Source: an uncultured Chryseobacterium sp. (GTDB lineage: Bacteria; Bacteroidota; Bacteroidia; Flavobacteriales; Weeksellaceae). Taken from it: a stretch of 61,324 bases of DNA. The first letter of the stretch is position 1, and each line of letters starts with the position of its first letter. A program made the position numbers and the translations under genes. Where the stretch lies: the NCBI GenBank assembly GCA_913778085.1, contig CAJYXJ010000011.1, positions 1 through 61,324 of the forward strand, in the 5' to 3' direction. Positions 1 through 61,324 of the stretch are shown here, piece by piece. The notes below the pieces were generated by a model. It was not told the DNA's origin and searched no databases. It saw only the letters and a list, made by a program, of their open reading frames with translations.

Positions 1-1
1 A

Positions 2-295
2 TATTCCTACGCCATCAAATCCTGGAGGGATAATTGGGATGAATTGACCGTATTTTTTGAATTTCCTTTAGAAATCCGTAAAATCATTTACACCACCAAT
101 TTAATCGAGAATCTCAACGGCAAAATCCGAAAATACACCAAAAACAAAATGTCTTTCCCTACGGATGATGCGGTCTTAAAATCGGTTTACCTTGCTTTAA
201 AAGAAGCCACAAAAAAATGGTCGATGCCGATTCAGAATTGGGGCATTGTTCTCAACCAATTTATGCTTATTTTTGAAGAAAGGCTCAGATTATAA
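2..295 (+). CDS. IS256-family (mutator-type) transposase, C-terminal fragment cut by the window start
   Basis: The frame is open from base 2, so the gene begins outside the window; only about 97 C-terminal residues are visible. The segment [19 protein letters not shown] is the typical C-terminal part of IS256/mutator transposases, where the last acidic catalytic residue lies near an N-x-x-E motif, followed by a helix ending in ERLRL. The family moves DNA by a DDE cut-and-paste mechanism. A terminal inverted repeat candidate follows 24 bases after the stop. Nothing visible suggests the 3' end is damaged. The element abuts the downstream end of a defence operon, a usual place for mobile DNA. 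Family assignment is confident; whether the whole element is intact cannot be judged. Confidence 0.85.
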
Positions 296-318
296 AATCC
301 AAGCCCTGACTTTTTAAC

Positions 319-342
319 TTACACACTTTGGGGGAGAGTGTC
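319..342. repeat. Probable right terminal inverted repeat of the IS256-type element
   Basis: A G-rich stretch with the core ACTTTGGGGGAGAGTGTC lies just after the transposase stop; read inward it begins GACACTCTCCCCCAAAGT, the kind of 20-30 base end IS256 elements carry. The left end is outside the window, so the inverted match cannot be checked. Confidence 0.45.
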
Positions 343-355
343 ATGTAAAGCTCTC

Positions 356-949
356 TTATAACTTTCCCAGCACATTTATTTCTTTAAGTAAAGCTGTCAT
401 AGTCGGATCTTTGCGTAATCTATTAATTTTTTCAGAGATTTGATTAACAAATTCGGTAGCTCTGTTACCTGCAAACCATGAAAGCCTGTCGTCATTTGGA
501 AAGTAATGATCGAAAGATGATCCAAATTTAAAATTGCCAGATTCTCTAAACAGTTCCCATTGAGTATGGTTTCCTACCAGATCAATCCGATCAAGAAAAT
601 TTGAAAGGACAGAATATTTTTCAGAATTCAAACTATTTTTAATAATATCCAAATTACAATGATGTGAATTTGCCCATAATGTAATATGTCTTCCTTCACT
701 GAAAAGTATATAACACGATTCCCTGCCAAATTCAGTTAAAAACCACCGATATTGTTTGGGATTTTCTGACCAGTAAGACCAACCCTCAACAAGATCATCC
801 TTCGCAAATTTTTCATTCATAACTGATTGAAAAATATTCCAGTAGTAATTTTTGAGATGCTCTTTATTGTAAATTAATTCTAATAAAGAATTCCATTTTT
901 CATCTGTATCAAATAGATTGATGGCCTGTTTTAATAAATCTTGATTCAT
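356..949 (-). CDS. Hypothetical protein, last gene of the defence operon
   Basis: A 197-residue soluble protein with no signal peptide or membrane segment. It is rich in aromatic residues, with clusters such as YYWNIFQ, WSYWSENPKQYRWF and DDRLSWFAGNRA. I do not recognise a family. It starts five bases after the stop of the PD-(D/E)XK nuclease gene on the same strand, so the two are probably co-transcribed and may work together, for example as a specificity or inhibitor partner. It is AT-rich like its three upstream neighbours and unlike the GC-richer sugar genes further right. The gene ends only 13 bases from the IS256 end. Confidence 0.75.
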   Translation of the reverse strand: MNQDLLKQAINLFDTDEKWNSLLELIYNKEHLKNYYWNIFQSVMNEKFAKDDLVEGWSYWSENPKQYRWFLTEFGRESCYILFSEGRHITLWANSHHCNLDIIKNSLNSEKYSVLSNFLDRIDLVGNHTQWELFRESGNFKFGSSFDHYFPNDDRLSWFAGNRATEFVNQISEKINRLRKDPTMTALLKEINVLGKL

Positions 950-954
950 ATTTT

Positions 955-1839
955 TTATTTAATCCAATATTCTATATACTGTTTTATATATTCACGTAGA
1001 CGATGATTATTATCATCTATTTCATTTAAAGCATCAGATAATATTTCTTTTATTTGTTTTCTGAAAAACCAGATTTCCGGATACATTTCTTCCGGAATTG
1101 ATTTAGGAAAATCATCAGACCAATTATCCGGCTTTTTTAAAGAATGTAATGACGGTACTTTTCCTTCTGATGATACCAAATAAATTATTTTATAATTAGA
1201 ATAATTTTGTGTTTGTACATTATCATTCTGCATTTTTGAATATACAGTATTGAACCAATATCTATAAAGTTGATTATTTTGGTCAATAGCATTATTAGAT
1301 TTATTCTCAATAATAACTACAGAATGTGGATTATTCCTCCAGATTAAAATATCAATTCCATGACTTTCTAATGCAACATGCCATTCGCTTCCCTCATTGT
1401 ATAGGAAACCTAATTTTTCCAAGAATTTTTTTAAGAACAGATCTTCTTGACCGTGCGTTTCGTTTCTATGTAAAAAAAATCCTAATATTTTACTATGCAA
1501 TGTTTCTGAAATTGAAAAAAAATCTAATACATTAAAGTTTAGTGAAGTGCTTTTAGAAAGCTTTTTCTCTTCTTTTTTTAATTCATAATAGTCTATAAAT
1601 ATTTTCCCGAGATCGTGATTGTTATTAAATCTTAATTTATTTAATCCTAATAACAATTCTTCAAAATCAATCTTTTTAGGCTCTAAAGATATCTGACTTA
1701 ACTTTTTGTTTTCATATATAATGCTTTCAGAATAGATCGTATTCCAATCTGTAATTAATTTTTGTATTAGAGGTATATCCACAATTTTAATTAAGGGATT
1801 AAATATACTGCTTAATGAAGTTTTCAAATTCAAAGGCAC
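955..1839 (-). CDS. PD-(D/E)XK superfamily nuclease (PDDEXK_4-like)
   Basis: A 294-residue protein whose second half has the restriction-endonuclease fold signature: GIDILIW (Asp163), then VVIIENKSNN (Glu178-x-Lys180), then QNNQLYRYW with Gln190 and an aromatic tail. This D-(E)xK-QxxxY pattern is typical of the PDDEXK_4 group found in phage-defence and mobile loci. The N-terminal half (about residues 1-110) is unassigned and helical. The start overlaps the end of the P-loop gene by 41 bases, implying coupled translation. Likely a metal-dependent DNA or RNA nuclease effector; its trigger is not evident from the sequence. Confidence 0.75.
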   Translation of the reverse strand: MPLNLKTSLSSIFNPLIKIVDIPLIQKLITDWNTIYSESIIYENKKLSQISLEPKKIDFEELLLGLNKLRFNNNHDLGKIFIDYYELKKEEKKLSKSTSLNFNVLDFFSISETLHSKILGFFLHRNETHGQEDLFLKKFLEKLGFLYNEGSEWHVALESHGIDILIWRNNPHSVVIIENKSNNAIDQNNQLYRYWFNTVYSKMQNDNVQTQNYSNYKIIYLVSSEGKVPSLHSLKKPDNWSDDFPKSIPEEMYPEIWFFRKQIKEILSDALNEIDDNNHRLREYIKQYIEYWIK

Positions 1840-2278
1840 GAACAGAATCTTTATTCTGACCCTTCAAAATAAAAACCTGTTTACCTATCTGGTAGAGATA
1901 TTGTGTTTCCTGTAAAGCTATATGCTCTTGTGGATCATCATATTTTTCCTCCTGCACAAAAAAATACAGCTCACAAGATTTATGTAGTTCGTTCAAAATA
2001 TCTTTTGCTTCTTTAATTTTCGCTGTTTCTTGTCCTCCAGCTAGATGATCCTGTTTTGGGCAATAGGCAATAATAAAATTCTTCTGCCATTTTTGCGGAA
2101 TTTTTTTTACAAATTGTAATAGCTTTCCCGAATCATCGTCATTAGACATCTTACGAACAAAAATATGTTTACCATTAATGGTACATCTTTTAACTTTACT
2201 GCTATTATTTGTAAGTTTTTTTAATGCAAATGATTTCCCCCAGTTAGAATGACCAACATAAATAAAAACTTTTTTCAT
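1799..2278 (-). CDS. Small P-loop NTPase-like protein
   Basis: A 159-residue protein opening with a beta strand and a clear Walker A loop, GHSNWGKS (residues 9-16), so it probably binds ATP or GTP. No convincing Walker B or Arg-finger motif could be placed; the strands around FIIAYCP and LYFFVQEE are candidates for the core sheet. It is much smaller than AAA+ or STAND ATPases and may be a minimal kinase or GTPase-like regulator. It sits 18 bases after the TIR gene and overlaps the nuclease gene by 41 bases, which places it in the same transcript and suggests it gates one of these effectors. The fold call is good; the function is unknown. Confidence 0.65.
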   Translation of the reverse strand: MKKVFIYVGHSNWGKSFALKKLTNNSSKVKRCTINGKHIFVRKMSNDDDSGKLLQFVKKIPQKWQKNFIIAYCPKQDHLAGGQETAKIKEAKDILNELHKSCELYFFVQEEKYDDPQEHIALQETQYLYQIGKQVFILKGQNKDSVRAFEFENFIKQYI

Positions 2279-2296
2279 CTGTATTAATTAAAATTA

Positions 2297-3244
2297 TTAC
2301 CCTATAGAAACTCCTACTTGAGTTATAAAATCATTCCAAATTTCTTCTGCAACCTGACGAGCAGTTAAATTAATATTTGACTGATTACTAAACGGAAAAC
2401 CTTGAGAATTTCTGGTCCAGAACTGTTCATACTCATCATTTTCAACTCTAAAAACTTTACCTATTTGTATTGAATTAGTGTTAATCTGGTCCGTGAAAGA
2501 ATAACTTAAATCTCCATAATGTTTATGATCATTTCCTCCAATTAGCACAGTAAGAAAGCTGTTTTCATTATTAGCTCTGTTAGAAATAAGGCACGTAAAA
2601 AATCCTTTTCCTTCATTAGTAAAGCGTGCTTGCAAATTCTCTACAGCATCCAGTTCTGAAATAGAAGAATTAAAATAATCCTTAATTTCTTCATAGCTGC
2701 TTTCTTTAAAATTGAAAATATCAACCTCACTAAAATATTTCTTCACTTTATAGTTTCTTGCTAATTTTTCAGGAGCAGAATATTGTACATTTTGTACAGT
2801 TGAAGATGATTTTGTAAAGGATGTTAAACGTCGTAATTCATCTATTACATTCATAAAAGCATTGTTTGGATTTGTCCATTCACTTACCGCTTTTCCATCC
2901 TTTGGTAATGCTTTCAAATTACCAAATGGGGTTCTCTGCCAATCGCATGGTTCTACAATTATCGGGACTATGATAATTTTTCCATCTTCCTGCATTCCCT
3001 GAGCTGTTTCAAACTCTTTATTAAAACAGTAATTAGATGCTATATAGTCTGGGCTCAGTAAAGCCAAAAATAATTCTGAAGAATTAAGCGCATCACTTAT
3101 TTCATTATTTAAACTGCCTCCTGCGTGTATTTCCTCATCTGTCCAGTCTGTGATTAGTCCATCCCTCTTCATCTGAGCTAAATGAACTTTTAATCGCTCC
3201 AAATAATTTGAGTCTTTGTGACTGTAGGATATAAATGCTTTCAT
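2297..3244 (-). CDS. TIR-domain protein, possible NADase defence effector
   Basis: A 315-residue protein with an N-terminal TIR domain (about residues 1-140). Visible motifs are MKAFISYSHKD (box 1), LFLALLSPDYIASNYC, and the invariant-type glutamate Glu77 in CFNKE, the position that is catalytic in NAD-cleaving TIRs. The rest (about 150-315) is an unassigned domain that could sense a ligand or protein. It begins five bases after the hsdM stop, so it is an integral gene of the type I restriction operon. Bacterial TIR proteins often deplete NAD+ or make cyclic ADP-ribose signals during phage infection; that role here is inference from family and context. Confidence 0.8.
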   Translation of the reverse strand: MKAFISYSHKDSNYLERLKVHLAQMKRDGLITDWTDEEIHAGGSLNNEISDALNSSELFLALLSPDYIASNYCFNKEFETAQGMQEDGKIIIVPIIVEPCDWQRTPFGNLKALPKDGKAVSEWTNPNNAFMNVIDELRRLTSFTKSSSTVQNVQYSAPEKLARNYKVKKYFSEVDIFNFKESSYEEIKDYFNSSISELDAVENLQARFTNEGKGFFTCLISNRANNENSFLTVLIGGNDHKHYGDLSYSFTDQINTNSIQIGKVFRVENDEYEQFWTRNSQGFPFSNQSNINLTARQVAEEIWNDFITQVGVSIG

Positions 3245-3249
3245 ATTTT

Positions 3250-4785
3250 TTATTTGATTTCAATTTCTTCATTCTTTTCCAATTCACTTACAATCTCTCT
3301 GAAACTCGCCAGTCCCGCCTCAATATTATCTATAATTTCCAATGCTAAAACATCAGGATCAGGCAGATTATCCAGGTCGGTCAAACTTTGGTCTTTGACC
3401 CAAAAGATATCCAAACTGGTTTTATCTCTTGCTATGATTTCATCATAAGTGTATTTTCTCCATCGACCATCGGGATTTTCTTCACTCCAGGTTTCCTTTC
3501 GTTTATTGATATTAGAAGGATTATAACATTTTACAAAATCAAATAAATCAGCTTCTGTTAAGGGTTTCTTTTTTAGGGTATGATGAACATTGGTTCTGTA
3601 ATCGTAAAACCAGACTTCTTTTGTCCACGCATCTTTGCTGGCAGGTTTGTTATTGAAGAATAAGACATTTGCTTTTACACCATTGGCATAAAATATTCCT
3701 GTCGGTAAGCGTAAAATGGTATGAAGCTCGGTTGTTTTTAATAATTGTTTCCGGATCTCTTCCCCGGCACCGCCTTCAAATAAAACATTATCCGGTAATA
3801 CCACTGCCGCTTCGCCATCGATCTTCATTAAGGATTTGATATGTTGCAAAAAGTTCAGTTGCTTATTGCTGGTGGTTTCCCAAAAGTCCTGACGGTTGTA
3901 GCTGATGTCTTCTTTTTCAACATCACCATCTTCGTTGGTTACCGTCATCCCGCTTTTCTTTCCAAAGGGTGGATTGGCTAAAATGTAATCGTAGGTTTGG
4001 CTTTCAGCAGCAATTAATGCGTCATTTGACTTTACCAAAGGCTCTGCATCTATTTCACCAATACCATGAAGATACAAATTCATCAGGCACATTCTGCGTG
4101 TGCTGGCAACAATTTCATTGCCGTGAAAAGTGCTGTTCTTCAGGAACATCTTTTCGTCTTTGTCTAACTTATTATTTTCTGTCAGCCAGTCGTAGGCTGC
4201 TAAAAAGAAACCGCCCGAACCACAAGCCGGGTCAATAACTGTTTTCATTGGCTTCGGCTGTACGCAGGCAACCATTGTTCTGATTAAGGCTCTCGGTGTA
4301 AAATATTGCCCTGCTCCCGATTTGGTATCTTCTGCATTCTTTTCCAGCAAACCTTCATAGATGGTTCCTTTTACATCGGCTCCCATCATACTCCAGTCTT
4401 CCTTACCAATCATCTTGATAATGCGTTGCAGGTTAGATGGGTCTTGTATTTTGTTTTGGCTCTTCACATAGATCTGCCCCAGCATTCCTTTTTCCGTACC
4501 CAAAGAACGTAAAGCTTGTATGTAAAACGATTCAAGTTCTGCTCCGTTCTTTGAAACCAAGTTTTCCCAGGAACAGACTTCTGCTCCATCCACTTCTTTA
4601 CCTTCTACATCTTTCAGTCTTGGCAACTTCAGGTTTCGGCTGTAAGGTGGTTTGTTTAATTCATCCACCATTTTAAGGAATAGTAAATACGTTATCTGTT
4701 CCAAATAATCTCCATACCCAACTCCATCGTGGCGCATTACGTTCGCCAGGTTCCATATTTTTGATACTATTGCTGCTTCTGTCAT
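3250..4785 (-). CDS. hsdM: Type I restriction-modification system, DNA methyltransferase subunit HsdM
   Basis: A 511-residue N6-adenine methyltransferase. The N-terminal HsdM domain spans about residues 5-130; the catalytic domain has the SAM-binding motif DPACGSGG (from Asp185) and the catalytic NPPF (from Asn271). Length is normal for the family. With HsdS it methylates the recognition site and with HsdR it forms the restriction complex. It sits four bases after the DUF262 gene and five before the TIR gene, so the methylase is buried inside a longer defence operon rather than adjacent to hsdS as in simple loci. Confidence 0.95.
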   Translation of the reverse strand: MTEAAIVSKIWNLANVMRHDGVGYGDYLEQITYLLFLKMVDELNKPPYSRNLKLPRLKDVEGKEVDGAEVCSWENLVSKNGAELESFYIQALRSLGTEKGMLGQIYVKSQNKIQDPSNLQRIIKMIGKEDWSMMGADVKGTIYEGLLEKNAEDTKSGAGQYFTPRALIRTMVACVQPKPMKTVIDPACGSGGFFLAAYDWLTENNKLDKDEKMFLKNSTFHGNEIVASTRRMCLMNLYLHGIGEIDAEPLVKSNDALIAAESQTYDYILANPPFGKKSGMTVTNEDGDVEKEDISYNRQDFWETTSNKQLNFLQHIKSLMKIDGEAAVVLPDNVLFEGGAGEEIRKQLLKTTELHTILRLPTGIFYANGVKANVLFFNNKPASKDAWTKEVWFYDYRTNVHHTLKKKPLTEADLFDFVKCYNPSNINKRKETWSEENPDGRWRKYTYDEIIARDKTSLDIFWVKDQSLTDLDNLPDPDVLALEIIDNIEAGLASFREIVSELEKNEEIEIK

Positions 4786-4789
4786 TTAA

Positions 4790-6598
4790 CTAAATTTTCC
4801 AAATTTGTTTCGCTATTTCTGCCATCTCATTTCCACGTTTATCTAAATGATAGAATGTAAAATCACTTTGATTAGCTAAACTTTTTGTTATAAAAATATT
4901 TGATTCTCTATAACTTTTCTTTTTCCTCGTAAATGGATTGTTACTAGCTGTTATATTTAAACTACTTGACAACAATGTTAAATTACCTATTCTATGGACC
5001 TTTTGTTTATGATGTATTTTTGCCTTATCCCCTAAATATTTCTCCCAGTCTCCAAATTCTTCTTTAGACCTTGCGGTATTAATTTTTTGGGGAATAATAT
5101 GTTCAATGTGAACATCTTCTGGACTGTTTATAGAAAATTCTCCAGTATTTCCTGTTTTAAAATATTCAATTTGGCATAACATATATCTTGCTCTATCTAA
5201 AACTCTTTGTTTAAATTCGTGTTCTGGGAATCTAATTAAAAATTCGTCGTCTTCTGGACAATCAGTTAAGAGTTGATTTTTGACCTCTTTTACATAATCT
5301 GAAATATCAAAATCAATCCTTAAAAGCTTAGCAAAAATATCGTCATTTTCAGAAGTTCGTTTTGCACAAATATGGCGTCTTAACATAATTGTAGTAATCA
5401 TATCAAGAACTTTATATTTCTCTTTTTTGTCAGAATCGGTTTGAAGATAATGCATTAAATAAATATAACTTGGAAAGCTTTTTACATCTATTAAATCTTT
5501 GATTTTTTCATTTAATTTTTTATCTGAAAATTTCTGATTCCATATTTTAGAATAACAATTTGCAGCGTCTACAATTCTTTTAAGATATACTTCCAAATCT
5601 ACTCTTTTACTTTCTTCAATCACTTCTTCATTGTGTTCCGTGTCTAATATATTCTCAATATCCTCTTCTTCTTCGTCAAATACTTGTTCAGAACTCTCCG
5701 CCCCATTGCTATATCTATATTCACCTAATTTATCTACCTCTTTTACATTTTTGAAATAATGTTTTTTAAAATCTTCGATTAGTTTATTGATAGTAATTTT
5801 ACGAGTATAAATACTTGTCACATACTGACGGAAAAAATCATCTGTAGGTATTCCATCTAAAGCAGTTATCAAATCTGCCCATAGAATTTTTGTTTTTTCT
5901 AATTTTTGTTCACTAATTTTTGCAGCGTGACCTAAAATAAAATTTTTAAGAATATCTGTTGATGAAAGTTTTAGCCCTCGATTATTAATTGTTTCAAACA
6001 GTTTATAAGCATCTTGTGCTTGCTGCACATCCAATCTTATTATTTTTGCAGTGTAGATAAATTTTTGAAGATAGCCATTAAGCCATTCTTTTCCTTTTTC
6101 ATTATAACCTTCATTAATAAAGTTTTGAAAAGTCTGAAATGCCTCAGAAATCCTCTTATTTTTTATTTTATCTATATTGGATTTTAAAAGCCACAAATAA
6201 TCATCATTATCCAGTTCTCCTAATATAATCTTTGGTGTTTTTTCCTCTTGAAAATTTCCACAAAAGAGCAATTGAGAAATTTGTGAAACAGTAAAATCTT
6301 CTCCCAATTCTTTAAACTTATTTCGCAAAGCAAATAAAAGAATTGAAATTGTAGTCAGTCTTTGCTGACCATCAACAACGTGAACTGTGTTTGTACCGCC
6401 GTGATACAAACCAGTATGGAGTATTAACATTCCGAATAAATGTCCATCATTTGGCATTAGCATATCAATGTCCTTAAATAGTGCAGCTTGCTGATTGTAT
6501 TTCCAAGCATACCTTCTCTGATATGATGGTATCTGATATTGCTCATTCGGATTATTTAAAAGAGCGTGAAGTGTAAAATCTTTTGGAACAATTTGCAT
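4790..6598 (-). CDS. DUF262/DUF1524 protein, GmrSD-like nuclease inside the hsd operon
   Basis: A 602-residue protein with both halves of the GmrSD architecture. The N-terminal DUF262 domain shows IPSYQRRYAW (residues 23-32) and the DGQQR nucleotide-binding motif (76-80). The C-terminal DUF1524 domain has the HNH-type pattern HIEHIIPQ followed by N-L-T-L-L and a late Asn. An acidic linker rich in EEEED lies around residues 305-330. Relatives are NTP-dependent type IV restriction enzymes and the BrxU and SspE effectors. Placed between hsdS and hsdM, 80 bases after hsdS and four before hsdM, it may add restriction of modified phage DNA to a system that protects unmodified host DNA. The substrate is not deducible. 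Confidence 0.88.
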   Translation of the reverse strand: MQIVPKDFTLHALLNNPNEQYQIPSYQRRYAWKYNQQAALFKDIDMLMPNDGHLFGMLILHTGLYHGGTNTVHVVDGQQRLTTISILLFALRNKFKELGEDFTVSQISQLLFCGNFQEEKTPKIILGELDNDDYLWLLKSNIDKIKNKRISEAFQTFQNFINEGYNEKGKEWLNGYLQKFIYTAKIIRLDVQQAQDAYKLFETINNRGLKLSSTDILKNFILGHAAKISEQKLEKTKILWADLITALDGIPTDDFFRQYVTSIYTRKITINKLIEDFKKHYFKNVKEVDKLGEYRYSNGAESSEQVFDEEEEDIENILDTEHNEEVIEESKRVDLEVYLKRIVDAANCYSKIWNQKFSDKKLNEKIKDLIDVKSFPSYIYLMHYLQTDSDKKEKYKVLDMITTIMLRRHICAKRTSENDDIFAKLLRIDFDISDYVKEVKNQLLTDCPEDDEFLIRFPEHEFKQRVLDRARYMLCQIEYFKTGNTGEFSINSPEDVHIEHIIPQKINTARSKEEFGDWEKYLGDKAKIHHKQKVHRIGNLTLLSSSLNITASNNPFTRKKKSYRESNIFITKSLANQSDFTFYHLDKRGNEMAEIAKQIWKI

Positions 6599-6678
6599 AA
6601 TCTGTGATTCTGTATTTAGTTTTTATTTTAATTATATCATTTAAAACTTTAGAAATATTATAATCTAAGTTGATTTTT

Positions 6679-8634
6679 TTACTTCTTCTTTTTCGGGAAA
6701 GGAACCACCGCTCCATAACCTGTTGGAACTATTTCATTTTTACGCATCCACTCAATCGCTTTGAAAAAGCGTTCTCTGGCAATCTTTAACTTTCGTTCAG
6801 ACCAGTTTTCTCTTGATTCATAAACGATTTCCTCATCTGATGGATTTGAATTTCCACTAAGAATCAGATTATTCCATCCTGCATACGCGGTGGCGATAAT
6901 TTCTGAAACTTCTAAATCAAACTTTAGAAACAATGCTATTAAATCATCTAATTTCTTATTTTTTTCTACTGAAAGGGCAGATTGGAATTTCTCAATGACT
7001 CTGTCCGAATTGTTTGCTAAACGATAAGAATATCCGATTGGTTTTTCCACTTTATTAAAAAAGCCTGCTTTTTTAGCCCTAGATTCTACAATCTTTAAAT
7101 GCGGATAATCATCCGGACCAGCTGCATCTTTTACAGGTTGCCTGCCTAATGGAATTTGTAAATGATACTCCACCAAATGAGCAATCTTTTCGCATTTAAT
7201 ATGACTTAATTTATCCAACGAGGCTGGGCTTTCTTCGTGGAGTTTTACTACTTTGGCAATTAAACCTGCGTGAATATCTGCCGATACTTTTACAATTGGC
7301 TTTTCTTGTTTTGCAACAATCAAAGGTGTAGCAACTTTCTTTTTACTTGGTTTAGTCGCTGCCTTGTTCTGATCCGCTTTTATCCTCTCCAACAGCACAC
7401 TCGCAGGTTCATAATCCTCTGCCAATTTACATTCTACCAGTTCCTGTGCAGTTAACAAATTACCCTCAAACGCTCTTTTAAGAATGCTTTGGCGCAAGGC
7501 TTCTGCTTTTTCTAAACTTTCTTTGATGTTTTGTTCTATAGAATCACAAACGGATAAACGGGATTCGATTTGTTTGACGATTTCTTTTTGTTCCTCTTCT
7601 TCTGGAAACGGAATTACCGTGTTCTTAATGATACTTAAATTCAAATTTGGCTGGACTCCACCAATTGACAATAGTCTTATATCTTGATAATTTTTGATAA
7701 AAAACCATTTTACAAAACTCTTTGAGTACAGAAACTCATCTTTAATCGTCACACAAGCAATAGCTTGATTTGTTGCAGCTCCAATTTTCAGTTCAGAGCA
7801 TTTTCCACGAGTTTTTCCTTCACCGTACATTGCAATTAAAAGCGAACCAATAGGAATTACTTTACAATTTGTTTCTTTTAACGCAACTTCAGTTATATAT
7901 TCATCTGCCTTATCTACAAATAATTCATTTAAAGAACCGCTCGTTACCCAAGGAATTGTTCCCTCATCCCAATATTTACTTGTTCCTCTTTTTGGCGTTG
8001 AACCGGTATTTACATTAGCAATTTCAATTATTGTTTTAAAATTGTTTACACCATCAAAAGCCTTTTTCAAAACCGCTTGCCTGTAAATTTTTAATTGCTG
8101 TTGTGCTTTTTTTAAATCGGTAACACCGGCATCTAAACTGCTAAATAAACTTTCTAATTTTTTAACGATGGCTCGTTGTTCGGGAAGAGGTGCAAAAGCA
8201 ACAGTTAGTTCTTCAATTTTCTTTGAAGAAATATTGGGTTGTGCTCCACCATAAGCACTCTTTTTTATTTCTCTCTTAAGCTGACTTAATAAAAAATATA
8301 AAAATGATTTGTAAATATATTTTTCCGATAAGGGTTTTATATTGCCTACTCGTTGATTTAAGTATGCTTTGTCATTTAGATTATAGCGACCAAACTTACC
8401 AGTTGTTGCTCCTGACATTGCAATTAATATATCATCCTTTACAATTTCATATTCTTTTAAATCTTTATTTTCATCGACATAAATTGCATTTTCAATAAGA
8501 ACTTCATTCTCTTTAATATCTCCAATTCTTATAACAGGAATTCCACTTTTTAAATACCCTGTACTTTTAAATGCGTATCCATTTTTAAAAGTTATGATAT
8601 CTCCAAATTTGCATTCTATCCAATCTTCTCTCAT
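6679..8634 (-). CDS. hsdS: Type I restriction-modification system, specificity subunit HsdS with C-terminal extension
   Basis: A 651-residue protein, longer than the usual 400-450. Two target recognition domains are visible (about 1-195 and 205-395). Each ends in a conserved helix region with PLPEQRAIVKKLESLFSSLD or the second copy EEEEQKEIVKQIESRLSVCD, the usual pseudo-twofold layout. The two halves would read the two parts of a bipartite site. Residues from about 430 on form a lysine/alanine-rich linker and an extra helical domain not needed in classical HsdS. The start codon overlaps the hsdR stop by one base (TAATG), so translation is probably coupled to hsdR. Confidence 0.92.
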   Translation of the reverse strand: MREDWIECKFGDIITFKNGYAFKSTGYLKSGIPVIRIGDIKENEVLIENAIYVDENKDLKEYEIVKDDILIAMSGATTGKFGRYNLNDKAYLNQRVGNIKPLSEKYIYKSFLYFLLSQLKREIKKSAYGGAQPNISSKKIEELTVAFAPLPEQRAIVKKLESLFSSLDAGVTDLKKAQQQLKIYRQAVLKKAFDGVNNFKTIIEIANVNTGSTPKRGTSKYWDEGTIPWVTSGSLNELFVDKADEYITEVALKETNCKVIPIGSLLIAMYGEGKTRGKCSELKIGAATNQAIACVTIKDEFLYSKSFVKWFFIKNYQDIRLLSIGGVQPNLNLSIIKNTVIPFPEEEEQKEIVKQIESRLSVCDSIEQNIKESLEKAEALRQSILKRAFEGNLLTAQELVECKLAEDYEPASVLLERIKADQNKAATKPSKKKVATPLIVAKQEKPIVKVSADIHAGLIAKVVKLHEESPASLDKLSHIKCEKIAHLVEYHLQIPLGRQPVKDAAGPDDYPHLKIVESRAKKAGFFNKVEKPIGYSYRLANNSDRVIEKFQSALSVEKNKKLDDLIALFLKFDLEVSEIIATAYAGWNNLILSGNSNPSDEEIVYESRENWSERKLKIARERFFKAIEWMRKNEIVPTGYGAVVPFPKKKK

Positions 8635-11471
8635 TATGCAGCTAACACTTCATTTAATTCATTAATAATACTATCCATTTCGTTACCAAATAATTGGTAC
8701 ATCTTTCCTCTTCCGCCTTTGCTGTCAAATGGGTTATAATCTAAATCATCCAGCTCTATATGGTACGAACTTACAATGTGGTCTTTTATCATTCGCAGCC
8801 ATTCCATTTGCTCGGTGCTAAAACGGTTGTGCTGTCCGGCATTTTGGGCAAATATCCAACGCTTAAAATTCTCGTCAATTGTTTTGTCAAAAGGTTTCAG
8901 TTCTTCATCTATGCCACACACTTTTCTAATTAAAGAAACCAATGCCGTCAGTTCATCTTTGGGGCAATCGCTTTTCACCTCCTCTATACTTGCATAAGCA
9001 TTCCAAACATTTGCCGGAGCAAACAGCGGTTTTTCCAGTTTCAGTTTGTCCATTACTTCTTTGATCATTTTAAAGGTAATGTTTCGGCGGTTATAAGGCT
9101 GATCGTAAAAAATACTCAGCGCCTGTATCTCATCTTTATTGGCTTTCAGGTATTCGCTGAAATCATTAATCAACGCTTTGGCTTTGTCTACAGATTCGGT
9201 GTCCCATTCTGCTTTGGTTACTTCATCCAGATTGATATGGTCAATAATCTGGTCGTGCTGTTTGCGCACATTATCAATATGCTCGTTCAGTTTTCCATTA
9301 AAAGTGAGTGATGCTTTTTTCAGTAAAGCTTCCTGTGCTTCTGCTTTGGCTTGTTCTTCTTTTGCAGGTGTTCTGTCTTGGATCGGAATTTGCGCAATAA
9401 TTTCTTTTGCTTCATTATTAATGACATCGGTATCAAAAGCCTCAATCAGCTCACGGGTCATCTGCTTCAGGCTTTTGCCTTTCGCGAGTTCCTGTATTTT
9501 CTCTTTTTCGGCATCGGTCAGTTGTTTTTCCAGACGGATGAGTCGGTTAGCCAAAGAAAGATACACATCTTCTTCCTGTACGCCCATTGTGACGGCTTGC
9601 AACAAATCTTTTAACAGAATTGTCGGTTGGCGTTCCAGCGGACGGCTGTCGGTCTTTTTAGATTTGGTGGCACCTACAGCATCTACAATCACGAAATGGG
9701 TTTTCGCATCGGCAGTTTTGGTAACCAGTTTCAATTTATCGGCAGAAATGGTACGGGTACCACGTCCTTTCATCTGTTCAAAATAATTGATGCTTCTTAC
9801 ATCCCGCATAAACAGCAATACTTCTAAAGGTTTTACATCGGTTCCGGTCGCTATCATATCTACCGTAACAGCAATACGTGGATAATAGTCGTTTCTGAAA
9901 CGGTTCAGTACTGATTTTGGATCCTCATCTATTTTGTAGGTTACCTTTTTGCAGAAATCATTGCCTTCATCAAATACTTCTCTGATGATGTTGATGATGT
10001 CATCGGCATGGCTGTCAGTTTTGGCAAAGACCAAAGTTTTGGGTACCTCATATTCACCGTTTTCATCAAAACGATTAGGGAAAATATCCTTTCGCAATGC
10101 ATCTCTATAAGCCGTGATAATTGTTCTGATCTGGCTGATGTTAACAACTTTTTTATCTAAATCATTGCGCAGATAAGCGGTGTCTTCATCTTCCTGTTGC
10201 CAGCGTTTGGCTCGTGATAACTTATCTCTTCTGTCTACAAACCAGCCTTTTTCAATCAAACCTCCTTTGCTAGAAATATCCGTTTCAATTAAGTAAACAT
10301 CGTAAGGGACATTTACACCATCAATTACCGATTCTTCGTAAGTATATTGACTTACCACATTTTCATTAAAGAAACCAAAGGTCCTTTTATCGGGTGTAGC
10401 CGTTAAGCCTATTAAAAAAGCATCGTAGTAATCCAAAACCTGCTTCCAGAGGTTGTAAATAGAGCGGTGGCATTCATCGATTATAATAAAGTCAAATTGC
10501 TCGATGGGTACTTTTGGATTGTAAGCTACCGGGATGGCGTCTCTTTTTGCCAGCTGTTTTTCTATCCAAGTTGAATCTTCATTGGGATTTACCATGTCTT
10601 CATCTTCATCCATTTCCTCACCCTGTAAAATAGAGTACATCCGCTGAATGGTAGAAATACAAACCTGACTTTCATCGGCAATATAACTTGAAGTTAATCG
10701 TTGTACATTATACAATTCTGTAAACTTGCGGTTATCGTCCTGCGGTTGGTAAGCTCGGAATTCCTGTTCCGCCTGTTCGCCTAAGTTTTTGGTATCAACT
10801 AAAAACAGAATACGTTTCGCCTTGGCAAATTTCAATAAGCGATAAATAAAAGTAGCAGCAGTAAAGGTTTTCCCTGCACCCGTTGCCATTTGGATCAAGG
10901 CTTTCGGCCGGTTGCCTTTGAATGATTTTTCTAAATTATTAATGGCAATAATCTGCGCCGGACGCAAATTTGTTTCATCCAATACCGGATAATCCGAAAA
11001 CCTGCCACGAAGACTTTTTTTCCGCTTGGACCATTCTAATAAAGTCTCTGGCTTATGAAAACTGAAAACATTTCTGCCCCGAGGTTTAGGGTCGGTATAA
11101 TCGGTAAAGCGGGTAACAACACCCGTGCTTTCATAAATATATTTTAATCCTTCGGTATTCTTAAAAAATTTGAGATCGGCATTGGCGTAATCAAAAGATT
11201 GTTCTTCCACCGTCGTTAGCCGATGCCCTTCATTTTCTTTTTTGGCTTCAATCAATCCCAAAGGTTTCTGATTCACAAAAAGCACATAATCTGCCGGGCC
11301 TACACTGGTCTGATATTCTCGAATAGCAACGCCCAACCCTACACTAAAATCAATATCACTTTTAGATTGCACATGCCAGCCTGCTTCTTTCAGCATGGCA
11401 TCGATTTTATCACGGGCTTGTTGTTCGGGGTTTTGGTTAATTTGAGTCAATTTGATTCTAGTTTTCAACAA
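8634..11471 (-). CDS. hsdR: Type I restriction-modification system, restriction subunit HsdR
   Basis: A protein of up to 945 residues. The N-terminal nuclease domain has the PD-(D/E)XK residues Asp61, Glu75 and Lys77 (LIEAKKE). The SF2 translocase motor has Walker A MATGAGKT (194-201) and the DECH box (332-335), followed by the second RecA domain with GRGTR and a helical C-terminal part of the EcoEI-like type. It cuts and translocates DNA as part of HsdR2M2S. No ATG lies near the start; the longest frame uses TTG at 11471, but a -7-like box overlaps that codon. A TTG at 11450, giving a TQINQNPEQQ start, is therefore at least as likely. First gene of the operon. Confidence 0.93.
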   Translation of the reverse strand: MLKTRIKLTQINQNPEQQARDKIDAMLKEAGWHVQSKSDIDFSVGLGVAIREYQTSVGPADYVLFVNQKPLGLIEAKKENEGHRLTTVEEQSFDYANADLKFFKNTEGLKYIYESTGVVTRFTDYTDPKPRGRNVFSFHKPETLLEWSKRKKSLRGRFSDYPVLDETNLRPAQIIAINNLEKSFKGNRPKALIQMATGAGKTFTAATFIYRLLKFAKAKRILFLVDTKNLGEQAEQEFRAYQPQDDNRKFTELYNVQRLTSSYIADESQVCISTIQRMYSILQGEEMDEDEDMVNPNEDSTWIEKQLAKRDAIPVAYNPKVPIEQFDFIIIDECHRSIYNLWKQVLDYYDAFLIGLTATPDKRTFGFFNENVVSQYTYEESVIDGVNVPYDVYLIETDISSKGGLIEKGWFVDRRDKLSRAKRWQQEDEDTAYLRNDLDKKVVNISQIRTIITAYRDALRKDIFPNRFDENGEYEVPKTLVFAKTDSHADDIINIIREVFDEGNDFCKKVTYKIDEDPKSVLNRFRNDYYPRIAVTVDMIATGTDVKPLEVLLFMRDVRSINYFEQMKGRGTRTISADKLKLVTKTADAKTHFVIVDAVGATKSKKTDSRPLERQPTILLKDLLQAVTMGVQEEDVYLSLANRLIRLEKQLTDAEKEKIQELAKGKSLKQMTRELIEAFDTDVINNEAKEIIAQIPIQDRTPAKEEQAKAEAQEALLKKASLTFNGKLNEHIDNVRKQHDQIIDHINLDEVTKAEWDTESVDKAKALINDFSEYLKANKDEIQALSIFYDQPYNRRNITFKMIKEVMDKLKLEKPLFAPANVWNAYASIEEVKSDCPKDELTALVSLIRKVCGIDEELKPFDKTIDENFKRWIFAQNAGQHNRFSTEQMEWLRMIKDHIVSSYHIELDDLDYNPFDSKGGRGKMYQLFGNEMDSIINELNEVLAA

Positions 11472-11476
11472 ATATA
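11469..11476 (-). promoter_or_regulatory. Candidate -7 box for the hsd/TIR operon
   Basis: The minus strand reads TATATTTG, a perfect Bacteroidetes TAnnTTTG box. No good -33 TTG is present at 17-23 bases. It would place the transcript start near 11462, favouring the downstream TTG start of hsdR. Confidence 0.4.
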
Positions 11477-11885
11477 AATAAAAAATAATTCATTGCCTGA
11501 TATGAATTTATAAATAGAAATTGCTTTCATCTATGATATCATAAAACAATTACAGTTCTTATTTCTGATCGTATTTTAATTATTCAAAAAAACGTTTTTT
11601 AATGATTCCTTTTTTTTCAAATATAAATTAAAAAACCATTTCACTCTTACGGGAAACCGTAAAATAACTATTCAGCTCCTATTGAAAGATAGCTAAGGCA
11701 AAAATTTCTCTGTCTTCGGGAACCCCAAGCACCAGCCTTTCACCACCATAACACCAACCACAACTCCACGGTAACTTCGGCTCCGCTCAGCCACCGCATC
11801 CGGGAATCCCCACAAATCACCACTTCCACTTGTGGTATTCCCGGTTTTGGATTAATTTAAGCGTTTCTAAAATGAGCGATCCGAG
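11477..11885. other. Intergenic region between the defence operon and the glycosidase pair
   Basis: About 400 bases without a coding frame, AT-rich on the left and GC-richer on the right. A short stretch near 11518-11533 resembles the 5' part of the CRISPR repeat but lacks a hairpin or promoter. No terminator or clear promoter for the + strand genes was found. Confidence 0.5.
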
Positions 11886-13721
11886 ATGAGCAGACTTTAT
11901 GCTATTTTGAGTGTTTTTTTCCTTTGCGGGGCAGGATTTTTTTGTTCGGCCCAGCAGCAGGCCCGGCATACTTTTGCATTGGGCGATGCTGATTTTCTAC
12001 TGGACGGGAAACCGCTGCAGATGATTTCCGGCGAGATGCATTATACCCGCATTCCGCGGGAATTGTGGAAGGAACGGATGAAGATGGCGAAAGCGATGGG
12101 ACTGAATACCATCGGAACCTATGTGTTCTGGAATGTGCATGAAGAAACACCGGGCGTCTATGATTTCAGCGGAAATAATGATATTGCGGAATTTGTGAAG
12201 GTGGCCAAAGAGGAAGGCCTTTGGGTGGTTTTGCGGCCGAGTCCTTACGTCTGTGCGGAATGGGAATTCGGCGGGTATCCGTGGTGGCTGCTGAAAGACC
12301 GGAACATGCAGGTGAGAAGCACCGATCCGAAATTTATCTCCGCCTACACCCGCTACATCAAAGCGCTGGCGAAACAGCTGATTCCGCTTCAGGTTACCCA
12401 CGGCGGGAATATCCTGATGATCCAGATCGAAAACGAATACGGATCCTACGGCAACGATAAAACCTACCTGGACCTGAACCGTAAAATCTTCAGGGAAGCC
12501 GGTTTCGATGGTATTCTTTTCACCTGCGACGGTGCCGACCAGATGCCGAAGGGGTATCTGCCGGGCTACCTGCCGGCCGTTAACGGACTGGAAGATCCCG
12601 CACAGGTAAAAGCCCTGATCAACAAATACCACAACGGCAAAGGGCCGTATTATGTGGCGGAATGGTATCCCGGATGGTTCGACGATTGGGGCAAAAAGCA
12701 CGCGGACGTATCTGCGGAACAATCGTCCAAAACGCTGGACAAACTCCTGGCTGCCGGCATCTCCGTCAATATGTATATGTTCCACGGTGGAACCACCCGA
12801 GGATTTATGAACGGCGCGAATATGAATAAGGATAATCCTTACTCACCTCAGGTTTCCAGCTACGATTACGATGCGCCGCTTGACGAAGCCGGAAATCCTA
12901 CAGAGAAGTTTTATGCTTTCAGAAAAGTAATTGCCAGCCATCTTCCGGCAGGATCATCTTTACCGCCGGTTCCTCAAGCAAAGTCTGCGATAAAGATTCC
13001 GGATATTGCCCTGAAGCAGTACGCTGATGTTTTCAGTCAGCTCCCGAAACCGCAAACGGCTGAACAACCCTTATCCTTTGAGGATCTGGACCAGGCTTAC
13101 GGTTTCGTTTTATACCGGACCAAAATAAAAAAAGGAGGCATGCTGAAGCTGAAAGAGCTCAGGGACTACGCTCAGGTGTACGTCGACGGAAAATATCTGG
13201 GAAACCTCGACCGCAGACTGAAGCAGGACTCGATGAACCTGACCGGAATTTCCCCGGATGCCGTTCTCGATCTTTGGGTGGAAAACAACGGCCGGATCAA
13301 TTACGGTCCATTCCTGAATGACAACCGGCACGGCATTACCGAATCGGTTTCGATTGACGGCCGGGCAATTTCCGGCTGGAAGATGTACCGTTTCCCTTTT
13401 AAAACCACGGAAAAATTTTCTTTCAGTAAAAATAAAGATCAGAAAACCGGCCATCCAGCGTTGTACAAAGGAAGTTTTACCCTCGAGCAATTGGGAGATA
13501 CGTATCTGGATATGCGCACGTTCGGGAAAGGTTTTGTTTTCCTGAACGGCCATCACCTGGGCAAATACTGGAACATCGGCCCGCAGCAGACCCTTTACGT
13601 TTCGGCGTGCTGGCTGAAAAAAGGCAAAAATGAAATCGTGGTGTTTGACGAACTGGAAAGCAACCATCAGCAACTTCCTTCCCTGGATCATCCGATCCTG
13701 GACCAAAACAGCAAAAAATGA
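11886..13721 (+). CDS. Secreted GH35 beta-galactosidase
   Basis: A 611-residue protein with an N-terminal signal peptide (hydrophobic core LYAILSVFFLCGAGFFCSA). The GH35 TIM barrel follows: ISGEMHYTRIPRELWKERM, the acid/base Glu184 in IENEYGS, and the nucleophile Glu259 in VAEWYPGW. C-terminal beta domains are jelly-roll modules (about 390-600). It should remove terminal beta-linked galactose from oligosaccharides in the periplasm or at the surface. The stop overlaps the start of the fucosidase gene by four bases (ATGA), so the two act on one substrate class, probably fucosylated, galactose-capped glycans. The region is GC-richer than the defence operon to its left. Confidence 0.93.
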   Translation: MSRLYAILSVFFLCGAGFFCSAQQQARHTFALGDADFLLDGKPLQMISGEMHYTRIPRELWKERMKMAKAMGLNTIGTYVFWNVHEETPGVYDFSGNNDIAEFVKVAKEEGLWVVLRPSPYVCAEWEFGGYPWWLLKDRNMQVRSTDPKFISAYTRYIKALAKQLIPLQVTHGGNILMIQIENEYGSYGNDKTYLDLNRKIFREAGFDGILFTCDGADQMPKGYLPGYLPAVNGLEDPAQVKALINKYHNGKGPYYVAEWYPGWFDDWGKKHADVSAEQSSKTLDKLLAAGISVNMYMFHGGTTRGFMNGANMNKDNPYSPQVSSYDYDAPLDEAGNPTEKFYAFRKVIASHLPAGSSLPPVPQAKSAIKIPDIALKQYADVFSQLPKPQTAEQPLSFEDLDQAYGFVLYRTKIKKGGMLKLKELRDYAQVYVDGKYLGNLDRRLKQDSMNLTGISPDAVLDLWVENNGRINYGPFLNDNRHGITESVSIDGRAISGWKMYRFPFKTTEKFSFSKNKDQKTGHPALYKGSFTLEQLGDTYLDMRTFGKGFVFLNGHHLGKYWNIGPQQTLYVSACWLKKGKNEIVVFDELESNHQQLPSLDHPILDQNSKK

Positions 13722-15829
13722 AAAACCGGATCCTGACCTTCGGAATTGTTTTAGCAACGGTATTCAGCCATGCCCAAAAGCCGCTGAAACCTTACGGAGC
13801 CGTGCCTTCCGATGCACAGCTGAAGTGGCATGAAATGGAAATGTACTGCATCGTTCATTACGGCAGTGCTACTTATACCGATAAGGAATGGGGTTACGGG
13901 GATGAAGATCCTGCCCTGATTAATCCGTCGAATTTCGATGCGCAACAAATTGTTTCGGCAGCAAAAGCCGGCGGATTCAAAGGGATCATCGTTGTCGCGA
14001 AACACCATGACGGCCTTTGCCTCTGGCCTACCGAAACCACGGATTACAGCATCAAAAAAAGCCCGTGGAAAAACGGGAAAGGCGATATCATCAGAGAATA
14101 TCAGAAAGCCTGTGAAAAGCTGGGGATGAAAATGGGCATCTACTGCTCGCCGTGGGACCGCAACAGCCCGCTCTACGGTACGCCCGCTTATGTTGACATG
14201 TACAGGAAACAGCTTCAGGAGCTATACAGCCATTACGGGAACCTGTTTACCTCATGGCACGACGGGGCCAACGGCGGAGACGGCTACTACGGAAATGCTC
14301 GCGAGACCCGGAAAATCGACCGGGCAACCTATTACGACTGGCCAGCTACCTGGGCCATCACGCGCAAAATGCAGCCGGAAGCCGTGATTTTTGGGGATGT
14401 CGGACCGGATGTGCGCTGGGTAGGCAACGAAGAAGGCCATGCCGGGGAAACCTGCTGGGCGACTTACGATCCTCAGGCTCCTGAAGAAGGGAAAATACCG
14501 TCCAACGGTTTTACGAAATATGAACTGGGTATTGAAGGCACCCGGAACGGCAGGTACTGGATGCCTGCGGAATGCGATGTTTCGTTGCGGCCGGGCTGGT
14601 TTTACCATGCCCGCGAAGACAGCAGGGTAAAAACACCCGCCGAACTGCTGGATCTTTACTACAAAAGCGTAGGCCGGGGCGCGAATCTGGATCTGGGCCT
14701 CTCCCCTAACCCTCAGGGACAGCTGAATCCTGAGGATATCCATTCGCTTCATCAATTCGGCACGCTGCTGAAACAGACTTTTGCCGTCAATCTTGCGGAA
14801 GGTGCCGCTTTACAGGCAAGCAATGTCCGCGACAATAACCTTTCCCAATACGGTCCGCAACATCTGCTTGATCAGGACCGGTATTCGTATTGGGCCACGG
14901 ATGATACGGTCAATACGCCTCAGCTTACCGTCACCCTTCCTGCTGAAAAAACCTTTAACGTGATCCGTTTACGGGAAAACATAAAACTGGGCCAGCGGAT
15001 CGAAGCTTTTGAGGTGGAAGCTTTTCTCAACAGAACCTGGAAGAAAATCGCCTCAGCCACCAGTATCGGTCCGAACCGCCTGATCCGCCTTCCTGAAAAG
15101 ATCACCACCGGTAAAATACGCCTGACCATTACTCGATCGCCGGCAGCCATAGCCCTGAGTGACTTCGGCCTGTATAACGAACCGGTAATGATGGCTAAAC
15201 CTTTGATCCGGCGAAACACTGAAGGAAGGATTACCCTATCCTCCGCAAATGCTACTTCAACCATTTACTATACCCTCGACGGCAGCCTCCCTACCCTGAA
15301 ATCTATAAGGTACCGTCAGCCTTTTACACAGCCTGATAACGGAATAATAAAAGCGATTTCCGTCAACAACGGTCAGCAAAGCGAAGCCGCCGTTCTCCGG
15401 TTTGGGCCTGTAAAATCCGGATGGAAAATTATGGGCCCTGAATCTGGTAGCACTAAATATCCGGCAGCCTACGCCATTGATGATGATCCGGCAACGTTCT
15501 GGAACAGCGGACCGGTGCAGCCTTCATCTATCCTGCCCTATCTGACGATCGATACCGGCAGGCAGCAGAGCATAAACGGCATTACTTATCTTCCCCGCCA
15601 GGACGGAAATTCAGACGGAATGGTGAGCCATTACCGAATTGAAGTCAGCAACGACGGCTCACATTGGCTGACTGCTTCGGAGGGGGAATTTTCAAATATC
15701 AAAGCCAATCCGGTTGAGCAGCAGGTGAGTTTTAAAAAGCCTGTTTCCGGACGGTATCTTCGTTTTAATGCCATCAGGGTGGTTTCGGGAAACGGTTGCA
15801 CAGCGGCTGAAATCGGGGTGATCCCGTAA
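13718..15829 (+). CDS. Secreted GH29 alpha-L-fucosidase with discoidin-type C-terminal domains
   Basis: A 703-residue protein with a signal peptide ending near SHAQ. The GH29 barrel is marked by KWHEMEMYCIVHYG near the start, AKHHDGLCLWPT, and the likely nucleophile Asp182 in SWHDGANGG. After residue ~350 come an F5/8-type (discoidin) module, a CHB_HEX-type repeat (STIYYTLDGSLPT) and a second F5/8-like module ending the protein; these usually bind sugars. It hydrolyses alpha-linked fucose. Translationally coupled to the GH35 gene. No SusC/SusD pair is adjacent, so this is a minimal degradative pair rather than a full polysaccharide locus. Confidence 0.92.
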   Translation: MKNRILTFGIVLATVFSHAQKPLKPYGAVPSDAQLKWHEMEMYCIVHYGSATYTDKEWGYGDEDPALINPSNFDAQQIVSAAKAGGFKGIIVVAKHHDGLCLWPTETTDYSIKKSPWKNGKGDIIREYQKACEKLGMKMGIYCSPWDRNSPLYGTPAYVDMYRKQLQELYSHYGNLFTSWHDGANGGDGYYGNARETRKIDRATYYDWPATWAITRKMQPEAVIFGDVGPDVRWVGNEEGHAGETCWATYDPQAPEEGKIPSNGFTKYELGIEGTRNGRYWMPAECDVSLRPGWFYHAREDSRVKTPAELLDLYYKSVGRGANLDLGLSPNPQGQLNPEDIHSLHQFGTLLKQTFAVNLAEGAALQASNVRDNNLSQYGPQHLLDQDRYSYWATDDTVNTPQLTVTLPAEKTFNVIRLRENIKLGQRIEAFEVEAFLNRTWKKIASATSIGPNRLIRLPEKITTGKIRLTITRSPAAIALSDFGLYNEPVMMAKPLIRRNTEGRITLSSANATSTIYYTLDGSLPTLKSIRYRQPFTQPDNGIIKAISVNNGQQSEAAVLRFGPVKSGWKIMGPESGSTKYPAAYAIDDDPATFWNSGPVQPSSILPYLTIDTGRQQSINGITYLPRQDGNSDGMVSHYRIEVSNDGSHWLTASEGEFSNIKANPVEQQVSFKKPVSGRYLRFNAIRVVSGNGCTAAEIGVIP

Positions 15830-16519
15830 ATATGAGGAACCGGGCAATCAAAACGTTAAACAATTAAAACAAACGTAGACCAGTATGGCATTCAGATTAA
15901 AAGGACGGAAGAAGGATGACGGATGCAGAAGTCTTTCCCGTAGTAAGCTTTCTTCTCCAAGGCAATACCTGTTCAGAAGATCATCGGCATTCCGCAATAC
16001 CGGAGCTTCGGCAGAATCTTATCTTTTTTAGGAGCCTGTTAAATTCAGAGTCTATTTTACCATTAAGCTATTTCGGCTTAAAATAAATTCACTAACATAA
16101 ATCCAATCGGATTTAATTATTTTTCAACGGTTTAAATAGCATGAGGGAAAATAATAATGATTAGAAATTTTAATAAATTTTTTCTCTGCTTAATGCAAAT
16201 AAATCATTTAATTTTTAAGACTTTTAGAAGTATTCTGACCGAAGGGATTCCAGTATCCGGCTTACTATTTCTGGCTTTGATCCGCTTCTACTTCGATGTC
16301 ACGTGAGATTGTCCGGATAATCCATTCTGCAGATAGGTGATATTCCCGGAACCTTCATATTTTTGCTTTCGATCTCATTTATAGATGCTTATCATTTGAA
16401 CGGGAAAGCAGGCTTATTTACAATATTTCATAATTCTATAATATTTCCCATCATTTAGATAAACATAAAAGCTTTTTTTGTAAATTTCGACAAAATTATT
16501 ACCATTAAAACAAGAAAGC
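15830..16519. other. Long intergenic region, no recognised feature
   Basis: About 690 bases with no frame that looks coding on either strand. The right third is AT-rich, as expected for promoter DNA of the next operon, but no clean TAnnTTTG box with a spaced TTG was found. Nothing else recognised. Confidence 0.5.
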
Positions 16520-17215
16520 ATGAACACTTCCCCTATCTTCCAGGCTATAGAAAACTGGAGAACGCTTATTGATTCTTACAAAAGAGGAAAGGATGAAAGC
16601 AGGAAAAAGCTTCTGGAACTTCTGAACCAGGGCTCTCATTTTTCCGTTAAAGCAGATGAAATCCAGGCATGGACAGAACGTCTTGCCAATGCATCCAATC
16701 CGTTAATTCATGTCTATGCCGGTATTGATGACGATGTATTCAAGCTGTATCTTATCGACTCGGCAAGTGATGCAGCAGGAGATTTTACCTATATTGTCAT
16801 TAAAGAAATGAACCGGAATCCTCCCTGTGACGTCCCGGAACAACAGCTGGTTAATGATCCTATCTCCTCCCAATCGGCTATTTACCGTAATTTTATGTTT
16901 AATATGTACTGCAGTGCATGGATGGAAACCCAAAGAGACGATTTTTTCCGGATCATCTCCATTCCTTTTGAGGACTATGCCCGTATGAACCTGAACAAAG
17001 GCGAGTCCTGCATTTCATTTTTTGGACTTACCAATGAAAAAGTGACCGCTTCTTCCCTGAGGGAATACCATATCGAGTTGATCACCATGAAAGATCTGGC
17101 CATCGGCAGTATCAGCAGTACGGCAGAGAACTGTTCAACGCCCCGTCCGCCGTTTACGGTTGCAGATCCGATAACAAATTATCAATTATTGGTGCAAAGT
17201 GATGCCGGCATATAA
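16520..17215 (+). CDS. Hypothetical protein, first gene of a sensor-regulator operon
   Basis: A 231-residue soluble protein with no signal peptide or membrane segment. I do not recognise a domain. A middle beta-rich region (VYAGIDDDVFKLYLIDSASDA; DFTYIVIKEM) suggests a compact alpha/beta fold. Its 3' end overlaps the next gene by 14-17 bases, and the following genes encode a membrane protein, a sensor kinase and a response regulator in the same direction, so it is probably part of their signalling unit. The operon converges on the R-body locus, so a link to R-body control is possible but unproven. Confidence 0.75.
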   Translation: MNTSPIFQAIENWRTLIDSYKRGKDESRKKLLELLNQGSHFSVKADEIQAWTERLANASNPLIHVYAGIDDDVFKLYLIDSASDAAGDFTYIVIKEMNRNPPCDVPEQQLVNDPISSQSAIYRNFMFNMYCSAWMETQRDDFFRIISIPFEDYARMNLNKGESCISFFGLTNEKVTASSLREYHIELITMKDLAIGSISSTAENCSTPRPPFTVADPITNYQLLVQSDAGI

Positions 17216-17843
17216 CGAACTGTCGTTTTATCTGCAGTTTACCATTAATGTTACCCTGCTTACCGGTTTTGCCCTGTTCCTGAAACGGGGGAAACAGGCC
17301 AGGAAACTTCTGTTTGTTTTTCTTTTGGGTGAACTGATGTCTGAACTGTCGGATCTTATTTTACGGCTGATGAAATTTAATACCGCAAATATCTACCTGT
17401 ATCCGCTCAGCCAAAGCTTCGGCTTACTGATGATGACCGAGATCTACCATACGTATTTTTTTAAAATTCCGCTTTCCGTAAGGGGGATAATTTATCTTTT
17501 TACGGGAACGTCTTTTCTCATCAGCGTGACCGGAAGTGATATTTCTTCTTCGGTCATTTTTTATTCAAACATCATGACGGACATCCTCATCTGTAGTTTT
17601 GCAGCAGTCTATTTTCTGTATGTATTTAAAAATCCGGGGGTTGATAAAAACCTGCTGACGGTAAATGTTTTTATTTTCCTGTTTTTTTCGATTGAAAGTA
17701 TTATTTCGACCACCTTCAGTTTTTTAATTCATGAGCATTTGCAGTGGGTAGCACCGGTGTGGCTTTTCAGAGGGGTGCTGTTGTGGCTTTTTTATATTGC
17801 ATTTATTAATCTGGGATGGAATACGGGCAGAATGAAGGTGTAA
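17199..17843 (+). CDS. Polytopic membrane protein, possible sensor partner of the adjacent kinase
   Basis: A ~214-residue protein with about six or seven hydrophobic segments (for example FTINVTLLTGFALFL, GIIYLFTGTSFLISV and LLTVNVFIFLFFSIESI). No catalytic motif is visible. The start is GTG at 17199 or the adjacent ATG at 17202, both inside the preceding gene. Its end overlaps the kinase start by 28 bases. The kinase itself has only one membrane segment and no input domain, so this protein may sense the signal in the membrane. Not assignable to a known family from sequence alone. Confidence 0.75.
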   Translation: MMPAYNELSFYLQFTINVTLLTGFALFLKRGKQARKLLFVFLLGELMSELSDLILRLMKFNTANIYLYPLSQSFGLLMMTEIYHTYFFKIPLSVRGIIYLFTGTSFLISVTGSDISSSVIFYSNIMTDILICSFAAVYFLYVFKNPGVDKNLLTVNVFIFLFFSIESIISTTFSFLIHEHLQWVAPVWLFRGVLLWLFYIAFINLGWNTGRMKV

Positions 17844-18571
17844 TTATCCTGTGGATATGGATCGGTATCGGATTGGCAGTGCTGATCACGGTATTTATTA
17901 CGGTTCTGGCCCTTCGCTACATAAGGAATATAAGGAAAAATAAACGGAAGGCTTCCCTGCTGATCCATAAAATGCAGGCCACCTATGGAGAAAATGCACT
18001 TTACCTGCAGGAGAAAGACCGGGAAAGGCTTGCAGGCGAACTTCATGACAATATTATTTCACGCCTGAATCTGATACGGCTGAATGCCCATTACCGGGAT
18101 ATGAGTGAGCTTCATCTGGATTTAAAACATTCGATGCGTCTTATCCGGGAAATGAGCCATCACCTGACGCCTCCGGGCCTCAGCGAAACCGGTCCGGAAG
18201 AACTGATTTCGGATTATCTGGAACAGGTAAAAGGAAATATCGGGGTACAATATTATCCTTTACTGTATAAGCGCAGCCGGATCAGCGATCCTGTAAAACT
18301 GAATCTTTTCAGGATCCTGCAGGAGGTGATCAATAATGCACTGAAACATGCCGATGCTTCCGTCATTACCGTTTCCTTAAGGATCTCGGAACGGTATCTG
18401 GTCCTGACGGTAGAAGATGACGGCCGAGGACTGGTCCCGGGATACGAAAAGGAAGCTTCGGGCATTGGGATGCAGAGCATCCGGCTGAGAGCCGAGCAAA
18501 TAAAGGCCCGTTACCGGTTCAGATCCCGGCCGCAGAAAGGAACCCGGTTTAGTATGATTATCCTCCTTTAA
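17816..18571 (+). CDS. Sensor histidine kinase, NarX/LuxR-partner type (HisKA_3)
   Basis: A 251-residue kinase with one N-terminal membrane helix (about residues 9-33) and a short coiled linker. The HisKA_3 dimerisation helix carries the phosphoacceptor His77 in GELHDNI. The HATPase_c domain shows the N box VINNALKHA and the G boxes VEDDGRGL and GIGMQSIRLRAEQI. It phosphorylates the response regulator encoded ten bases downstream. It lacks an extracellular sensor domain, so signal input probably comes from the membrane protein upstream. Confidence 0.9.
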   Translation: MEYGQNEGVIILWIWIGIGLAVLITVFITVLALRYIRNIRKNKRKASLLIHKMQATYGENALYLQEKDRERLAGELHDNIISRLNLIRLNAHYRDMSELHLDLKHSMRLIREMSHHLTPPGLSETGPEELISDYLEQVKGNIGVQYYPLLYKRSRISDPVKLNLFRILQEVINNALKHADASVITVSLRISERYLVLTVEDDGRGLVPGYEKEASGIGMQSIRLRAEQIKARYRFRSRPQKGTRFSMIILL

Positions 18572-18581
18572 CCAAATTGAA

Positions 18582-19262
18582 ATGGAACATCCGACAATTA
18601 AAGTAGGCATTGTGGACGATGACCTGCTGCTGGTACAGCTTTTAAAAAATTACATCAACAGCACCAACGGTTATGAAGTCGTACTGACCTCAACCGGAGG
18701 CCATCATTTCCTGAACGAGACCGATACCCGATTACCGGATATTCTTCTGCTGGACCTGAGAATGACCCACGGTGACGGTCTTGAAGTACTCTCTGCCTTA
18801 GCTGCCACCCCCGAAGCTCCGAGAATCATCGTGCTGTCCAGCTTTTACCGGCGTTCTTTTATGGGGCAGATGCTGAAAATGGGGGCCCATGCTTTTCTGC
18901 CCAAAGAAACCGGCTTGGAAGAGCTGGTGAAGGTGATGTATGCCGTATACCACAACGGGCATTATTTTTCAGAAGAACAGGTTGAAGTAATGCGAAGCCA
19001 GCTGTCCAATAAGCTTCCCGAATTTTCTCCGGCCTCCAAAGACGGGCTTACCGAACGGGAAACGGAGGTCCTCCGGCTGGTCTGCCAACAGTTCAGCACC
19101 AAAGAAATCGCAGATACTCTGTACATCTCGCCCAAAACCGTGGAAACCCATAAAACCAACCTGATGATCAAAGCCTGTGTGAAAAATATGGCCGGGCTGG
19201 TGATCTACGCCGTGCAAAACCAGATTGTGGATGCGGATGAGATAGTGCTGCTAGATAGATAA
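18582..19262 (+). CDS. NarL/LuxR-family response regulator
   Basis: A 226-residue regulator. The receiver domain (about 6-125) has acidic residues VDDD (11-14), the phosphoacceptor Asp58 in LLLDLRM and Lys in PKETG. The LuxR-type helix-turn-helix (about 153-215) has LTERETEVLRLV and STKEIADTLYISPKTVETH. Partner of the kinase just upstream. Its gene end faces the end of the R-body locus; Azorhizobium R-body genes are also under dedicated transcriptional control, which makes this pair a candidate regulator of the reb operon. Confidence 0.92.
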   Translation: MEHPTIKVGIVDDDLLLVQLLKNYINSTNGYEVVLTSTGGHHFLNETDTRLPDILLLDLRMTHGDGLEVLSALAATPEAPRIIVLSSFYRRSFMGQMLKMGAHAFLPKETGLEELVKVMYAVYHNGHYFSEEQVEVMRSQLSNKLPEFSPASKDGLTERETEVLRLVCQQFSTKEIADTLYISPKTVETHKTNLMIKACVKNMAGLVIYAVQNQIVDADEIVLLDR

Positions 19263-19294
19263 GGAGGGGATTAATTCTTTGACAGCCTATTAAA

Positions 19295-19594
19295 TTAATT
19301 TTTAATACGCGTATTATATTCTCTCCAGTCGAATTCAAAACCTAAGTTTTGGACTACATAATCAAATATTTTATCAAAATCAGGCTCTTGCTGTTTTGCA
19401 AAATCATACCATTCTTTAGAAAATTCTGAATAAGGATCGGCAAAAGCTTCACCCTGTGAACGCATTCCTCTGTGTGTACTTGCCAGCCAATACTTCTTTT
19501 TTTCTTCCCTGCTCATTCTGGGATATTCTATTTCCCAGAATTTCTTTCTGGAAATTTCCACTTCTTCTATAAACTTATCAAACTCTGATTTCAT
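19295..19594 (-). CDS. Small acidic protein, candidate immunity or partner of the ADP-ribosyltransferase
   Basis: A 99-residue charged, helical protein with no signal peptide and no recognised domain (motifs EYPRMSREEKKKYW and DPYSEFSKEWYDFA). It starts five bases after the stop of the ADP-ribosyltransferase-like gene, the spacing and order of a toxin-immunity pair. Immunity function is inferred only from position, size and acidic character. Confidence 0.6.
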   Translation of the reverse strand: MKSEFDKFIEEVEISRKKFWEIEYPRMSREEKKKYWLASTHRGMRSQGEAFADPYSEFSKEWYDFAKQQEPDFDKIFDYVVQNLGFEFDWREYNTRIKN

Positions 19595-19599
19595 ACTGT

Positions 19600-20418
19600 T
19601 TAGTTTTCAACCAATCTAAGATAATGTTTATAACCGTCTGATGTAGAATCCACGACTTTCAATTTTCTTTTTCTTTTTAAAAGCAGTTCGTGTTTTTGAT
19701 ACCCTCTAAATCTGATACCATCTGAAAAATCTGAAATGATCGGAGCGCCCTTAACTTCCATTATCATGAAAACATTTTTTTCCGGTTTGTTAAAAAAAGC
19801 AGCATCAGAATTACTTCCGGACGAAACAAATTCATTATATACAACAATTTCGTCTTTACGATGTTTTTTCAGGAATGATTGTAAAATAACAGTATCGCTA
19901 AAGCCTAATGCCCGGTAAGCGGGTCCGCTGTAGGTTGGCATTTTGTCCAGAGCGTTATCCAAAAGTTTTGCTATATCCTGTGTATGAGCTGCATTGATGC
20001 CGTTTCTCAACCAGTCATTCAAATCACCATAATAATGGTTGGTCGTATAACTCCAGAGTGTAAAAGCATCTGTTATTGTAAGATTATCATTCTTCGCAAC
20101 AAGCCCCTCAATCTTGTTCAGAAATTGGAAACCATTTTCATTGTGATAGCGGGTATAATAGTTTATGATGTCATCTTCTGTTCTGCCCATTGTCTTCAAT
20201 GCTTCCAAAAACGTCTTCGGCATATATTTCCTCATTACCGTTGGGGTAACTTCATCAAAAGGGATATTTCTTGTATGGAAATACCGGAAAGAAGTTGTTG
20301 TAGTTGTGGAAAAATTTCGTTGAAATGTCGAAAACTGATAGAAACTGGTCGTATAAAGGCTACTGTTATTAGAAACGATTCCCATGAATCTGAAGCCCTG
20401 TATTATGAATTTCCGCAT
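19600..20418 (-). CDS. ADP-ribosyltransferase-like protein (candidate toxin)
   Basis: A 272-residue protein whose second half follows the ADP-ribosyltransferase exoenzyme layout. A helical part has LWSYTTNHYYGDLNDWLRNG (121-140); then AYRALGF with Arg169; FVSSGSNSDAAF at the STS position (Ser199, Ser200); and YQKHELLL with Glu244 at the catalytic glutamate. The residue two before Glu244 is Lys242, where E or Q is usual. The N-terminal ~60 residues are Ser/Thr/Phe-rich and lack a classical signal peptide. ATG at 20416-20418 is used; a second ATG at residue 12 is possible. It lies just beyond the reb operon terminator, so its own promoter or read-through is needed. Confidence 0.7.
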   Translation of the reverse strand: MRKFIIQGFRFMGIVSNNSSLYTTSFYQFSTFQRNFSTTTTTSFRYFHTRNIPFDEVTPTVMRKYMPKTFLEALKTMGRTEDDIINYYTRYHNENGFQFLNKIEGLVAKNDNLTITDAFTLWSYTTNHYYGDLNDWLRNGINAAHTQDIAKLLDNALDKMPTYSGPAYRALGFSDTVILQSFLKKHRKDEIVVYNEFVSSGSNSDAAFFNKPEKNVFMIMEVKGAPIISDFSDGIRFRGYQKHELLLKRKRKLKVVDSTSDGYKHYLRLVEN

Positions 20419-20454
20419 ATTGGCTTAATTTATATTGGTCATATTGATTAGTCT

Positions 20455-20489
20455 TAAAAAAATCAGGGAGGATAACCCTACCCTCCCTG
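20455..20489 (-). terminator. Rho-independent terminator of the reb operon
   Basis: The minus strand has CAGGGAGG pairing with CCTCCCTG around an 11-base loop, followed by seven T residues. It separates the last RebB gene from the ADP-ribosyltransferase gene. Confidence 0.75.
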
Positions 20490-20513
20490 TAAAAGAATCT
20501 GGAAACAATGAGA

Positions 20514-20777
20514 TTAAGAAGGATTCATCATCCTGGCGATGGAAATGGCATCGGCCACGGTATCCAGGCTGTAGATCTGCATCACGCCCTGGGTGGTGGC
20601 CGCCTGTCCTAAAATATTCTGCTGGTTCTGGTTGTTGACGGCGTTTTCAAACATCAACCCTGTGGAATGGGCTGCGGTCTGGTATACGTTTCCTAATGCT
20701 ACGGCCGGTGCCTCGGCTACTACTTTTACGTTGGTCTGTGTTACTGCGTCTGTAATTTGTTCGTTTACGGTTGCCAT
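20514..20777 (-). CDS. RebB-family R-body structural protein (copy 5 in transcription order)
   Basis: An 87-residue protein with the RebB family signature: an N-terminal QITDAVTQTNVKVVAEAPA, a central YQTAAHSTGLMFENAVNNQ, and a hydrophobic C-terminal helix. RebB proteins polymerise into R-bodies, coiled ribbons that extend like a spring and rupture membranes when pH falls (Caedibacter, Azorhizobium). Almost identical to the copies at 20896 and 21288, so one may be the major subunit and the others variants. Last RebB gene before the terminator. Confidence 0.92.
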   Translation of the reverse strand: MATVNEQITDAVTQTNVKVVAEAPAVALGNVYQTAAHSTGLMFENAVNNQNQQNILGQAATTQGVMQIYSLDTVADAISIARMMNPS

Positions 20778-20787
20778 AATTATATGT

Positions 20788-20825
20788 GTTTAAGGTTTGA
20801 ATAACCGGATTTTCCGGTCATGGTT
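20788..20825 (-). repeat. Conserved 38-base leader, copy A
   Basis: This stretch upstream of the RebB gene matches 21173-21210 at 33 of 38 positions. It includes CCGGATTTTCCGG, which can form a small stem. It marks a duplicated gene-plus-leader unit or a shared 5'-UTR control element. Confidence 0.6.
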
Positions 20826-20895
20826 ATTAAATTAGAATTGATTTTTTAAAAGCAACCGGACTTTATCCGGCTGCTGAACTGTTTTTGCGTACGGA

Positions 20896-21162
20896 TTACG
20901 GGTTAGGGTTCATCATCCTGGCGATAGAAATAGCATCGGCCACGGTATCCACGCTGTAGATCTGCATTACTCCCTGGGTGGTTGCCGCCTGTCCTAAAAT
21001 GTTCTGCTGGTTCTGGTTGTTTACTGCGTTTTCAAACATCAGTCCGGTGGAATGGGCTGCAGTTTGGTACACATTTCCCAGAGCCATGGCCGGTGCTTCG
21101 GCTACTACTTTTACATTGGTCTGCGTTACCGCGTCTGTGATTTGTTGATTTACGAATGACAT
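20896..21162 (-). CDS. RebB-family R-body structural protein (copy 4)
   Basis: An 88-residue protein differing from the 20514 copy at only a few positions (N-terminus MSFVNQ, an Ala-to-Met change, and NPNP at the end). The conserved central YQTAAHSTGLMFENAVNNQ is present. It is separated from the next copy by about 120 bases that carry the conserved 38-base leader. Near identity points to recent tandem duplication or gene conversion. Confidence 0.92.
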   Translation of the reverse strand: MSFVNQQITDAVTQTNVKVVAEAPAMALGNVYQTAAHSTGLMFENAVNNQNQQNILGQAATTQGVMQIYSVDTVADAISIARMMNPNP

Positions 21163-21172
21163 AATTAAATTG

Positions 21173-21210
21173 TTTTAAGGTTTGGATCGCCGGATTTTCC
21201 GGTCATGATT
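21173..21210 (-). repeat. Conserved 38-base leader, copy B
   Basis: Second copy of the element at 20788-20825, placed in the same position just upstream of a RebB start, with the same CCGGATTTTCCGG core. Confidence 0.6.
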
Positions 21211-21287
21211 TAGTTAAAATTAAATGGATGGTATCGGTAAGCTGCTTTTAAAGCGCTCCCGCAAGTATCCGAATCGTTCTGAATGAT

Positions 21288-21551
21288 TTACGGATTCGGG
21301 TTCAGCATTCTGGCGATAGAAAGGGCATCCGCTACGGTATCGAAGCTGTAGATCTGCATTACGCCCTGCGTCGTGGCTGCCTGTCCCAGAATGTTCTGCT
21401 GGTTCTGGTTGTTTACGGAGTTTTCAAACATCAGCCCCGTAGAGTGGGCTGCCGTCTGGTAAACATTTCCCAAAGCTATTGCCGGTGCTTCGGCCACTAC
21501 TTTTACATTGGTTTGCGTTACCGCGTCTGTGATCTGTGGATTCACTGTCAT
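21288..21551 (-). CDS. RebB-family R-body structural protein (copy 3)
   Basis: An 87-residue RebB protein starting MTVNPQITDAVTQ. It differs from copies 4 and 5 at a few residues (ENSVNN for ENAVNN; SFDTVADALSIARML near the end). A 319-base gap separates it from the divergent RebB-like gene upstream, so copies 3-5 may have their own promoter in that gap. Confidence 0.92.
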   Translation of the reverse strand: MTVNPQITDAVTQTNVKVVAEAPAIALGNVYQTAAHSTGLMFENSVNNQNQQNILGQAATTQGVMQIYSFDTVADALSIARMLNPNP

Positions 21552-21870
21552 AATTGTTTTTGTTTTTTTGAGATAATCTCGGTTAATAATTATTTGATTG
21601 TCAAACTGTTTTTATTAAAATCCGTTTTCCGGAAAAGGCTTTGTGGCAAAGACTTAAAATGATTGTTTTAAGACTAAAAAGATTCATCAATCGTTAGGGG
21701 TGGTTCTCGGTACAATGGTTGAAAATCTTTGCCGGGGGCCTTATGCAGAAACTGAAGATATTTTTAAGATAAATGATGCGGACATTTACATGATGCTGTA
21801 AAAGATGTGCTTATCGAAGCAATGTTACGACCGTAAATGCCCGCACCTGATCAGGAAGCCGTTGTTTAAA
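21552..21870. other. Gap within the reb locus
   Basis: About 320 bases without a gene. A hairpin-capable pair, AAGCCGTT and AACGGCTT (about 21857-21892), lies at the left end of the divergent RebB-like gene but has no T tract. No TAnnTTTG box was found. It probably holds 5'-UTR or promoter sequence for the three near-identical RebB genes. Confidence 0.4.
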
Positions 21871-22143
21871 TTAAATATCAAAACGGCTTTTCCGGAACGC
21901 ATTCAGCTCTTTTTTTACCCTGAGGGAGCTGATCTTTTTTATGCCCATGGCGGAATTGCTCAATCCGATCAGCGAGTCGCGCTGCTGGTTCAAAACGGAC
22001 TGTTCGTACATTAATCCCGTGGAATGTGCATTGACCTGCATTGAAATGGCGGCGGGTACCGTGGAAGACATTCCTACAACTTCTGTGTTGATTTCATTCT
22101 GGCTGTCTGTCATACTATTTTTAATTTGGGGTTGAATATTCAT
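21871..22143 (-). CDS. Divergent RebB-like R-body protein (copy 2)
   Basis: A 90-residue protein that keeps the family core AHSTGLMYEQSVLNQQ but has a different N-terminus (MNIQPQIKNSMTDSQNEINTEV) and a basic C-terminal tail with RVKKELNAFRKSRF instead of the hydrophobic helix. It may be a capping, nucleating or assembly subunit rather than bulk ribbon protein. Its start overlaps the stop of the upstream coiled-coil gene by four bases (ATGA). Confidence 0.8.
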   Translation of the reverse strand: MNIQPQIKNSMTDSQNEINTEVVGMSSTVPAAISMQVNAHSTGLMYEQSVLNQQRDSLIGLSNSAMGIKKISSLRVKKELNAFRKSRFDI

Positions 22144-22535
22144 TTACGGATGCCTGCAAATCTTGCCTGCAGCTGGTTTAAGCGTTCGGCAACCCTCAGT
22201 TCCTTTTTTCTGAAAGTTTCCTGCAGGTTTTTCAGCCGGTCTTCCTGGCCGGAGATCATCAGGCCTCCCGCTGTTGCCTGCGCTTCCTGGTTGGCCTGCT
22301 GCTGCTTTACCGCCTCTTCCAGCTTTTCCAGAAGCGGGGACAGATGGCTCATGGTTTCCTTCACGGCTTTTTCTTTAATATAGCCGATAATCTCTTCTTC
22401 ATGGCTGATCACAAAGGGCATCACCTCTTCTTTTTCCACCGGCTGAGGCTCTACCGGCTCTACTTCGATAACGATCGGCGGTGAATTTTTAACACGGCCC
22501 GAAGGGGTTGTCCTGTGGTACAATACTCTGCGCAT
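22140..22535 (-). CDS. Coiled-coil R-body locus accessory protein
   Basis: A 131-residue soluble protein. A proline/glutamate-rich segment (VEVEPVEPQPVEKEEV-like, about residues 22-38) is followed by helices with strong coiled-coil character (LEKLEEAVKQQQANQEAQ and RLKNLQETFRKKELRVAERL). No known domain. Overlaps the divergent RebB-like gene by four bases, so it belongs to the R-body operon and may scaffold assembly. Confidence 0.75.
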   Translation of the reverse strand: MRRVLYHRTTPSGRVKNSPPIVIEVEPVEPQPVEKEEVMPFVISHEEEIIGYIKEKAVKETMSHLSPLLEKLEEAVKQQQANQEAQATAGGLMISGQEDRLKNLQETFRKKELRVAERLNQLQARFAGIRK

Positions 22536-22589
22536 AGGTTCTGGTTTTTATATTAATCATAAAATGTCTATTCAGATGATAACAGATAT

Positions 22590-23402
22590 TTAAATCAGGT
22601 AGCCGATAAAGCTTCCGGCAGCGGTCCAGTCTTTATTGATATCTTTAATCACATTGCTTCCTATGATCTCCACGGCAATACATCCGGCAATTGCATTGGC
22701 AGAAATCATTTCCTTCAGCTGGTCATTGGGAAGATGGATGATATAGTCATCCGGAATTAGAGGCAGTTTCCCGGTGTTGGCCGGATTTTCATTGATAATG
22801 ATCTCGAGGATTTCCTGGAAATAATGGGCGATCAGTTTTGTTCCCTGGAATTCCAGCTCTCTCTTCAGTTCCACCATTTCACTTTGCGTTACCAGATCCG
22901 ATATGGCATGCACATCCACATCATGGGTGGAATACAGCGCTTCTCCTGTATTGGATGCGGTGATGGTAATGTCTGTTTTCAGGATGCATTTTGATCTTTC
23001 CAAGTTTACCGTGAGAAGCCTGGAATCGGTTTCCGGTTCAGCGATGTCACTCAAAGTATTCAGCGGCAGAATCCGTATGTTGCAAAAGAAGGTCTGGTTT
23101 TCTTCCAGCTTGATCATGATCACGGCGATGCCTGTGGATTTGTCTTTGGGCTCCACGACAAATGACTGGTAATTGTTGTATCTTTTTCCTTTATTGGTAC
23201 TGATTACCTGCCGGATCAGAGGTTCAATATTGACATCGGAGGTCGTAAGGCCGAAAATCACGCGGTCACTGTTGTTTTCCGGCTTTTTTACACTGAAGTA
23301 GGCCGTATCGGCAGTCCTGGTAAGATAAAGGCTTTCATTGATTTCCTTTAACGTCCGTAGGTTCAGGATTTTTGCCGGTTTCTGTTCATTTGAATAATTC
23401 AT
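22590..23402 (-). CDS. Hypothetical R-body locus protein
   Basis: A 270-residue protein with no signal peptide or clear membrane segment. Mixed alpha/beta, with strands such as VIFGLTTSDVNIEPL, IAVIMIKLEE and IAGCIAVEIIGS. I recognise no family. It starts four bases after the stop of the out-of-frame tail of the preceding accessory gene (stop 23407-23409), the tight spacing expected in an operon. Such conserved unknowns accompany RebB genes in other bacteria; a role in assembly or regulation is inference. Confidence 0.75.
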   Translation of the reverse strand: MNYSNEQKPAKILNLRTLKEINESLYLTRTADTAYFSVKKPENNSDRVIFGLTTSDVNIEPLIRQVISTNKGKRYNNYQSFVVEPKDKSTGIAVIMIKLEENQTFFCNIRILPLNTLSDIAEPETDSRLLTVNLERSKCILKTDITITASNTGEALYSTHDVDVHAISDLVTQSEMVELKRELEFQGTKLIAHYFQEILEIIINENPANTGKLPLIPDDYIIHLPNDQLKEMISANAIAGCIAVEIIGSNVIKDINKDWTAAGSFIGYLI

Positions 23403-23406
23403 TCTA

Positions 23407-23620
23407 TTAATTTTTTTTAAGTTGATTCATTAATTTCGAGAAGATCGACCGCTTTACCGTCCTGCTTGTATGCACTTCTGCGGGCATGGCCGCCTCTTTC
23501 CGTTGTGTAGCTTGTTCCGGTTCTTTATCCGGTTGCGGTATTAAGTTTTTGCCAGCGTCTTCCGGGACAGGCACATTTTCTGTAAGGTACTCTTCCGCAG
23601 CCGCTACCGGTTTTTTTTTT
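23407..23620 (-). other. Out-of-frame 3' continuation of the accessory gene at 23604-24107
   Basis: If one base is added to (or two removed from) the A10 tract, the frame continues for 67 more codons: PVAAAEEYLTENVPVPEDAG, then a charged stretch, ending RTVKRSIFSKLMNQLKKN and a stop at 23407-23409. The composition matches the upstream protein and the stop sits four bases before the next gene's start, so this is probably the original end of a ~233-residue protein. Confidence 0.75.
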
Positions 23621-24107
23621 CGGGGTCTTCAGGCTGCTGGGGAGCATGGGAAAAAGCGTCGGAAGAATACATGGCCGCCGCATTCGGATGCAAAACTGTG
23701 GAAAGCATGGCCGCGTTGGATAAATTCGTTTTGGCTTCTGCATACTTGCTGACGATATTAAACAAACCCTGTATGGCTTCCTCTCCGGACTGTATGCCTG
23801 TAGGGGCTGACGGTGTACCGGTGGGCGGCGGTTCATTTTCGCTCCATGTTCCATACGTCAGTAAGTTATTCGCCAGCCGGCTCAGTGCAATCAGGCCGAG
23901 CTGTTCAAAACTTTTCAGGAACGACTGTAAGTCCTGGACCATCATTCCGGCAGATTGGTCAATCATTACTTTTGCCATTCCCTGCATCGGGGCTGCCGGC
24001 GGCGGCGACAGTACTTCGGCATTGACAAACTGTACGGCCTTTTCTACAGGGGTCACTGCATTGGCCGTTTCCTGAGGTACTGTTGTTTCATTATTGTTCT
24101 CGTCCAT
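23604..24107 (-). CDS. R-body locus accessory protein, frame ends early at an A10 tract
   Basis: A 167-residue product as read. It has an acidic, Asn/Pro-rich start, then helices (AKVMIDQSAGMMVQDLQSFL; LGLIALSRLANNLLTYG), a proline-rich linker, and LSNAAMLSTVLHPNAAAMYSS. It ends in EKKNR where a run of ten A's (minus strand, 23611-23620) shifts the reading frame. The alternative frame continues 67 codons to a natural-looking end. The short form could be real, a phase-off state, a sequencing error, or one of two products made by polymerase slippage. Starts 16 bases after the first RebB gene. Confidence 0.75.
   Translation of the reverse strand: MDENNNETTVPQETANAVTPVEKAVQFVNAEVLSPPPAAPMQGMAKVMIDQSAGMMVQDLQSFLKSFEQLGLIALSRLANNLLTYGTWSENEPPPTGTPSAPTGIQSGEEAIQGLFNIVSKYAEAKTNLSNAAMLSTVLHPNAAAMYSSDAFSHAPQQPEDPEKKNR
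23611..23620 (-). repeat. Homopolymer tract (A10 on the coding strand)
   Basis: Ten consecutive A's inside the accessory gene, at the exact point where the frame breaks. Runs of this length are prone to polymerase slippage and to replication-length variation. Confidence 0.85.
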
Positions 24108-24123
24108 CCTGGTAAATTTTTAA

Positions 24124-24339
24124 TTAACCTTTTAAGATCTTAATGGCATCAGCGACGATTGCAGGATTAAGCTGATTGAGGTTCTGCTGGTTGGACACTG
24201 AATTCTGGATGGAAATTCCGCTGGCATGGGTGGCCATCTGATAGAGCATACTTATGGCCTGTGCGGGAGATTCGCCCAGCACGGTAACGTTGGTTTGCGT
24301 AACGGCATCTGTCGCCTGGTTGTTCACTGTATCTGCCAT
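24124..24339 (-). CDS. RebB-family R-body protein, first gene of the locus (copy 1)
   Basis: A 71-residue RebB-type protein: NNQATDAVTQTNVTVLGESP, then AISMLYQMATHASGISIQNS and a short hydrophobic end AIVADAIKILKG. It is shorter and more diverged than copies 3-5 but shares the N-terminal QxTDAVTQTNV motif and the H-x-x-G/S-I/L core. Sixteen bases separate it from the accessory gene. It probably heads the operon. Confidence 0.88.
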   Translation of the reverse strand: MADTVNNQATDAVTQTNVTVLGESPAQAISMLYQMATHASGISIQNSVSNQQNLNQLNPAIVADAIKILKG

Positions 24340-24716
24340 ATCTGTTTAATGGGTTTGATGGATTAGTTTTTATTTTTATTCCGGAAGTCATTCAGCCGTG
24401 TCATTGTTTTTTATATGACGCTTACTTCATCAGACTTTTTACCCCGTTTGTCTGATACAAATTTCAAGAATCGGAATCATTAAGTGTTCAGGGAAAAAAC
24501 TGAATTTCAGAAAATCAGGGAATTCTCGTAGGGCTTTTTTTAGAAATCAGATTAGGGCGGGAAGCGCGAAGATGGATGCTAGAAGATTTCTTAATAAACC
24601 ACCACTAAATGTCATTTGGAGCTATAGCTACCCCTCTGAAAATCCTCAGGCACCGAATCTTTAAATCCTCACAAAATTAAATCGGAACACAAGGGCTGAA
24701 GTTACTAGAAGCCACT
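24340..24716. other. Intergenic region between the reb operon and the CRISPR array
   Basis: About 380 AT-rich bases that must hold the reb operon promoter (minus strand). No perfect TAnnTTTG box was found. No gene seen. Confidence 0.5.
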
Positions 24717-24746
24717 TTTATTCATACCTTTGAGGTACAACCCAGC
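24717..24746 (+). repeat. Degenerate CRISPR repeat (3' part only)
   Basis: Matches the last 30 bases of the CRISPR repeat at 23 of 30 positions, ending TACAACCCAGC in place of TACAACACAAC. It is followed by an atypical 25-base T-rich gap before the first intact repeat. It looks like the decayed terminal repeat, usually the leader-distal end. Confidence 0.7.
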
Positions 24747-24771
24747 TTTCTTTTTTCCGGTTTTTCTTTTG

Positions 24772-25587
24772 GTTGTGAATTGCTTTCATTTATCCGTATC
24801 TTTGGGATACAACACAACGTTTGATTTAAAAACAATGCCTTACAGCATGTTGTGAATTGCTTTCATTTATCCGTATCTTTGGGATACAACACAACACCTG
24901 GTTAACCTGCCAGAAGCGATTATGAGTTGTGAATTGCTTTCATTTATCCGTATCTTTGGGATACAACACAACGAATTATTTATGGTGCTGCCTGAGGGAG
25001 TGTTGTGAATTGCTTTCATTTATCCGTATCTTTGGGATACAACACAACATTCCGGGGCTTTATAAATTGATGGACTTCGTTGTGAATTGCTTTCATTTAT
25101 CCGTATCTTTGGGATACAACACAACGCCTTCGGATATTACTTGTTTAACCAGGGTGTTGTGAATTGCTTTCATTTATCCGTATCTTTGGGATACAACACA
25201 ACCTGCTGGACCATGAAAAGTATTACAAACTTGTTGTGAATTGCTTTCATTTATCCGTATCTTTGGGATACAACACAACCGGTGTTTAGTTTGATGGTTT
25301 TACCCTGGTGTTGTGAATTGCTTTCATTTATCCGTATCTTTGGGATACAACACAACTGTATTTCGTGACAAACCAATTACGAATTGGTTGTGAATTGCTT
25401 TCATTTATCCGTATCTTTGGGATACAACACAACGCAGCTGGATTTATCAAAAGCATTGTACTTGTTGTGAATTGCTTTCATTTATCCGTATCTTTGGGAT
25501 ACAACACAACTTTACAAAACAACAAAACTTTTCTATTCAGGTTGTGAATTGCTTTCATTTATCCGTATCTTTGGGATACAACACAAC
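24772..25587 (+). CRISPR. Type II-C CRISPR array: 11 identical 47-bp repeats, 10 spacers
   Basis: Repeats begin at 24772, 24849, 24926, 25002, 25079, 25156, 25233, 25310, 25387, 25464 and 25541. Each starts GTTGTGAATTGCTTTCATTT and ends GGGATACAACACAAC. Spacers are 30 bases except the third, 29. Orientation is +: the repeat 5' part pairs with the tracrRNA anti-repeat at 31480-31497, and a terminator follows the last repeat. Each repeat contains TATCTTTG, a perfect Bacteroidetes -7 box, with TTG of the repeat start 21 bases before it. Each spacer may therefore be transcribed from its own repeat, as in Neisseria II-C arrays. No spacer matched elsewhere in the window by eye. Confidence 0.98.
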
Positions 25588-25597
25588 CTCAACATTT

Positions 25598-25627
25598 AAC
25601 CCACTGAATTGCAGTGGGTTTATTTAT
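25598..25627 (+). terminator. Terminator after the CRISPR array
   Basis: AACCCACTG pairs with CAGTGGGTT around AATTG, followed by TATTTATT. It lies between the array (+) and the end of cas2 (-) and may serve both. Confidence 0.75.
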
Positions 25628-25645
25628 TAATTAGGATTTAAAAAA

Positions 25646-26020
<375 letters not shown>

Positions 26021-26028
26021 TCAATTCA

Positions 26029-26922
26029 TCAGATCAGTTCAGGATAAGAAATCAGCCGTTTTTCTCCGGTATAGCATTTGTAAAGAGATGAGGCCGTGGT
26101 TTTTACCGCCACCATTAATGGCCTTGTTTTATCTTCGATGCGTACGTCTTTAGTTGCAATCTGCAGCATATAGGCTTTGAAATCTTTCGACAGTTCATCA
26201 TTCTCAGGATGCAGTTTAAGCCACTGCATGACCAGCAAATCTACGAACGGCCGGTAAGGTTCCATCAGATCGTCCGCCAGGCAATACGGATTGTATTTGT
26301 TTTTATGAAAAATGCCAAGAACCGGCAGTAGACCCGTTTCAACAATAGCCCGGGCAACAATACTCCTGAGCACCGCATAACCGAAATTAAAAAACGGGTT
26401 GGGAGAATCCCCGAAACGCTGCCTCAGAAAATCCAGGCTGATAAGGTATTTCCAGTAGTGCTGGGCAGCAATTCCTTCCATATTGGTGATGTCGCCGGAT
26501 TTTACATTTCTTTGATACTCTATCATAGGTTCATAATAATTCCCAAGCTTCATCAGGACATTTTTCTGATTTTCAATCTTGCACTCCACGGTCTGTTTCC
26601 ACAGCTGTTTTTTCAACGGCTCACTGGCTTCCAGCTGGTCTTTCACCCGATCCGAATGTTCCGTATGGCCATACAACGGGAGCATAATTCCGTGTGGCAA
26701 ATGATGGGCATCACAACTCACAACCACCACATTATTTCCCATCATTTTCTGGATCAGGTTATGCGAAATGGTGATCTGAAAATGGTCCAGCATCAGCAAT
26801 CCCAGATCTTCGACAGGAACACTCCCCTTTTCCGTTTTCGTTTCCGGACAGAAAATTTTCAGCTGCTCGTCCTTGAGCTTGAGATAAGCGGGGTTGCCGA
26901 TGTAGATGGAGCGGGTGATCAT
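26029..26922 (-). CDS. cas1: CRISPR-associated integrase Cas1 (type II)
   Basis: A 297-residue Cas1. The N-terminal beta domain (MITRSIYIGNPAYLKLKDEQ, VPVEDLGLLMLDH) leads to the helical catalytic domain with metal-site residues in NMEGIAAQHYW (Glu), GIFHKNKYNPYCLADDLMEP (His and Asp/Glu). Together with Cas2 it captures and inserts new spacers. It begins 13 bases after the cas9 stop, so the three genes form one operon, cas9-cas1-cas2. No csn2 or cas4 is present, which defines subtype II-C. Confidence 0.96.
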   Translation of the reverse strand: MITRSIYIGNPAYLKLKDEQLKIFCPETKTEKGSVPVEDLGLLMLDHFQITISHNLIQKMMGNNVVVVSCDAHHLPHGIMLPLYGHTEHSDRVKDQLEASEPLKKQLWKQTVECKIENQKNVLMKLGNYYEPMIEYQRNVKSGDITNMEGIAAQHYWKYLISLDFLRQRFGDSPNPFFNFGYAVLRSIVARAIVETGLLPVLGIFHKNKYNPYCLADDLMEPYRPFVDLLVMQWLKLHPENDELSKDFKAYMLQIATKDVRIEDKTRPLMVAVKTTASSLYKCYTGEKRLISYPELI

Positions 26923-26935
26923 ATTATAAAAGTTT

Positions 26936-29900
26936 TTAATATTCTCCTACATGAACTATTTTTCCCAGATGATTTAGGCGAACCTTTAAAATACCTTTTA
27001 ATCCACTTAGTCCTTCTCTTCTCCAAGTAACTCCTTTCAAAGCAGAATTATCTTCAACCGTAGTTTCAAGATGATGCCTAAAGAAATAGTCTTTTGTTGC
27101 AATTTTCTGTACTCTGAAAAGATTTTTTGAAATCAGACTTAAATTCTTTTCATCAAATAAATTAACTTCTTTAGGATCAAAATCTTCAGAAGGAAATAAA
27201 AACATTTCATTCTGTTTCATCGTAAATAAAAACTTCCAGCCCAATTCAGCATTGTATTCTTTATCAATAGCGGGTAAATTTTGGTTTACTCTTTCAACGG
27301 CTTCATAAAAACTAACAATTTTTTCCTGAAAATTTCCATTTATGTCTTCATAAATAGCTACATGATGGTTATTTCCGGTACTCACGAAGTCTACAGCTAT
27401 TTTTTTACCATTTTCATCTAAGATTTCTTTACCTAAATGGTCTTTTTTATAATGCAAAGCTTCAGCATTATTAATTCCTGTAATAGTAACAATCTTTATA
27501 GCAATTCCTTTAGATTTATTAAGCCAGATTGGATTCTTCTCCAAATCAGAAAAAGCTTCTTTAGAATTTCCGTTAAATTCTTTTAATCTTTCTATCAATA
27601 TATCGCGAATCCCTTTATCAATTACCTTTTCAATATTTTTATAATCTTTAAAATTATCCGGATTAACAGCTTTTCTGATCGTATAACCTGTTTCATACCA
27701 AGCTAAAGTTACAGTCTCGGGAATCTGTTCAGTTTGATCTTTACTCAAATAGACTGGATTTTTAGAAATAACATTTTTCCCGGTAAATGCTTTTTTAGGA
27801 TCCTCTCCAAATTCTTTTAATCTATTCAATAAAGCGTTTCTATAGCTTTCGTTTTGAACCTTTTTAATCGTTTCCAAATCGAACTTTCCCGATATTTTTT
27901 CTTCTTTGGTCTTAAGAAATTTTGAACTTCCATAAATCGTTTCTTTGTGAAGCTGACCTCTTGGCGTGAGTTCTATTTTTGCAATTATGCTACCTTTTTT
28001 CTTAATTTTGTTAATGTTTTTGGTTACAACCTTATTTTTAGCTTTATGAGAAATTAAGATCTCATCTAAATGTATTCTAGCTTCTGTTCTTAGATTTTTT
28101 ATAGGCTCTTTAAATCGTCTTTCCTTTGAGCCATTTTTCTTTTCAACTATTTCTATAATATTTTTTTCAATATTTGTAATTATTTTATGCTCCTGATGCT
28201 CTTCGTTTTTTCTTGCATTTAAGTAATTCAAATACTGGATGTGATTATGTGTAGTAAAAGCAACTGTTAACGCATCCATTGCGTGATGGCGATGATCGTT
28301 TCTTTTCGTCCAATCTATAATTCTCTGCTTCTCTTCTCCTTTCGAATTTATAACCGTTTCTACAAAACCTAATTTTTTATATTTTTCCAGATTAAGCTCT
28401 TTCATGGTGTTTACGAGGTTCCAATCCTCACGAAGCTTATCCGTTATCCTTCCAGAAGTAGAAATTACAGAATTGGTTATTTCAAAGAGAATTTCCTTAG
28501 ACTTTTTCGCAATGTATTGGGTGTTTCGTAAATCTCTTTCAATAAAGCCATCTCCTATTTCGATACCTTTTTTTTGTAGTTTTTCAAGTTTGGCTTTGGT
28601 GATTGCTCCCTTATCATACAGATCCTGTATAATGTTAAGGAACTTTTCTAATTTTTCTTTTCCTTCCATTTCGAGATAATCGAAAGCCGTAAAATTTCCT
28701 TTTTTGAGATTGGCACCCCGTGGGACCAAAACTTTATTGGAAAAACTATCATCAAAAAATCTGGATTGTGGTATGATATGGTCAATATCATATTTTTCAC
28801 TAAATAAGTTTTCTCTTTCGATTTTCACATCTGTATATAAATCTTTAAAGCCATTATTTGCCAGTTCTAAATATAACTTATAACGGATTATATCATTTCT
28901 TGATGGAACAGAGATATTAAATTCTTTTCTTAAAATTTCAGCATATTTCTGATGCTGTATGGTGGTTTTGCTAATTTCAGAAGTCATTGTCGCGCGTTCT
29001 TCCGCACTAAATTTGAGTTCTCGTGCAAGCTCGATTCTTATTTCATCAGGCTTTCCGTATTCTTTGATAAGCTCATTAACCAAATTAATCATTTGATTTA
29101 AAATCTTTTCAACTACAGGATTTCGTAGGGAATTTTTTGGAAGTATTTCCAACTGCTCCTTTAATATCCGGTTTTCTAACTGTTCTTTGGTCAAAGAATT
29201 TTTGGAATGATTATAACCTGCATAATTACAGGCTATACTGTATTTATGTTCTTTGATGAATGGATAAATCTTTCGCATAGCTTTAGTACTCAGATTTCCA
29301 TAATCCTGAGGGAAACCAATTTCCGCCAATATTTTGGAATGCTCTTTTTTAAAACCGAATTTCTTGTTCAGTAACTCATACAGTTTTTCATTTCCTGACG
29401 GAGAATCATCACCTTCATAAGAATACAGCAAATGCCAAAGCTGATAAGAAGCCTGTTTTTCGAAATCACTTTCTTTCAACTCCGGGTTAAAATCCATTAC
29501 AGAAACATCGATGCCTAACTTTGAAAGCTTTTCTTTGACAAATAATTTTATAATTTCAGCGGAAGCATTTATTTTAGAAATTTTGATTTCATCTTCAATG
29601 GTTAATTTAAATTCTTTTGGGAATTCTATTCCTTCACCGGCAATAATCTTCAGAAAAGCAGTATATAAATTTTCGTTGGTATAGTTTCCTTCAATCTCTT
29701 TGAAATTTGCTTTCCATTCTTTTCCTGAATAACCGACGAGCTCTAAAACATCCTTCGCAGAAATTTTTCCTTTAATATTCACTTCATCAAAAATGGATTG
29801 TTTAAAATCCAAATCTATGGGGAACACTTCTTTTGAATCTGCATTTTGAAACAGTAAATTATTTAAAACCTGCCAGATTTTAAATTGCTGAAATAATGGA

Positions 29901-31126
29901 GAAGACTTTGGTGCTACTTTTAAACCGACCGTTTTCTTTTTTGTTTTTCCATTTTCTGTAATTTCTATTTCTCTGTTTTCAAACTCACAGATACTAATCA
30001 AGCCTTTCTGTGATTTTAGTTTCCTCTGATAGAAAATAATAATATCCCGAACCTCTTCTTTTAATTCCTGCGTTAATTCTCCATGATACTTAGATTGAGT
30101 TTCCCAAATTCTCTCGAATTCGTCCAAATAATCCTGTCTGTAAAAAACCTGATTTTTAAGTTTTGTATGGGGATTTTCTTTTAACTGCTGATATAAGTAT
30201 TCTCCAACAGTTTGGTTATTAAAATATAATTCTTTGCTTCTATCACTTATTGCACCTAAATAACCGCTTGAATTATTCAGATTGCTGTTGATCTCCTGAA
30301 GAACAACAGCCAGACTTTCAAAACCCAATTGTTTTTTTATAGCTTCACTTCTCCAAAGATATTTTTCTTCTTTTTTTTCCTGAGCAGTTCCTGTCTGTTT
30401 TACTCCTATGAGGGAGAACGGTTCTTTTAAAATGGCCCAGGTGGCATTTTTATTCTTTCCCTGTAAATCTTTATAAAGCTGCTCCGTAAGAATTTCAGGA
30501 TAAAAATTCTTTTGAAAATTCCAGACCTTATCAAACTCCGATTGCAAATCTGAACGGTAAAAATCCGGCAATTGCTTCTTGCCTTCTTGTAGAAGTTGAT
30601 GCGAATATTCTCCCGGAGTTAAATTCTCTTCGTATAATTTTTTGGCAACAGCCATTCCGTCTATAATTTGTCCTTCTTCATCATTTTTGGCTTTACGACT
30701 GCTCTTGTATCCTCTTTTTTTATTAATTAAAAGTAAGACCCTGGCAAATTCAGTCAGATCAATTCTTTCTTTTGCAGCTTTTGCTCTTAATTCCTGAGTT
30801 TGAAAAGTAGAATTTTTACCGGTCTCAGCAAGAAAATCATTTTCTCTAAGAATATTATTTCTTGTTAAAATATCAATAAGATTAGCCCTTCTTAACTTAA
30901 ACCTTTGAAGATTTCTTCTCGCGCTTCTGGCTAAAGTTCTTCCTGCATTGGTAGTAATCGGTTTTCCTTTTTCAAAATTCAATTGTTCATCAACAGTAAG
31001 AGGATTGACACGAACTCCAAGTTTAATGATTTTATTATTTTCAGGACTTTTAGAATCTTCCTGAACATAGGCCCATCCTATCGAAGAAATACCTAAGTCT
31101 AATCCCAATATTTTATTTACGTTCAT
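26936..31126 (-). CDS. cas9: CRISPR-associated endonuclease Cas9 (type II-C)
   Basis: A 1,396-residue Cas9. RuvC-I has Asp10 in GLDLGISSIGWA; an Arg-rich bridge helix follows (ARSARRNLQRFKLRR); RuvC-II has Glu699 in RIELARE; the HNH domain has His783 in YDIDHIIPQSRFFDDS; RuvC-III has His948 and Asp951 in HHAMDAL. All nuclease residues are intact, so the enzyme should cut both strands. An upstream in-frame ATG at 31156 lies inside the proposed -7 box and would not be transcribed, so ATG 31126, giving MNVNKILGLDLG, is chosen. The gene is clearly more AT-rich than cas1 and cas2. A proposed self-regulatory guide RNA lies just upstream. Confidence 0.97.
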   Translation of the reverse strand: MNVNKILGLDLGISSIGWAYVQEDSKSPENNKIIKLGVRVNPLTVDEQLNFEKGKPITTNAGRTLARSARRNLQRFKLRRANLIDILTRNNILRENDFLAETGKNSTFQTQELRAKAAKERIDLTEFARVLLLINKKRGYKSSRKAKNDEEGQIIDGMAVAKKLYEENLTPGEYSHQLLQEGKKQLPDFYRSDLQSEFDKVWNFQKNFYPEILTEQLYKDLQGKNKNATWAILKEPFSLIGVKQTGTAQEKKEEKYLWRSEAIKKQLGFESLAVVLQEINSNLNNSSGYLGAISDRSKELYFNNQTVGEYLYQQLKENPHTKLKNQVFYRQDYLDEFERIWETQSKYHGELTQELKEEVRDIIIFYQRKLKSQKGLISICEFENREIEITENGKTKKKTVGLKVAPKSSPLFQQFKIWQVLNNLLFQNADSKEVFPIDLDFKQSIFDEVNIKGKISAKDVLELVGYSGKEWKANFKEIEGNYTNENLYTAFLKIIAGEGIEFPKEFKLTIEDEIKISKINASAEIIKLFVKEKLSKLGIDVSVMDFNPELKESDFEKQASYQLWHLLYSYEGDDSPSGNEKLYELLNKKFGFKKEHSKILAEIGFPQDYGNLSTKAMRKIYPFIKEHKYSIACNYAGYNHSKNSLTKEQLENRILKEQLEILPKNSLRNPVVEKILNQMINLVNELIKEYGKPDEIRIELARELKFSAEERATMTSEISKTTIQHQKYAEILRKEFNISVPSRNDIIRYKLYLELANNGFKDLYTDVKIERENLFSEKYDIDHIIPQSRFFDDSFSNKVLVPRGANLKKGNFTAFDYLEMEGKEKLEKFLNIIQDLYDKGAITKAKLEKLQKKGIEIGDGFIERDLRNTQYIAKKSKEILFEITNSVISTSGRITDKLREDWNLVNTMKELNLEKYKKLGFVETVINSKGEEKQRIIDWTKRNDHRHHAMDALTVAFTTHNHIQYLNYLNARKNEEHQEHKIITNIEKNIIEIVEKKNGSKERRFKEPIKNLRTEARIHLDEILISHKAKNKVVTKNINKIKKKGSIIAKIELTPRGQLHKETIYGSSKFLKTKEEKISGKFDLETIKKVQNESYRNALLNRLKEFGEDPKKAFTGKNVISKNPVYLSKDQTEQIPETVTLAWYETGYTIRKAVNPDNFKDYKNIEKVIDKGIRDILIERLKEFNGNSKEAFSDLEKNPIWLNKSKGIAIKIVTITGINNAEALHYKKDHLGKEILDENGKKIAVDFVSTGNNHHVAIYEDINGNFQEKIVSFYEAVERVNQNLPAIDKEYNAELGWKFLFTMKQNEMFLFPSEDFDPKEVNLFDEKNLSLISKNLFRVQKIATKDYFFRHHLETTVEDNSALKGVTWRREGLSGLKGILKVRLNHLGKIVHVGEY

Positions 31127-31153
31127 TTTCAATGGTTTATAATTAAAAACATA

Positions 31154-31187
31154 CAAATATAAAAATAATTACCGTTTTAGTTATCAA
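31154..31187 (-). promoter_or_regulatory. cas9 promoter
   Basis: On the minus strand, TTG (31185-31187) and TATATTTG (31154-31161) are spaced by 23 bases, a good Bacteroidetes -33/-7 pair. Transcription would start near 31147, upstream of the ATG at 31126. Confidence 0.7.
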
Positions 31188-31188
31188 C
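31179..31188 (-). promoter_or_regulatory. Proposed Cas9 self-targeting site in the cas9 promoter
   Basis: The minus strand reads GTTGATAACT, identical to the ten bases that immediately precede the solitary half repeat at 31328. It covers the -33 TTG of the cas9 promoter and is followed on the same strand by AAAACGGT, where a PAM would lie. A ten-base seed should permit binding without cleavage. Inference from sequence. Confidence 0.6.
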
Positions 31189-31204
31189 CAATATAATAAA
31201 TCTA

Positions 31205-31212
31205 TATCTTTG
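31205..31212 (+). promoter_or_regulatory. Candidate -7 box for the crRNA-like RNA
   Basis: TATCTTTG, the same octamer as inside every CRISPR repeat, faces right toward the solitary half repeat. Its -33 region overlaps the cas9 promoter, so the two promoters are divergent and overlapping. No strong TTG is seen at the right spacing. Confidence 0.4.
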
Positions 31213-31299
31213 TTCATAGAAAAGATTATTTCTGACGAGAAATTATTATTAAGGTCCAAACTTAATTCGAAAATCCCCCGAGGTTTTTTGCTTTTTCTA

Positions 31300-31386
31300 T
31301 ACGATGGTTATTTTATAGTTGATAACTATTGTGAATTGTTTTCATTTCAATCCTAATAAGTTAATTCTTATTAGGATTTCTTTTTC
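31300..31386 (+). ncRNA. Proposed crRNA-like (tracr-L/scaRNA-like) guide RNA controlling cas9
   Basis: At 31328-31348 a solitary copy of the repeat's 5' half (ATTGTGAATTGTTTTCATTT) matches the array repeat at 18 of 20 bases and pairs with the tracrRNA anti-repeat over 18 positions with one G-U. The preceding bases end in GTTGATAACT, which also occurs in the cas9 promoter. The element is followed by a perfect 12-bp hairpin and a T tract. The 5' end is not known (the given start is nominal). It could act in trans as a crRNA, or, if transcription reads through to the tracrRNA 100 bases further on, as a natural single guide. Confidence 0.6.
31349..31386 (+). terminator. Terminator of the crRNA-like RNA
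   Basis: AATCCTAATAAG pairs perfectly (12 bp) with CTTATTAGGATT around TTAATT, followed by TCTTTTTC. It starts directly after the half repeat. Confidence 0.8.
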
Positions 31387-31468
31387 ATAACAATAAACTG
31401 CCGAAAGATATGCTTAAATTTTTTTATTAAAATACGGAAAACCATAAACCTATAAAAAAAATATTTTC

Positions 31469-31476
31469 TAGATTTG
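31469..31476 (+). promoter_or_regulatory. -7 box of the tracrRNA promoter
   Basis: TAGATTTG fits TAnnTTTG and ends three bases before the anti-repeat, so the RNA would start at or just inside the anti-repeat. No clear -33 TTG. Confidence 0.55.
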
Positions 31477-31477
31477 T

Positions 31478-31559
31478 ACATGAAAGCAATTCACAATAAG
31501 GATTATTCCGTTGTGAAAACATTTGGGTTGCCTCTTGTCCATAATCAGGGGGCTTTTTT
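31478..31559 (+). ncRNA. tracrRNA
   Basis: The anti-repeat ATGAAAGCAATTCACAAT (31480-31497) is complementary to the first part of the CRISPR repeat over 17 bases. It is followed by the nexus AAGGATTATTCCGTTGTG typical of flavobacterial II-C tracrRNAs and by a terminator, GCCTCT/AGGGGGC plus six T's (31530-31559). The RNA is transcribed divergently from cas9 and in the same direction as the array. Confidence 0.9.
31530..31559 (+). terminator. tracrRNA terminator hairpin
   Basis: GCCTCT pairs with AGGGGGC (one G-U, one bulged G) around an 11-base loop, then TTTTTT. In II-C systems this stem is also held by Cas9. Confidence 0.7.
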
Positions 31560-31611
31560 ATGCCCTGCCGTTGCGGAATGCAGAGAAGAAGAGGATTAAT
31601 ATTGTGACGCA

Positions 31612-31644
31612 AAACCTAACGGGTTTAAAAAACCCGTTAGGTTT
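31612..31644. terminator. Strong bidirectional hairpin
   Basis: AAACCTAACGGGTT pairs perfectly with AACCCGTTAGGTTT across a short A-rich loop. It may insulate the tracrRNA from the XRE genes; the T-rich flank is short. Confidence 0.55.
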
Positions 31645-31764
31645 ATTTACTTACTGACTTCCTGATTTAGAAGACCATTTTGTACTTATGTAGAAAATAG
31701 ATCCGTTAAATTCTTTTTGGGATATATTTTTCCGGAAAGAAATAAGATCAAAGTCAAAAACAAA

Positions 31765-31793
31765 AAAGCCCGGCTATTCCTGTAGCCAAGCTT
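31765..31793 (-). terminator. Terminator after the XRE gene pair
   Basis: On the minus strand AAGCTTGGCTA pairs with TAGCCGGGCTT (two G-U pairs), followed by TTTTGTTTTTG. It lies 30 bases past the stop of the second XRE gene. Confidence 0.65.
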
Positions 31794-31823
31794 TCTTATC
31801 GTTAAAAATTAATTCTCTTATTT

Positions 31824-32228
31824 TTACTTCCCGATCAGTTTTTCCAGCCGCTCCATCATCTCTTCCTTCTCCTTCAACATGCGTTCGTATAAAGCAATTT
31901 TTTCTTCGTGAAGTTTTATTAATTGTTCGACCGGATGAAAAATCGGGTTATGATTCACAACCGATCCGTTGTCATGATTGGTAATTGTATTTGCAATGAT
32001 GCTGATGGCAGATTGTTCATCAAAGTTCTGAAAGGCTTCCACCGGGATATTCAGGACTTCGGAGATTTTTTTGAGCAGCGCTTCTTCCACGACGCTTTTC
32101 TGTTCCAGGATGGAGATTTTCTTCTGGTTCCAGTCTTCGCCGAGATCGAAGGCAAGGGCTTCCTGCTTGATGCCGAGCATTTCCCTGAATCGTTTTATAT
32201 TTCTTCCCTGGTGTATTTTATGTTCCAT
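31824..32228 (-). CDS. XRE-type helix-turn-helix protein (paralogue 2)
   Basis: A 134-residue protein with an N-terminal HTH_3 domain (about 8-65: NIKRFREMLGIKQEALAFDLG, then KISEVLNIPVEAFQNF) and a C-terminal coiled coil (LIKLHEEKIALYERMLKEKEEMMERLEK). Probable DNA-binding regulator or dimeric antitoxin-like protein. Its first ~75 residues and last ~30 are nearly identical to the neighbouring paralogue; only the middle differs. No toxin gene lies beside it. Confidence 0.85.
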   Translation of the reverse strand: MEHKIHQGRNIKRFREMLGIKQEALAFDLGEDWNQKKISILEQKSVVEEALLKKISEVLNIPVEAFQNFDEQSAISIIANTITNHDNGSVVNHNPIFHPVEQLIKLHEEKIALYERMLKEKEEMMERLEKLIGK

Positions 32229-32267
32229 AGCTAAGCTTTTTTATCATTAAAATAAATGATCTTATTT

Positions 32268-32702
32268 TTACTTCCCGATCAGTCTTTCCAGCCGCTCCAT
32301 CATTTCCTCCTTTTCCTTCAGCATGCGTTCGTACAAAGCAGTCTTTTCTTCATTCAGTTTCCTGATTTCTGCCAAAGCTTCCAACCATTTTTCGGAGGTG
32401 TCAATGGTTGAATGAATCTGATACAATTGGCCGGTGGCTTGGTCGTTGACCGTTGTAACTGTATTGGCAATAATATTAATCGCCTGTTCCTCATCAAAAT
32501 TCTGAAAAGCCTCCACCGGAATCTTCAGGACTTCGGAGATTTTTTTGAGCAACGCTTCTTCCACGACACGTTTCTGTTCGAGGATGGAGATTTTCTTCTG
32601 ATTCCATTCTTCGCCGAGATCGAAGGCAAGGGCTTCCTGCTTGATGCCCAGCATTTCCCTGAACCGTTTGATGTTTCTGCCCTGATGTATTTTATGTTCC
32701 AT
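32268..32702 (-). CDS. XRE-type helix-turn-helix protein (paralogue 1)
   Basis: A 144-residue protein with the same HTH start, MEHKIHQGRNIKRFREMLG, and the same coiled-coil end as its downstream neighbour, 39 bases away. The middle (TVTTVNDQATGQLYQIHSTIDTSE-like) is different. A tandem duplication that diverged only in the central linker is the simplest explanation. Both likely form one transcript ending at the terminator near 31765. Confidence 0.85.
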   Translation of the reverse strand: MEHKIHQGRNIKRFREMLGIKQEALAFDLGEEWNQKKISILEQKRVVEEALLKKISEVLKIPVEAFQNFDEEQAINIIANTVTTVNDQATGQLYQIHSTIDTSEKWLEALAEIRKLNEEKTALYERMLKEKEEMMERLERLIGK

Positions 32703-32885
32703 AGCGGTTGTGCTTTTTAATGCCTAAAGATAAGGCTTTTGGTGAAAGTATGTGCTGGGCGACGGTAAAAAAATCCGGTAAATTATCCCCTTTTTGCAGA
32801 TAAAACAGAAGCTCGCCGGATTGAAACGGGAAGCATCCATCCTGTAGCAGATCCGGAAAACAGATTTCCTATTCAGGCGAATACG

Positions 32886-32911
32886 AAAAAAACCACCCCA
32901 AAAAGGAGTGG
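32886..32911 (-). terminator. Terminator of the YceI-like gene
   Basis: On the minus strand CCACTCC pairs with GGGGTGG around TTTTT, followed by seven T's, 25 bases past the stop. Confidence 0.7.
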
Positions 32912-32935
32912 CTTACAAGATTATATCTAACAATA

Positions 32936-33613
32936 TTATTTTTTCGCTTTTACATCTACTGCGATTTCGATGTCTTTGCTGATCATCCATTCTGCAGGAT
33001 CGGTTTCGGAAGTTCCGAATTTGATGCCCCAATCCGCTCTGTTCACTGTGAATTTAGCCTGTACGGATGCGGCGTTTTCCATTACGTCTACTTTAGCCGG
33101 GAAGGTAACGTTCATTGTTTTTCCGGATAAGGTAAGATTTCCGCTTACGGTTTTGTTGGCTCCGGCTACTGCGTCTTTAGACGGCTCTTTAAGATCGGTT
33201 ACGCTGGTGATTTTGAAGTCTGCGGTAGGGTTTTTAGCCGTATCGAAGAAATCAGGATTTTTAAGGTGAGCCTCAAGATCCGTATATTTTTTGTCTTTTT
33301 CGGTTACGGAAGCAGGATCTACTTTCAGGGAGTTCATGTCGATCACGAAGTTTCCGGCGGTTACGTTTCCGTTTTCAACGCTAAGATCTCCGGATTTTAC
33401 CATTAAAGTTCCCCAACGTGGCGCCATTCCTCCTTTGTGGAAAGCTTTCCAGTTTACGACCGATCCTGTAACATCTACCGGCAATACTTCCCCTTTGCTT
33501 TCCGCTACGGTTTTCTCGGTAGACGTTGCTGCATCACCAGCCGATTTGTCTTTGTTACAAGATGCCGCAAGCATTCCTACCGCTACCAATGCAATAACAC
33601 TAAGTTTTTTCAT
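32936..33613 (-). CDS. YceI-family lipoprotein
   Basis: A 225-residue protein with a lipoprotein signal (KLSVIALVAVGMLAASC, Cys at ~19) and a Ser/Thr/Ala linker. The YceI beta-barrel lipocalin-like domain follows: GSVVNWKAFHKGGMAPRWG near the start, DMNSLKVD, then NLTLSGKTMNVTFPA and DWGIKFG. The family binds isoprenoid or other amphiphilic ligands in the periplasm; its exact role is unclear. Single gene with its own terminator. Confidence 0.9.
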   Translation of the reverse strand: MKKLSVIALVAVGMLAASCNKDKSAGDAATSTEKTVAESKGEVLPVDVTGSVVNWKAFHKGGMAPRWGTLMVKSGDLSVENGNVTAGNFVIDMNSLKVDPASVTEKDKKYTDLEAHLKNPDFFDTAKNPTADFKITSVTDLKEPSKDAVAGANKTVSGNLTLSGKTMNVTFPAKVDVMENAASVQAKFTVNRADWGIKFGTSETDPAEWMISKDIEIAVDVKAKK

Positions 33614-34248
33614 ATTATTTATTTTATTAATGAGTTTAAGATTTTAAATATAAGCAAAATGAAACATCCTGCAAGAATTTTCATTTAAAAACCCAAAGAT
33701 AACCACTTTCCTGCTCTATTTTCTTAACCTACATCAATAAATGAGAACGGATCATTATTTTACCGGGAGTTGATCAATATGAATTCACCATTCACTCCGA
33801 AACCACCCCGTCAAAAATTCTTTGAATTTTCGACACCCCTCCAAGGGAGGGGAATTTCGGTGTAGGGTATTTACTTCAGACTTTTGATTGGATAGAAGTC
33901 CTAAAAGCGAAAGGCAATTTGATAATAATGCTGTTGATAGGTGTAAGGAATTGACGCTGTCAAATTTATATTGCTAAAATTAATATTCTATAATTTCTTT
34001 TCTTTAAAATCGATTTTCCAAAACTGCCAGTATTCAGAAACTTTGTGTGCTCTTGTAAATGAAATGGCTTTGTGAAACTTGAAAACGTTATATATTAAAA
34101 AACCTCCGTATTCTATGTCTTCAGGCAAAAACTTCCTTAAAATTCACCATTCACTTGCAGCGCAAAATTGACCTTTCTCCCTCCGGTTTTCCGTGTATTC
34201 AGCCCTATTCTTACAAAAAGAATGTATTTTAGCCGTTTAAAATTTCAG
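33614..34248. other. Intergenic region with dispersed repeat sequences
   Basis: About 630 bases without a gene. Two small palindromes sit side by side at 33812-33852: AAAATTC/GAATTTT and CCCCTCC/GGAGGGG, within the phrase ACCACCCCGTCAAAAATTC that looks like a dispersed repeat. A second repeat phrase, TTCACCATTCACTTGCAG, ends the region just before tex. Confidence 0.5.
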
Positions 34249-36372
34249 ATGAACACGATAAGCTATATCCGGCAAACCCTCAATATATCCGAAAAAAGCA
34301 TCAATGCCACACTGGACCTGCTGGCAGAAGACTGCACCATTCCTTTCATTTCCCGTTACCGGAAAGACCGGACCGGAAACCTCGACGAAACGCAGATCGA
34401 ACAGATTTCCAGACTGAACAAACAGTTTGAAGACATTGTAAAAAGAAAGGAAAGCATTCTGAAATCCATCGGGGAACAGAATGCTTTAACATCCGAACTG
34501 CATCAGCGGATTGAAGAAAGCTTTGATCTCCAGGAACTGGAAGACCTTTACCTGCCCTTCAAAAAAAGGAAAAAAACCAGAGCGGATGCGGCCAAAGAAA
34601 AAGGACTGGAACCGTTAGCCAAAATCATCATGAGCCAGAAAGCACAGGATATCGGTTCCCTGGCTGCAAAATACCTGAACGACCGGGTTTCTTCCGAAGT
34701 AGAAGCATTGCAGGGTGCCCGCGACATCATGGCAGAATGGATCAATGAGAATATGTACGTCCGGAAAAACTTGAGAAGGCTGTTTCAGCGGAAAGCCGTG
34801 ATCACCTCCAAAGTGGTAAAGGCTAAAAAAGAGGAAGAAGAAGCCCAGAAATTTTCCCAGTATTTTGAATGGGAGGAAAACCTCAACCGCACGCCATCTC
34901 ACCGGCTCCTGGCTATGCTGAGGGCAGAAGCGGAAGGCTTTGTGAAAACCAATGTGGGAATCGACAAAGAGGAGGCCCTCGAATTCATTGAAAAAGCGAT
35001 CATCAAATCCGACAACGAATCGTCGGACCAGATTTCTTTAGCGATTAAAGACAGTTACAAAAGGCTGCTGGAGCCTGCCATTTCCAACGAAACCCTTCAG
35101 GAAGCTAAAGAGAAAGCCGATAAAAAAGCCATTGAGATCTTCTCGGAAAACCTCACCCAGCTTCTGCTCGCTCCGCCATTGGGCGAAAAGAGGATCCTGG
35201 CCATTGATCCAGGATACCGAAGCGGCTGCAAGATCGTCTGCCTTGATGAAAAGGGTGACCTTCTTCATAACGAGACCATCTATCCCCACGCCCCGCAGAA
35301 CGAAAGCGGAATGGCCATGAAAAAAATCCGTTCGATGGTCAATGCCTATAACATTGAAGCCATTTCCATCGGGAACGGAACGGCCAGCCGTGAGACCGAA
35401 TTTTTCATTAAAAAGATCGCCTTCGACAAACCGCTGCAGGTTTTCGTAGTGTCGGAAGCCGGTGCTTCGGTATATTCGGCGAGTAAAATTGCAAGGGATG
35501 AGTTCCCGAACTATGATGTAACCGTCCGTGGTGCCGTTTCCATTGGCAGACGGCTGGCCGATCCGCTGGCCGAGCTTGTAAAGATCGATCCTAAATCCAT
35601 CGGTGTCGGGCAGTACCAGCATGATGTAGACCAGACCCAGCTGAAAAACGAGCTTGATACAACGGTAATGAAATGCGTGAATTCGGTAGGAATCAACCTC
35701 AACACCGCCAGTAAGGCTTTACTGAGCTATGTTTCGGGGATCGGTGAAAAGATGGCCGAGAATATCGTAAACTACCGTGCGGAAAACGGGGCTTTTGAGG
35801 ACCGCAAACAGCTGAAGAAAGTTCCGAGATTAGGGGAAAAAGCTTTTCAGCAGGCCGCGGCATTCGTGAGGATCCACCAAGCGAAGAACCCGCTGGACAA
35901 CTCCGCTGTTCATCCCGAAGCCTACGGAATCGTGGAGCAAATGGCAAAAGACCTGGGCATAAAAACCGATGAGCTTATTGCCAACAAAGAAAAAATCGCG
36001 CAGATTCGCCCGGAACAGTATATAACAGGGGAAATCGGGATATTAACCATTAAAGACATTCTGAAAGAACTTGAAAAGCCGGGCCTTGACCCGAGGAAAG
36101 CGTCTAAAGTATTTGAGTTCGATCCTAAAGTAAAAAGCATCAGAGACCTGAAAACCGGAATGATCCTTCCGGGCATCGTCAACAATATTACGGCTTTCGG
36201 ATGTTTCGTAGACCTGGGGATCAAAGAAAGCGGGCTGGTCCACATCTCCCAGCTGAAAGAAGGCTTTGTTTCCGATGTGAATGAAGTGGTAAAGCTGCAC
36301 CAGCACGTCCAGGTAAAGGTAACCGATGTGGACGAAGGAAGAAAAAGGGTTCAGCTGAGCATGATCCTTTAA
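34249..36372 (+). CDS. tex: Tex-family RNA-binding transcription accessory protein
   Basis: A 707-residue protein with the full Tex layout: N-terminal helical domain (LNISEKSINATLDLL; PFISRYRKDRTGNLDETQIEQI), YqgF/RNase H-like domain (ILAIDPGYRSGCKIVCLDE), helix-hairpin-helix region (SYVSGIGEKMAENIVNYR) and C-terminal S1 RNA-binding domain (GMILPGIVNNITAFGCFVDLG). ATG 34249 gives MNTISYIRQTL, the usual Tex start; an upstream in-frame ATG at 34168 adds 27 residues that lack family character. Cytoplasmic, nucleic-acid binding. Similar repeat phrases flank both ends of the gene. Confidence 0.95.
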   Translation: MNTISYIRQTLNISEKSINATLDLLAEDCTIPFISRYRKDRTGNLDETQIEQISRLNKQFEDIVKRKESILKSIGEQNALTSELHQRIEESFDLQELEDLYLPFKKRKKTRADAAKEKGLEPLAKIIMSQKAQDIGSLAAKYLNDRVSSEVEALQGARDIMAEWINENMYVRKNLRRLFQRKAVITSKVVKAKKEEEEAQKFSQYFEWEENLNRTPSHRLLAMLRAEAEGFVKTNVGIDKEEALEFIEKAIIKSDNESSDQISLAIKDSYKRLLEPAISNETLQEAKEKADKKAIEIFSENLTQLLLAPPLGEKRILAIDPGYRSGCKIVCLDEKGDLLHNETIYPHAPQNESGMAMKKIRSMVNAYNIEAISIGNGTASRETEFFIKKIAFDKPLQVFVVSEAGASVYSASKIARDEFPNYDVTVRGAVSIGRRLADPLAELVKIDPKSIGVGQYQHDVDQTQLKNELDTTVMKCVNSVGINLNTASKALLSYVSGIGEKMAENIVNYRAENGAFEDRKQLKKVPRLGEKAFQQAAAFVRIHQAKNPLDNSAVHPEAYGIVEQMAKDLGIKTDELIANKEKIAQIRPEQYITGEIGILTIKDILKELEKPGLDPRKASKVFEFDPKVKSIRDLKTGMILPGIVNNITAFGCFVDLGIKESGLVHISQLKEGFVSDVNEVVKLHQHVQVKVTDVDEGRKRVQLSMIL

Positions 36373-36436
36373 AAGGTGAATTATGAATGGTCAATCCGCT
36401 ATGCTTGTCAATTGTGAAAGATCAAAGTTTGAAAAG

Positions 36437-36469
36437 TTCACCCATTCACCTGCAAAGCAAAATTCAACA
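36437..36469 (+). repeat. Dispersed repeat phrase after tex
   Basis: TTCACCCATTCACCTGCAAA followed by GCAAAATTCAAC closely matches the phrase before tex (34141-34171); a weaker copy lies at 52110-52137. Probably a small non-coding genomic repeat. Confidence 0.45.
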
Positions 36470-36479
36470 TGGACTATAA

Positions 36480-36508
36480 AAAAACCGGCTCAGAAAGCCG
36501 GTTTTTTA
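36480..36508. terminator. Bidirectional terminator between tex and the histone H1-like gene
   Basis: AAAACCGGCT pairs with AGCCGGTTTT around CAGAA, flanked by A's on the left and T's on the right, so it can act in both directions. Confidence 0.75.
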
Positions 36509-36514
36509 GAACAA

Positions 36515-36691
36515 CTATTTTTTGGATTCTTCTACAGAAACTTTTCTGAAATCTTTGAACAGTTTGCTTAGTTCCAAAGCTGCTTTACGAGCTCTTGTCC
36601 CAGCTGCTTTGTTTCCTTTTTCTACCTGTTGGTTAGCTTCAGTTGTGAAAGCTTCAAATTCCGCGTTGATTTTTTCAATTAATTCTTTCAT
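36515..36691 (-). CDS. Histone H1-like (Hc1-type) small protein
   Basis: A 58-residue protein translated by hand: it begins MKELIEKINAEFEAFTTEAN, has the lysine/arginine/alanine core KAAGTRARKAALELSKLFKD and ends in ESKK. This matches the small histone H1-like proteins common in Bacteroidetes, thought to bind DNA and help organise the nucleoid. It is well framed: a TATATTTG box 21 bases upstream and a terminator just downstream. Function is by family resemblance only. Confidence 0.85.
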   Translation of the reverse strand: MKELIEKINAEFEAFTTEANQQVEKGNKAAGTRARKAALELSKLFKDFRKVSVEESKK

Positions 36692-37230
36692 TATTTCAAA
36701 AATTTAGGCTGCAAATATAGCTTTTATGGGGATTCCAGCCTAATAGAGAAGAAAAAATTTATATGAATTCACATAGAAAATAAGAATTTATTGGAAAAGA
36801 CACATCTTTTAAGCTTTCAAAAATTAATTACGGTAAAAAATCAGGAAAAACGGATCATTTTTAAACAGAATATTCTCCATCAGCATTTCAGTGTCTTTCC
36901 AGGCAGAAAAACAGTACGAATTGTAAAGAAAACTTCTTTGCAGAGATGAAACAGGGCGTAATGAATTCCTGCAGGCGTATCGGAATGAACCTGTATTTAA
37001 TAATTACGGTCGTCAGGATCTAAATTTATCCATACATCATGAACCCTTGCATCAGAGTATCTTTTTTCAACTCTTGAGGTTATGAAAGAAGATGAATTCT
37101 GAAACAAAACCAAATCAAGATAAATGACGAAAAACTTCAGATATCCAGCTTCTCTCCTGCAGCCCTTCATTTTTTTTCATTACGTCGCACGAAATTAAAC
37201 CAGTTTAATTTTTACCTCAGGTAATCCTCA
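36692..37230. other. Intergenic region, little recognised
   Basis: About 540 bases with no convincing gene. The left edge holds the promoter of the histone-like gene; the rest shows no repeat, RNA or terminator. Confidence 0.45.
36712..36719 (-). promoter_or_regulatory. -7 box of the histone H1-like gene
   Basis: The minus strand reads TATATTTG, 20 bases before the ATG. The -33 element is weak. Confidence 0.5.
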
Positions 37231-37238
37231 TACATTTG
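37231..37238 (+). promoter_or_regulatory. -7 box of the alpha/beta hydrolase gene
   Basis: TACATTTG fits TAnnTTTG; a TTTT run lies 18 bases upstream in place of a perfect -33 TTG. The leader to the ATG is about 50 bases. Confidence 0.5.
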
Positions 37239-37292
37239 CTACAGAAACAAACAACAATACAATTACCAACACAACATTAAAAATTTACAGCT

Positions 37293-38114
37293 ATGAGTAC
37301 ACTTACATTAAAAGACGGAACAGAGATTTTCTACAAAGATCAGGGGCAGGGCCCGGTGCTGATGTTTCATCACGGATGGCCGCTATCTTCGGATGATTGG
37401 GACGCACAGGTGATTTTCTTCCTTCAGAGAGGCTACAGGGTGATTACCCATGACCGAAGAGGCCACGGACGGTCCAGCCAGAATATATACGGTCACAACA
37501 TCGAGCAGTATGCTTCGGATGCCGCCGAACTGGTGGAATTCCTGGATCTGAAAGATGTAATTCACATCGGACATTCCACAGGAGGCGGTGAAGTCATCCG
37601 TTACGTTCACAAATATGCGAATGACAGGGCTAAAAAGGCAGTATTGATCAGTGCCGTGCCCCCGGTAATGGTAGCCAGTGAAAACAACCCGGACGGTGTT
37701 CCGATGTCGGTTTTCGATAACATCAGGGAACAGACAATGAACAACAGGCAGCAGTTCTATATGGATCTGACGGTTCCTTTCTACGGATATAACCGGGATG
37801 GTGCCGATATTAAAGAAGAAATCCGGAGAAACTGGTGGAGACAGGGAATGATGGGAGGCATTGTAGCACATTACGACGGCGTAAAAGCATTTTCAGAAAC
37901 CGATTTTACGGAAGACCTGAAAGCAGTGGATATTCCCGTTCTCGTCCTTCACGGGGAAGACGATCAGATCGTTCCTTATGAAAATTCAGGATTGAAATCG
38001 GCTAAGCTGCTTAAAAACGGTAAACTCATCAGCTACCCCGGATTTCCTCACGGAATGCCAACTACGAAAGCGGAGACCATCAATAAAGATATTCTTGAAT
38101 TTATAGAGGCATAA
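37293..38114 (+). CDS. Alpha/beta hydrolase, non-haem chloroperoxidase/esterase type
   Basis: A 273-residue hydrolase. The oxyanion region is FHHGWPLSSDDW, the nucleophile Ser95 is in GHSTGG, the acid is likely the Asp in VLHGEDDQIVP, and the His is in FPHGMPTT. HDRRGHGRSSQ is typical of the cofactor-free haloperoxidase/arylesterase group. No signal peptide, so cytoplasmic. It probably cleaves small esters; peroxidase activity in this group is often a side reaction. Single gene with its own promoter and a long perfect terminator. Confidence 0.93.
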   Translation: MSTLTLKDGTEIFYKDQGQGPVLMFHHGWPLSSDDWDAQVIFFLQRGYRVITHDRRGHGRSSQNIYGHNIEQYASDAAELVEFLDLKDVIHIGHSTGGGEVIRYVHKYANDRAKKAVLISAVPPVMVASENNPDGVPMSVFDNIREQTMNNRQQFYMDLTVPFYGYNRDGADIKEEIRRNWWRQGMMGGIVAHYDGVKAFSETDFTEDLKAVDIPVLVLHGEDDQIVPYENSGLKSAKLLKNGKLISYPGFPHGMPTTKAETINKDILEFIEA

Positions 38115-38129
38115 ACGCTGGCAGATACT

Positions 38130-38166
38130 AAAAGAAATGCGGATCTTATCGATCCGCATTTCTTTT
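38130..38166. terminator. Perfect 16-bp terminator hairpin
   Basis: AAAAGAAATGCGGATC pairs with GATCCGCATTTCTTTT around TTATC, 16 bases after the hydrolase stop. Confidence 0.8.
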
Positions 38167-38297
38167 GCTACCACATCAGACAGTTTTACGTTCATTCTTA
38201 TAAGTTTGACTGTTTTATGGCTCCGTTTTTGTGTTGACCTTTTCAGAGCTTTGTAACAACGACTCATTGATTTTTTAAACATCAAAAAACATTAGAT

Positions 38298-38519
38298 ATG
38301 CAATTCATCGAATTCAAAAAAGAACATTTTACCCACGACGAAGAACAGAACAGCTACTTCCTGGAAATATCAAAAGATGAAGTAGGATTTGATAATATTA
38401 AAATACAGAAGAAAAGCAATGACCATCTGTCCGATGATCTGGACTATGAAATCATCGATCATCCGACGCGGATCCGTGTGGTGGTGAAAGAACCGGAAGA
38501 CATCCGGGTAAATTTTTAG
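38298..38519 (+). CDS. Small hypothetical protein
   Basis: A 73-residue acidic protein without signal peptide or membrane segment (FIEFKKEHFTHDEEQNSYF start; TRIRVVVKEPEDIRVNF end). I recognise no family. It lies 39 bases before the outer-membrane protein gene on the same strand and may be co-transcribed. It looks like a small beta-rich domain. Coding potential is supported by a good start context and codon use like its neighbours. Confidence 0.65.
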   Translation: MQFIEFKKEHFTHDEEQNSYFLEISKDEVGFDNIKIQKKSNDHLSDDLDYEIIDHPTRIRVVVKEPEDIRVNF

Positions 38520-38558
38520 TCACTGATCATATCAGGCTTAAATTCTAAAATCAAAACC

Positions 38559-39404
38559 ATGAATAAGAATCATCATATTTTTTTATTGCTGTGCGGTCTG
38601 CTCCTTGCTCCTGTTTATCATAAAGGGCAGGAAAATGCGGAAAAAAAGTATTCGATTTTTCATCCTGTTCCCGCATCATTAATGAGGGATATGGAAACCG
38701 ACCGCCCGGATGTTACCGAATCCGCCTATACTGTCGATGCAGGCCACTTTCAGTACGAAACAGATCTGGTACGGCTGATTAAGGAGAAATCAGATTCCCG
38801 TGAAGTTTCTACGGTATTGGTAAACCACGGAAATATAAAGCTGGGGATTACCGGTTCCACCGCCATACAGATCGGATTTGAGACTTATGGTGTTCAGCAA
38901 GAAAAGGATCTGTCTTCCGGCGTGCGGCAAAGAACCGAGGGTTTCGGAGATATTAATTTCAGAATAAAGCAGAACCTCATAGGCAACGACCATGGAAATT
39001 TTGTACTTGCCGTCCTGCCTTATATTAAATTTCCGACTTCCGGATATGATGAAGAAAGCCGTTTTGAAGGCGGTCTTATCGTACCGATGCTATATAAATT
39101 GCCCGGCCAGTGGAAACTCGGGTTCCAGGTGGAGGTTGACCGCCTTAAAGATCTTGACGAGCCTGCTATGCACACGGAACTTCTACAGACTTTAACAATC
39201 AGCCACTCCATCATAAAAAGCATTGATGCAATAGCGGAAACCTATTATACCTATGATTTCAAAGCGCATCAACTTTCCAATTACATTAACGCTGCCCTTG
39301 AAATTGATGTCGCCAAGGACTTTAAAGTAGATGCGGGGTTTAACTACGGAATTCAGCATCAGGCTCAAAAGCATTATTTCGTCGGAGCATCTTACCGGCA
39401 TTAA
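38559..39404 (+). CDS. Outer-membrane transporter-like protein (phenol MetA-pathway family)
   Basis: A 281-residue protein with a signal peptide (IFLLLCGLLLAPVYHKGQ) and many short amphipathic strands. METDRPDVTESAYTVDAGHFQYETD is the hallmark start of the family labelled putative MetA pathway of phenol degradation, in fact an outer-membrane beta-barrel group of unknown substrate. The last residues, YFVGASYRH, fit a C-terminal barrel strand. No neighbouring catabolic gene supports a phenol role. Confidence 0.82.
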   Translation: MNKNHHIFLLLCGLLLAPVYHKGQENAEKKYSIFHPVPASLMRDMETDRPDVTESAYTVDAGHFQYETDLVRLIKEKSDSREVSTVLVNHGNIKLGITGSTAIQIGFETYGVQQEKDLSSGVRQRTEGFGDINFRIKQNLIGNDHGNFVLAVLPYIKFPTSGYDEESRFEGGLIVPMLYKLPGQWKLGFQVEVDRLKDLDEPAMHTELLQTLTISHSIIKSIDAIAETYYTYDFKAHQLSNYINAALEIDVAKDFKVDAGFNYGIQHQAQKHYFVGASYRH

Positions 39405-39487
39405 CAAGATAGTATGAATAGGTTGCAAGTTATTCTCACTATCTTAAGTTAATCATAAATTACAACAATATTACAGATGTTTAAAAT

Positions 39488-39519
39488 AAAACAGGCGGTT
39501 CTTTCGGACCGTCTGTTTT
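39488..39519. terminator. Bidirectional terminator between convergent genes
   Basis: AAAACAGGCGGT pairs with ACCGTCTGTTTT (one G-U) around TCTTTCGG; A- and T-rich flanks suit both strands. Confidence 0.75.
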
Positions 39520-39534
39520 ATCAAAGCATTTAAA

Positions 39535-40851
39535 CTATTTTTTATTATAAGCTACCCTCCAGACAATACCACTTACATCATCCGCTACCAGCAGAGATCC
39601 GTCTAAAAGCTGCAGAACACCTACCGGCCTGCCGTAAACATCACCTTTGGGTTCGTTAGCGATAAATCCGGTAAGAAACGGCTGGTAAGAACCTGAAGCT
39701 TTCCCGTCTTTAAAAGGAACGAAAGCAACCTGGTACCCAACCAGTGAAGAGCGGTTCCATGAGCCGTGCTGCCCGATGAAAGCTCCGTTTTTATATTTCT
39801 CAGGAAACTGGGATCCGGTGTAAAAAGTTAACCCCAGCGAAGCCGTATGACTTCCCAAAGGAACATCAGGAACAATAGTTTTTGCGACCAGATCCGGCTT
39901 TTCACCTTTTCTTCTCGGATCTTCATTTTTCCCGAAATAAGCATAAGGCCAACCGTAAAAAGCACCTTGCTTTACGCTTGTCAGGTAATCCGGGACCAGT
40001 TCATCTCCCAATTCATCCCTTTCATTTACCACGGTCCAGAGTTCCCCGGTTACCGGGTTCCAGCTCATGCCTACAGGATTTCTAAGTCCTGCTGCGTAAA
40101 TTCTTTCGCCTCTTCCGTCGGGATTTACTTCCAGGATATCCGCTCTTCTTATTTCGTTTTCCATTCCGTTTTCCCCTACATTGCTTCCGGATCCTACAGA
40201 GATATAAATTTTAGACTGGTCTTTGTTGGCGATCAGGTTCCGGGTCCAGTGGTTGTTGTAGCCGCCTGCAGGAAGGCTTACGATTTTCTTCCCGGGCTGT
40301 GTAATTTTGGTATCTCCTGATTTATACGGATAGACCCACACGCCGTCGGTATTCGCAACATAAAACTGATTGCCGATGATCAGCATTCCATACGGCTGGT
40401 TCAGGTTGCTGAGAAATACGGATGAAGATTCCGGAATTCCATCTTTATTGGCATCACGGTACATCAGGATCCTGTTGGCCGATTTTCCGCCTACTTCCGC
40501 ATCGCTTTTCCCGCTGATGTCGTTTTTGATTTTTTCGGAGACCGTCCGCTCAGAGTTGGACAGCACCACAAAAATATCGCCATTCTCAGCCTGGATCATG
40601 TTTCTCGGGCTTTTAATATTTTCCGCAAAACGGGTCACTGTGAAACCTTCCGGAGCCGTAGGTGTTTTATCTTTAGGCCAGCCTATCACATTGCTGAACT
40701 TATTTTTGGAAGCTTTTTCATTGGGTGGCGGAAGCTTTAAAGTGTCGTTTTGGGTAACGGCAGTATCGGCCTGCCCGGTTCCGTCGGATTTGTTTTTTTC
40801 CTTGCAGCTGAACAACAATAAAGCAGCCACCGATAGTAGATAGATTTTCAT
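39535..40851 (-). CDS. Sorbosone/glucose dehydrogenase-like lipoprotein (PQQ-type beta propeller)
   Basis: A 438-residue protein with a lipobox (YLLSVAALLLFSC, Cys ~16) and a Thr/Asp/Asn-rich linker. A six-blade propeller of the sorbosone dehydrogenase family follows: APEGFTVTRFAENIKSPRNM, ANRILMYRDANKDG, YAAGLRNPVGMSWNP, and the final KGDVYGRPVGVLQLLDGSLLVADD. It probably sits on the periplasmic face of a membrane and oxidises a sugar or aldose with PQQ. The presence of PQQ synthesis genes is not known here. Single gene. Confidence 0.9.
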   Translation of the reverse strand: MKIYLLSVAALLLFSCKEKNKSDGTGQADTAVTQNDTLKLPPPNEKASKNKFSNVIGWPKDKTPTAPEGFTVTRFAENIKSPRNMIQAENGDIFVVLSNSERTVSEKIKNDISGKSDAEVGGKSANRILMYRDANKDGIPESSSVFLSNLNQPYGMLIIGNQFYVANTDGVWVYPYKSGDTKITQPGKKIVSLPAGGYNNHWTRNLIANKDQSKIYISVGSGSNVGENGMENEIRRADILEVNPDGRGERIYAAGLRNPVGMSWNPVTGELWTVVNERDELGDELVPDYLTSVKQGAFYGWPYAYFGKNEDPRRKGEKPDLVAKTIVPDVPLGSHTASLGLTFYTGSQFPEKYKNGAFIGQHGSWNRSSLVGYQVAFVPFKDGKASGSYQPFLTGFIANEPKGDVYGRPVGVLQLLDGSLLVADDVSGIVWRVAYNKK

Positions 40852-41107
40852 AATATTTCGGTTGTAAATGTTTCAATGATCTGCCAAAAAGTTGCAAAAA
40901 CCATTCCTTAAAATAGATGGGTTTTTATGTAAAAGCAAAAAGCATCCGATGAGAAGATATTTCTTATTAAAATTTTAAAATCAAGTTTGGCACTAAAATT
41001 ATTGACTATTCAAAGGTATCTTTACCGAAATCACTGATCTTTAAACTGAAGAAAGGCTGCCGTTGATGATGTGAAAAGTGATCTGGCTTAACTACAAAGT
41101 TTAATTT

Positions 41108-42253
41108 ATGAAAAAAATACTAGCGGCATTGGCAGTCGGAACTTCTGCGGTGGCAGCAGCCATTTATCTTTCGGGATACGGTTACATTTTCAAAGCAGCA
41201 GCGCTGAATCTGAAAAAAGGAGCCGTTACCCCATCCATTGACGATGAAGAGAAATTTCCTTCCCGGCCGGTTCCGAATCTGAAAGCAGAACCTTGGAAAA
41301 AAGACAGCTCATATAACAGCAGCATTCTCTCTGAAGATATTTTACAGGAGCTGAAAAAGACCAGAGCCTCTTCTCTGCTTGTTGTAAAGGACGGAAAGCT
41401 CCTGCAAGAACAGTATTGGAAAGATCACGATTCCTCTTCCCTCATGAATTCTTTTTCTATGGCAAAAGGAATTCTGTCGGTTCTCGTAGGGTGTGCTATT
41501 GATGACGGTTACATTAAATCCGAAGACCAGCTAATTTCGACTCTCTTTCCGCAGTATGCGGAAAATTTTTACGGAAAACATCTTACCTTCAAACACCTAA
41601 TGACCATGCAGGCAGGATTCGACTGGATCGAAGAGTACCGCCATCCATTTGCCGAAAATTCGAAACAGTATTTTGTAGAGGACCTTGCCGAGCAGGCTTT
41701 TGATATTGATTTTATAGAGATGCCCGGTACAAGGTATGAATACCAGAGCGTTGCCGCCCAACTCCTCGGCCTTGCCCTGAGAAAAGCTGTCAATCAGGAT
41801 CTCGCAGCCTATCTGTCCGAAAAAATATGGAAGCCGCTGGGCATGGAGTTTCCGGCCAAATGGAGCACGGATGAAAAAGGTGTGGAAAAGGCTTTCTGCT
41901 GCATCCATGCTACGGCCAGGGACTTTGCAAAACTCGGACAATTGATTATGCAGAACGGCCGGTGGAAAGACCGACAGCTGATCAGTAAAGACTACTGCAA
42001 GAGGATGCTTACGCCAACTTCTCAGAACGATGCTTTCTGCTTTACCGTATGGGCTGATGATGAAAACGAAATAAAAAGCCGGTTCTTTTACGGTTTTCTC
42101 GGCCAGTTCATTATTATGATTCCGGAGCAGAACATGGTGATTGTAAAAACCGGATTTTACAACCGGCTGGAGGTCGACAAAAAGAAGAGACCGCTTCAGG
42201 TAAGATTACTCATCGATTCTCTTTGCCGTATCAAGCAGACGGCAACCGTATAA
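41108..42253 (+). CDS. Class C beta-lactamase-related serine hydrolase
   Basis: A 381-residue protein with an N-terminal hydrophobic segment (LAALAVGTSAVAAAIYLSGYGYIF) that may anchor it or be a signal peptide. The beta-lactamase/transpeptidase fold has Ser117-Met-Ala-Lys120 in NSFSMAKGILS and the tyrosine motif in TRYEYQSVAAQLLGLAL. The third motif (HTG/KTG-like) is less clear; WADDENEIKSRFFYGFLGQFI is in the expected place. Relatives include esterases and 6-aminohexanoate-dimer hydrolases. Substrate unknown; not expected to be a true beta-lactamase. Confidence 0.85.
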   Translation: MKKILAALAVGTSAVAAAIYLSGYGYIFKAAALNLKKGAVTPSIDDEEKFPSRPVPNLKAEPWKKDSSYNSSILSEDILQELKKTRASSLLVVKDGKLLQEQYWKDHDSSSLMNSFSMAKGILSVLVGCAIDDGYIKSEDQLISTLFPQYAENFYGKHLTFKHLMTMQAGFDWIEEYRHPFAENSKQYFVEDLAEQAFDIDFIEMPGTRYEYQSVAAQLLGLALRKAVNQDLAAYLSEKIWKPLGMEFPAKWSTDEKGVEKAFCCIHATARDFAKLGQLIMQNGRWKDRQLISKDYCKRMLTPTSQNDAFCFTVWADDENEIKSRFFYGFLGQFIIMIPEQNMVIVKTGFYNRLEVDKKKRPLQVRLLIDSLCRIKQTATV

Positions 42254-42518
42254 CTATAAACAACCGCAAATAATCCGCTTACAGACCGTTGGGTACGGTT
42301 TGGAAACTTTACATACCACATAATGGTTTGCGGGCATACTTATTGCAAATTATGAGGGGAATCATAAAAACGGTAAGCAATAATTTTGTAATCATCAGTT
42401 CTGTCATATTCTTAGATAATGATATAGACTACAGCAATACCTGAAAAAGACATACTGCTGATTCTTATTGCTGATTCCCATTTCTATGGTCCGAGAATAA
42501 CCGAAAAATATCAGTATC

Positions 42519-44243
42519 ATGAAAAAACCCGACAGCATTGCGATCATCGGAGGCGGTCCTGCCGCTCTGTTCGCCGTCAAACATCTGATCTCCGAACAGA
42601 CCTTGCCCGATCTATTATATATTTTTGAGAGAAGCAACCGTTTGGGAGCAGGAATGCCTTACAGCGAGCGCGGTGCCTGCCATGAGCATGTAGCCAACGT
42701 ATCGGCAAATGAACTGCCGCATTTACCGGAAACTTTTACCGAATACATCATGCGTAAACCCTATTCTGAAGATCCGGACTTCAGCGATTATAAAAACATT
42801 AATGAATATCAGGTGATTCCCAGGCTACTGTTGGGTAATTATATGGAAGAGCAGTTTAAGCTTCTTTTAAACCAGGCCAGAAAAATGGGAACTGAGATAA
42901 AAGTTCATAAAGAAACTCCTGTTACGGACATCTATAAAAAAGAGGATAATTTTCATATCATAACTGAAAAAGGTGATGAGTTTATCTGTTCCCGTGTCAT
43001 TCTTTGCACCGGGCACCACTGGCCAAAAAAGAATGAGGAAAAAGTAAAAGGATGGTACGATTCCCCTTACCCTCCCTCTAAATTCACCGGGATTACCAAT
43101 CACCCCGTAGCTATTCGGGGAACTTCCCTCACTGCCGTAGATGCGGTAAAAACCCTGGCTCATCTGAACGGTACATTTACCCAACAAAATAATGAATATA
43201 CTTATACTCCGCATGAAGAGAGCAAAAATTTTTCGATGACGCTGTTTTCAAAGAGAGGTTATCTTCCGGCATTGCGGTTCCATTCCGAAGGCAGCCCGTA
43301 TTCCGAAGGCTGGATTATGTCGCAGGACGAAATTTATGAGTACAAGCAGAACAACGGCGGTTTTGTAGACCTTGATTATATTTTTGAAAGGAATTTTAAA
43401 AAGCCTTTGCAAAAGAAGAATGAGCAATTTTACAACGAGATCAAAGATTTAAGCATTGAGGAATTTGTAGAAAAGATGTTAAGCCTGCGGGACGAACTGG
43501 ACAGTTTCGAACTTTTTAAAGCAGAATACCGGGAAGCACAGAAATCCATCGAAAGACACCAGACCATAGCCTGGAAAGAAATGCTTGCGGCATTTAGCTA
43601 TGCGATTAATTATCCGGCGAAACATTTTTCGGCAGAAGATATGATGCGGATGCGCAAGACCCTCTTACCGCTGATTTCGGTAATTATTGCTTCTCTTCCG
43701 CAGTCTTCCTACCGTGAAATTATTGCCCTGTATAATGCGGGGATCATCGATCTCATCAGCGTAGATGAAGACAGCCGCGTGGAACCGGATGAAAATGAAG
43801 GGGCCGTCTATCATTACAATGATGATGAGGGAAACAAAAAAGCACAGCATTACCGGTTGTATATTGATGCCATCGGACAGCAGCCTATACAGTTCAATGA
43901 CATTCCTTTTGAAGGACTGCGTAAGGATGGAAGCATCAGTTCAGGTTATCTCAGATTTAAGGACAAAAATAAAGGCGCGGAAGCTTTTGAAAAAGACAGT
44001 TCTCATATTCTGAAAATAGAACCGGATTATTTTTACCTCCGGGTGGATGGATTAAACATCAACGATCATTTCCAGGCATTGGATTATTATGGTGAAGCTA
44101 CAGAAAATCTTTATATCATGGCTGTTCCCTACATCGCCGGCCTGAATCCGGATTACTCGGGACTCGACTTCTGCGATACGGCCGGAAAAAGAGTGGCTCT
44201 GGCAATAAAACAGTCCTCTGAAGCAAACCAATTGGTATCTTAG
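42519..44243 (+). CDS. FAD/NAD(P)-binding protein (NAD_binding_9 family)
   Basis: A 574-residue protein starting with a Rossmann dinucleotide loop, IAIIGGGPAALFAVKHL, then ERSNRLGAGMPYSERGACHEHVANVSANELP, typical of the FAD-NAD(P)-binding family found as single genes in many bacteria. A second nucleotide-binding part lies near VAIRGTSLTAVDAVKTLAHL. It is probably a flavoprotein oxidoreductase or monooxygenase-like enzyme; the substrate is unknown. No operon partner is evident. Confidence 0.85.
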   Translation: MKKPDSIAIIGGGPAALFAVKHLISEQTLPDLLYIFERSNRLGAGMPYSERGACHEHVANVSANELPHLPETFTEYIMRKPYSEDPDFSDYKNINEYQVIPRLLLGNYMEEQFKLLLNQARKMGTEIKVHKETPVTDIYKKEDNFHIITEKGDEFICSRVILCTGHHWPKKNEEKVKGWYDSPYPPSKFTGITNHPVAIRGTSLTAVDAVKTLAHLNGTFTQQNNEYTYTPHEESKNFSMTLFSKRGYLPALRFHSEGSPYSEGWIMSQDEIYEYKQNNGGFVDLDYIFERNFKKPLQKKNEQFYNEIKDLSIEEFVEKMLSLRDELDSFELFKAEYREAQKSIERHQTIAWKEMLAAFSYAINYPAKHFSAEDMMRMRKTLLPLISVIIASLPQSSYREIIALYNAGIIDLISVDEDSRVEPDENEGAVYHYNDDEGNKKAQHYRLYIDAIGQQPIQFNDIPFEGLRKDGSISSGYLRFKDKNKGAEAFEKDSSHILKIEPDYFYLRVDGLNINDHFQALDYYGEATENLYIMAVPYIAGLNPDYSGLDFCDTAGKRVALAIKQSSEANQLVS

Positions 44244-44416
44244 ATTATTAATAATAAGCTGGAAGAGAAAAGCGAAAGAGTTCAATCGCTGCCGATAATT
44301 TGAATATAAAACAATATTCGCTGCCAGTTTATTTAAAGAAATTATGCAAGACAGTTTCATATTTCAAATAAGCTCAGATATAAAAACTGAACGTAATTAA
44401 TTGTAGAAATAAAAAC

Positions 44417-44448
44417 AAAAGGAACGACGATTTGCCGTTCCTTTTTTA
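44417..44448. terminator. Terminator between convergent genes
   Basis: AAAAGGAACG pairs with CGTTCCTTTT around ACGATTTGC, with A's before and T's after. Confidence 0.75.
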
Positions 44449-44538
44449 ATACACTCGAAATACAATTTATAAAATTTCAGAAATAAATATATAGAATTCT
44501 TTCCGCTTTAGGGTATGACTGAAATCATCTACACTACT

Positions 44539-45954
44539 TCAAACAGATTTTTTTAATGCTGAAAGATGCGGTTTCATAGCAAATACACAACTTCCGGCCA
44601 CAATAAATAAAGCACCGGCCAGGATTATCGCCGAAGAAGGGTTGCTGCCCAAGAAATTATTGAAGATAAATCCAAAAGACAAGGTCTGTATCAGCATCGG
44701 GATTACAATCATCATGTTGATCACGCCCATGTAAACTCCTCTTTTGCTGTGAGGGATCGAAGCAGAAACCATGGAATAAGGCAGTCCCATCATTGAAGCC
44801 CATCCGATTCCCAAAGCGATCATTGGGAGTAAAATGAGATATTCGTTTTTGATGAACGGTAAAGTCATCAGTCCGAAACCCGTAAGGAACAGGCAGCAGA
44901 TATAAGTATTTTTGGAAGTGAATTTATTGGCGAAAGGAACCAGAAGCAAGGCGGAAAGCATGGTTATGATATTGTAGGAACCATTCATCAGTCCGGTCTG
45001 CCCCACAGCTACTTCTACCTGGTGAAGTACCCCTTTTGCCCAGGCCATGTCGGAAGCGGCCACGGAAATTCCTTTTCTTGTACTATCCAGAAAACCGTTT
45101 GCTTTTATTTCATCGGCTTCGGAAATACCATACAACGACCATTTCAGCATCGGCGTGATAAATTGCCAGTAGACAAAAAGCGCATACCACTGGAAAAGAT
45201 AAACCAAAGCCAGCTGCCAAAGGATTTTTGGCATTTCCCGGATGGCGGTTATAATTTCTATAAAAGGTGTAAAAAATGTGCTTTCCGCTTTAGCTTTTTT
45301 TAATTCTGCCAGCTCTTCATCCGTAGGCGGAATTTCAGGTGTTTTGTAGACTGACCATGCAACGGATGCAATTGAGCAGAAAGATCCCAGGAAAAAAGAA
45401 TAGTACACCCAAACCGGAATACCTCCGTTCGCCGCATTTCCTCCCAGGTATTTCTGGAAAACAAACAGTGAAAGATTAGCAAGGGTAATCCCCGCTCCTA
45501 CGAACAGGCTCTGCATCTGGAACCCAAACGTCTGCTGGTTCTCCGGCAGCTTATCGCCGATAAACGCGCGGTAAGGCTCCATTGCGGTATTGTTGGCCGC
45601 ATCCAGGATCCACAGAAGTCCGGCTGCCATCCAGATCGAAGAGCTGAAAGGGAACAGAAACAAAGCAATACTGCAGAATACTGCTCCCAGCAGAAAGAAC
45701 GGCTTCCGGCGGCCCCATTTCGGGCTCCACGTCTTATCGCTGATGGCCCCGATCAAAGGCTGGATCAGCAATCCGGTGATCGGGCCTGCCAGATTCAGGA
45801 TGGGCAGCTGTTCCGCATGGGCTCCCAGAAAGGTATAAATGGGATTCACCGCCGTCTGCTGCAGCCCGAAGCTGTACTGAATACCGAAAAAGCCGACATT
45901 CATATTCCAGATCTGCCAGAAGCTTAGGCGCGGAATGATTCTATTTACATTCAT
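44539..45954 (-). CDS. MFS disaccharide transporter (SLC45/sucrose-type)
   Basis: A 471-residue membrane protein with about twelve hydrophobic helices. Motifs GPITGLLIQPLIGAISDKTW and GRRKPFFLLGA after helix 2 and DAANNTAMEPYRAFIGDKLP near helix 4-5 mark the SLC45-like branch that imports sucrose or maltose with protons. It lies six bases downstream of the uridine kinase-like gene and is transcribed with it; the GH100-like enzyme and the TonB receptor lie further upstream on the same strand. The set suggests import of an intact disaccharide after outer-membrane uptake. Confidence 0.9.
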   Translation of the reverse strand: MNVNRIIPRLSFWQIWNMNVGFFGIQYSFGLQQTAVNPIYTFLGAHAEQLPILNLAGPITGLLIQPLIGAISDKTWSPKWGRRKPFFLLGAVFCSIALFLFPFSSSIWMAAGLLWILDAANNTAMEPYRAFIGDKLPENQQTFGFQMQSLFVGAGITLANLSLFVFQKYLGGNAANGGIPVWVYYSFFLGSFCSIASVAWSVYKTPEIPPTDEELAELKKAKAESTFFTPFIEIITAIREMPKILWQLALVYLFQWYALFVYWQFITPMLKWSLYGISEADEIKANGFLDSTRKGISVAASDMAWAKGVLHQVEVAVGQTGLMNGSYNIITMLSALLLVPFANKFTSKNTYICCLFLTGFGLMTLPFIKNEYLILLPMIALGIGWASMMGLPYSMVSASIPHSKRGVYMGVINMMIVIPMLIQTLSFGFIFNNFLGSNPSSAIILAGALFIVAGSCVFAMKPHLSALKKSV

Positions 45955-45959
45955 AGAGT

Positions 45960-46601
45960 CTAGTTTATGGGTTCATAGTTTTTTCCGAGGATAAGATCCG
46001 CATTATTTCTGAAATTCCGGATGATCCGGTGTTCGATTTCCAGAACTTCCTCCACAAAGTCACTTTTTTCATCACGGTTCCGTTTCATGCGGTTTTCGTA
46101 AGTATCCCGATAATTGCGGTCTATAAAAATTTTAAAATCAAATCCTTCCACCTCAAAAATGTAAGTTCCTTCCACAATAACAGCCTCATATTCCGAAACA
46201 TTGATTTTTTCTGTGCTGATGGAATTTTCATTATAATGAACCAACGGTTTTTCAATTTCCGAAATGCCGCTCTTAAAGGCACTGATGTTTTGGGCAAGCG
46301 TCTCCAGATCCACTTCATGGATTCCGACATTATTCAGAGATATCAGCCGGTTTTTGTGATTGGTTCTGGGGGGAAGCTTAAAATAGTCGTCCATCTGCAG
46401 CACCAGGCTTTTTACCTGCTCCCGTTCCAGCACTTTCTGCAGGGCATATGCCGTTACCGATTTTCCGCTTCCGCTTTCTCCGGCAATGCCGATGACGATT
46501 TTGGGTACATTTTGAATTGAAAAACGTTGTTTGAGTAAAGCTATAATGGTTCCGGCTGTGGCCAGATGTTTTTCATCGAGTTCGATTATATCACCGATCA
46601 T
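45960..46601 (-). CDS. Uridine kinase-like P-loop kinase
   Basis: A 213-residue protein with a Walker A loop GIAGESGSGKS, then QMDDYFKLPPRTNHKNRL, EAVIVEGTYIFE and FIDRNYRDTYENRMKRNRDE (lid-type basic segment), as in the uridine kinase/phosphoribulokinase family. Its substrate need not be uridine: in flavobacteria such genes sit in sugar loci, and here it lies between a sugar transporter and a glycosidase, so a sugar-phosphorylating role is possible. Confidence 0.85.
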   Translation of the reverse strand: MIGDIIELDEKHLATAGTIIALLKQRFSIQNVPKIVIGIAGESGSGKSVTAYALQKVLEREQVKSLVLQMDDYFKLPPRTNHKNRLISLNNVGIHEVDLETLAQNISAFKSGISEIEKPLVHYNENSISTEKINVSEYEAVIVEGTYIFEVEGFDFKIFIDRNYRDTYENRMKRNRDEKSDFVEEVLEIEHRIIRNFRNNADLILGKNYEPIN

Positions 46602-46973
46602 GTTGTAATTTTTTGATTATCTTTTGTTATTACTAAATTCTTATTCTGAACGCAAAGGCCGCGAAGTTTTCTTTGACTACTAACAATTTTTAAGTTTGCA
46701 GAGGCGTTCTACTTAACGAAGACCGCAGAGCTTATTTTCTACCACAGATTTTCACGGATTTTCACAGTTGATGACGCTTCATTTTATTCTTTAAAAATTT
46801 AACCCTCATTTTTAAAAATTCCTTGTAAGATTTAATTATACACTTATTCTTCTATTCCTTAGTGGCAGAATGCCAAAAAAATTTTTGATTTTTAATCTTA
46901 TGTGATCTAAAATATGCGTAATAAGCTAAACTAAAATCTTATGTGGCTCAGGTGTCAAAAAAAATTTTGCGAA
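46602..46973. other. Intergenic region within the sugar locus
   Basis: About 370 bases with no gene. It contains ACCACAGATTTTCACGGATT and a nearby second TTTTCACAG, a phrase that looks like a dispersed repeat. No promoter box recognised. Confidence 0.4.
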
Positions 46974-48095
46974 TTAATTTGTCATTAAAAGATATCCCGA
47001 TGCGGAGAAACAAAGCTCTTCCGTTCCCAGCGGGAGCAACTCATCCGTGGAGTAATATTCCCTGAAATGTTCTCCTTTCTTCTGCATCAGCGCTTCATAT
47101 TGGGCAAGGATTTTTACGGGGATTTCCGGGAGTCCTCTTTTTTTGAGTCCCAGACAGAGCCAACCTAGGAAAATCGGCCACGATCCGCCGTTGTGAAAAT
47201 GGTGCGGCTCATTTTTGAAACTGTAGCTGTAATTGTTTTCAAGCAGTCTCCAGTCATCATCATGCGGGAAAATCACCGGGTAAAAGACGGGAAGCATCCA
47301 GTGGCCGAATTCGGTGTGCACGGTTTTCAGGAAAACTGAAAAAGCTTTGAAATCCAGCTCAAAATCCAAAAGGATGGCCAGTGCATTTCCGGCAAGGTCA
47401 AACCGGATATCATAGCCATTGGCATTCAGTGAGGCCCAGAAATAAGGTTTTGGTGGAGTTTTAGCATAGGCAGTTTCATGATATTTTAGAGTGTCCGAAT
47501 TGTTTTTGTAAAAATTCTCCTGGATCAGTTGTTGTATTTTTGCTGCTTCTGTTTTCAGATCCTCATCGTCAAAGACTTCAGCAGTATTTTTTAATGCCCA
47601 ATACCGAAGGACATTGTCGTATAAAGTATATCCGGAAGTGACATATTCATCCGCCCAGTTCCCTCCCAGCGGGCTGTAGACCAGTCCTCTCTGGTTATAT
47701 TCCCAGGTTTTAAGACAGGAAAGCGCCTTGTAGACCTGTAGCTGAAGCTGTTCTCTAAGGACTTTACTTTCCTGTTTTTTAAGATATTCGCAGGTAACAA
47801 CAACCCACCAGGTTGTGGCATCGGTTCTTCCGACATGAGTTCCGTAGCTTGCTTTGGCATTTACCACATTAGACGGGATCTGCCCGTTTTCTGCCTGGTG
47901 CTGAGCAAGTGTGATTATCGACTGTTCCAGTCCGGCCAGTATCTCTTCATCCTCCGTTAAAATCCCTGCGTATCCCGTCATCATCGAATCGCGCGCCCAT
48001 ACCCTGGCATAGTTGTCCCGATGCTGTGCCGATGCCAATATTCCTTCTGCAGTAATGGCTTTCCGGATGACCTCAATGGCTTCTTGTTTAAACAT
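46974..48095 (-). CDS. GH100-like (alpha/alpha)6-barrel glycosidase, possible invertase
   Basis: A 373-residue protein without a signal peptide, so cytoplasmic. Motifs YARVWARDSMMTGYAGI, GQIPSNV, YGTHVGRTDATTWWVV, YSPLGGNWADEY and GYTLYDNVLRYWAL fit the (alpha/alpha)6 glycosidases related to neutral/alkaline invertases (GH100); debranching-type enzymes are the main alternative. Asp in WARD and RTDATTW are candidate catalytic or binding residues. With the sucrose-type transporter nearby, intracellular cleavage of sucrose or a similar disaccharide is the best guess. Confidence 0.7.
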   Translation of the reverse strand: MFKQEAIEVIRKAITAEGILASAQHRDNYARVWARDSMMTGYAGILTEDEEILAGLEQSIITLAQHQAENGQIPSNVVNAKASYGTHVGRTDATTWWVVVTCEYLKKQESKVLREQLQLQVYKALSCLKTWEYNQRGLVYSPLGGNWADEYVTSGYTLYDNVLRYWALKNTAEVFDDEDLKTEAAKIQQLIQENFYKNNSDTLKYHETAYAKTPPKPYFWASLNANGYDIRFDLAGNALAILLDFELDFKAFSVFLKTVHTEFGHWMLPVFYPVIFPHDDDWRLLENNYSYSFKNEPHHFHNGGSWPIFLGWLCLGLKKRGLPEIPVKILAQYEALMQKKGEHFREYYSTDELLPLGTEELCFSASGYLLMTN

Positions 48096-48153
48096 ATTGC
48101 TGTTATTAAAATGCGGAATGAACCTTACGATTCATTCCACAGAATGTATATTA

Positions 48154-50577
48154 TTAAAAATCAAATTTTACACTGGCACTGTACGTGCTTCCCGGAAGGG
48201 TTCTCGCTCTGACGATCCCGTTTCCGCCGGTGATCGATCCTTCTTCAGCTTCCGTAACGGCGATGGTATTGAAGACATTGTTCGCATTGACGCTTACGGT
48301 AAGGTTTTTCATTACCTGATAGGAAACATACGGATTCATGATCGCGTAGCCCGGCATAATCAGCTTATTGTTGTCCTGTGTAAAGGCTTTCGTGGCCCCG
48401 ATCAGGTAGAAACCTATATTAAATTTATCCATATTGAAATTAGGGTTTACTGAATACATGAATTTCGGTGTTCTTCTCGGCATATTCCCGATAATTGTCG
48501 GATCAAGCGCATTTTTTATTTCAGCGTGGGTATAGGTAAGTCCCGCTTTCACATCAAAGCTTTTGCTGATTCTGTAATATCCGTCAAGCTCAACACCCAA
48601 CGACTGGTATTTGTTTTCCGTTTTTCTCTGAGTGGTTGCTTCATAGTTGGCTTCTTTTGTTCCTGCATAGAACAAGGTTGTGTTAAGAAAATAACCGGCC
48701 CCTCTCAGTTTGTATCCGGCTTCCACCTGATTCACTTTATTCACCTTCACTGCATCCAGTGCCGGATCGTCATTATTGGTATAGTTATATCCTGAAAATA
48801 AGATCCTGTCTGCCGAAGCGCTTCCTCCCTGGCTTACCCTCGCGAAGACGGCGTTCTTGTTATTAAGCGCATAGTTGGCTCCTACCGAATACCCGAAAAT
48901 TCCGTACCGGTAATTCACAGGAACAATGATGTTGTCGTTGGAACCCACCAGTTGTTCAGGAATATCGATAACCCCGTTTCCGTTCATATCCCGGCTGGTG
49001 GAAGTTACCGTAGCTCCGGAGAAATAGCCGGTTACCTTTCCGATGTCGTATCTTGCTCCGGCATCGATGGTCAGCTTATCGGTTGCATTGATTTCGATCT
49101 GTGCATGCGGCGCGGTAATATCATATTTTGTATTATAGTCTCTTTTAAGATTGCCCCAGTCTTTCATTCCATAGTTCAGCAAACCGTGATCCGTAATTAA
49201 TGTGCCTGATGCATTTTTAACATCCACCAGCCTTGCATTGCTGTCGTTTACCTCCTGGATATAGTTGTTCCACATCCATGACATATCGATGTTTTGGGAA
49301 GACTTGTATAATCCGGCATTCATTTTCACATTGCTCCATTTTTTGCTGATGTTGAAGTCATTTACAAAATTATTGAAGTTGTTGAGTTTTACATTGAAAA
49401 GAGCGAGTTTCATATAATAAGCGTTCATGTCCACCGGCGTATTGGTTCCTGCATAAACGGCACTTCCGAAATTGGTAAAGTTTGCTGCGGTAAAGAAATC
49501 GCTTCCTTTGCTTACACTTGCCGGGAAAGGAGCAATAAACTGGCCTGTATTAGCAGCATACCGGATTTTCTCTTCAAATTTCCACCCTTCTCCCAGATCA
49601 TAATTGAATTCTGCGCCAATGGTCTTGGAAATAGAGTGCATTCCGTCCGAAATATCGCTGTTGAAGATATTCCCATCATTCCCCAGGGTTCTGTCATGCT
49701 GTAAATTGATGGTCTGCAAAGCTCCGGTAAGAATATTATAGCTCGGCAACGAAGACCATTTCGGGTCCGAGTCGGATCCGGTAACGCTTACCGGCATCGG
49801 CATATAAGCAGCAGTTCTGTCGTCCAGAAATTTCGCGTATACCCTGAAGCTTCCGCGATCAAACTTTTTAAGTAAAGAAAGCCTGAACTGTCCGCCGTTG
49901 TTGGAATTGAATCCTGTCTTTCTCGGTCCGTCACCAATCCGGTAGAATCCGCCTACGGCAGCGTAAGTTCCTTCAGCAATCCGGGTTCCGTAATCGAAAT
50001 CGGTTCTGTAGTTTTTATAGTTGAGGCCCATCTGCTGGGTGATGCTTCCACCTTCCTTCTCCCCCGTTTTGGTAATGAAGTTGATGATTCCTGCAGGAGA
50101 GTTGCTTGCAAAAACAGATGCGGAACCGCCTCTGAGTGCTTCAACTCTGGAAACAAAAGAATCGAATCTGGTAAACTGATCCTGTGTCCCGAAAGCGATA
50201 TCCCCGAACTGCATTACCGGAAGACCGCCTTCCTGGATCAGCAAGTATCTTGAACCTCCCGCCGAAACAGGAACCCCTCTTACCGTGATATTTGAGTTTC
50301 CTTCTCCTCCTGAAGATTCTGAACGGATTCCCGGAATAGTCCGGAAAATTTCAGCCGTCGTTCTTGGTGCTGCATTTTCTATATCTTTCATCTTTAAGGT
50401 AGAGATAGACGTACTGGTTTTAATGGAGGCTTTCGGATTTGAATTTCCGGTTACCACTACTTCATCAATGGCTTTGCCTCTGGTAATGGTATCATTTTCC
50501 GTATTCTGAGAGAACATAAATGCTGCGGTATTCATAGCACTGAAAATGAGAAGTCTGGTAAAAATTTTTGATTCCAT
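48154..50577 (-). CDS. TonB-dependent outer-membrane receptor of the sugar locus
   Basis: An 807-residue receptor with a signal peptide ending near FMFSQ, a TonB-box-like IDEVVVTG, a plug domain (ENAAPRTTAEIFRTIPGIRSE; VEALRGGSASVFASNSPAGIINFITKTG) and a 22-strand barrel ending YSASVKFDF with a terminal aromatic. It lacks the N-terminal carboxypeptidase-like domain of SusC proteins and has no SusD neighbour. Its size and plug resemble sucrose/small-sugar receptors. Its start faces the lacI gene and a LacI-type operator lies between them. Confidence 0.93.
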   Translation of the reverse strand: MESKIFTRLLIFSAMNTAAFMFSQNTENDTITRGKAIDEVVVTGNSNPKASIKTSTSISTLKMKDIENAAPRTTAEIFRTIPGIRSESSGGEGNSNITVRGVPVSAGGSRYLLIQEGGLPVMQFGDIAFGTQDQFTRFDSFVSRVEALRGGSASVFASNSPAGIINFITKTGEKEGGSITQQMGLNYKNYRTDFDYGTRIAEGTYAAVGGFYRIGDGPRKTGFNSNNGGQFRLSLLKKFDRGSFRVYAKFLDDRTAAYMPMPVSVTGSDSDPKWSSLPSYNILTGALQTINLQHDRTLGNDGNIFNSDISDGMHSISKTIGAEFNYDLGEGWKFEEKIRYAANTGQFIAPFPASVSKGSDFFTAANFTNFGSAVYAGTNTPVDMNAYYMKLALFNVKLNNFNNFVNDFNISKKWSNVKMNAGLYKSSQNIDMSWMWNNYIQEVNDSNARLVDVKNASGTLITDHGLLNYGMKDWGNLKRDYNTKYDITAPHAQIEINATDKLTIDAGARYDIGKVTGYFSGATVTSTSRDMNGNGVIDIPEQLVGSNDNIIVPVNYRYGIFGYSVGANYALNNKNAVFARVSQGGSASADRILFSGYNYTNNDDPALDAVKVNKVNQVEAGYKLRGAGYFLNTTLFYAGTKEANYEATTQRKTENKYQSLGVELDGYYRISKSFDVKAGLTYTHAEIKNALDPTIIGNMPRRTPKFMYSVNPNFNMDKFNIGFYLIGATKAFTQDNNKLIMPGYAIMNPYVSYQVMKNLTVSVNANNVFNTIAVTEAEEGSITGGNGIVRARTLPGSTYSASVKFDF

Positions 50578-50670
50578 AATTTTTTGGGAGTTTTTTATTA
50601 TGGTCTAAAAGTATTTTTTTTACTTAATCCAAAATACGTTTTCCAAGCTGTATTAAATTAGTGTTAATTT

Positions 50671-50694
50671 CAAACGTTTGCGCAAACGTTTGCG
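50671..50694. promoter_or_regulatory. LacI-family operator, two overlapping palindromes
   Basis: CAAACGTTTG occurs twice with CG between, making a 22-bp perfect palindrome; the right part contains CGCAAACGTTTGCG, the classic LacI/PurR-type site. It lies between the divergent TonB receptor and lacI-type genes, the expected place for local and autogenous control. Confidence 0.85.
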
Positions 50695-50821
50695 GTGGAT
50701 AACTAATTTTTATTTTAACTTTTTATTAACTTTTAATCTTAAAATATTAACATTTTTTAACTTAAATTTAGCCTCATATTATCACTAAATTAACCCAAAA
50801 ATTGCCTCCATTAACTCAAAA

Positions 50822-51763
50822 ATGAAAAGAGTCACTATAAAAGACCTTGCAGAAATGCTCAATATCAGCGTTTCCACCGTATCCAGAGCACTGAAAGACC
50901 ATCCTGACATCAGCCACGCGGTGAAGGTGCGGGTAAAGGAGGCAGCAGCAACCTTTAATTATATTCCCAACGATTTTGCCATTAATTTCCGGAAAAAGTC
51001 TTCCAAGGTAATCGGTCTGATCATTCCTGAAATGTCGATGTTTTTTATTCCCTCGATCATCAAAGGAATATCTTCAGTCCTTCACCGAGAAGGTTATCAC
51101 TTTTTTGTGCTTTCCTCAGAAGAGTCGCTCAGTATGGAGGAAGAAAATATTATAACCTGTATCAACTCAAGAGTAGACGGAATCCTGATTTCGCTTACGA
51201 GGCATACCAAAGACCTTTCGCACCTGCAGAAAATCCGGGAAATCGAGGTTCCGGCAGTTATTTTTGACAAGACCATCCCGCAGAACTTTTTCGAAGAGAT
51301 TATTTTTGATAATAAACTGTACGCCGTTGCCGCTGCTGACCGATTTATTGAAAGCGGCTGTAAAAAAGTACTGGCTGTTTTCGGGGATGAAAATCTTGAA
51401 ATTACCCAGGCAAGAAAAGATTTTTTCCTGCAAAAGATCAATACCCTTCCCAGTATGGAATGCAAAGTTATTTACTGTGAGTCGGCTGATAATGTAAAGG
51501 AAAAACTGAACATCATTCTTGATTATGAAAGTTTTGACGGGTATTTTGCCATGAGTGACGAAACGCTTGCCGGATTGCACAGTTCACTCATCAAGAAGAA
51601 AGTCTCGACCTCAGCAGTAAAGGTGGTGGCGATCACTGAGGGGATTCTGCCCAAATACCTTGATGAATCTTATGAATGCATCATCAATGACGGATTCAGT
51701 ATGGGGACAATGGCGGCAATGAAGCTTTTGCACCTTATCAGGAGTGGGAAGGATGCTGTGTAA
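50822..51763 (+). CDS. LacI-family transcriptional regulator
   Basis: A 313-residue regulator. The N-terminal helix-turn-helix and hinge read TIKDLAEMLNISVSTVSRALKDHPDIS and VKEAAATFNYIPNDFA. The periplasmic-binding-like effector domain follows (SSKVIGLIIPEMSMFFIPSII; VDGILISLTRHTK; SGCKKVLAVFGDE). It probably represses the TonB receptor and the downstream sugar genes in the absence of substrate by binding the palindrome just upstream of its own start. The length is slightly short of the usual 330-345. Confidence 0.93.
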   Translation: MKRVTIKDLAEMLNISVSTVSRALKDHPDISHAVKVRVKEAAATFNYIPNDFAINFRKKSSKVIGLIIPEMSMFFIPSIIKGISSVLHREGYHFFVLSSEESLSMEEENIITCINSRVDGILISLTRHTKDLSHLQKIREIEVPAVIFDKTIPQNFFEEIIFDNKLYAVAAADRFIESGCKKVLAVFGDENLEITQARKDFFLQKINTLPSMECKVIYCESADNVKEKLNIILDYESFDGYFAMSDETLAGLHSSLIKKKVSTSAVKVVAITEGILPKYLDESYECIINDGFSMGTMAAMKLLHLIRSGKDAV

Positions 51764-52272
51764 GAAAAAATAATTTCTTTTTAATATCAGGCAGATTTTG
51801 CTGATTACCCAGTACTTATGAATATAATAGGCTGGAATTCTCAAAACCTCTAAAAAAAGCGGTGGTATGTTTCGTAAAGAATTGAACACTGTCAGATTCT
51901 TACGCTGCTGATACTAATCTCTGAAATTTTTATTCTTTCTAAAATCAGCAGTATTCATTTTTTATCAGAGATAAATCCTTGGATCTTGCCTCTTTCCAAT
52001 GCAAAGCGGCTTCAAATTTTATTCCTGATGAATCTTTGCAACTTAAAATGGTTTGATCCAAGTCCTGGACTTTGCTTTTTTATAATACGGTTCGCATTTT
52101 ATTATCCAATTCACCATTTACTTGTGAGGTAAGGCTCATTTATATCTTCCCGTCTCCGTCATCCATCTCCATTATCTGATTTCTGCTTCAGATTTATCTT
52201 AATTTAAAGCTGCATATAAAAAAAATTATTTCATCAAGCAGAGATTGGCTCTGTTTTTGCCCGCCAACAGGT
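51764..52272. other. Intergenic region, nothing clear
   Basis: About 510 bases without a gene. A weak copy of the tex-flanking repeat phrase lies at 52110-52137. AT-rich DNA precedes the receiver gene without a good promoter match. Confidence 0.45.
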
Positions 52273-52644
52273 ATGAAAACAATTTTTATCGTTGAAGATG
52301 AGACAGGCATCAGAGATGCATTACAGTTGCTCCTGTCATTTGAAAACTATGATGTGCGTTCTTTCTCTACTGCAGAAGCATTTAATGCTAGAGACAAGTC
52401 CGTAGTTCCGGATATTTTTATTTTGGATGTACGTCTACCGGACGGATTGGGAACCGATCTTTGCAATGAGCTGAAAAATGATCCTTTAACATCCGGTATT
52501 CCTGTGATGATCATCAGCGCACATGCAAAAGAAGCAACCGTTATCAATTCGTGTGATGCGGACGTATTTGTATCAAAGCCTTTTGATATTGATGATGTAA
52601 TCGTTAAAATTGAAGACCTGATCGGTAATTTGCAGAAAAACTAA
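52273..52644 (+). CDS. Stand-alone receiver-domain response regulator
   Basis: A 123-residue CheY-like protein: acidic pocket EDE (8-10), phosphoacceptor Asp52 in FILDVRLPDG, Thr/Ser at MIISAH and Lys in SKPFD. No output domain. It probably relays phosphate from an orphan kinase; the PAS-domain kinase at 56346 is the nearest candidate but is 3.7 kb away, so pairing is uncertain. Confidence 0.92.
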   Translation: MKTIFIVEDETGIRDALQLLLSFENYDVRSFSTAEAFNARDKSVVPDIFILDVRLPDGLGTDLCNELKNDPLTSGIPVMIISAHAKEATVINSCDADVFVSKPFDIDDVIVKIEDLIGNLQKN

Positions 52645-52670
52645 TTTGCTTAAATACCTTATATAAAAGT

Positions 52671-52700
52671 AACCTCCTGAACTTATTGCTCAGGAGGTTA
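52671..52700. terminator. Terminator after the receiver gene
   Basis: AACCTCCTGA pairs with TCAGGAGGTT around a 9-base loop, followed by ATTTTAT. Confidence 0.7.
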
Positions 52701-52736
52701 TTTTATAATATATCGGCGAGAGTTTTGAACTGACGT

Positions 52737-53321
52737 TTATTTCCAGTAACTCCATTTATTTCCGTCGAACACCGCAACAGATTTGCTTACAGTATCAAAA
52801 CACATCATCCCGGGATAAGGGTTTTTAACAGTTAAATGCGGATTTTTAATGTGCGGAAGGATCATCGCTTTATTCGCTGATTCCAGTATCAAAGCACCTT
52901 TTGCGCTGCTGGATGAGGCTCCGATAATAACACCGTTGCCCGTTTCGGTTCCAGTAAGAGGTATGATGGCTGAAGATGTTCCCGAATCCGTCATATCCAT
53001 CCAGTTTCCGTTTTCAAACATCCGTACTTTTGAGGTTTGCTTATCAAACAGAAAGGTTCCGTTCTGCGGATGATCTGTTGGGGGATTAATTATACTGAAA
53101 GCAGGAGAAACCGTCACAGCAGGAAGGATAAGTCCTTTAATATTGCCGGTTTCCGTATCTTCAGAAGCGAAAGTCTGGGTCATTCCTGAAAATTCCAGGA
53201 TGGAACTTCCTCCCGAAAGCCCTTGTTTACCAATGGAAACTTGTGCATCTGTAAAATTTCCTGCCAATAAAAAAAGCAGAATATACGGTCTTATAATCAA
53301 TTTCTTCAATATTTTAGTCAT
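52737..53321 (-). CDS. Secreted protein with a shared C-terminal module
   Basis: A 194-residue protein with a signal peptide (PYILLFLLAGNFTDAQ). The middle is Ser/Thr/Gly-rich. The C-terminal ~50 residues (LILESANKAMILPHI, then YPGMMCFDTVSKSVAVFDGNKW) follow the same pattern as the end of the neighbouring 600-residue protein. This module is common at the end of flavobacterial surface proteins, but its role is not known to me. The start overlaps the upstream gene's end by eight bases, so the two are co-translated. Confidence 0.8.
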   Translation of the reverse strand: MTKILKKLIIRPYILLFLLAGNFTDAQVSIGKQGLSGGSSILEFSGMTQTFASEDTETGNIKGLILPAVTVSPAFSIINPPTDHPQNGTFLFDKQTSKVRMFENGNWMDMTDSGTSSAIIPLTGTETGNGVIIGASSSSAKGALILESANKAMILPHIKNPHLTVKNPYPGMMCFDTVSKSVAVFDGNKWSYWK

Positions 53322-55116
53322 TACAGCTTCTTTTAATACAGTTCCAGACAGTTCCGTTGTATAATTTCACACACTGAGCGCTACGGTCATAAACAACCAT
53401 TCCTTTCACGGGATTGACAATGGCAGCAGTATCGGCCACCCTGGTGATGACCAATCCTTTGTCAGAAGACTCCAAAGCCACAGCGCCGTTAGGAATCCCT
53501 CCGTTGCTGATGCCCGGACCGGCCGGCCAGTTCTTGAACCGTGACGAAAGTGTGGAGATCCCCAGCTCGGTATATACATCGGGCGTTCCGGTCAATCCCG
53601 GTTTGGTACAATAATCTACCGCTGTGGTAACGGTGGCCTGATTGCTCGTTAAGTTGGCGGCATCCTTAATGGTATATCTGAAAGGGCTCGCGGTATTGAA
53701 ATAATTTGTTACCGGAGTGAAAGTCAGCAGTCCGGCATTGTCTACCAGCCAGGTTCCCTGTCCGTTCATGGTGAACCCTTTTATCAAACCGTTGCTGTAT
53801 ACGATGTTTCCGGCGCCGGAAGGCGGTACAAGATTAATGGAGGAGAGCATTAGGGTTCCGGAATTGGGGTCCGAATCATTACCCGTAATCAGCAAACTCT
53901 TGGAATTGTTTTTTTCTACGGACAGATGGTCGTTATTGGCCACCGGCGGCTGATGAAGACCAAAATGGTTACCTGTGGAAGTACTGTTGTTTAAAACAAC
54001 CGGAAGGCTGGAAGAGGTGTTTCCTGCCCTGTTCCCGACCACCTGAAAACCTGACGGCGTCACAACATCTACCCGGTAAGGCCCCTGATTGATATTGGTA
54101 TTGATATTATCAAAATAATAAAAGCCCAGGGCATTGGTTACCGTGCTCCGAATTTCGACATTGTTGCTGAAAAGTTTCATGATAACCCCTGCCAGGCCGT
54201 TTCCGTCGGGAGTTCCGGCGTTATTGTCATTAAAAACATTTCCTGCGATACTGGCGGCAAAAGTAATTGACTCGTGATTATAAGCCCCGATAAATGCAAG
54301 ATCCGAGGTTCCTGAAAAAGACTGGATGAGCTTTACGGCCTGCGGATAATTGGCAGGTGTAATTCCGAATTCCGACCAATCGGCAGCCAGTACCCGGATT
54401 TCCCGTTCACAACCGGCGGAGGTACCTGCATTATAAGCAGGGGGATTCACATTGGCATTATAGAATTTCCAGCATGCTTTTCCGATGCTGGGCACATTGC
54501 TGAAAGCCACAGAATAGGTCGTCCCTACAATATTCCCGTTGATGTCTTCAAAATGGTAGCTGTCATTGGCCGAAGATGGGTTTCCCATCTGGGTAAAGAT
54601 AAGGTCCGGAACCCCATCACCGATAGAAGAAGCAACAATCCCCATCGTATTCAGGCTGATGCTTGATCCCTGAGGAATGTTGAAGATAGCGGAACCCAGC
54701 CCGAGGCCATTTGCGCCGTCTGACAGATATTCCACCATATTGTTGTTTACAGGAACCGGTGAAACATTGCCGTTCCCTCCGTACATTTTCCCTACTCCGA
54801 TAAATGTACTGTTACCCGGCGTAGGGATGTTATAGATCGGCAGAGATATAAAGGTGCCGGGCTGAAATGTAAGGCCGGCTGAGGTAAGTGCCGCATCATT
54901 GACGCCGGTACTGTATGTCACCGGAGCGTAGACCGTACCGGATCCATCCGCATCCCATCTGAAAGCAAGAAGGTTGTGGCTGTTATCTGGCTGAATGGTA
55001 CTGAAACTATCCCAAAAGCCGCCGAAATCTGAATAAATCCTGGATACTGCCCGCTGGGCATAAAGAGATAAAGGCATAGCAAATACCCCTAAAAGTATTA
55101 GTTTTTTGAATGTCAC
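53314..55116 (-). CDS. Large secreted protein with SdrD B-like and shared C-terminal modules
   Basis: A 600-residue protein with a signal peptide ending in SLYAQ. Visible parts: an N-terminal beta-rich region (about 20-285) with no assigned family; an SdrD B-like/CNA-B-type domain starting IAGNVFNDNNAGTPDGNGLAGV (about 290-370); a cadherin-like segment (PPVANNDHLSVEKNNSKSLL onward, 385-490); and a C-terminal module, LESSDKGLVITRVADTA to NPVKGMVVYDRSAQCVKLYN. It is probably cell-surface or extracellular, perhaps adhesive. It is the first of two overlapping genes. Confidence 0.82.
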   Translation of the reverse strand: MTFKKLILLGVFAMPLSLYAQRAVSRIYSDFGGFWDSFSTIQPDNSHNLLAFRWDADGSGTVYAPVTYSTGVNDAALTSAGLTFQPGTFISLPIYNIPTPGNSTFIGVGKMYGGNGNVSPVPVNNNMVEYLSDGANGLGLGSAIFNIPQGSSISLNTMGIVASSIGDGVPDLIFTQMGNPSSANDSYHFEDINGNIVGTTYSVAFSNVPSIGKACWKFYNANVNPPAYNAGTSAGCEREIRVLAADWSEFGITPANYPQAVKLIQSFSGTSDLAFIGAYNHESITFAASIAGNVFNDNNAGTPDGNGLAGVIMKLFSNNVEIRSTVTNALGFYYFDNINTNINQGPYRVDVVTPSGFQVVGNRAGNTSSSLPVVLNNSTSTGNHFGLHQPPVANNDHLSVEKNNSKSLLITGNDSDPNSGTLMLSSINLVPPSGAGNIVYSNGLIKGFTMNGQGTWLVDNAGLLTFTPVTNYFNTASPFRYTIKDAANLTSNQATVTTAVDYCTKPGLTGTPDVYTELGISTLSSRFKNWPAGPGISNGGIPNGAVALESSDKGLVITRVADTAAIVNPVKGMVVYDRSAQCVKLYNGTVWNCIKRSCND

Positions 55117-55496
55117 TTAACAGTTTTAAAAGGCGGCAAAGGTATGAATCCTTAATCAGTTTTACGTTTAATCACAGGACAATATGCATTTATGTGGTAC
55201 ATTTATTCTGTTTCGCCAGAAAAGCGACTTTTAGAAAATATGAACCATTGAGATTTTAATTTCCAAATAAAAATTCTATATTTAAAACAGATACAGGTCT
55301 AAATTATAATGAAATCAAAATAAAACAGTTTCTTGAGACGATACGGTACGTCCGTTTCCCTAAAAGAGGATAAATCTTTTTTTTCCTGATCCCTGTTCCA
55401 TTAAAATTTCTGAGCCGGCTTTTAAATGTCATAGAAAATTGCAGACGTTATTGACTCCCTAAACTGTAATGGCTGATCTTTTGCATAATCAGGATC
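55117..55496. other. Intergenic region between divergent genes
   Basis: About 380 AT-rich bases that must contain promoters for both flanking genes; no perfect TAnnTTTG with a spaced TTG was found and no RNA structure stands out. Confidence 0.45.
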
Positions 55497-56198
55497 ATGA
55501 ATTGGATCATGACAGAACTGGATTTCAGGAAAATTTTTATTGGAGAACTAAGTACCGGTTTTGCGGTCGAAATCATTATCAGGACCTTACTGATGTTCAG
55601 CATGGTGCTTCTGGTACTGCGCCTTACCGGAAAAAAAGGTGTAAGGCAGCTTTCCATTTTTGAAGTGGCGATCATTATTGCCATGGGCTCTGCCGCCGGT
55701 GATCCTATGTTTACCAAAGATGCTTCCATTTTCGTTTCACTGATTGTCTTCGCCGCCATTATCATCTTATATCGATTTATCACCTTTTGGGCGAGCAAAA
55801 GCGAACGATTTGAAAAAGTTATAGAAGGTGAGCCTTTATATGTAATAGAGGCAGGCCGGTTTGTTTTACTGGACAACCAGAGCCATACTTTTGCCAAGGA
55901 TGAATTCTTTGCCGAAATGCGCCAGGAGAGTATCGAACATCTGGGCCAGATCAGGACAGCCATCCTGGAGACCAACGGTAACATCAGCTTTTATTATTAT
56001 CCCGATGAAGAAGTACAGTACGGATTACCTATACAGCCGAAGGTATATGGCCGCAAATCGGTACAGATTACTTCACAAGGCATGTATGCCTGCACCTACT
56101 GCGGCAATACGGAAGAATTAGAAAAAGGTCCGTCGCACTGCACTTCCTGCAAACGAAACGAATGGGTAAAAGCAATCAATACCATAAGAATCACCTAA
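55497..56198 (+). CDS. DUF421/YetF-family membrane protein
   Basis: A 233-residue protein with three hydrophobic segments in the first ~100 residues (IIIRTLLMFSMVLLVLRLTG; LSIFEVAIIIAMGSAAGD; FVSLIVFAAIIILYRFI) and a soluble C-terminal YetF domain (GEPLYVIEAGRFVL; FFAEMRQESIEHLGQIRTAIL). The conserved GKKGVRQLSIFE and MGSAAGDPM match the family. An extra C-terminal Cys-rich tail, CTYCGNTEELEKGPSHCTSC, forms a zinc-ribbon-like pair of CxxC motifs, which is unusual for the family. Function unknown; some members act in spore or membrane stress contexts. Confidence 0.88.
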   Translation: MNWIMTELDFRKIFIGELSTGFAVEIIIRTLLMFSMVLLVLRLTGKKGVRQLSIFEVAIIIAMGSAAGDPMFTKDASIFVSLIVFAAIIILYRFITFWASKSERFEKVIEGEPLYVIEAGRFVLLDNQSHTFAKDEFFAEMRQESIEHLGQIRTAILETNGNISFYYYPDEEVQYGLPIQPKVYGRKSVQITSQGMYACTYCGNTEELEKGPSHCTSCKRNEWVKAINTIRIT

Positions 56199-56300
56199 TA
56201 TCTAATCCCTTCATTACCCTTTAATTTTTTGAAATATGGAAGCCTATCGGTAAAGTAAAGATCTTGCCTATGATTGGATGGAATTTAACATAAAATATTG

Positions 56301-56308
56301 TAAATTTG
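56301..56308 (+). promoter_or_regulatory. -7 box of the PAS kinase gene
   Basis: TAAATTTG fits TAnnTTTG; a TTG lies about 24 bases upstream, slightly longer than usual. It is 37 bases before the ATG at 56346. Confidence 0.5.
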
Positions 56309-56345
56309 TTGTATTGATTTGAATTATAATAACACCTTTCACTTA

Positions 56346-58556
56346 ATGACTCATTTTTTTTCTGCTTTAGGCGCCGAGCCTCTTCTGGAAATCCTTCAAC
56401 AATCCGGTGACGCTACTGCCATTTATACGGGACCGGAGCTTACCGTCCAGCTGGCAAATAATGCGATGCTCACCCTTTGGGGGAGAGACCGGTCGGTAGT
56501 CGGGAAAAAAATTGAAGATGTATTACCGGAAATGCAAAAGCAGCCTTTTACCGAACTGCTTAATGAGGTATGGAAATCACAAGAAACTTACAAGGCTGAA
56601 GAAATGTCTGTAATGCGGGAAATCAATGGTGAGGTTATTACTTCTTATCTCAATTTCATTTTTAAACCGGTTCTGAATAAGGAAGGAAATGTATATTGTA
56701 TCCTGCACACGGCAAGAGATGTAACGGAACTTGTCAAAGCCCGTAACATCGTTCTTGAAAAAGAAAAACAGGAACAGGAAATCAGTGAAGGGCTGAAAGC
56801 TTCTAATGAAAGACTCCGCTCAAGCAATGAAGCGTTATCCGCCTTAAATATAGAACAGAAGGCAACCAATGAAAAGCTTGGTGAATCAAATAAATCCATT
56901 CACCACATGAACCGGCAAATTAAGAAAGAAAATACCGAATTATTGTCCGGGAACAGAAAGTTTCAGGATGACCTTACCAATTTGGACGATCTTAATAAGA
57001 GCCTTACATCAAGGAACCAGGAACTGAAGGATCTGAATGACACCATCACCCAGCTCAACAACAAATTATCAGAAAGCGATATCAGCTTCAGTAACCTTAT
57101 CGATCAGGCTCCGGTGGCAATCATGCTTCTGAAAGGTGATGATTTTATCATTACCATGATTAACGACGCAATGCTGGCTTTGATAGAAAAAGATTATTCG
57201 GTGATCGGAAAATCGCTTTTCGAGATACTTCCTGAGCTTAAAGGGCAGCCTGCGGCCGAAAGGCTGATTGAAACCTACCGGCTGGGAAAACCTAATTCTG
57301 ACCACTCGAATCCGGTGATTCTGAAACGGGGCGGACAACTGGAAGAGGGATATTTTACCTTTAATTATACCCCTTTTCTCGAAGACGGGAAAGTAACTGG
57401 CGTTATCGACATGGCTGTGGAAGTTACCCCGCAGGTCATGGCAATACAGGAACGCGAAGCAATTATTATCGAGAAAAGCGTTCTGGAAGAAACCCTTCGT
57501 AAAAGCGAACAGCGTCTGCAGGGCATTCTGGAAACCATGGCGGAAGGTGTGGGTGTTATTGATGCCACGGGCCAGCTCGTTTATGCAAATCCCATGGCAC
57601 AGCATATTCTCGGTCTTTCCGAAAGTAAAATTAAAGAAAGGACGTATGATGATCCGAAATGGCAGAACCTTAGGCTGGACGGCACCCTGCTGCCATCGGA
57701 AGAACATCCGATGTCTATTATGATGTCTACTAAAAAACCGGTATATGATCATGAAATCGGTGTAAAGGCTCCTGGAAGGGACATCATGTATATCTCCATC
57801 AATGCAGCACCTCTTTTTGATGATGAAGGGAACCTGACGGGCGGGATCGGTACGTTTATGGATGTTACGGCAAGAAGGATGATCACCCAGGGTAAAGAAG
57901 ATTTCATCAGCATTGCCAGCCATGAGCTGAAAACGCCGGTTACCGCGCTGAAAGCATCCCTGCAATTATTAGAGCGGTCACATGACAGGCTTCCGCCGGA
58001 GTCACGCACCAAGCTTCTGGACCAATCTATTAAAAGCCTTGATAAACTATCAGGATTAATCAACAGCCTCCTCGACACCAGCAGAATCGAACAGGGACAG
58101 CTTAAGCTTGATAAGCGGCCGTTCACCATTTCCGAACTATTTGATGACTGCTGCTCGAACTTTTCGCAGATTACCGATCAAGAGATTATTTTTCAGGGAG
58201 ATGTTTCGCAAAAGGTAGTGGCAGATAACCAGCAGATCGGTCAGGTGATGATTAATTTTATTACTAACGCGATCAAGTATGCACCGGAATCAAAACAGAT
58301 TATCATTACGGCCAAAAAAATTTCCGATTTTGAAGTTAAAATAAGTGTAAGGGATCAAGGTCCCGGAATTCCGGAAGAGAAACTGAAACATCTTTTTAAA
58401 CGCTATTACCGAACCAATTATCAGGGACAGAAATTTACCGGTCTCGGCTTGGGCTTATTCATCAGCGGTGATATTATCAAAGAACACGGCGGTAAAATCG
58501 GGGTGGAAAGCGAGGAAGGAAAGGGATCTGAATTCTGGTTCATCCTGCCGGTTTGA
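56346..58556 (+). CDS. Soluble PAS-domain hybrid-less sensor histidine kinase
   Basis: A 736-residue kinase without membrane segments. Three PAS-type domains (about 10-125, 230-365, 385-505) are joined by a long coiled coil of repeated LKASNERLRSSNEALSALN-like heptads (about 130-230). HisKA has His526 in SIASHELKTPVTALK; HATPase_c has NFITNAIKYAPESK, RDQGPGIPEEK and FTGLGLGLFISGDII. ATG 56346 is chosen over an upstream TTG. It should sense an internal signal such as redox or light through PAS pockets. No receiver is fused; the lone receiver protein at 52273 could be a partner. Confidence 0.9.
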   Translation: MTHFFSALGAEPLLEILQQSGDATAIYTGPELTVQLANNAMLTLWGRDRSVVGKKIEDVLPEMQKQPFTELLNEVWKSQETYKAEEMSVMREINGEVITSYLNFIFKPVLNKEGNVYCILHTARDVTELVKARNIVLEKEKQEQEISEGLKASNERLRSSNEALSALNIEQKATNEKLGESNKSIHHMNRQIKKENTELLSGNRKFQDDLTNLDDLNKSLTSRNQELKDLNDTITQLNNKLSESDISFSNLIDQAPVAIMLLKGDDFIITMINDAMLALIEKDYSVIGKSLFEILPELKGQPAAERLIETYRLGKPNSDHSNPVILKRGGQLEEGYFTFNYTPFLEDGKVTGVIDMAVEVTPQVMAIQEREAIIIEKSVLEETLRKSEQRLQGILETMAEGVGVIDATGQLVYANPMAQHILGLSESKIKERTYDDPKWQNLRLDGTLLPSEEHPMSIMMSTKKPVYDHEIGVKAPGRDIMYISINAAPLFDDEGNLTGGIGTFMDVTARRMITQGKEDFISIASHELKTPVTALKASLQLLERSHDRLPPESRTKLLDQSIKSLDKLSGLINSLLDTSRIEQGQLKLDKRPFTISELFDDCCSNFSQITDQEIIFQGDVSQKVVADNQQIGQVMINFITNAIKYAPESKQIIITAKKISDFEVKISVRDQGPGIPEEKLKHLFKRYYRTNYQGQKFTGLGLGLFISGDIIKEHGGKIGVESEEGKGSEFWFILPV

Positions 58557-58766
58557 TTTAATTTCTAATTGATTTAAATTTGGCTGATGCTATTGTTTTA
58601 TGAATGTTGAAATGGGTTGACACACTTCTATTGATATTTTATTGAAATTACATTGGCATCATAAATAAACAGCATTTAGATCAAAGACTTTAAGCAGTAA
58701 TATCACATGCCGGACTTTCAGCATCAGGCACCCCTCTCCCCGCCTTCGATTCCACAGTACCCCACT

Positions 58767-60581
58767 TCAGTTTCCGAAATTTACAAAATGTGGGATCTCC
58801 GTACCAAAACCATTTAACGGCAGAACATTATTCCGGTTGCTGTTAAAATCAAAAACCTGATTGTTATCGAAAGGAACCCGCGGATAATACATAAACGAAA
58901 CCTGAATCCTGTTGAACACCAAAAACGGATTATTGATGAGGACCCCGATTCCTACTTTGGTATTGGTATGGGTTTGCAGAAGCCTTTCATCAGGCATGGC
59001 AAGCCAGCCCGCCGCTGCTGTAATATAAGGACTGAAATGAAAATTCTTCCATGCTTTATTGATAAAAAGCTGCAGTTGGTATCTCAGCACCAGCTTTTTA
59101 GTTCCTATATAATCACCGTTAAATACCGGGAATTCGTCACCGCCGGAAAGGTTGATCCGGTCTCGGTACGAATAGTTGTGCTGCGGGTTTCCCAAGGCCA
59201 GCGTTGGGGAAAAGAAATGTCTGGCTTTGGCAAACTTCCAGTCGGTGAGATTCGTAAAATACGTTCCGTCCAGACGGAAAGACTCCCGGTTCTGGCGGTC
59301 TTCGCTGAAAAACCTCCCAAACTGTGCTTTTACAGTAAAATATCCCAACTTTGTAAAATCGCCGTAGGAAGCGGAAATTCCGGCATAAGGTATCATTTTA
59401 TTGCTTCTGGCCAGAAATCCTGAAGTAAGATTTACCGAATAGCCATAAGCAATATCCTCCGGCAGATCATACTGGAAAATATTTTTTTCAATGGAAAATT
59501 TACGCTGGATGAGCCCGGCCGATACAAGAAAGCTGCTGTAAGAGGTAAAATACTGATACTGATCGATCGCCGGGTTGTCTTTATACTGATAATTCTGAAG
59601 CCTGCCGATCAGGGCAATATTACTGGAAATCCGGGTTTCAGGATCCGATGAAACGGGAATCTGGTAGCCGCCCCAAAGATCCTGGCTGTAAACTTTAATC
59701 TGCACTTCCGGAAAAATGGAATCGTTTTCCAGCGGAAGGAGGACATGCCGCATAAAATATTCAAAAGTGAAACCTCCCGCCCACTTGGTGAGAGGAGAGA
59801 AAAAATCTCTTCTTGCGTTTACATTAATTCTTTCATTTTTATAAAAATCCCGTTCTCCCAAAACCTGGGCATTGATATAGGAACCCCAAAGATTATAAGC
59901 AGTATAACTTCCCAGAAAATAATTCTGTTTTTCCTTTGAATCGTTACGGTACAGAAAATCCAGATCGTGTCCCAGCCCGAGAAAGTTTTCTTCATTAATA
60001 CCCATTCCGATCTTACTGCCCGAATAGCTGGCCCTCGGTTTCAGGCTCCAGGAATCAAGCACTTTTACCACAACATCGATGGAATCTTTCCCTGATGTAC
60101 TGTCGGAAACACTTATATTTACTCTGTTGATGAAAGGCATCCCTCTCAAAAGACGTTCGGATTCATACAGTTTCTGGGCATTGTATTCTTCGCCTTTTTT
60201 AAAAAGCAGATAATTATTTACAGTTGAAAGCCTTGTATTGGAATGTAAATGGTTGGTAAACCAGTCGTACCATCTGGATTTTTCTTTTCTGTCACCGGAA
60301 CCGTAACCGAACGGATCAATGGTCTCTATATGGATTTTCCTGATGTATTTTCCATCATAGGTCTGCTGTACCTGCTTTTCGGTCCTGGTTTCCACGGAAG
60401 CAGAGTCCGGTTCTCTCCGGAAGATAAAGCGGTGTAGAAAACGCGTAAACTTTCTTTTATCTGAGAATTTTTCGATCCTGTAGTATATGGAATCTCTCTT
60501 TTCCTGCGCATGCACAAAGGAAAAGCCGATTAAAAGGAAGAATAACACAAATTTTCTCACCAACAGCAATATTGAATACAT
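58767..60581 (-). CDS. BamA/TamA-like outer-membrane barrel protein
   Basis: A 604-residue protein with a signal peptide (FVLFFLLIGFSFVHAQ). An N-terminal POTRA-like region (about 70-190: KYIRKIHIETIDPFGYGS; YESERLLRGMPFINRVNISV) leads to a beta barrel of the Omp85 type ending in HFVNFGN. It has few POTRA repeats, so it is a single-gene relative of BamA or of two-partner secretion pores, not the essential BamA. Substrate unknown; it is not next to an obvious passenger gene. Confidence 0.82.
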   Translation of the reverse strand: MYSILLLVRKFVLFFLLIGFSFVHAQEKRDSIYYRIEKFSDKRKFTRFLHRFIFRREPDSASVETRTEKQVQQTYDGKYIRKIHIETIDPFGYGSGDRKEKSRWYDWFTNHLHSNTRLSTVNNYLLFKKGEEYNAQKLYESERLLRGMPFINRVNISVSDSTSGKDSIDVVVKVLDSWSLKPRASYSGSKIGMGINEENFLGLGHDLDFLYRNDSKEKQNYFLGSYTAYNLWGSYINAQVLGERDFYKNERINVNARRDFFSPLTKWAGGFTFEYFMRHVLLPLENDSIFPEVQIKVYSQDLWGGYQIPVSSDPETRISSNIALIGRLQNYQYKDNPAIDQYQYFTSYSSFLVSAGLIQRKFSIEKNIFQYDLPEDIAYGYSVNLTSGFLARSNKMIPYAGISASYGDFTKLGYFTVKAQFGRFFSEDRQNRESFRLDGTYFTNLTDWKFAKARHFFSPTLALGNPQHNYSYRDRINLSGGDEFPVFNGDYIGTKKLVLRYQLQLFINKAWKNFHFSPYITAAAGWLAMPDERLLQTHTNTKVGIGVLINNPFLVFNRIQVSFMYYPRVPFDNNQVFDFNSNRNNVLPLNGFGTEIPHFVNFGN

Positions 60582-60750
60582 CTTCTCATATCAATTAGCA
60601 AGCCAATGGCCGTGGTAGGAACGAAAATCAGGCAGTATCTGTTAATATACATCAAAGGATCCGTCCGCAAAAGATACCACATCTGTATTTTGGTAATACT
60701 TGCGGCTTAATTGTTGAATATCTTACCGGACACCAATAAAATATTAATAT

Positions 60751-61324
60751 ATGTCAACTAGAAGAAATTCAGGTTCAGGAAGATCCAGCTCTTCCAACGG
60801 AACTTCACGAAGAAGTTCAAATTACAACAATTCAAGAAGCGGTTCTTATAATCGTGAAGACGATGACCGTTATGATGATGACGACCGTTACAATTATGAA
60901 GAGGAATATGATGAGGACGATTATGAGGATGAGGAAGACGATTCCTATTCTGACAACTACCGTAATAATTATGCAGACGAGGATTACGAGGACGAGGATT
61001 ATGAGGAAGATGATGATTATAATGATGAAGATTATGACGACGATGAAGAAGATGATTATGATCATAGACATGACAATCCGGGAAGACCAAGAGGAAGCAG
61101 AAACGGGGACGGAAGAAGTTCAAACGGTTCTTCATCAAGACGTTCTTCAAGTTCAAACAGCGATAATTATGACAGAAGACACGACAATCCGGGAAGACCA
61201 AGAGGAAGCAGAAACGGAGACGGAAGAAGCTCCAACGGTTCTTCATCAGGGCGTTCTTCAAGTTCAAACAGCGATAATTACGACAGAAGACACGACAATC
61301 CGGGAAGACCGAGAGGAAGCAGAA
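60751..61324 (+). CDS. Highly repetitive acidic/RGS-rich disordered protein, cut by the window end
   Basis: The frame opens with ATG at 60751 (MSTRRNSGSGRSSSSNGTSR) and stays open to the window end. After a Ser/Arg/Asn-rich start comes a ~70-residue stretch almost wholly of Asp, Glu and Tyr, then a 37-residue unit beginning HDNPGRPRGSRNGDGRSSNG repeated exactly every 111 bases (61069, 61180, 61291). It has no hydrophobic core and should be disordered. The HDNPGRPRG repeats recall small stress-type repeat motifs; function is unknown. The end is not visible. Confidence 0.85.
   Translation, partial: MSTRRNSGSGRSSSSNGTSRRSSNYNNSRSGSYNREDDDRYDDDDRYNYEEEYDEDDYEDEEDDSYSDNYRNNYADEDYEDEDYEEDDDYNDEDYDDDEEDDYDHRHDNPGRPRGSRNGDGRSSNGSSSRRSSSSNSDNYDRRHDNPGRPRGSRNGDGRSSNGSSSGRSSSSNSDNYDRRHDNPGRPRGSR
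61069..61324 (+). repeat. 111-bp tandem coding repeat
   Basis: Three units start at 61069, 61180 and 61291 (the last incomplete), nearly identical in DNA. They encode a 37-residue unit of the RGS-rich protein. Such DNA is prone to copy-number change. Confidence 0.9.

Follow-up and report, generated by a model that had tools for sequence, protein, structure and literature searches.

The window, as we call the whole stretch of DNA that was analysed (61,324 nucleotides from an uncultured Chryseobacterium sp.), probably encodes a crRNA-like regulatory RNA at positions 31216-31386, with which Cas9 and tracrRNA would bind a short site in the cas9 promoter without cutting it and repress both cas9 and the RNA itself. 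Comparison of sequences revealed a standalone half CRISPR repeat, a guide that matches a nearby target and changes together with it among relatives, target flanks that carry the PAM of the respective Cas9 group, overlap of the targets with promoters, and a structured leader and hairpin in the RNA.

The type II-C locus in the window consists of the array, cas2, cas1 and cas9 (minus strand), followed by the tracrRNA (plus strand). The features of this locus are as follows, with the basis of each assignment in brackets.

24772..25587, plus strand: CRISPR array, 11 repeats of 47 bp and 10 spacers of 29-30 bp (repeat search)
25646..25984, minus strand: cas2 (open reading frame downstream of cas1)
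26029..26922, minus strand: cas1 (open reading frame downstream of cas9)
26936..31123, minus strand: cas9, type II-C, 1395 amino acids from ATG (open reading frame and orthologues in relatives)
31469..31476, plus strand: predicted -7 box of the tracrRNA promoter, TAGATTTG (by eye, TAnnTTTG rule)
about 31480..31562, plus strand: tracrRNA, with the anti-repeat at 31480-31498 and the conserved core at 31492-31523 (core and anti-repeat match)

The cas9 translation shows the RuvC-I motif GLDLGISSIGW together with HHAMDA and DIDHIIPQS...N. We take the two smaller frames to be cas1, from the II-C gene order and a protein motif, and cas2, from its position after cas1. The tracrRNA gave a weak match to the Rfam tracrRNA, below the gathering score. 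Past it lie two tandem paralogous small genes (31824-32228 and 32268-32702), 88% identical over 251 nt, whose products resemble helix-turn-helix regulators by eye. An ACGG...CCGT-type palindrome, possibly a protein operator, was seen upstream of the tracrRNA (about 31434-31449), between the tracrRNA and cas9 promoters. The promoters were assigned by TAnnTTTG, the -7 rule of Bacteroidota as given in PMC10309648. The features of the guide RNA and its target lie between cas9 and the tracrRNA.

31154..31161, minus strand: predicted -7 box of the cas9 promoter, TATATTTG (TAnnTTTG rule)
31174..31178, minus strand: target PAM, AAAAC (NAAAC; independent protospacers of group-1 Cas9)
31179..31188, minus strand: target GTTGATAACT in the shared promoter region of cas9 and the RNA (sequence match; overlaps the predicted -33 of both promoters)
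31205..31212, plus strand: predicted -7 box of the guide RNA's own promoter, TATCTTTG (TAnnTTTG rule)
31216..31300, plus strand: cloverleaf-like structured leader of the guide RNA (alignment, covariation and single folds)
31300..31333, plus strand: hairpin pairing the guide seed with the start of the half repeat (predicted fold)
31318..31327, plus strand: guide 3' end, 10-nt match to the target, GTTGATAACT (sequence match)
31328..31348, plus strand: standalone half CRISPR repeat, ATTGTGAATTGTTTTCATTTC (repeat and anti-repeat comparison)
31349..31386, plus strand: intrinsic terminator, 12-bp stem and T-rich run (sequence reading)

The initial annotation of this DNA had described a half repeat between cas9 and the tracrRNA, a perfect 12-bp terminator directly after it and a guide match that ends precisely at the junction of guide and half repeat, and all three were present as claimed. 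A 19-nt stretch of the half repeat is 95% identical to the array repeat, its first base is A, not G, and its predicted duplex with the tracrRNA comprises 18 pairs at -22.5 kcal/mol, compared with -25.2 for the array repeat. It lies outside the array, which ends 5.7 kb away at 25587, and about 130 bp from the tracrRNA on the same strand. The terminator is formed by the inverted repeat AATCCTAATAAG and CTTATTAGGATT (31349-31360 and 31367-31378) with the T-rich run after it.

The second copy of the ten-base guide sequence covers the -33 region of cas9, at 31179-31188 of the minus strand, again as first described. This site is the best match to the guide 3' end anywhere in the 61-kb window; the runner-up is 9 nt long, 25 kb distant and without a PAM. 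Of 51,549 decoy positions from the same loci, 0.3% had a match of at least 10 nt in this geometry, a figure that leaves PAM and conservation uncounted. In the 4.6-Mb genome, TTGATAACT followed by NAAAC occurs once, at the target, and a reversed control pattern occurs twice; the single site means only that there is no second one of its kind and is itself not evidence.

To follow the match among relatives, we scanned 174 genomes of the genus, 94 of which had a match to the Cas9 N-terminus, and read 30 close-orthologue loci, most of which have no half repeat between cas9 and tracrRNA. One relative (G069) retains the guide, target and PAM of the window with an 11-nt match. Another (G005) also has a half repeat and terminator; its guide, ATATTTGTAGAGT, is different and finds a 13-nt match in the cas9 promoter of the same genome, at a different position that covers the -7 box. 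Likewise, G014 and G183 have differing guides (GTACAGAGTTA and GTGCAGAGTTA), each with a matching site. The initial annotation had counted relatives that keep the half repeat and lose the match as evidence against its proposal; the opposite was seen in G069, which keeps the match, and in G005, in which both sides have changed, so that guide and promoter site co-vary between species.

We then sought tracrRNA cores more widely. Matches were present in 50 of 395 genomes of the order, in 143 of 321 genomes of the family and in at least 119 stretches of further genome contigs. Once identical stretches had been dropped, 262 tracrRNA loci were left, and these were scanned for half repeats. A half repeat was called, blind to any target, when it lay within 1 kb and had no more than 3 mismatches over 16 positions to the anti-repeat of the same locus, members of arrays being dropped. 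In 19 of the 27 half-repeat matches, the guide matched 8-13 nt of the opposite strand at a distance of 60-330 bp upstream. An upstream match of at least 8 nt was found at 1.7% of the 51,549 decoy positions from the same loci and in none of 314 non-cognate pairs of guide and region. The 19 matching loci carry ten different guide 6-mers, relatedness reducing their effective number, and six of the 27 half repeats had no target, some of them plainly being no mini-CRISPRs. Two more loci of the same anatomy were accepted by eye, giving 21 loci with a mini-CRISPR: Kordia jejudonensis matches over 7 nt, and G034 over 6 nt followed by one mismatch and further pairs. A chance repeat and a chance 10-mer were both rejected on the decoys, the non-cognate pairs and the relatives. 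The RNA is dispensable, since it is present in only 21 of the 262 tracrRNA loci.

As a negative control, solitary repeats in viral contigs gave a self match of at least 8 nt in 0 of 33. Phage-borne copies aimed at cas9 promoters were considered and rejected on the same 33 repeats, which include three and two identical copies; their best matches to host regions are 7-11 nt long and spread over many regions. Seven of the viral contigs (L417, L421, L425, L429, L434, L436 and L437) have solitary, nearly full-length repeats that are candidates for RNA anti-CRISPRs of the Racr kind, as these are presented in PMC10651486.

The 21 loci fall into three architectures and one exception. In class A (11 loci: the window, G069, G005, G014, G183, G012, G112, G067, G034, G397 and Kordia), the half repeat lies between cas9 and tracrRNA and is divergent from cas9. 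In class B (G032, G097, G114, G071 and G115), it lies past the tracrRNA on the opposite strand; the guides again differ (GATTGAATCG and GATTAAATCG), each matching its own site, and by eye they show a 9-10-nt seed match and, past a guide bulge of one base, further pairs. In class C (G132, G105, Flavobacterium sp. xlx-214 and G428), it is upstream of cas9, on the strand of cas9, behind a tRNA-like sequence. By eye, G132 and G105 match over 8 nt, a bulge and 12 more bases, one of which has changed in both guide and target between the two. The remaining locus, G449, has an architecture on its own.

Several further elements were seen in these loci. At L293, in G397, the half repeat is accompanied by a solitary repeat of nearly full length, which immediately precedes cas9 and lies 546 bp before the tracrRNA core. 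In class B, a conserved stretch that looks like a transcript, with a TAnnTTTG box and a terminator of its own, lies between the tracrRNA and the half repeat and resembles another small RNA (L033, about 2600-2860, and the same place in L035, L038, L043 and L045). L066 and L073 carry second, partial tracrRNA-like copies with a degraded anti-repeat just past the class B target.

The target lies at most 7 nt from the RNA's own predicted -33 (TAnnTTTG promoter) in 20 of the 21 loci and overlaps it in 10, compared with 1.6% overlap and 5.5% within 15 nt for random positions; the exception, G067, has no TAnnTTTG box for the RNA. These positions support the earlier suggestion that the RNA, whose candidate promoter overlaps the same site, may also limit itself. 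In each of the 11 class A loci, a -7 box on the minus strand points toward cas9, and the target overlaps or abuts this box or lies at most 2 nt from its -33; nine of the 11 have a guide match of at least 8 nt. The RuvC-I motif of cas9 is found 36-218 nt beyond the box, and the assignment of the cas9 promoter is less sure in G012, G112 and G034 because this distance is about 215 nt. At the other 10 loci (class B, class C and G449), the RNA targets its own promoter, and the site cannot clearly be assigned to a cas9 promoter. Autorepression of the RNA would therefore be the general rule and repression of cas9 the case of class A, to which the window belongs.

To estimate the PAMs, we compared two arrays with phage records and found repeat-like matches in Riemerella phages and no usable protospacer; genus genomes were therefore used. 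The 174 genomes were searched with 122 array spacers and then with up to 93, and protospacers were counted when they lay outside arrays with at most 4 mismatches. For group 1, which includes the Cas9 of the window, eight spacers (from G088, G016, G005 and G139) gave 10 protospacer sites, two of them in the spacer's own genome, with NAAAC in 5, NAAA in 8, one GGAAC and one GATAT. For group 2 (G183), NNRAAT was present in all four protospacers from three spacers, a fifth site with 5 mismatches being a misfit. The protospacers of G132 showed NRATNC in 3 of 6, the two best matches (0 and 1 mismatch) being misfits. These samples are small and mixed. A tree of Cas9 N-termini separates group 1, group 2 and the G132/G105 rows.

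The targets follow the same division. Group-1 target flanks are NAAAC in 7 of 8 (background 1.3%; the exception, G097, has GAAAT), group-2 flanks are NNRAAT in 7 of 7 (background 4.0%; G034 counted by its 6-nt match), and both G132/G105 flanks are NRATNC (background 1.3%). In total, 16 of 17 targets have the motif of their own Cas9 group and none has that of another group; xlx-214, G449, G397 and Kordia, which have other Cas9s and no PAM estimate, were left out. The group-1 and group-2 motifs were first suggested by the targets and only then tested on protospacers. For Riemerella, PMC6008519 gives the PAM GWATTN upstream in its authors' orientation, which in the orientation of the crRNA would read NAATWC downstream; an earlier Riemerella paper states that no motif was found (PMC5006608). 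Taken together with the upstream matches of 19 of 27 half repeats, the own-group PAMs of 16 of 17 targets support the proposal of the initial annotation that a built-in crRNA-like RNA closes a loop of Cas9 self-repression.

In G016 (L067 and L272), two overlapping frames make up a split cas9, and one of the array spacers has a match in its own genome with 2 mismatches and an AAAAC flank. Eleven Riemerella phages, and one labelled Shigella phage Henu10, carry a short II-C-type array of 2-4 repeats with 29-30-nt spacers between a dinD-like gene and a small gene (L090 1526-1640 and L091 2490-2760; phages RAP44 and CRP19), possibly aimed at rivals or serving as a decoy for Cas9.

We also examined the part of the RNA between promoter and half repeat. 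Ten leader sequences from nine class A loci were aligned, Kordia, G397 and a second G112 copy being left out. They align around the motifs UGACGA, UCCAA and CCCAA, and the consensus forms three hairpins with two-sided changes in 15 of 19 pairs; 9 of 10 single folds gain a closing stem that completes a cloverleaf, the exception being G067. No Rfam family reached its gathering score in the window, and permissive Rfam scans of the stretch and five relatives gave sub-threshold matches only. In class C, ARAGORN called a tRNA in the tRNA-like part of all four loci, with the anticodons GAA, TAT, GAA and ATT. A reading of the class A leader as a true tRNA was not retained. A hammerhead-like reading of CUGACGAG in the leader was rejected, the GAAA core of the motif not being in place by eye. 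In L302 and L322, a tandem second copy of the structured leader lies on the cas9 side, about 200-270 bp upstream of the half repeat.

The end of the guide is predicted to be held in a hairpin. Its last 8 nt had a mean pairing probability of 0.79 in the 21 loci, whereas decoys averaged 0.46 and 300 array crRNAs 0.51 (Mann-Whitney, 2e-9 and 1e-8, respectively), and values of at least 0.8 were found in 11 of 21 loci versus 9%. A seed hidden in this way could as well mean an inactive RNA.

We infer transcription, loading of Cas9, repression and the absence of cutting as follows. From the TATCTTTG box at 31205, the RNA would be transcribed divergently from cas9 and would comprise, in order, the cloverleaf-like leader, the hairpin-held guide seed, the half repeat and the terminator. 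The half repeat would pair with the tracrRNA, and the RNA would load Cas9 and take it to the PAM-flanked ten-base site at 31179-31188, where the guide, like Cas9 guides in general, can pair with the DNA strand that does not carry the PAM. It is established for Cas9 that a seed-length match with a PAM allows binding without cutting, and a match of this length should permit the same here. Bound Cas9 would cover the -33 regions of the cas9 and RNA promoters and so exert negative feedback on free Cas9. By analogy with CreR, the repression would be lifted by anti-CRISPR proteins, and the crRNAs of the array would be competitors for Cas9.

The structured part admits another reading, modelled on CreTA, in which the cloverleaf or tRNA-like part would act as a toxic RNA or a misfit tRNA, silenced by Cas9 with the guide and freed when Cas9 is lost or inhibited, the repression of cas9 in class A being a side effect of the shared promoter. 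It is favoured by the general choice of the RNA's own promoter as target, by the structure between promoter and guide in class A and the tRNA calls in all four class C loci, and by the precedent, described in PMC12737573, of a toxin RNA repressed by a crRNA-like RNA with Cascade; the leader or tRNA-like element is the sole candidate for a toxin under the guide-repressed promoter. However, class B has only about 50 nt from promoter box to half repeat and no such part, the leader could equally serve processing, and guide and putative toxin would share one transcript. We consider a toxin unlikely; it is the main rival to processing or restraint of the guide, which we prefer as the role of the leader, tRNA-like part and seed hairpin. 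The initial annotation had also envisaged read-through, which would yield a natural single guide made of the half-repeat RNA and the tracrRNA. The two lie on one strand about 130 bp apart in the window, and S. pyogenes tracr-L acts so according to PMC11417352. Nevertheless, we regard this part of the annotation as disfavoured and very unlikely, because the 12-bp terminator and a separate TAnnTTTG box intervene before the tracrRNA, and the half repeat is on the strand opposite the tracrRNA in classes B and C, as it is in G449.

Guide and target are inverted copies by construction and might be the arms of an operator bound by a repressor protein, next to a fossil repeat, and the separate ACGG...CCGT palindrome upstream of the tracrRNA is found in 13 of 21 loci with a mini-CRISPR versus 49 of 241 without. 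Against this, the match stops exactly at the half repeat, its flank is the PAM of the local Cas9 group, guides vary among loci of one architecture and the arms are 94-216 bp apart, and we give this explanation hardly any credence. We give no more to a riboregulator that acts by RNA-RNA pairing, as reported for the Neisseria meningitidis scaRNA on efeUOB. The RNA is a structured small RNA beside a II-C cas9, and PMC13431127 reports post-transcriptional action of a II-C scaRNA. However, the flanks follow Cas9 PAMs, and pairing with the cas9 mRNA is impossible at this site because the guide has the sense of the cas9 strand, that of the mRNA, and matches DNA upstream of its own start. Repression by Cas9 guided to the promoter is the reading that we retain.

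If it is true, RNA-guided autorepression extends to type II-C, acting there through a separate guide RNA, and since the guide, the PAM and the promoter are each defined, the proposal can be tested directly. Expression of cas9 in these bacteria would then be expected to be set by anti-CRISPRs and by the load of crRNAs. The loci would further offer natural cases of seed-length targeting in which Cas9 should bind and leave the DNA uncut, among them conserved single-base bulges (class B) and hairpin-locked seeds, as well as PAM estimates that can be read from the loci themselves and RNAs without a known role, namely the structured leader and the tRNA-like element. More tentatively, we suggest as a conceivable extension that these RNAs form an undescribed kind of RNA gene in Flavobacteriales II-C loci, a hairpin-locked, seed-only Cas9 guide that silences its own promoter behind a cloverleaf-like or tRNA-like domain. 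Such a gene might sense Cas9 occupancy, with cas9 as output in some loci and a tRNA-like or structured RNA in others, and might possibly serve as a Cas9-dependent addiction or alarm RNA that is released when phage anti-CRISPRs disable Cas9.

A II-C example was not found in the literature searched, the main papers on CreR and standalone repeats lying outside its scope, which makes for weak evidence that the RNA is novel. The end repeat of II-C arrays yields ecrRNA, which like the present RNA is a crRNA without an acquired spacer; in contrast, the half repeat here lies 5.7 kb from the array and is not an end repeat, and its RNA has its own predicted promoter and a conserved self-matching guide. 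The scaRNAs of Francisella and Neisseria, also type II, resemble it as small RNAs beside cas9 with a regulatory role. In Francisella, scaRNA acts on non-cas genes. The Neisseria scaRNA does so too in the account of PMC13431127. With CreTA of type I it shares a crRNA-like RNA that represses a promoter near cas genes and a tRNA-related theme, but here guide and structured part are in one transcript, the effector is Cas9 and a toxin is only putative.

In tracr-L, which PMC11417352 describes for II-A, a built-in RNA likewise directs Cas9 to a PAM-flanked short site in the cas promoter; there, however, one long tracrRNA serves as single guide, whereas here a separate crRNA-like RNA has its own predicted promoter and terminator. 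The likeness to CreR, described for types I and V-A in PMC12737573, extends to a standalone repeat unit near cas genes and outside the array (31328-31348), short complementarity between guide and cas promoter (10 nt over the predicted cas9 -33), a target flanked by the effector's PAM (AAAAC here, NAAAC in 7 of 8 group-1 targets) and the proposed logic of autorepression. The differences are that the effector is a type II-C Cas9 that needs a tracrRNA and not one of type I or V-A, that there is one half repeat with a terminator, a structured or tRNA-like leader and a seed hairpin, and that the target is also, or only, the RNA's own promoter. The RNA of the window is most likely a type II counterpart of CreR, outside the described type I and V-A set.
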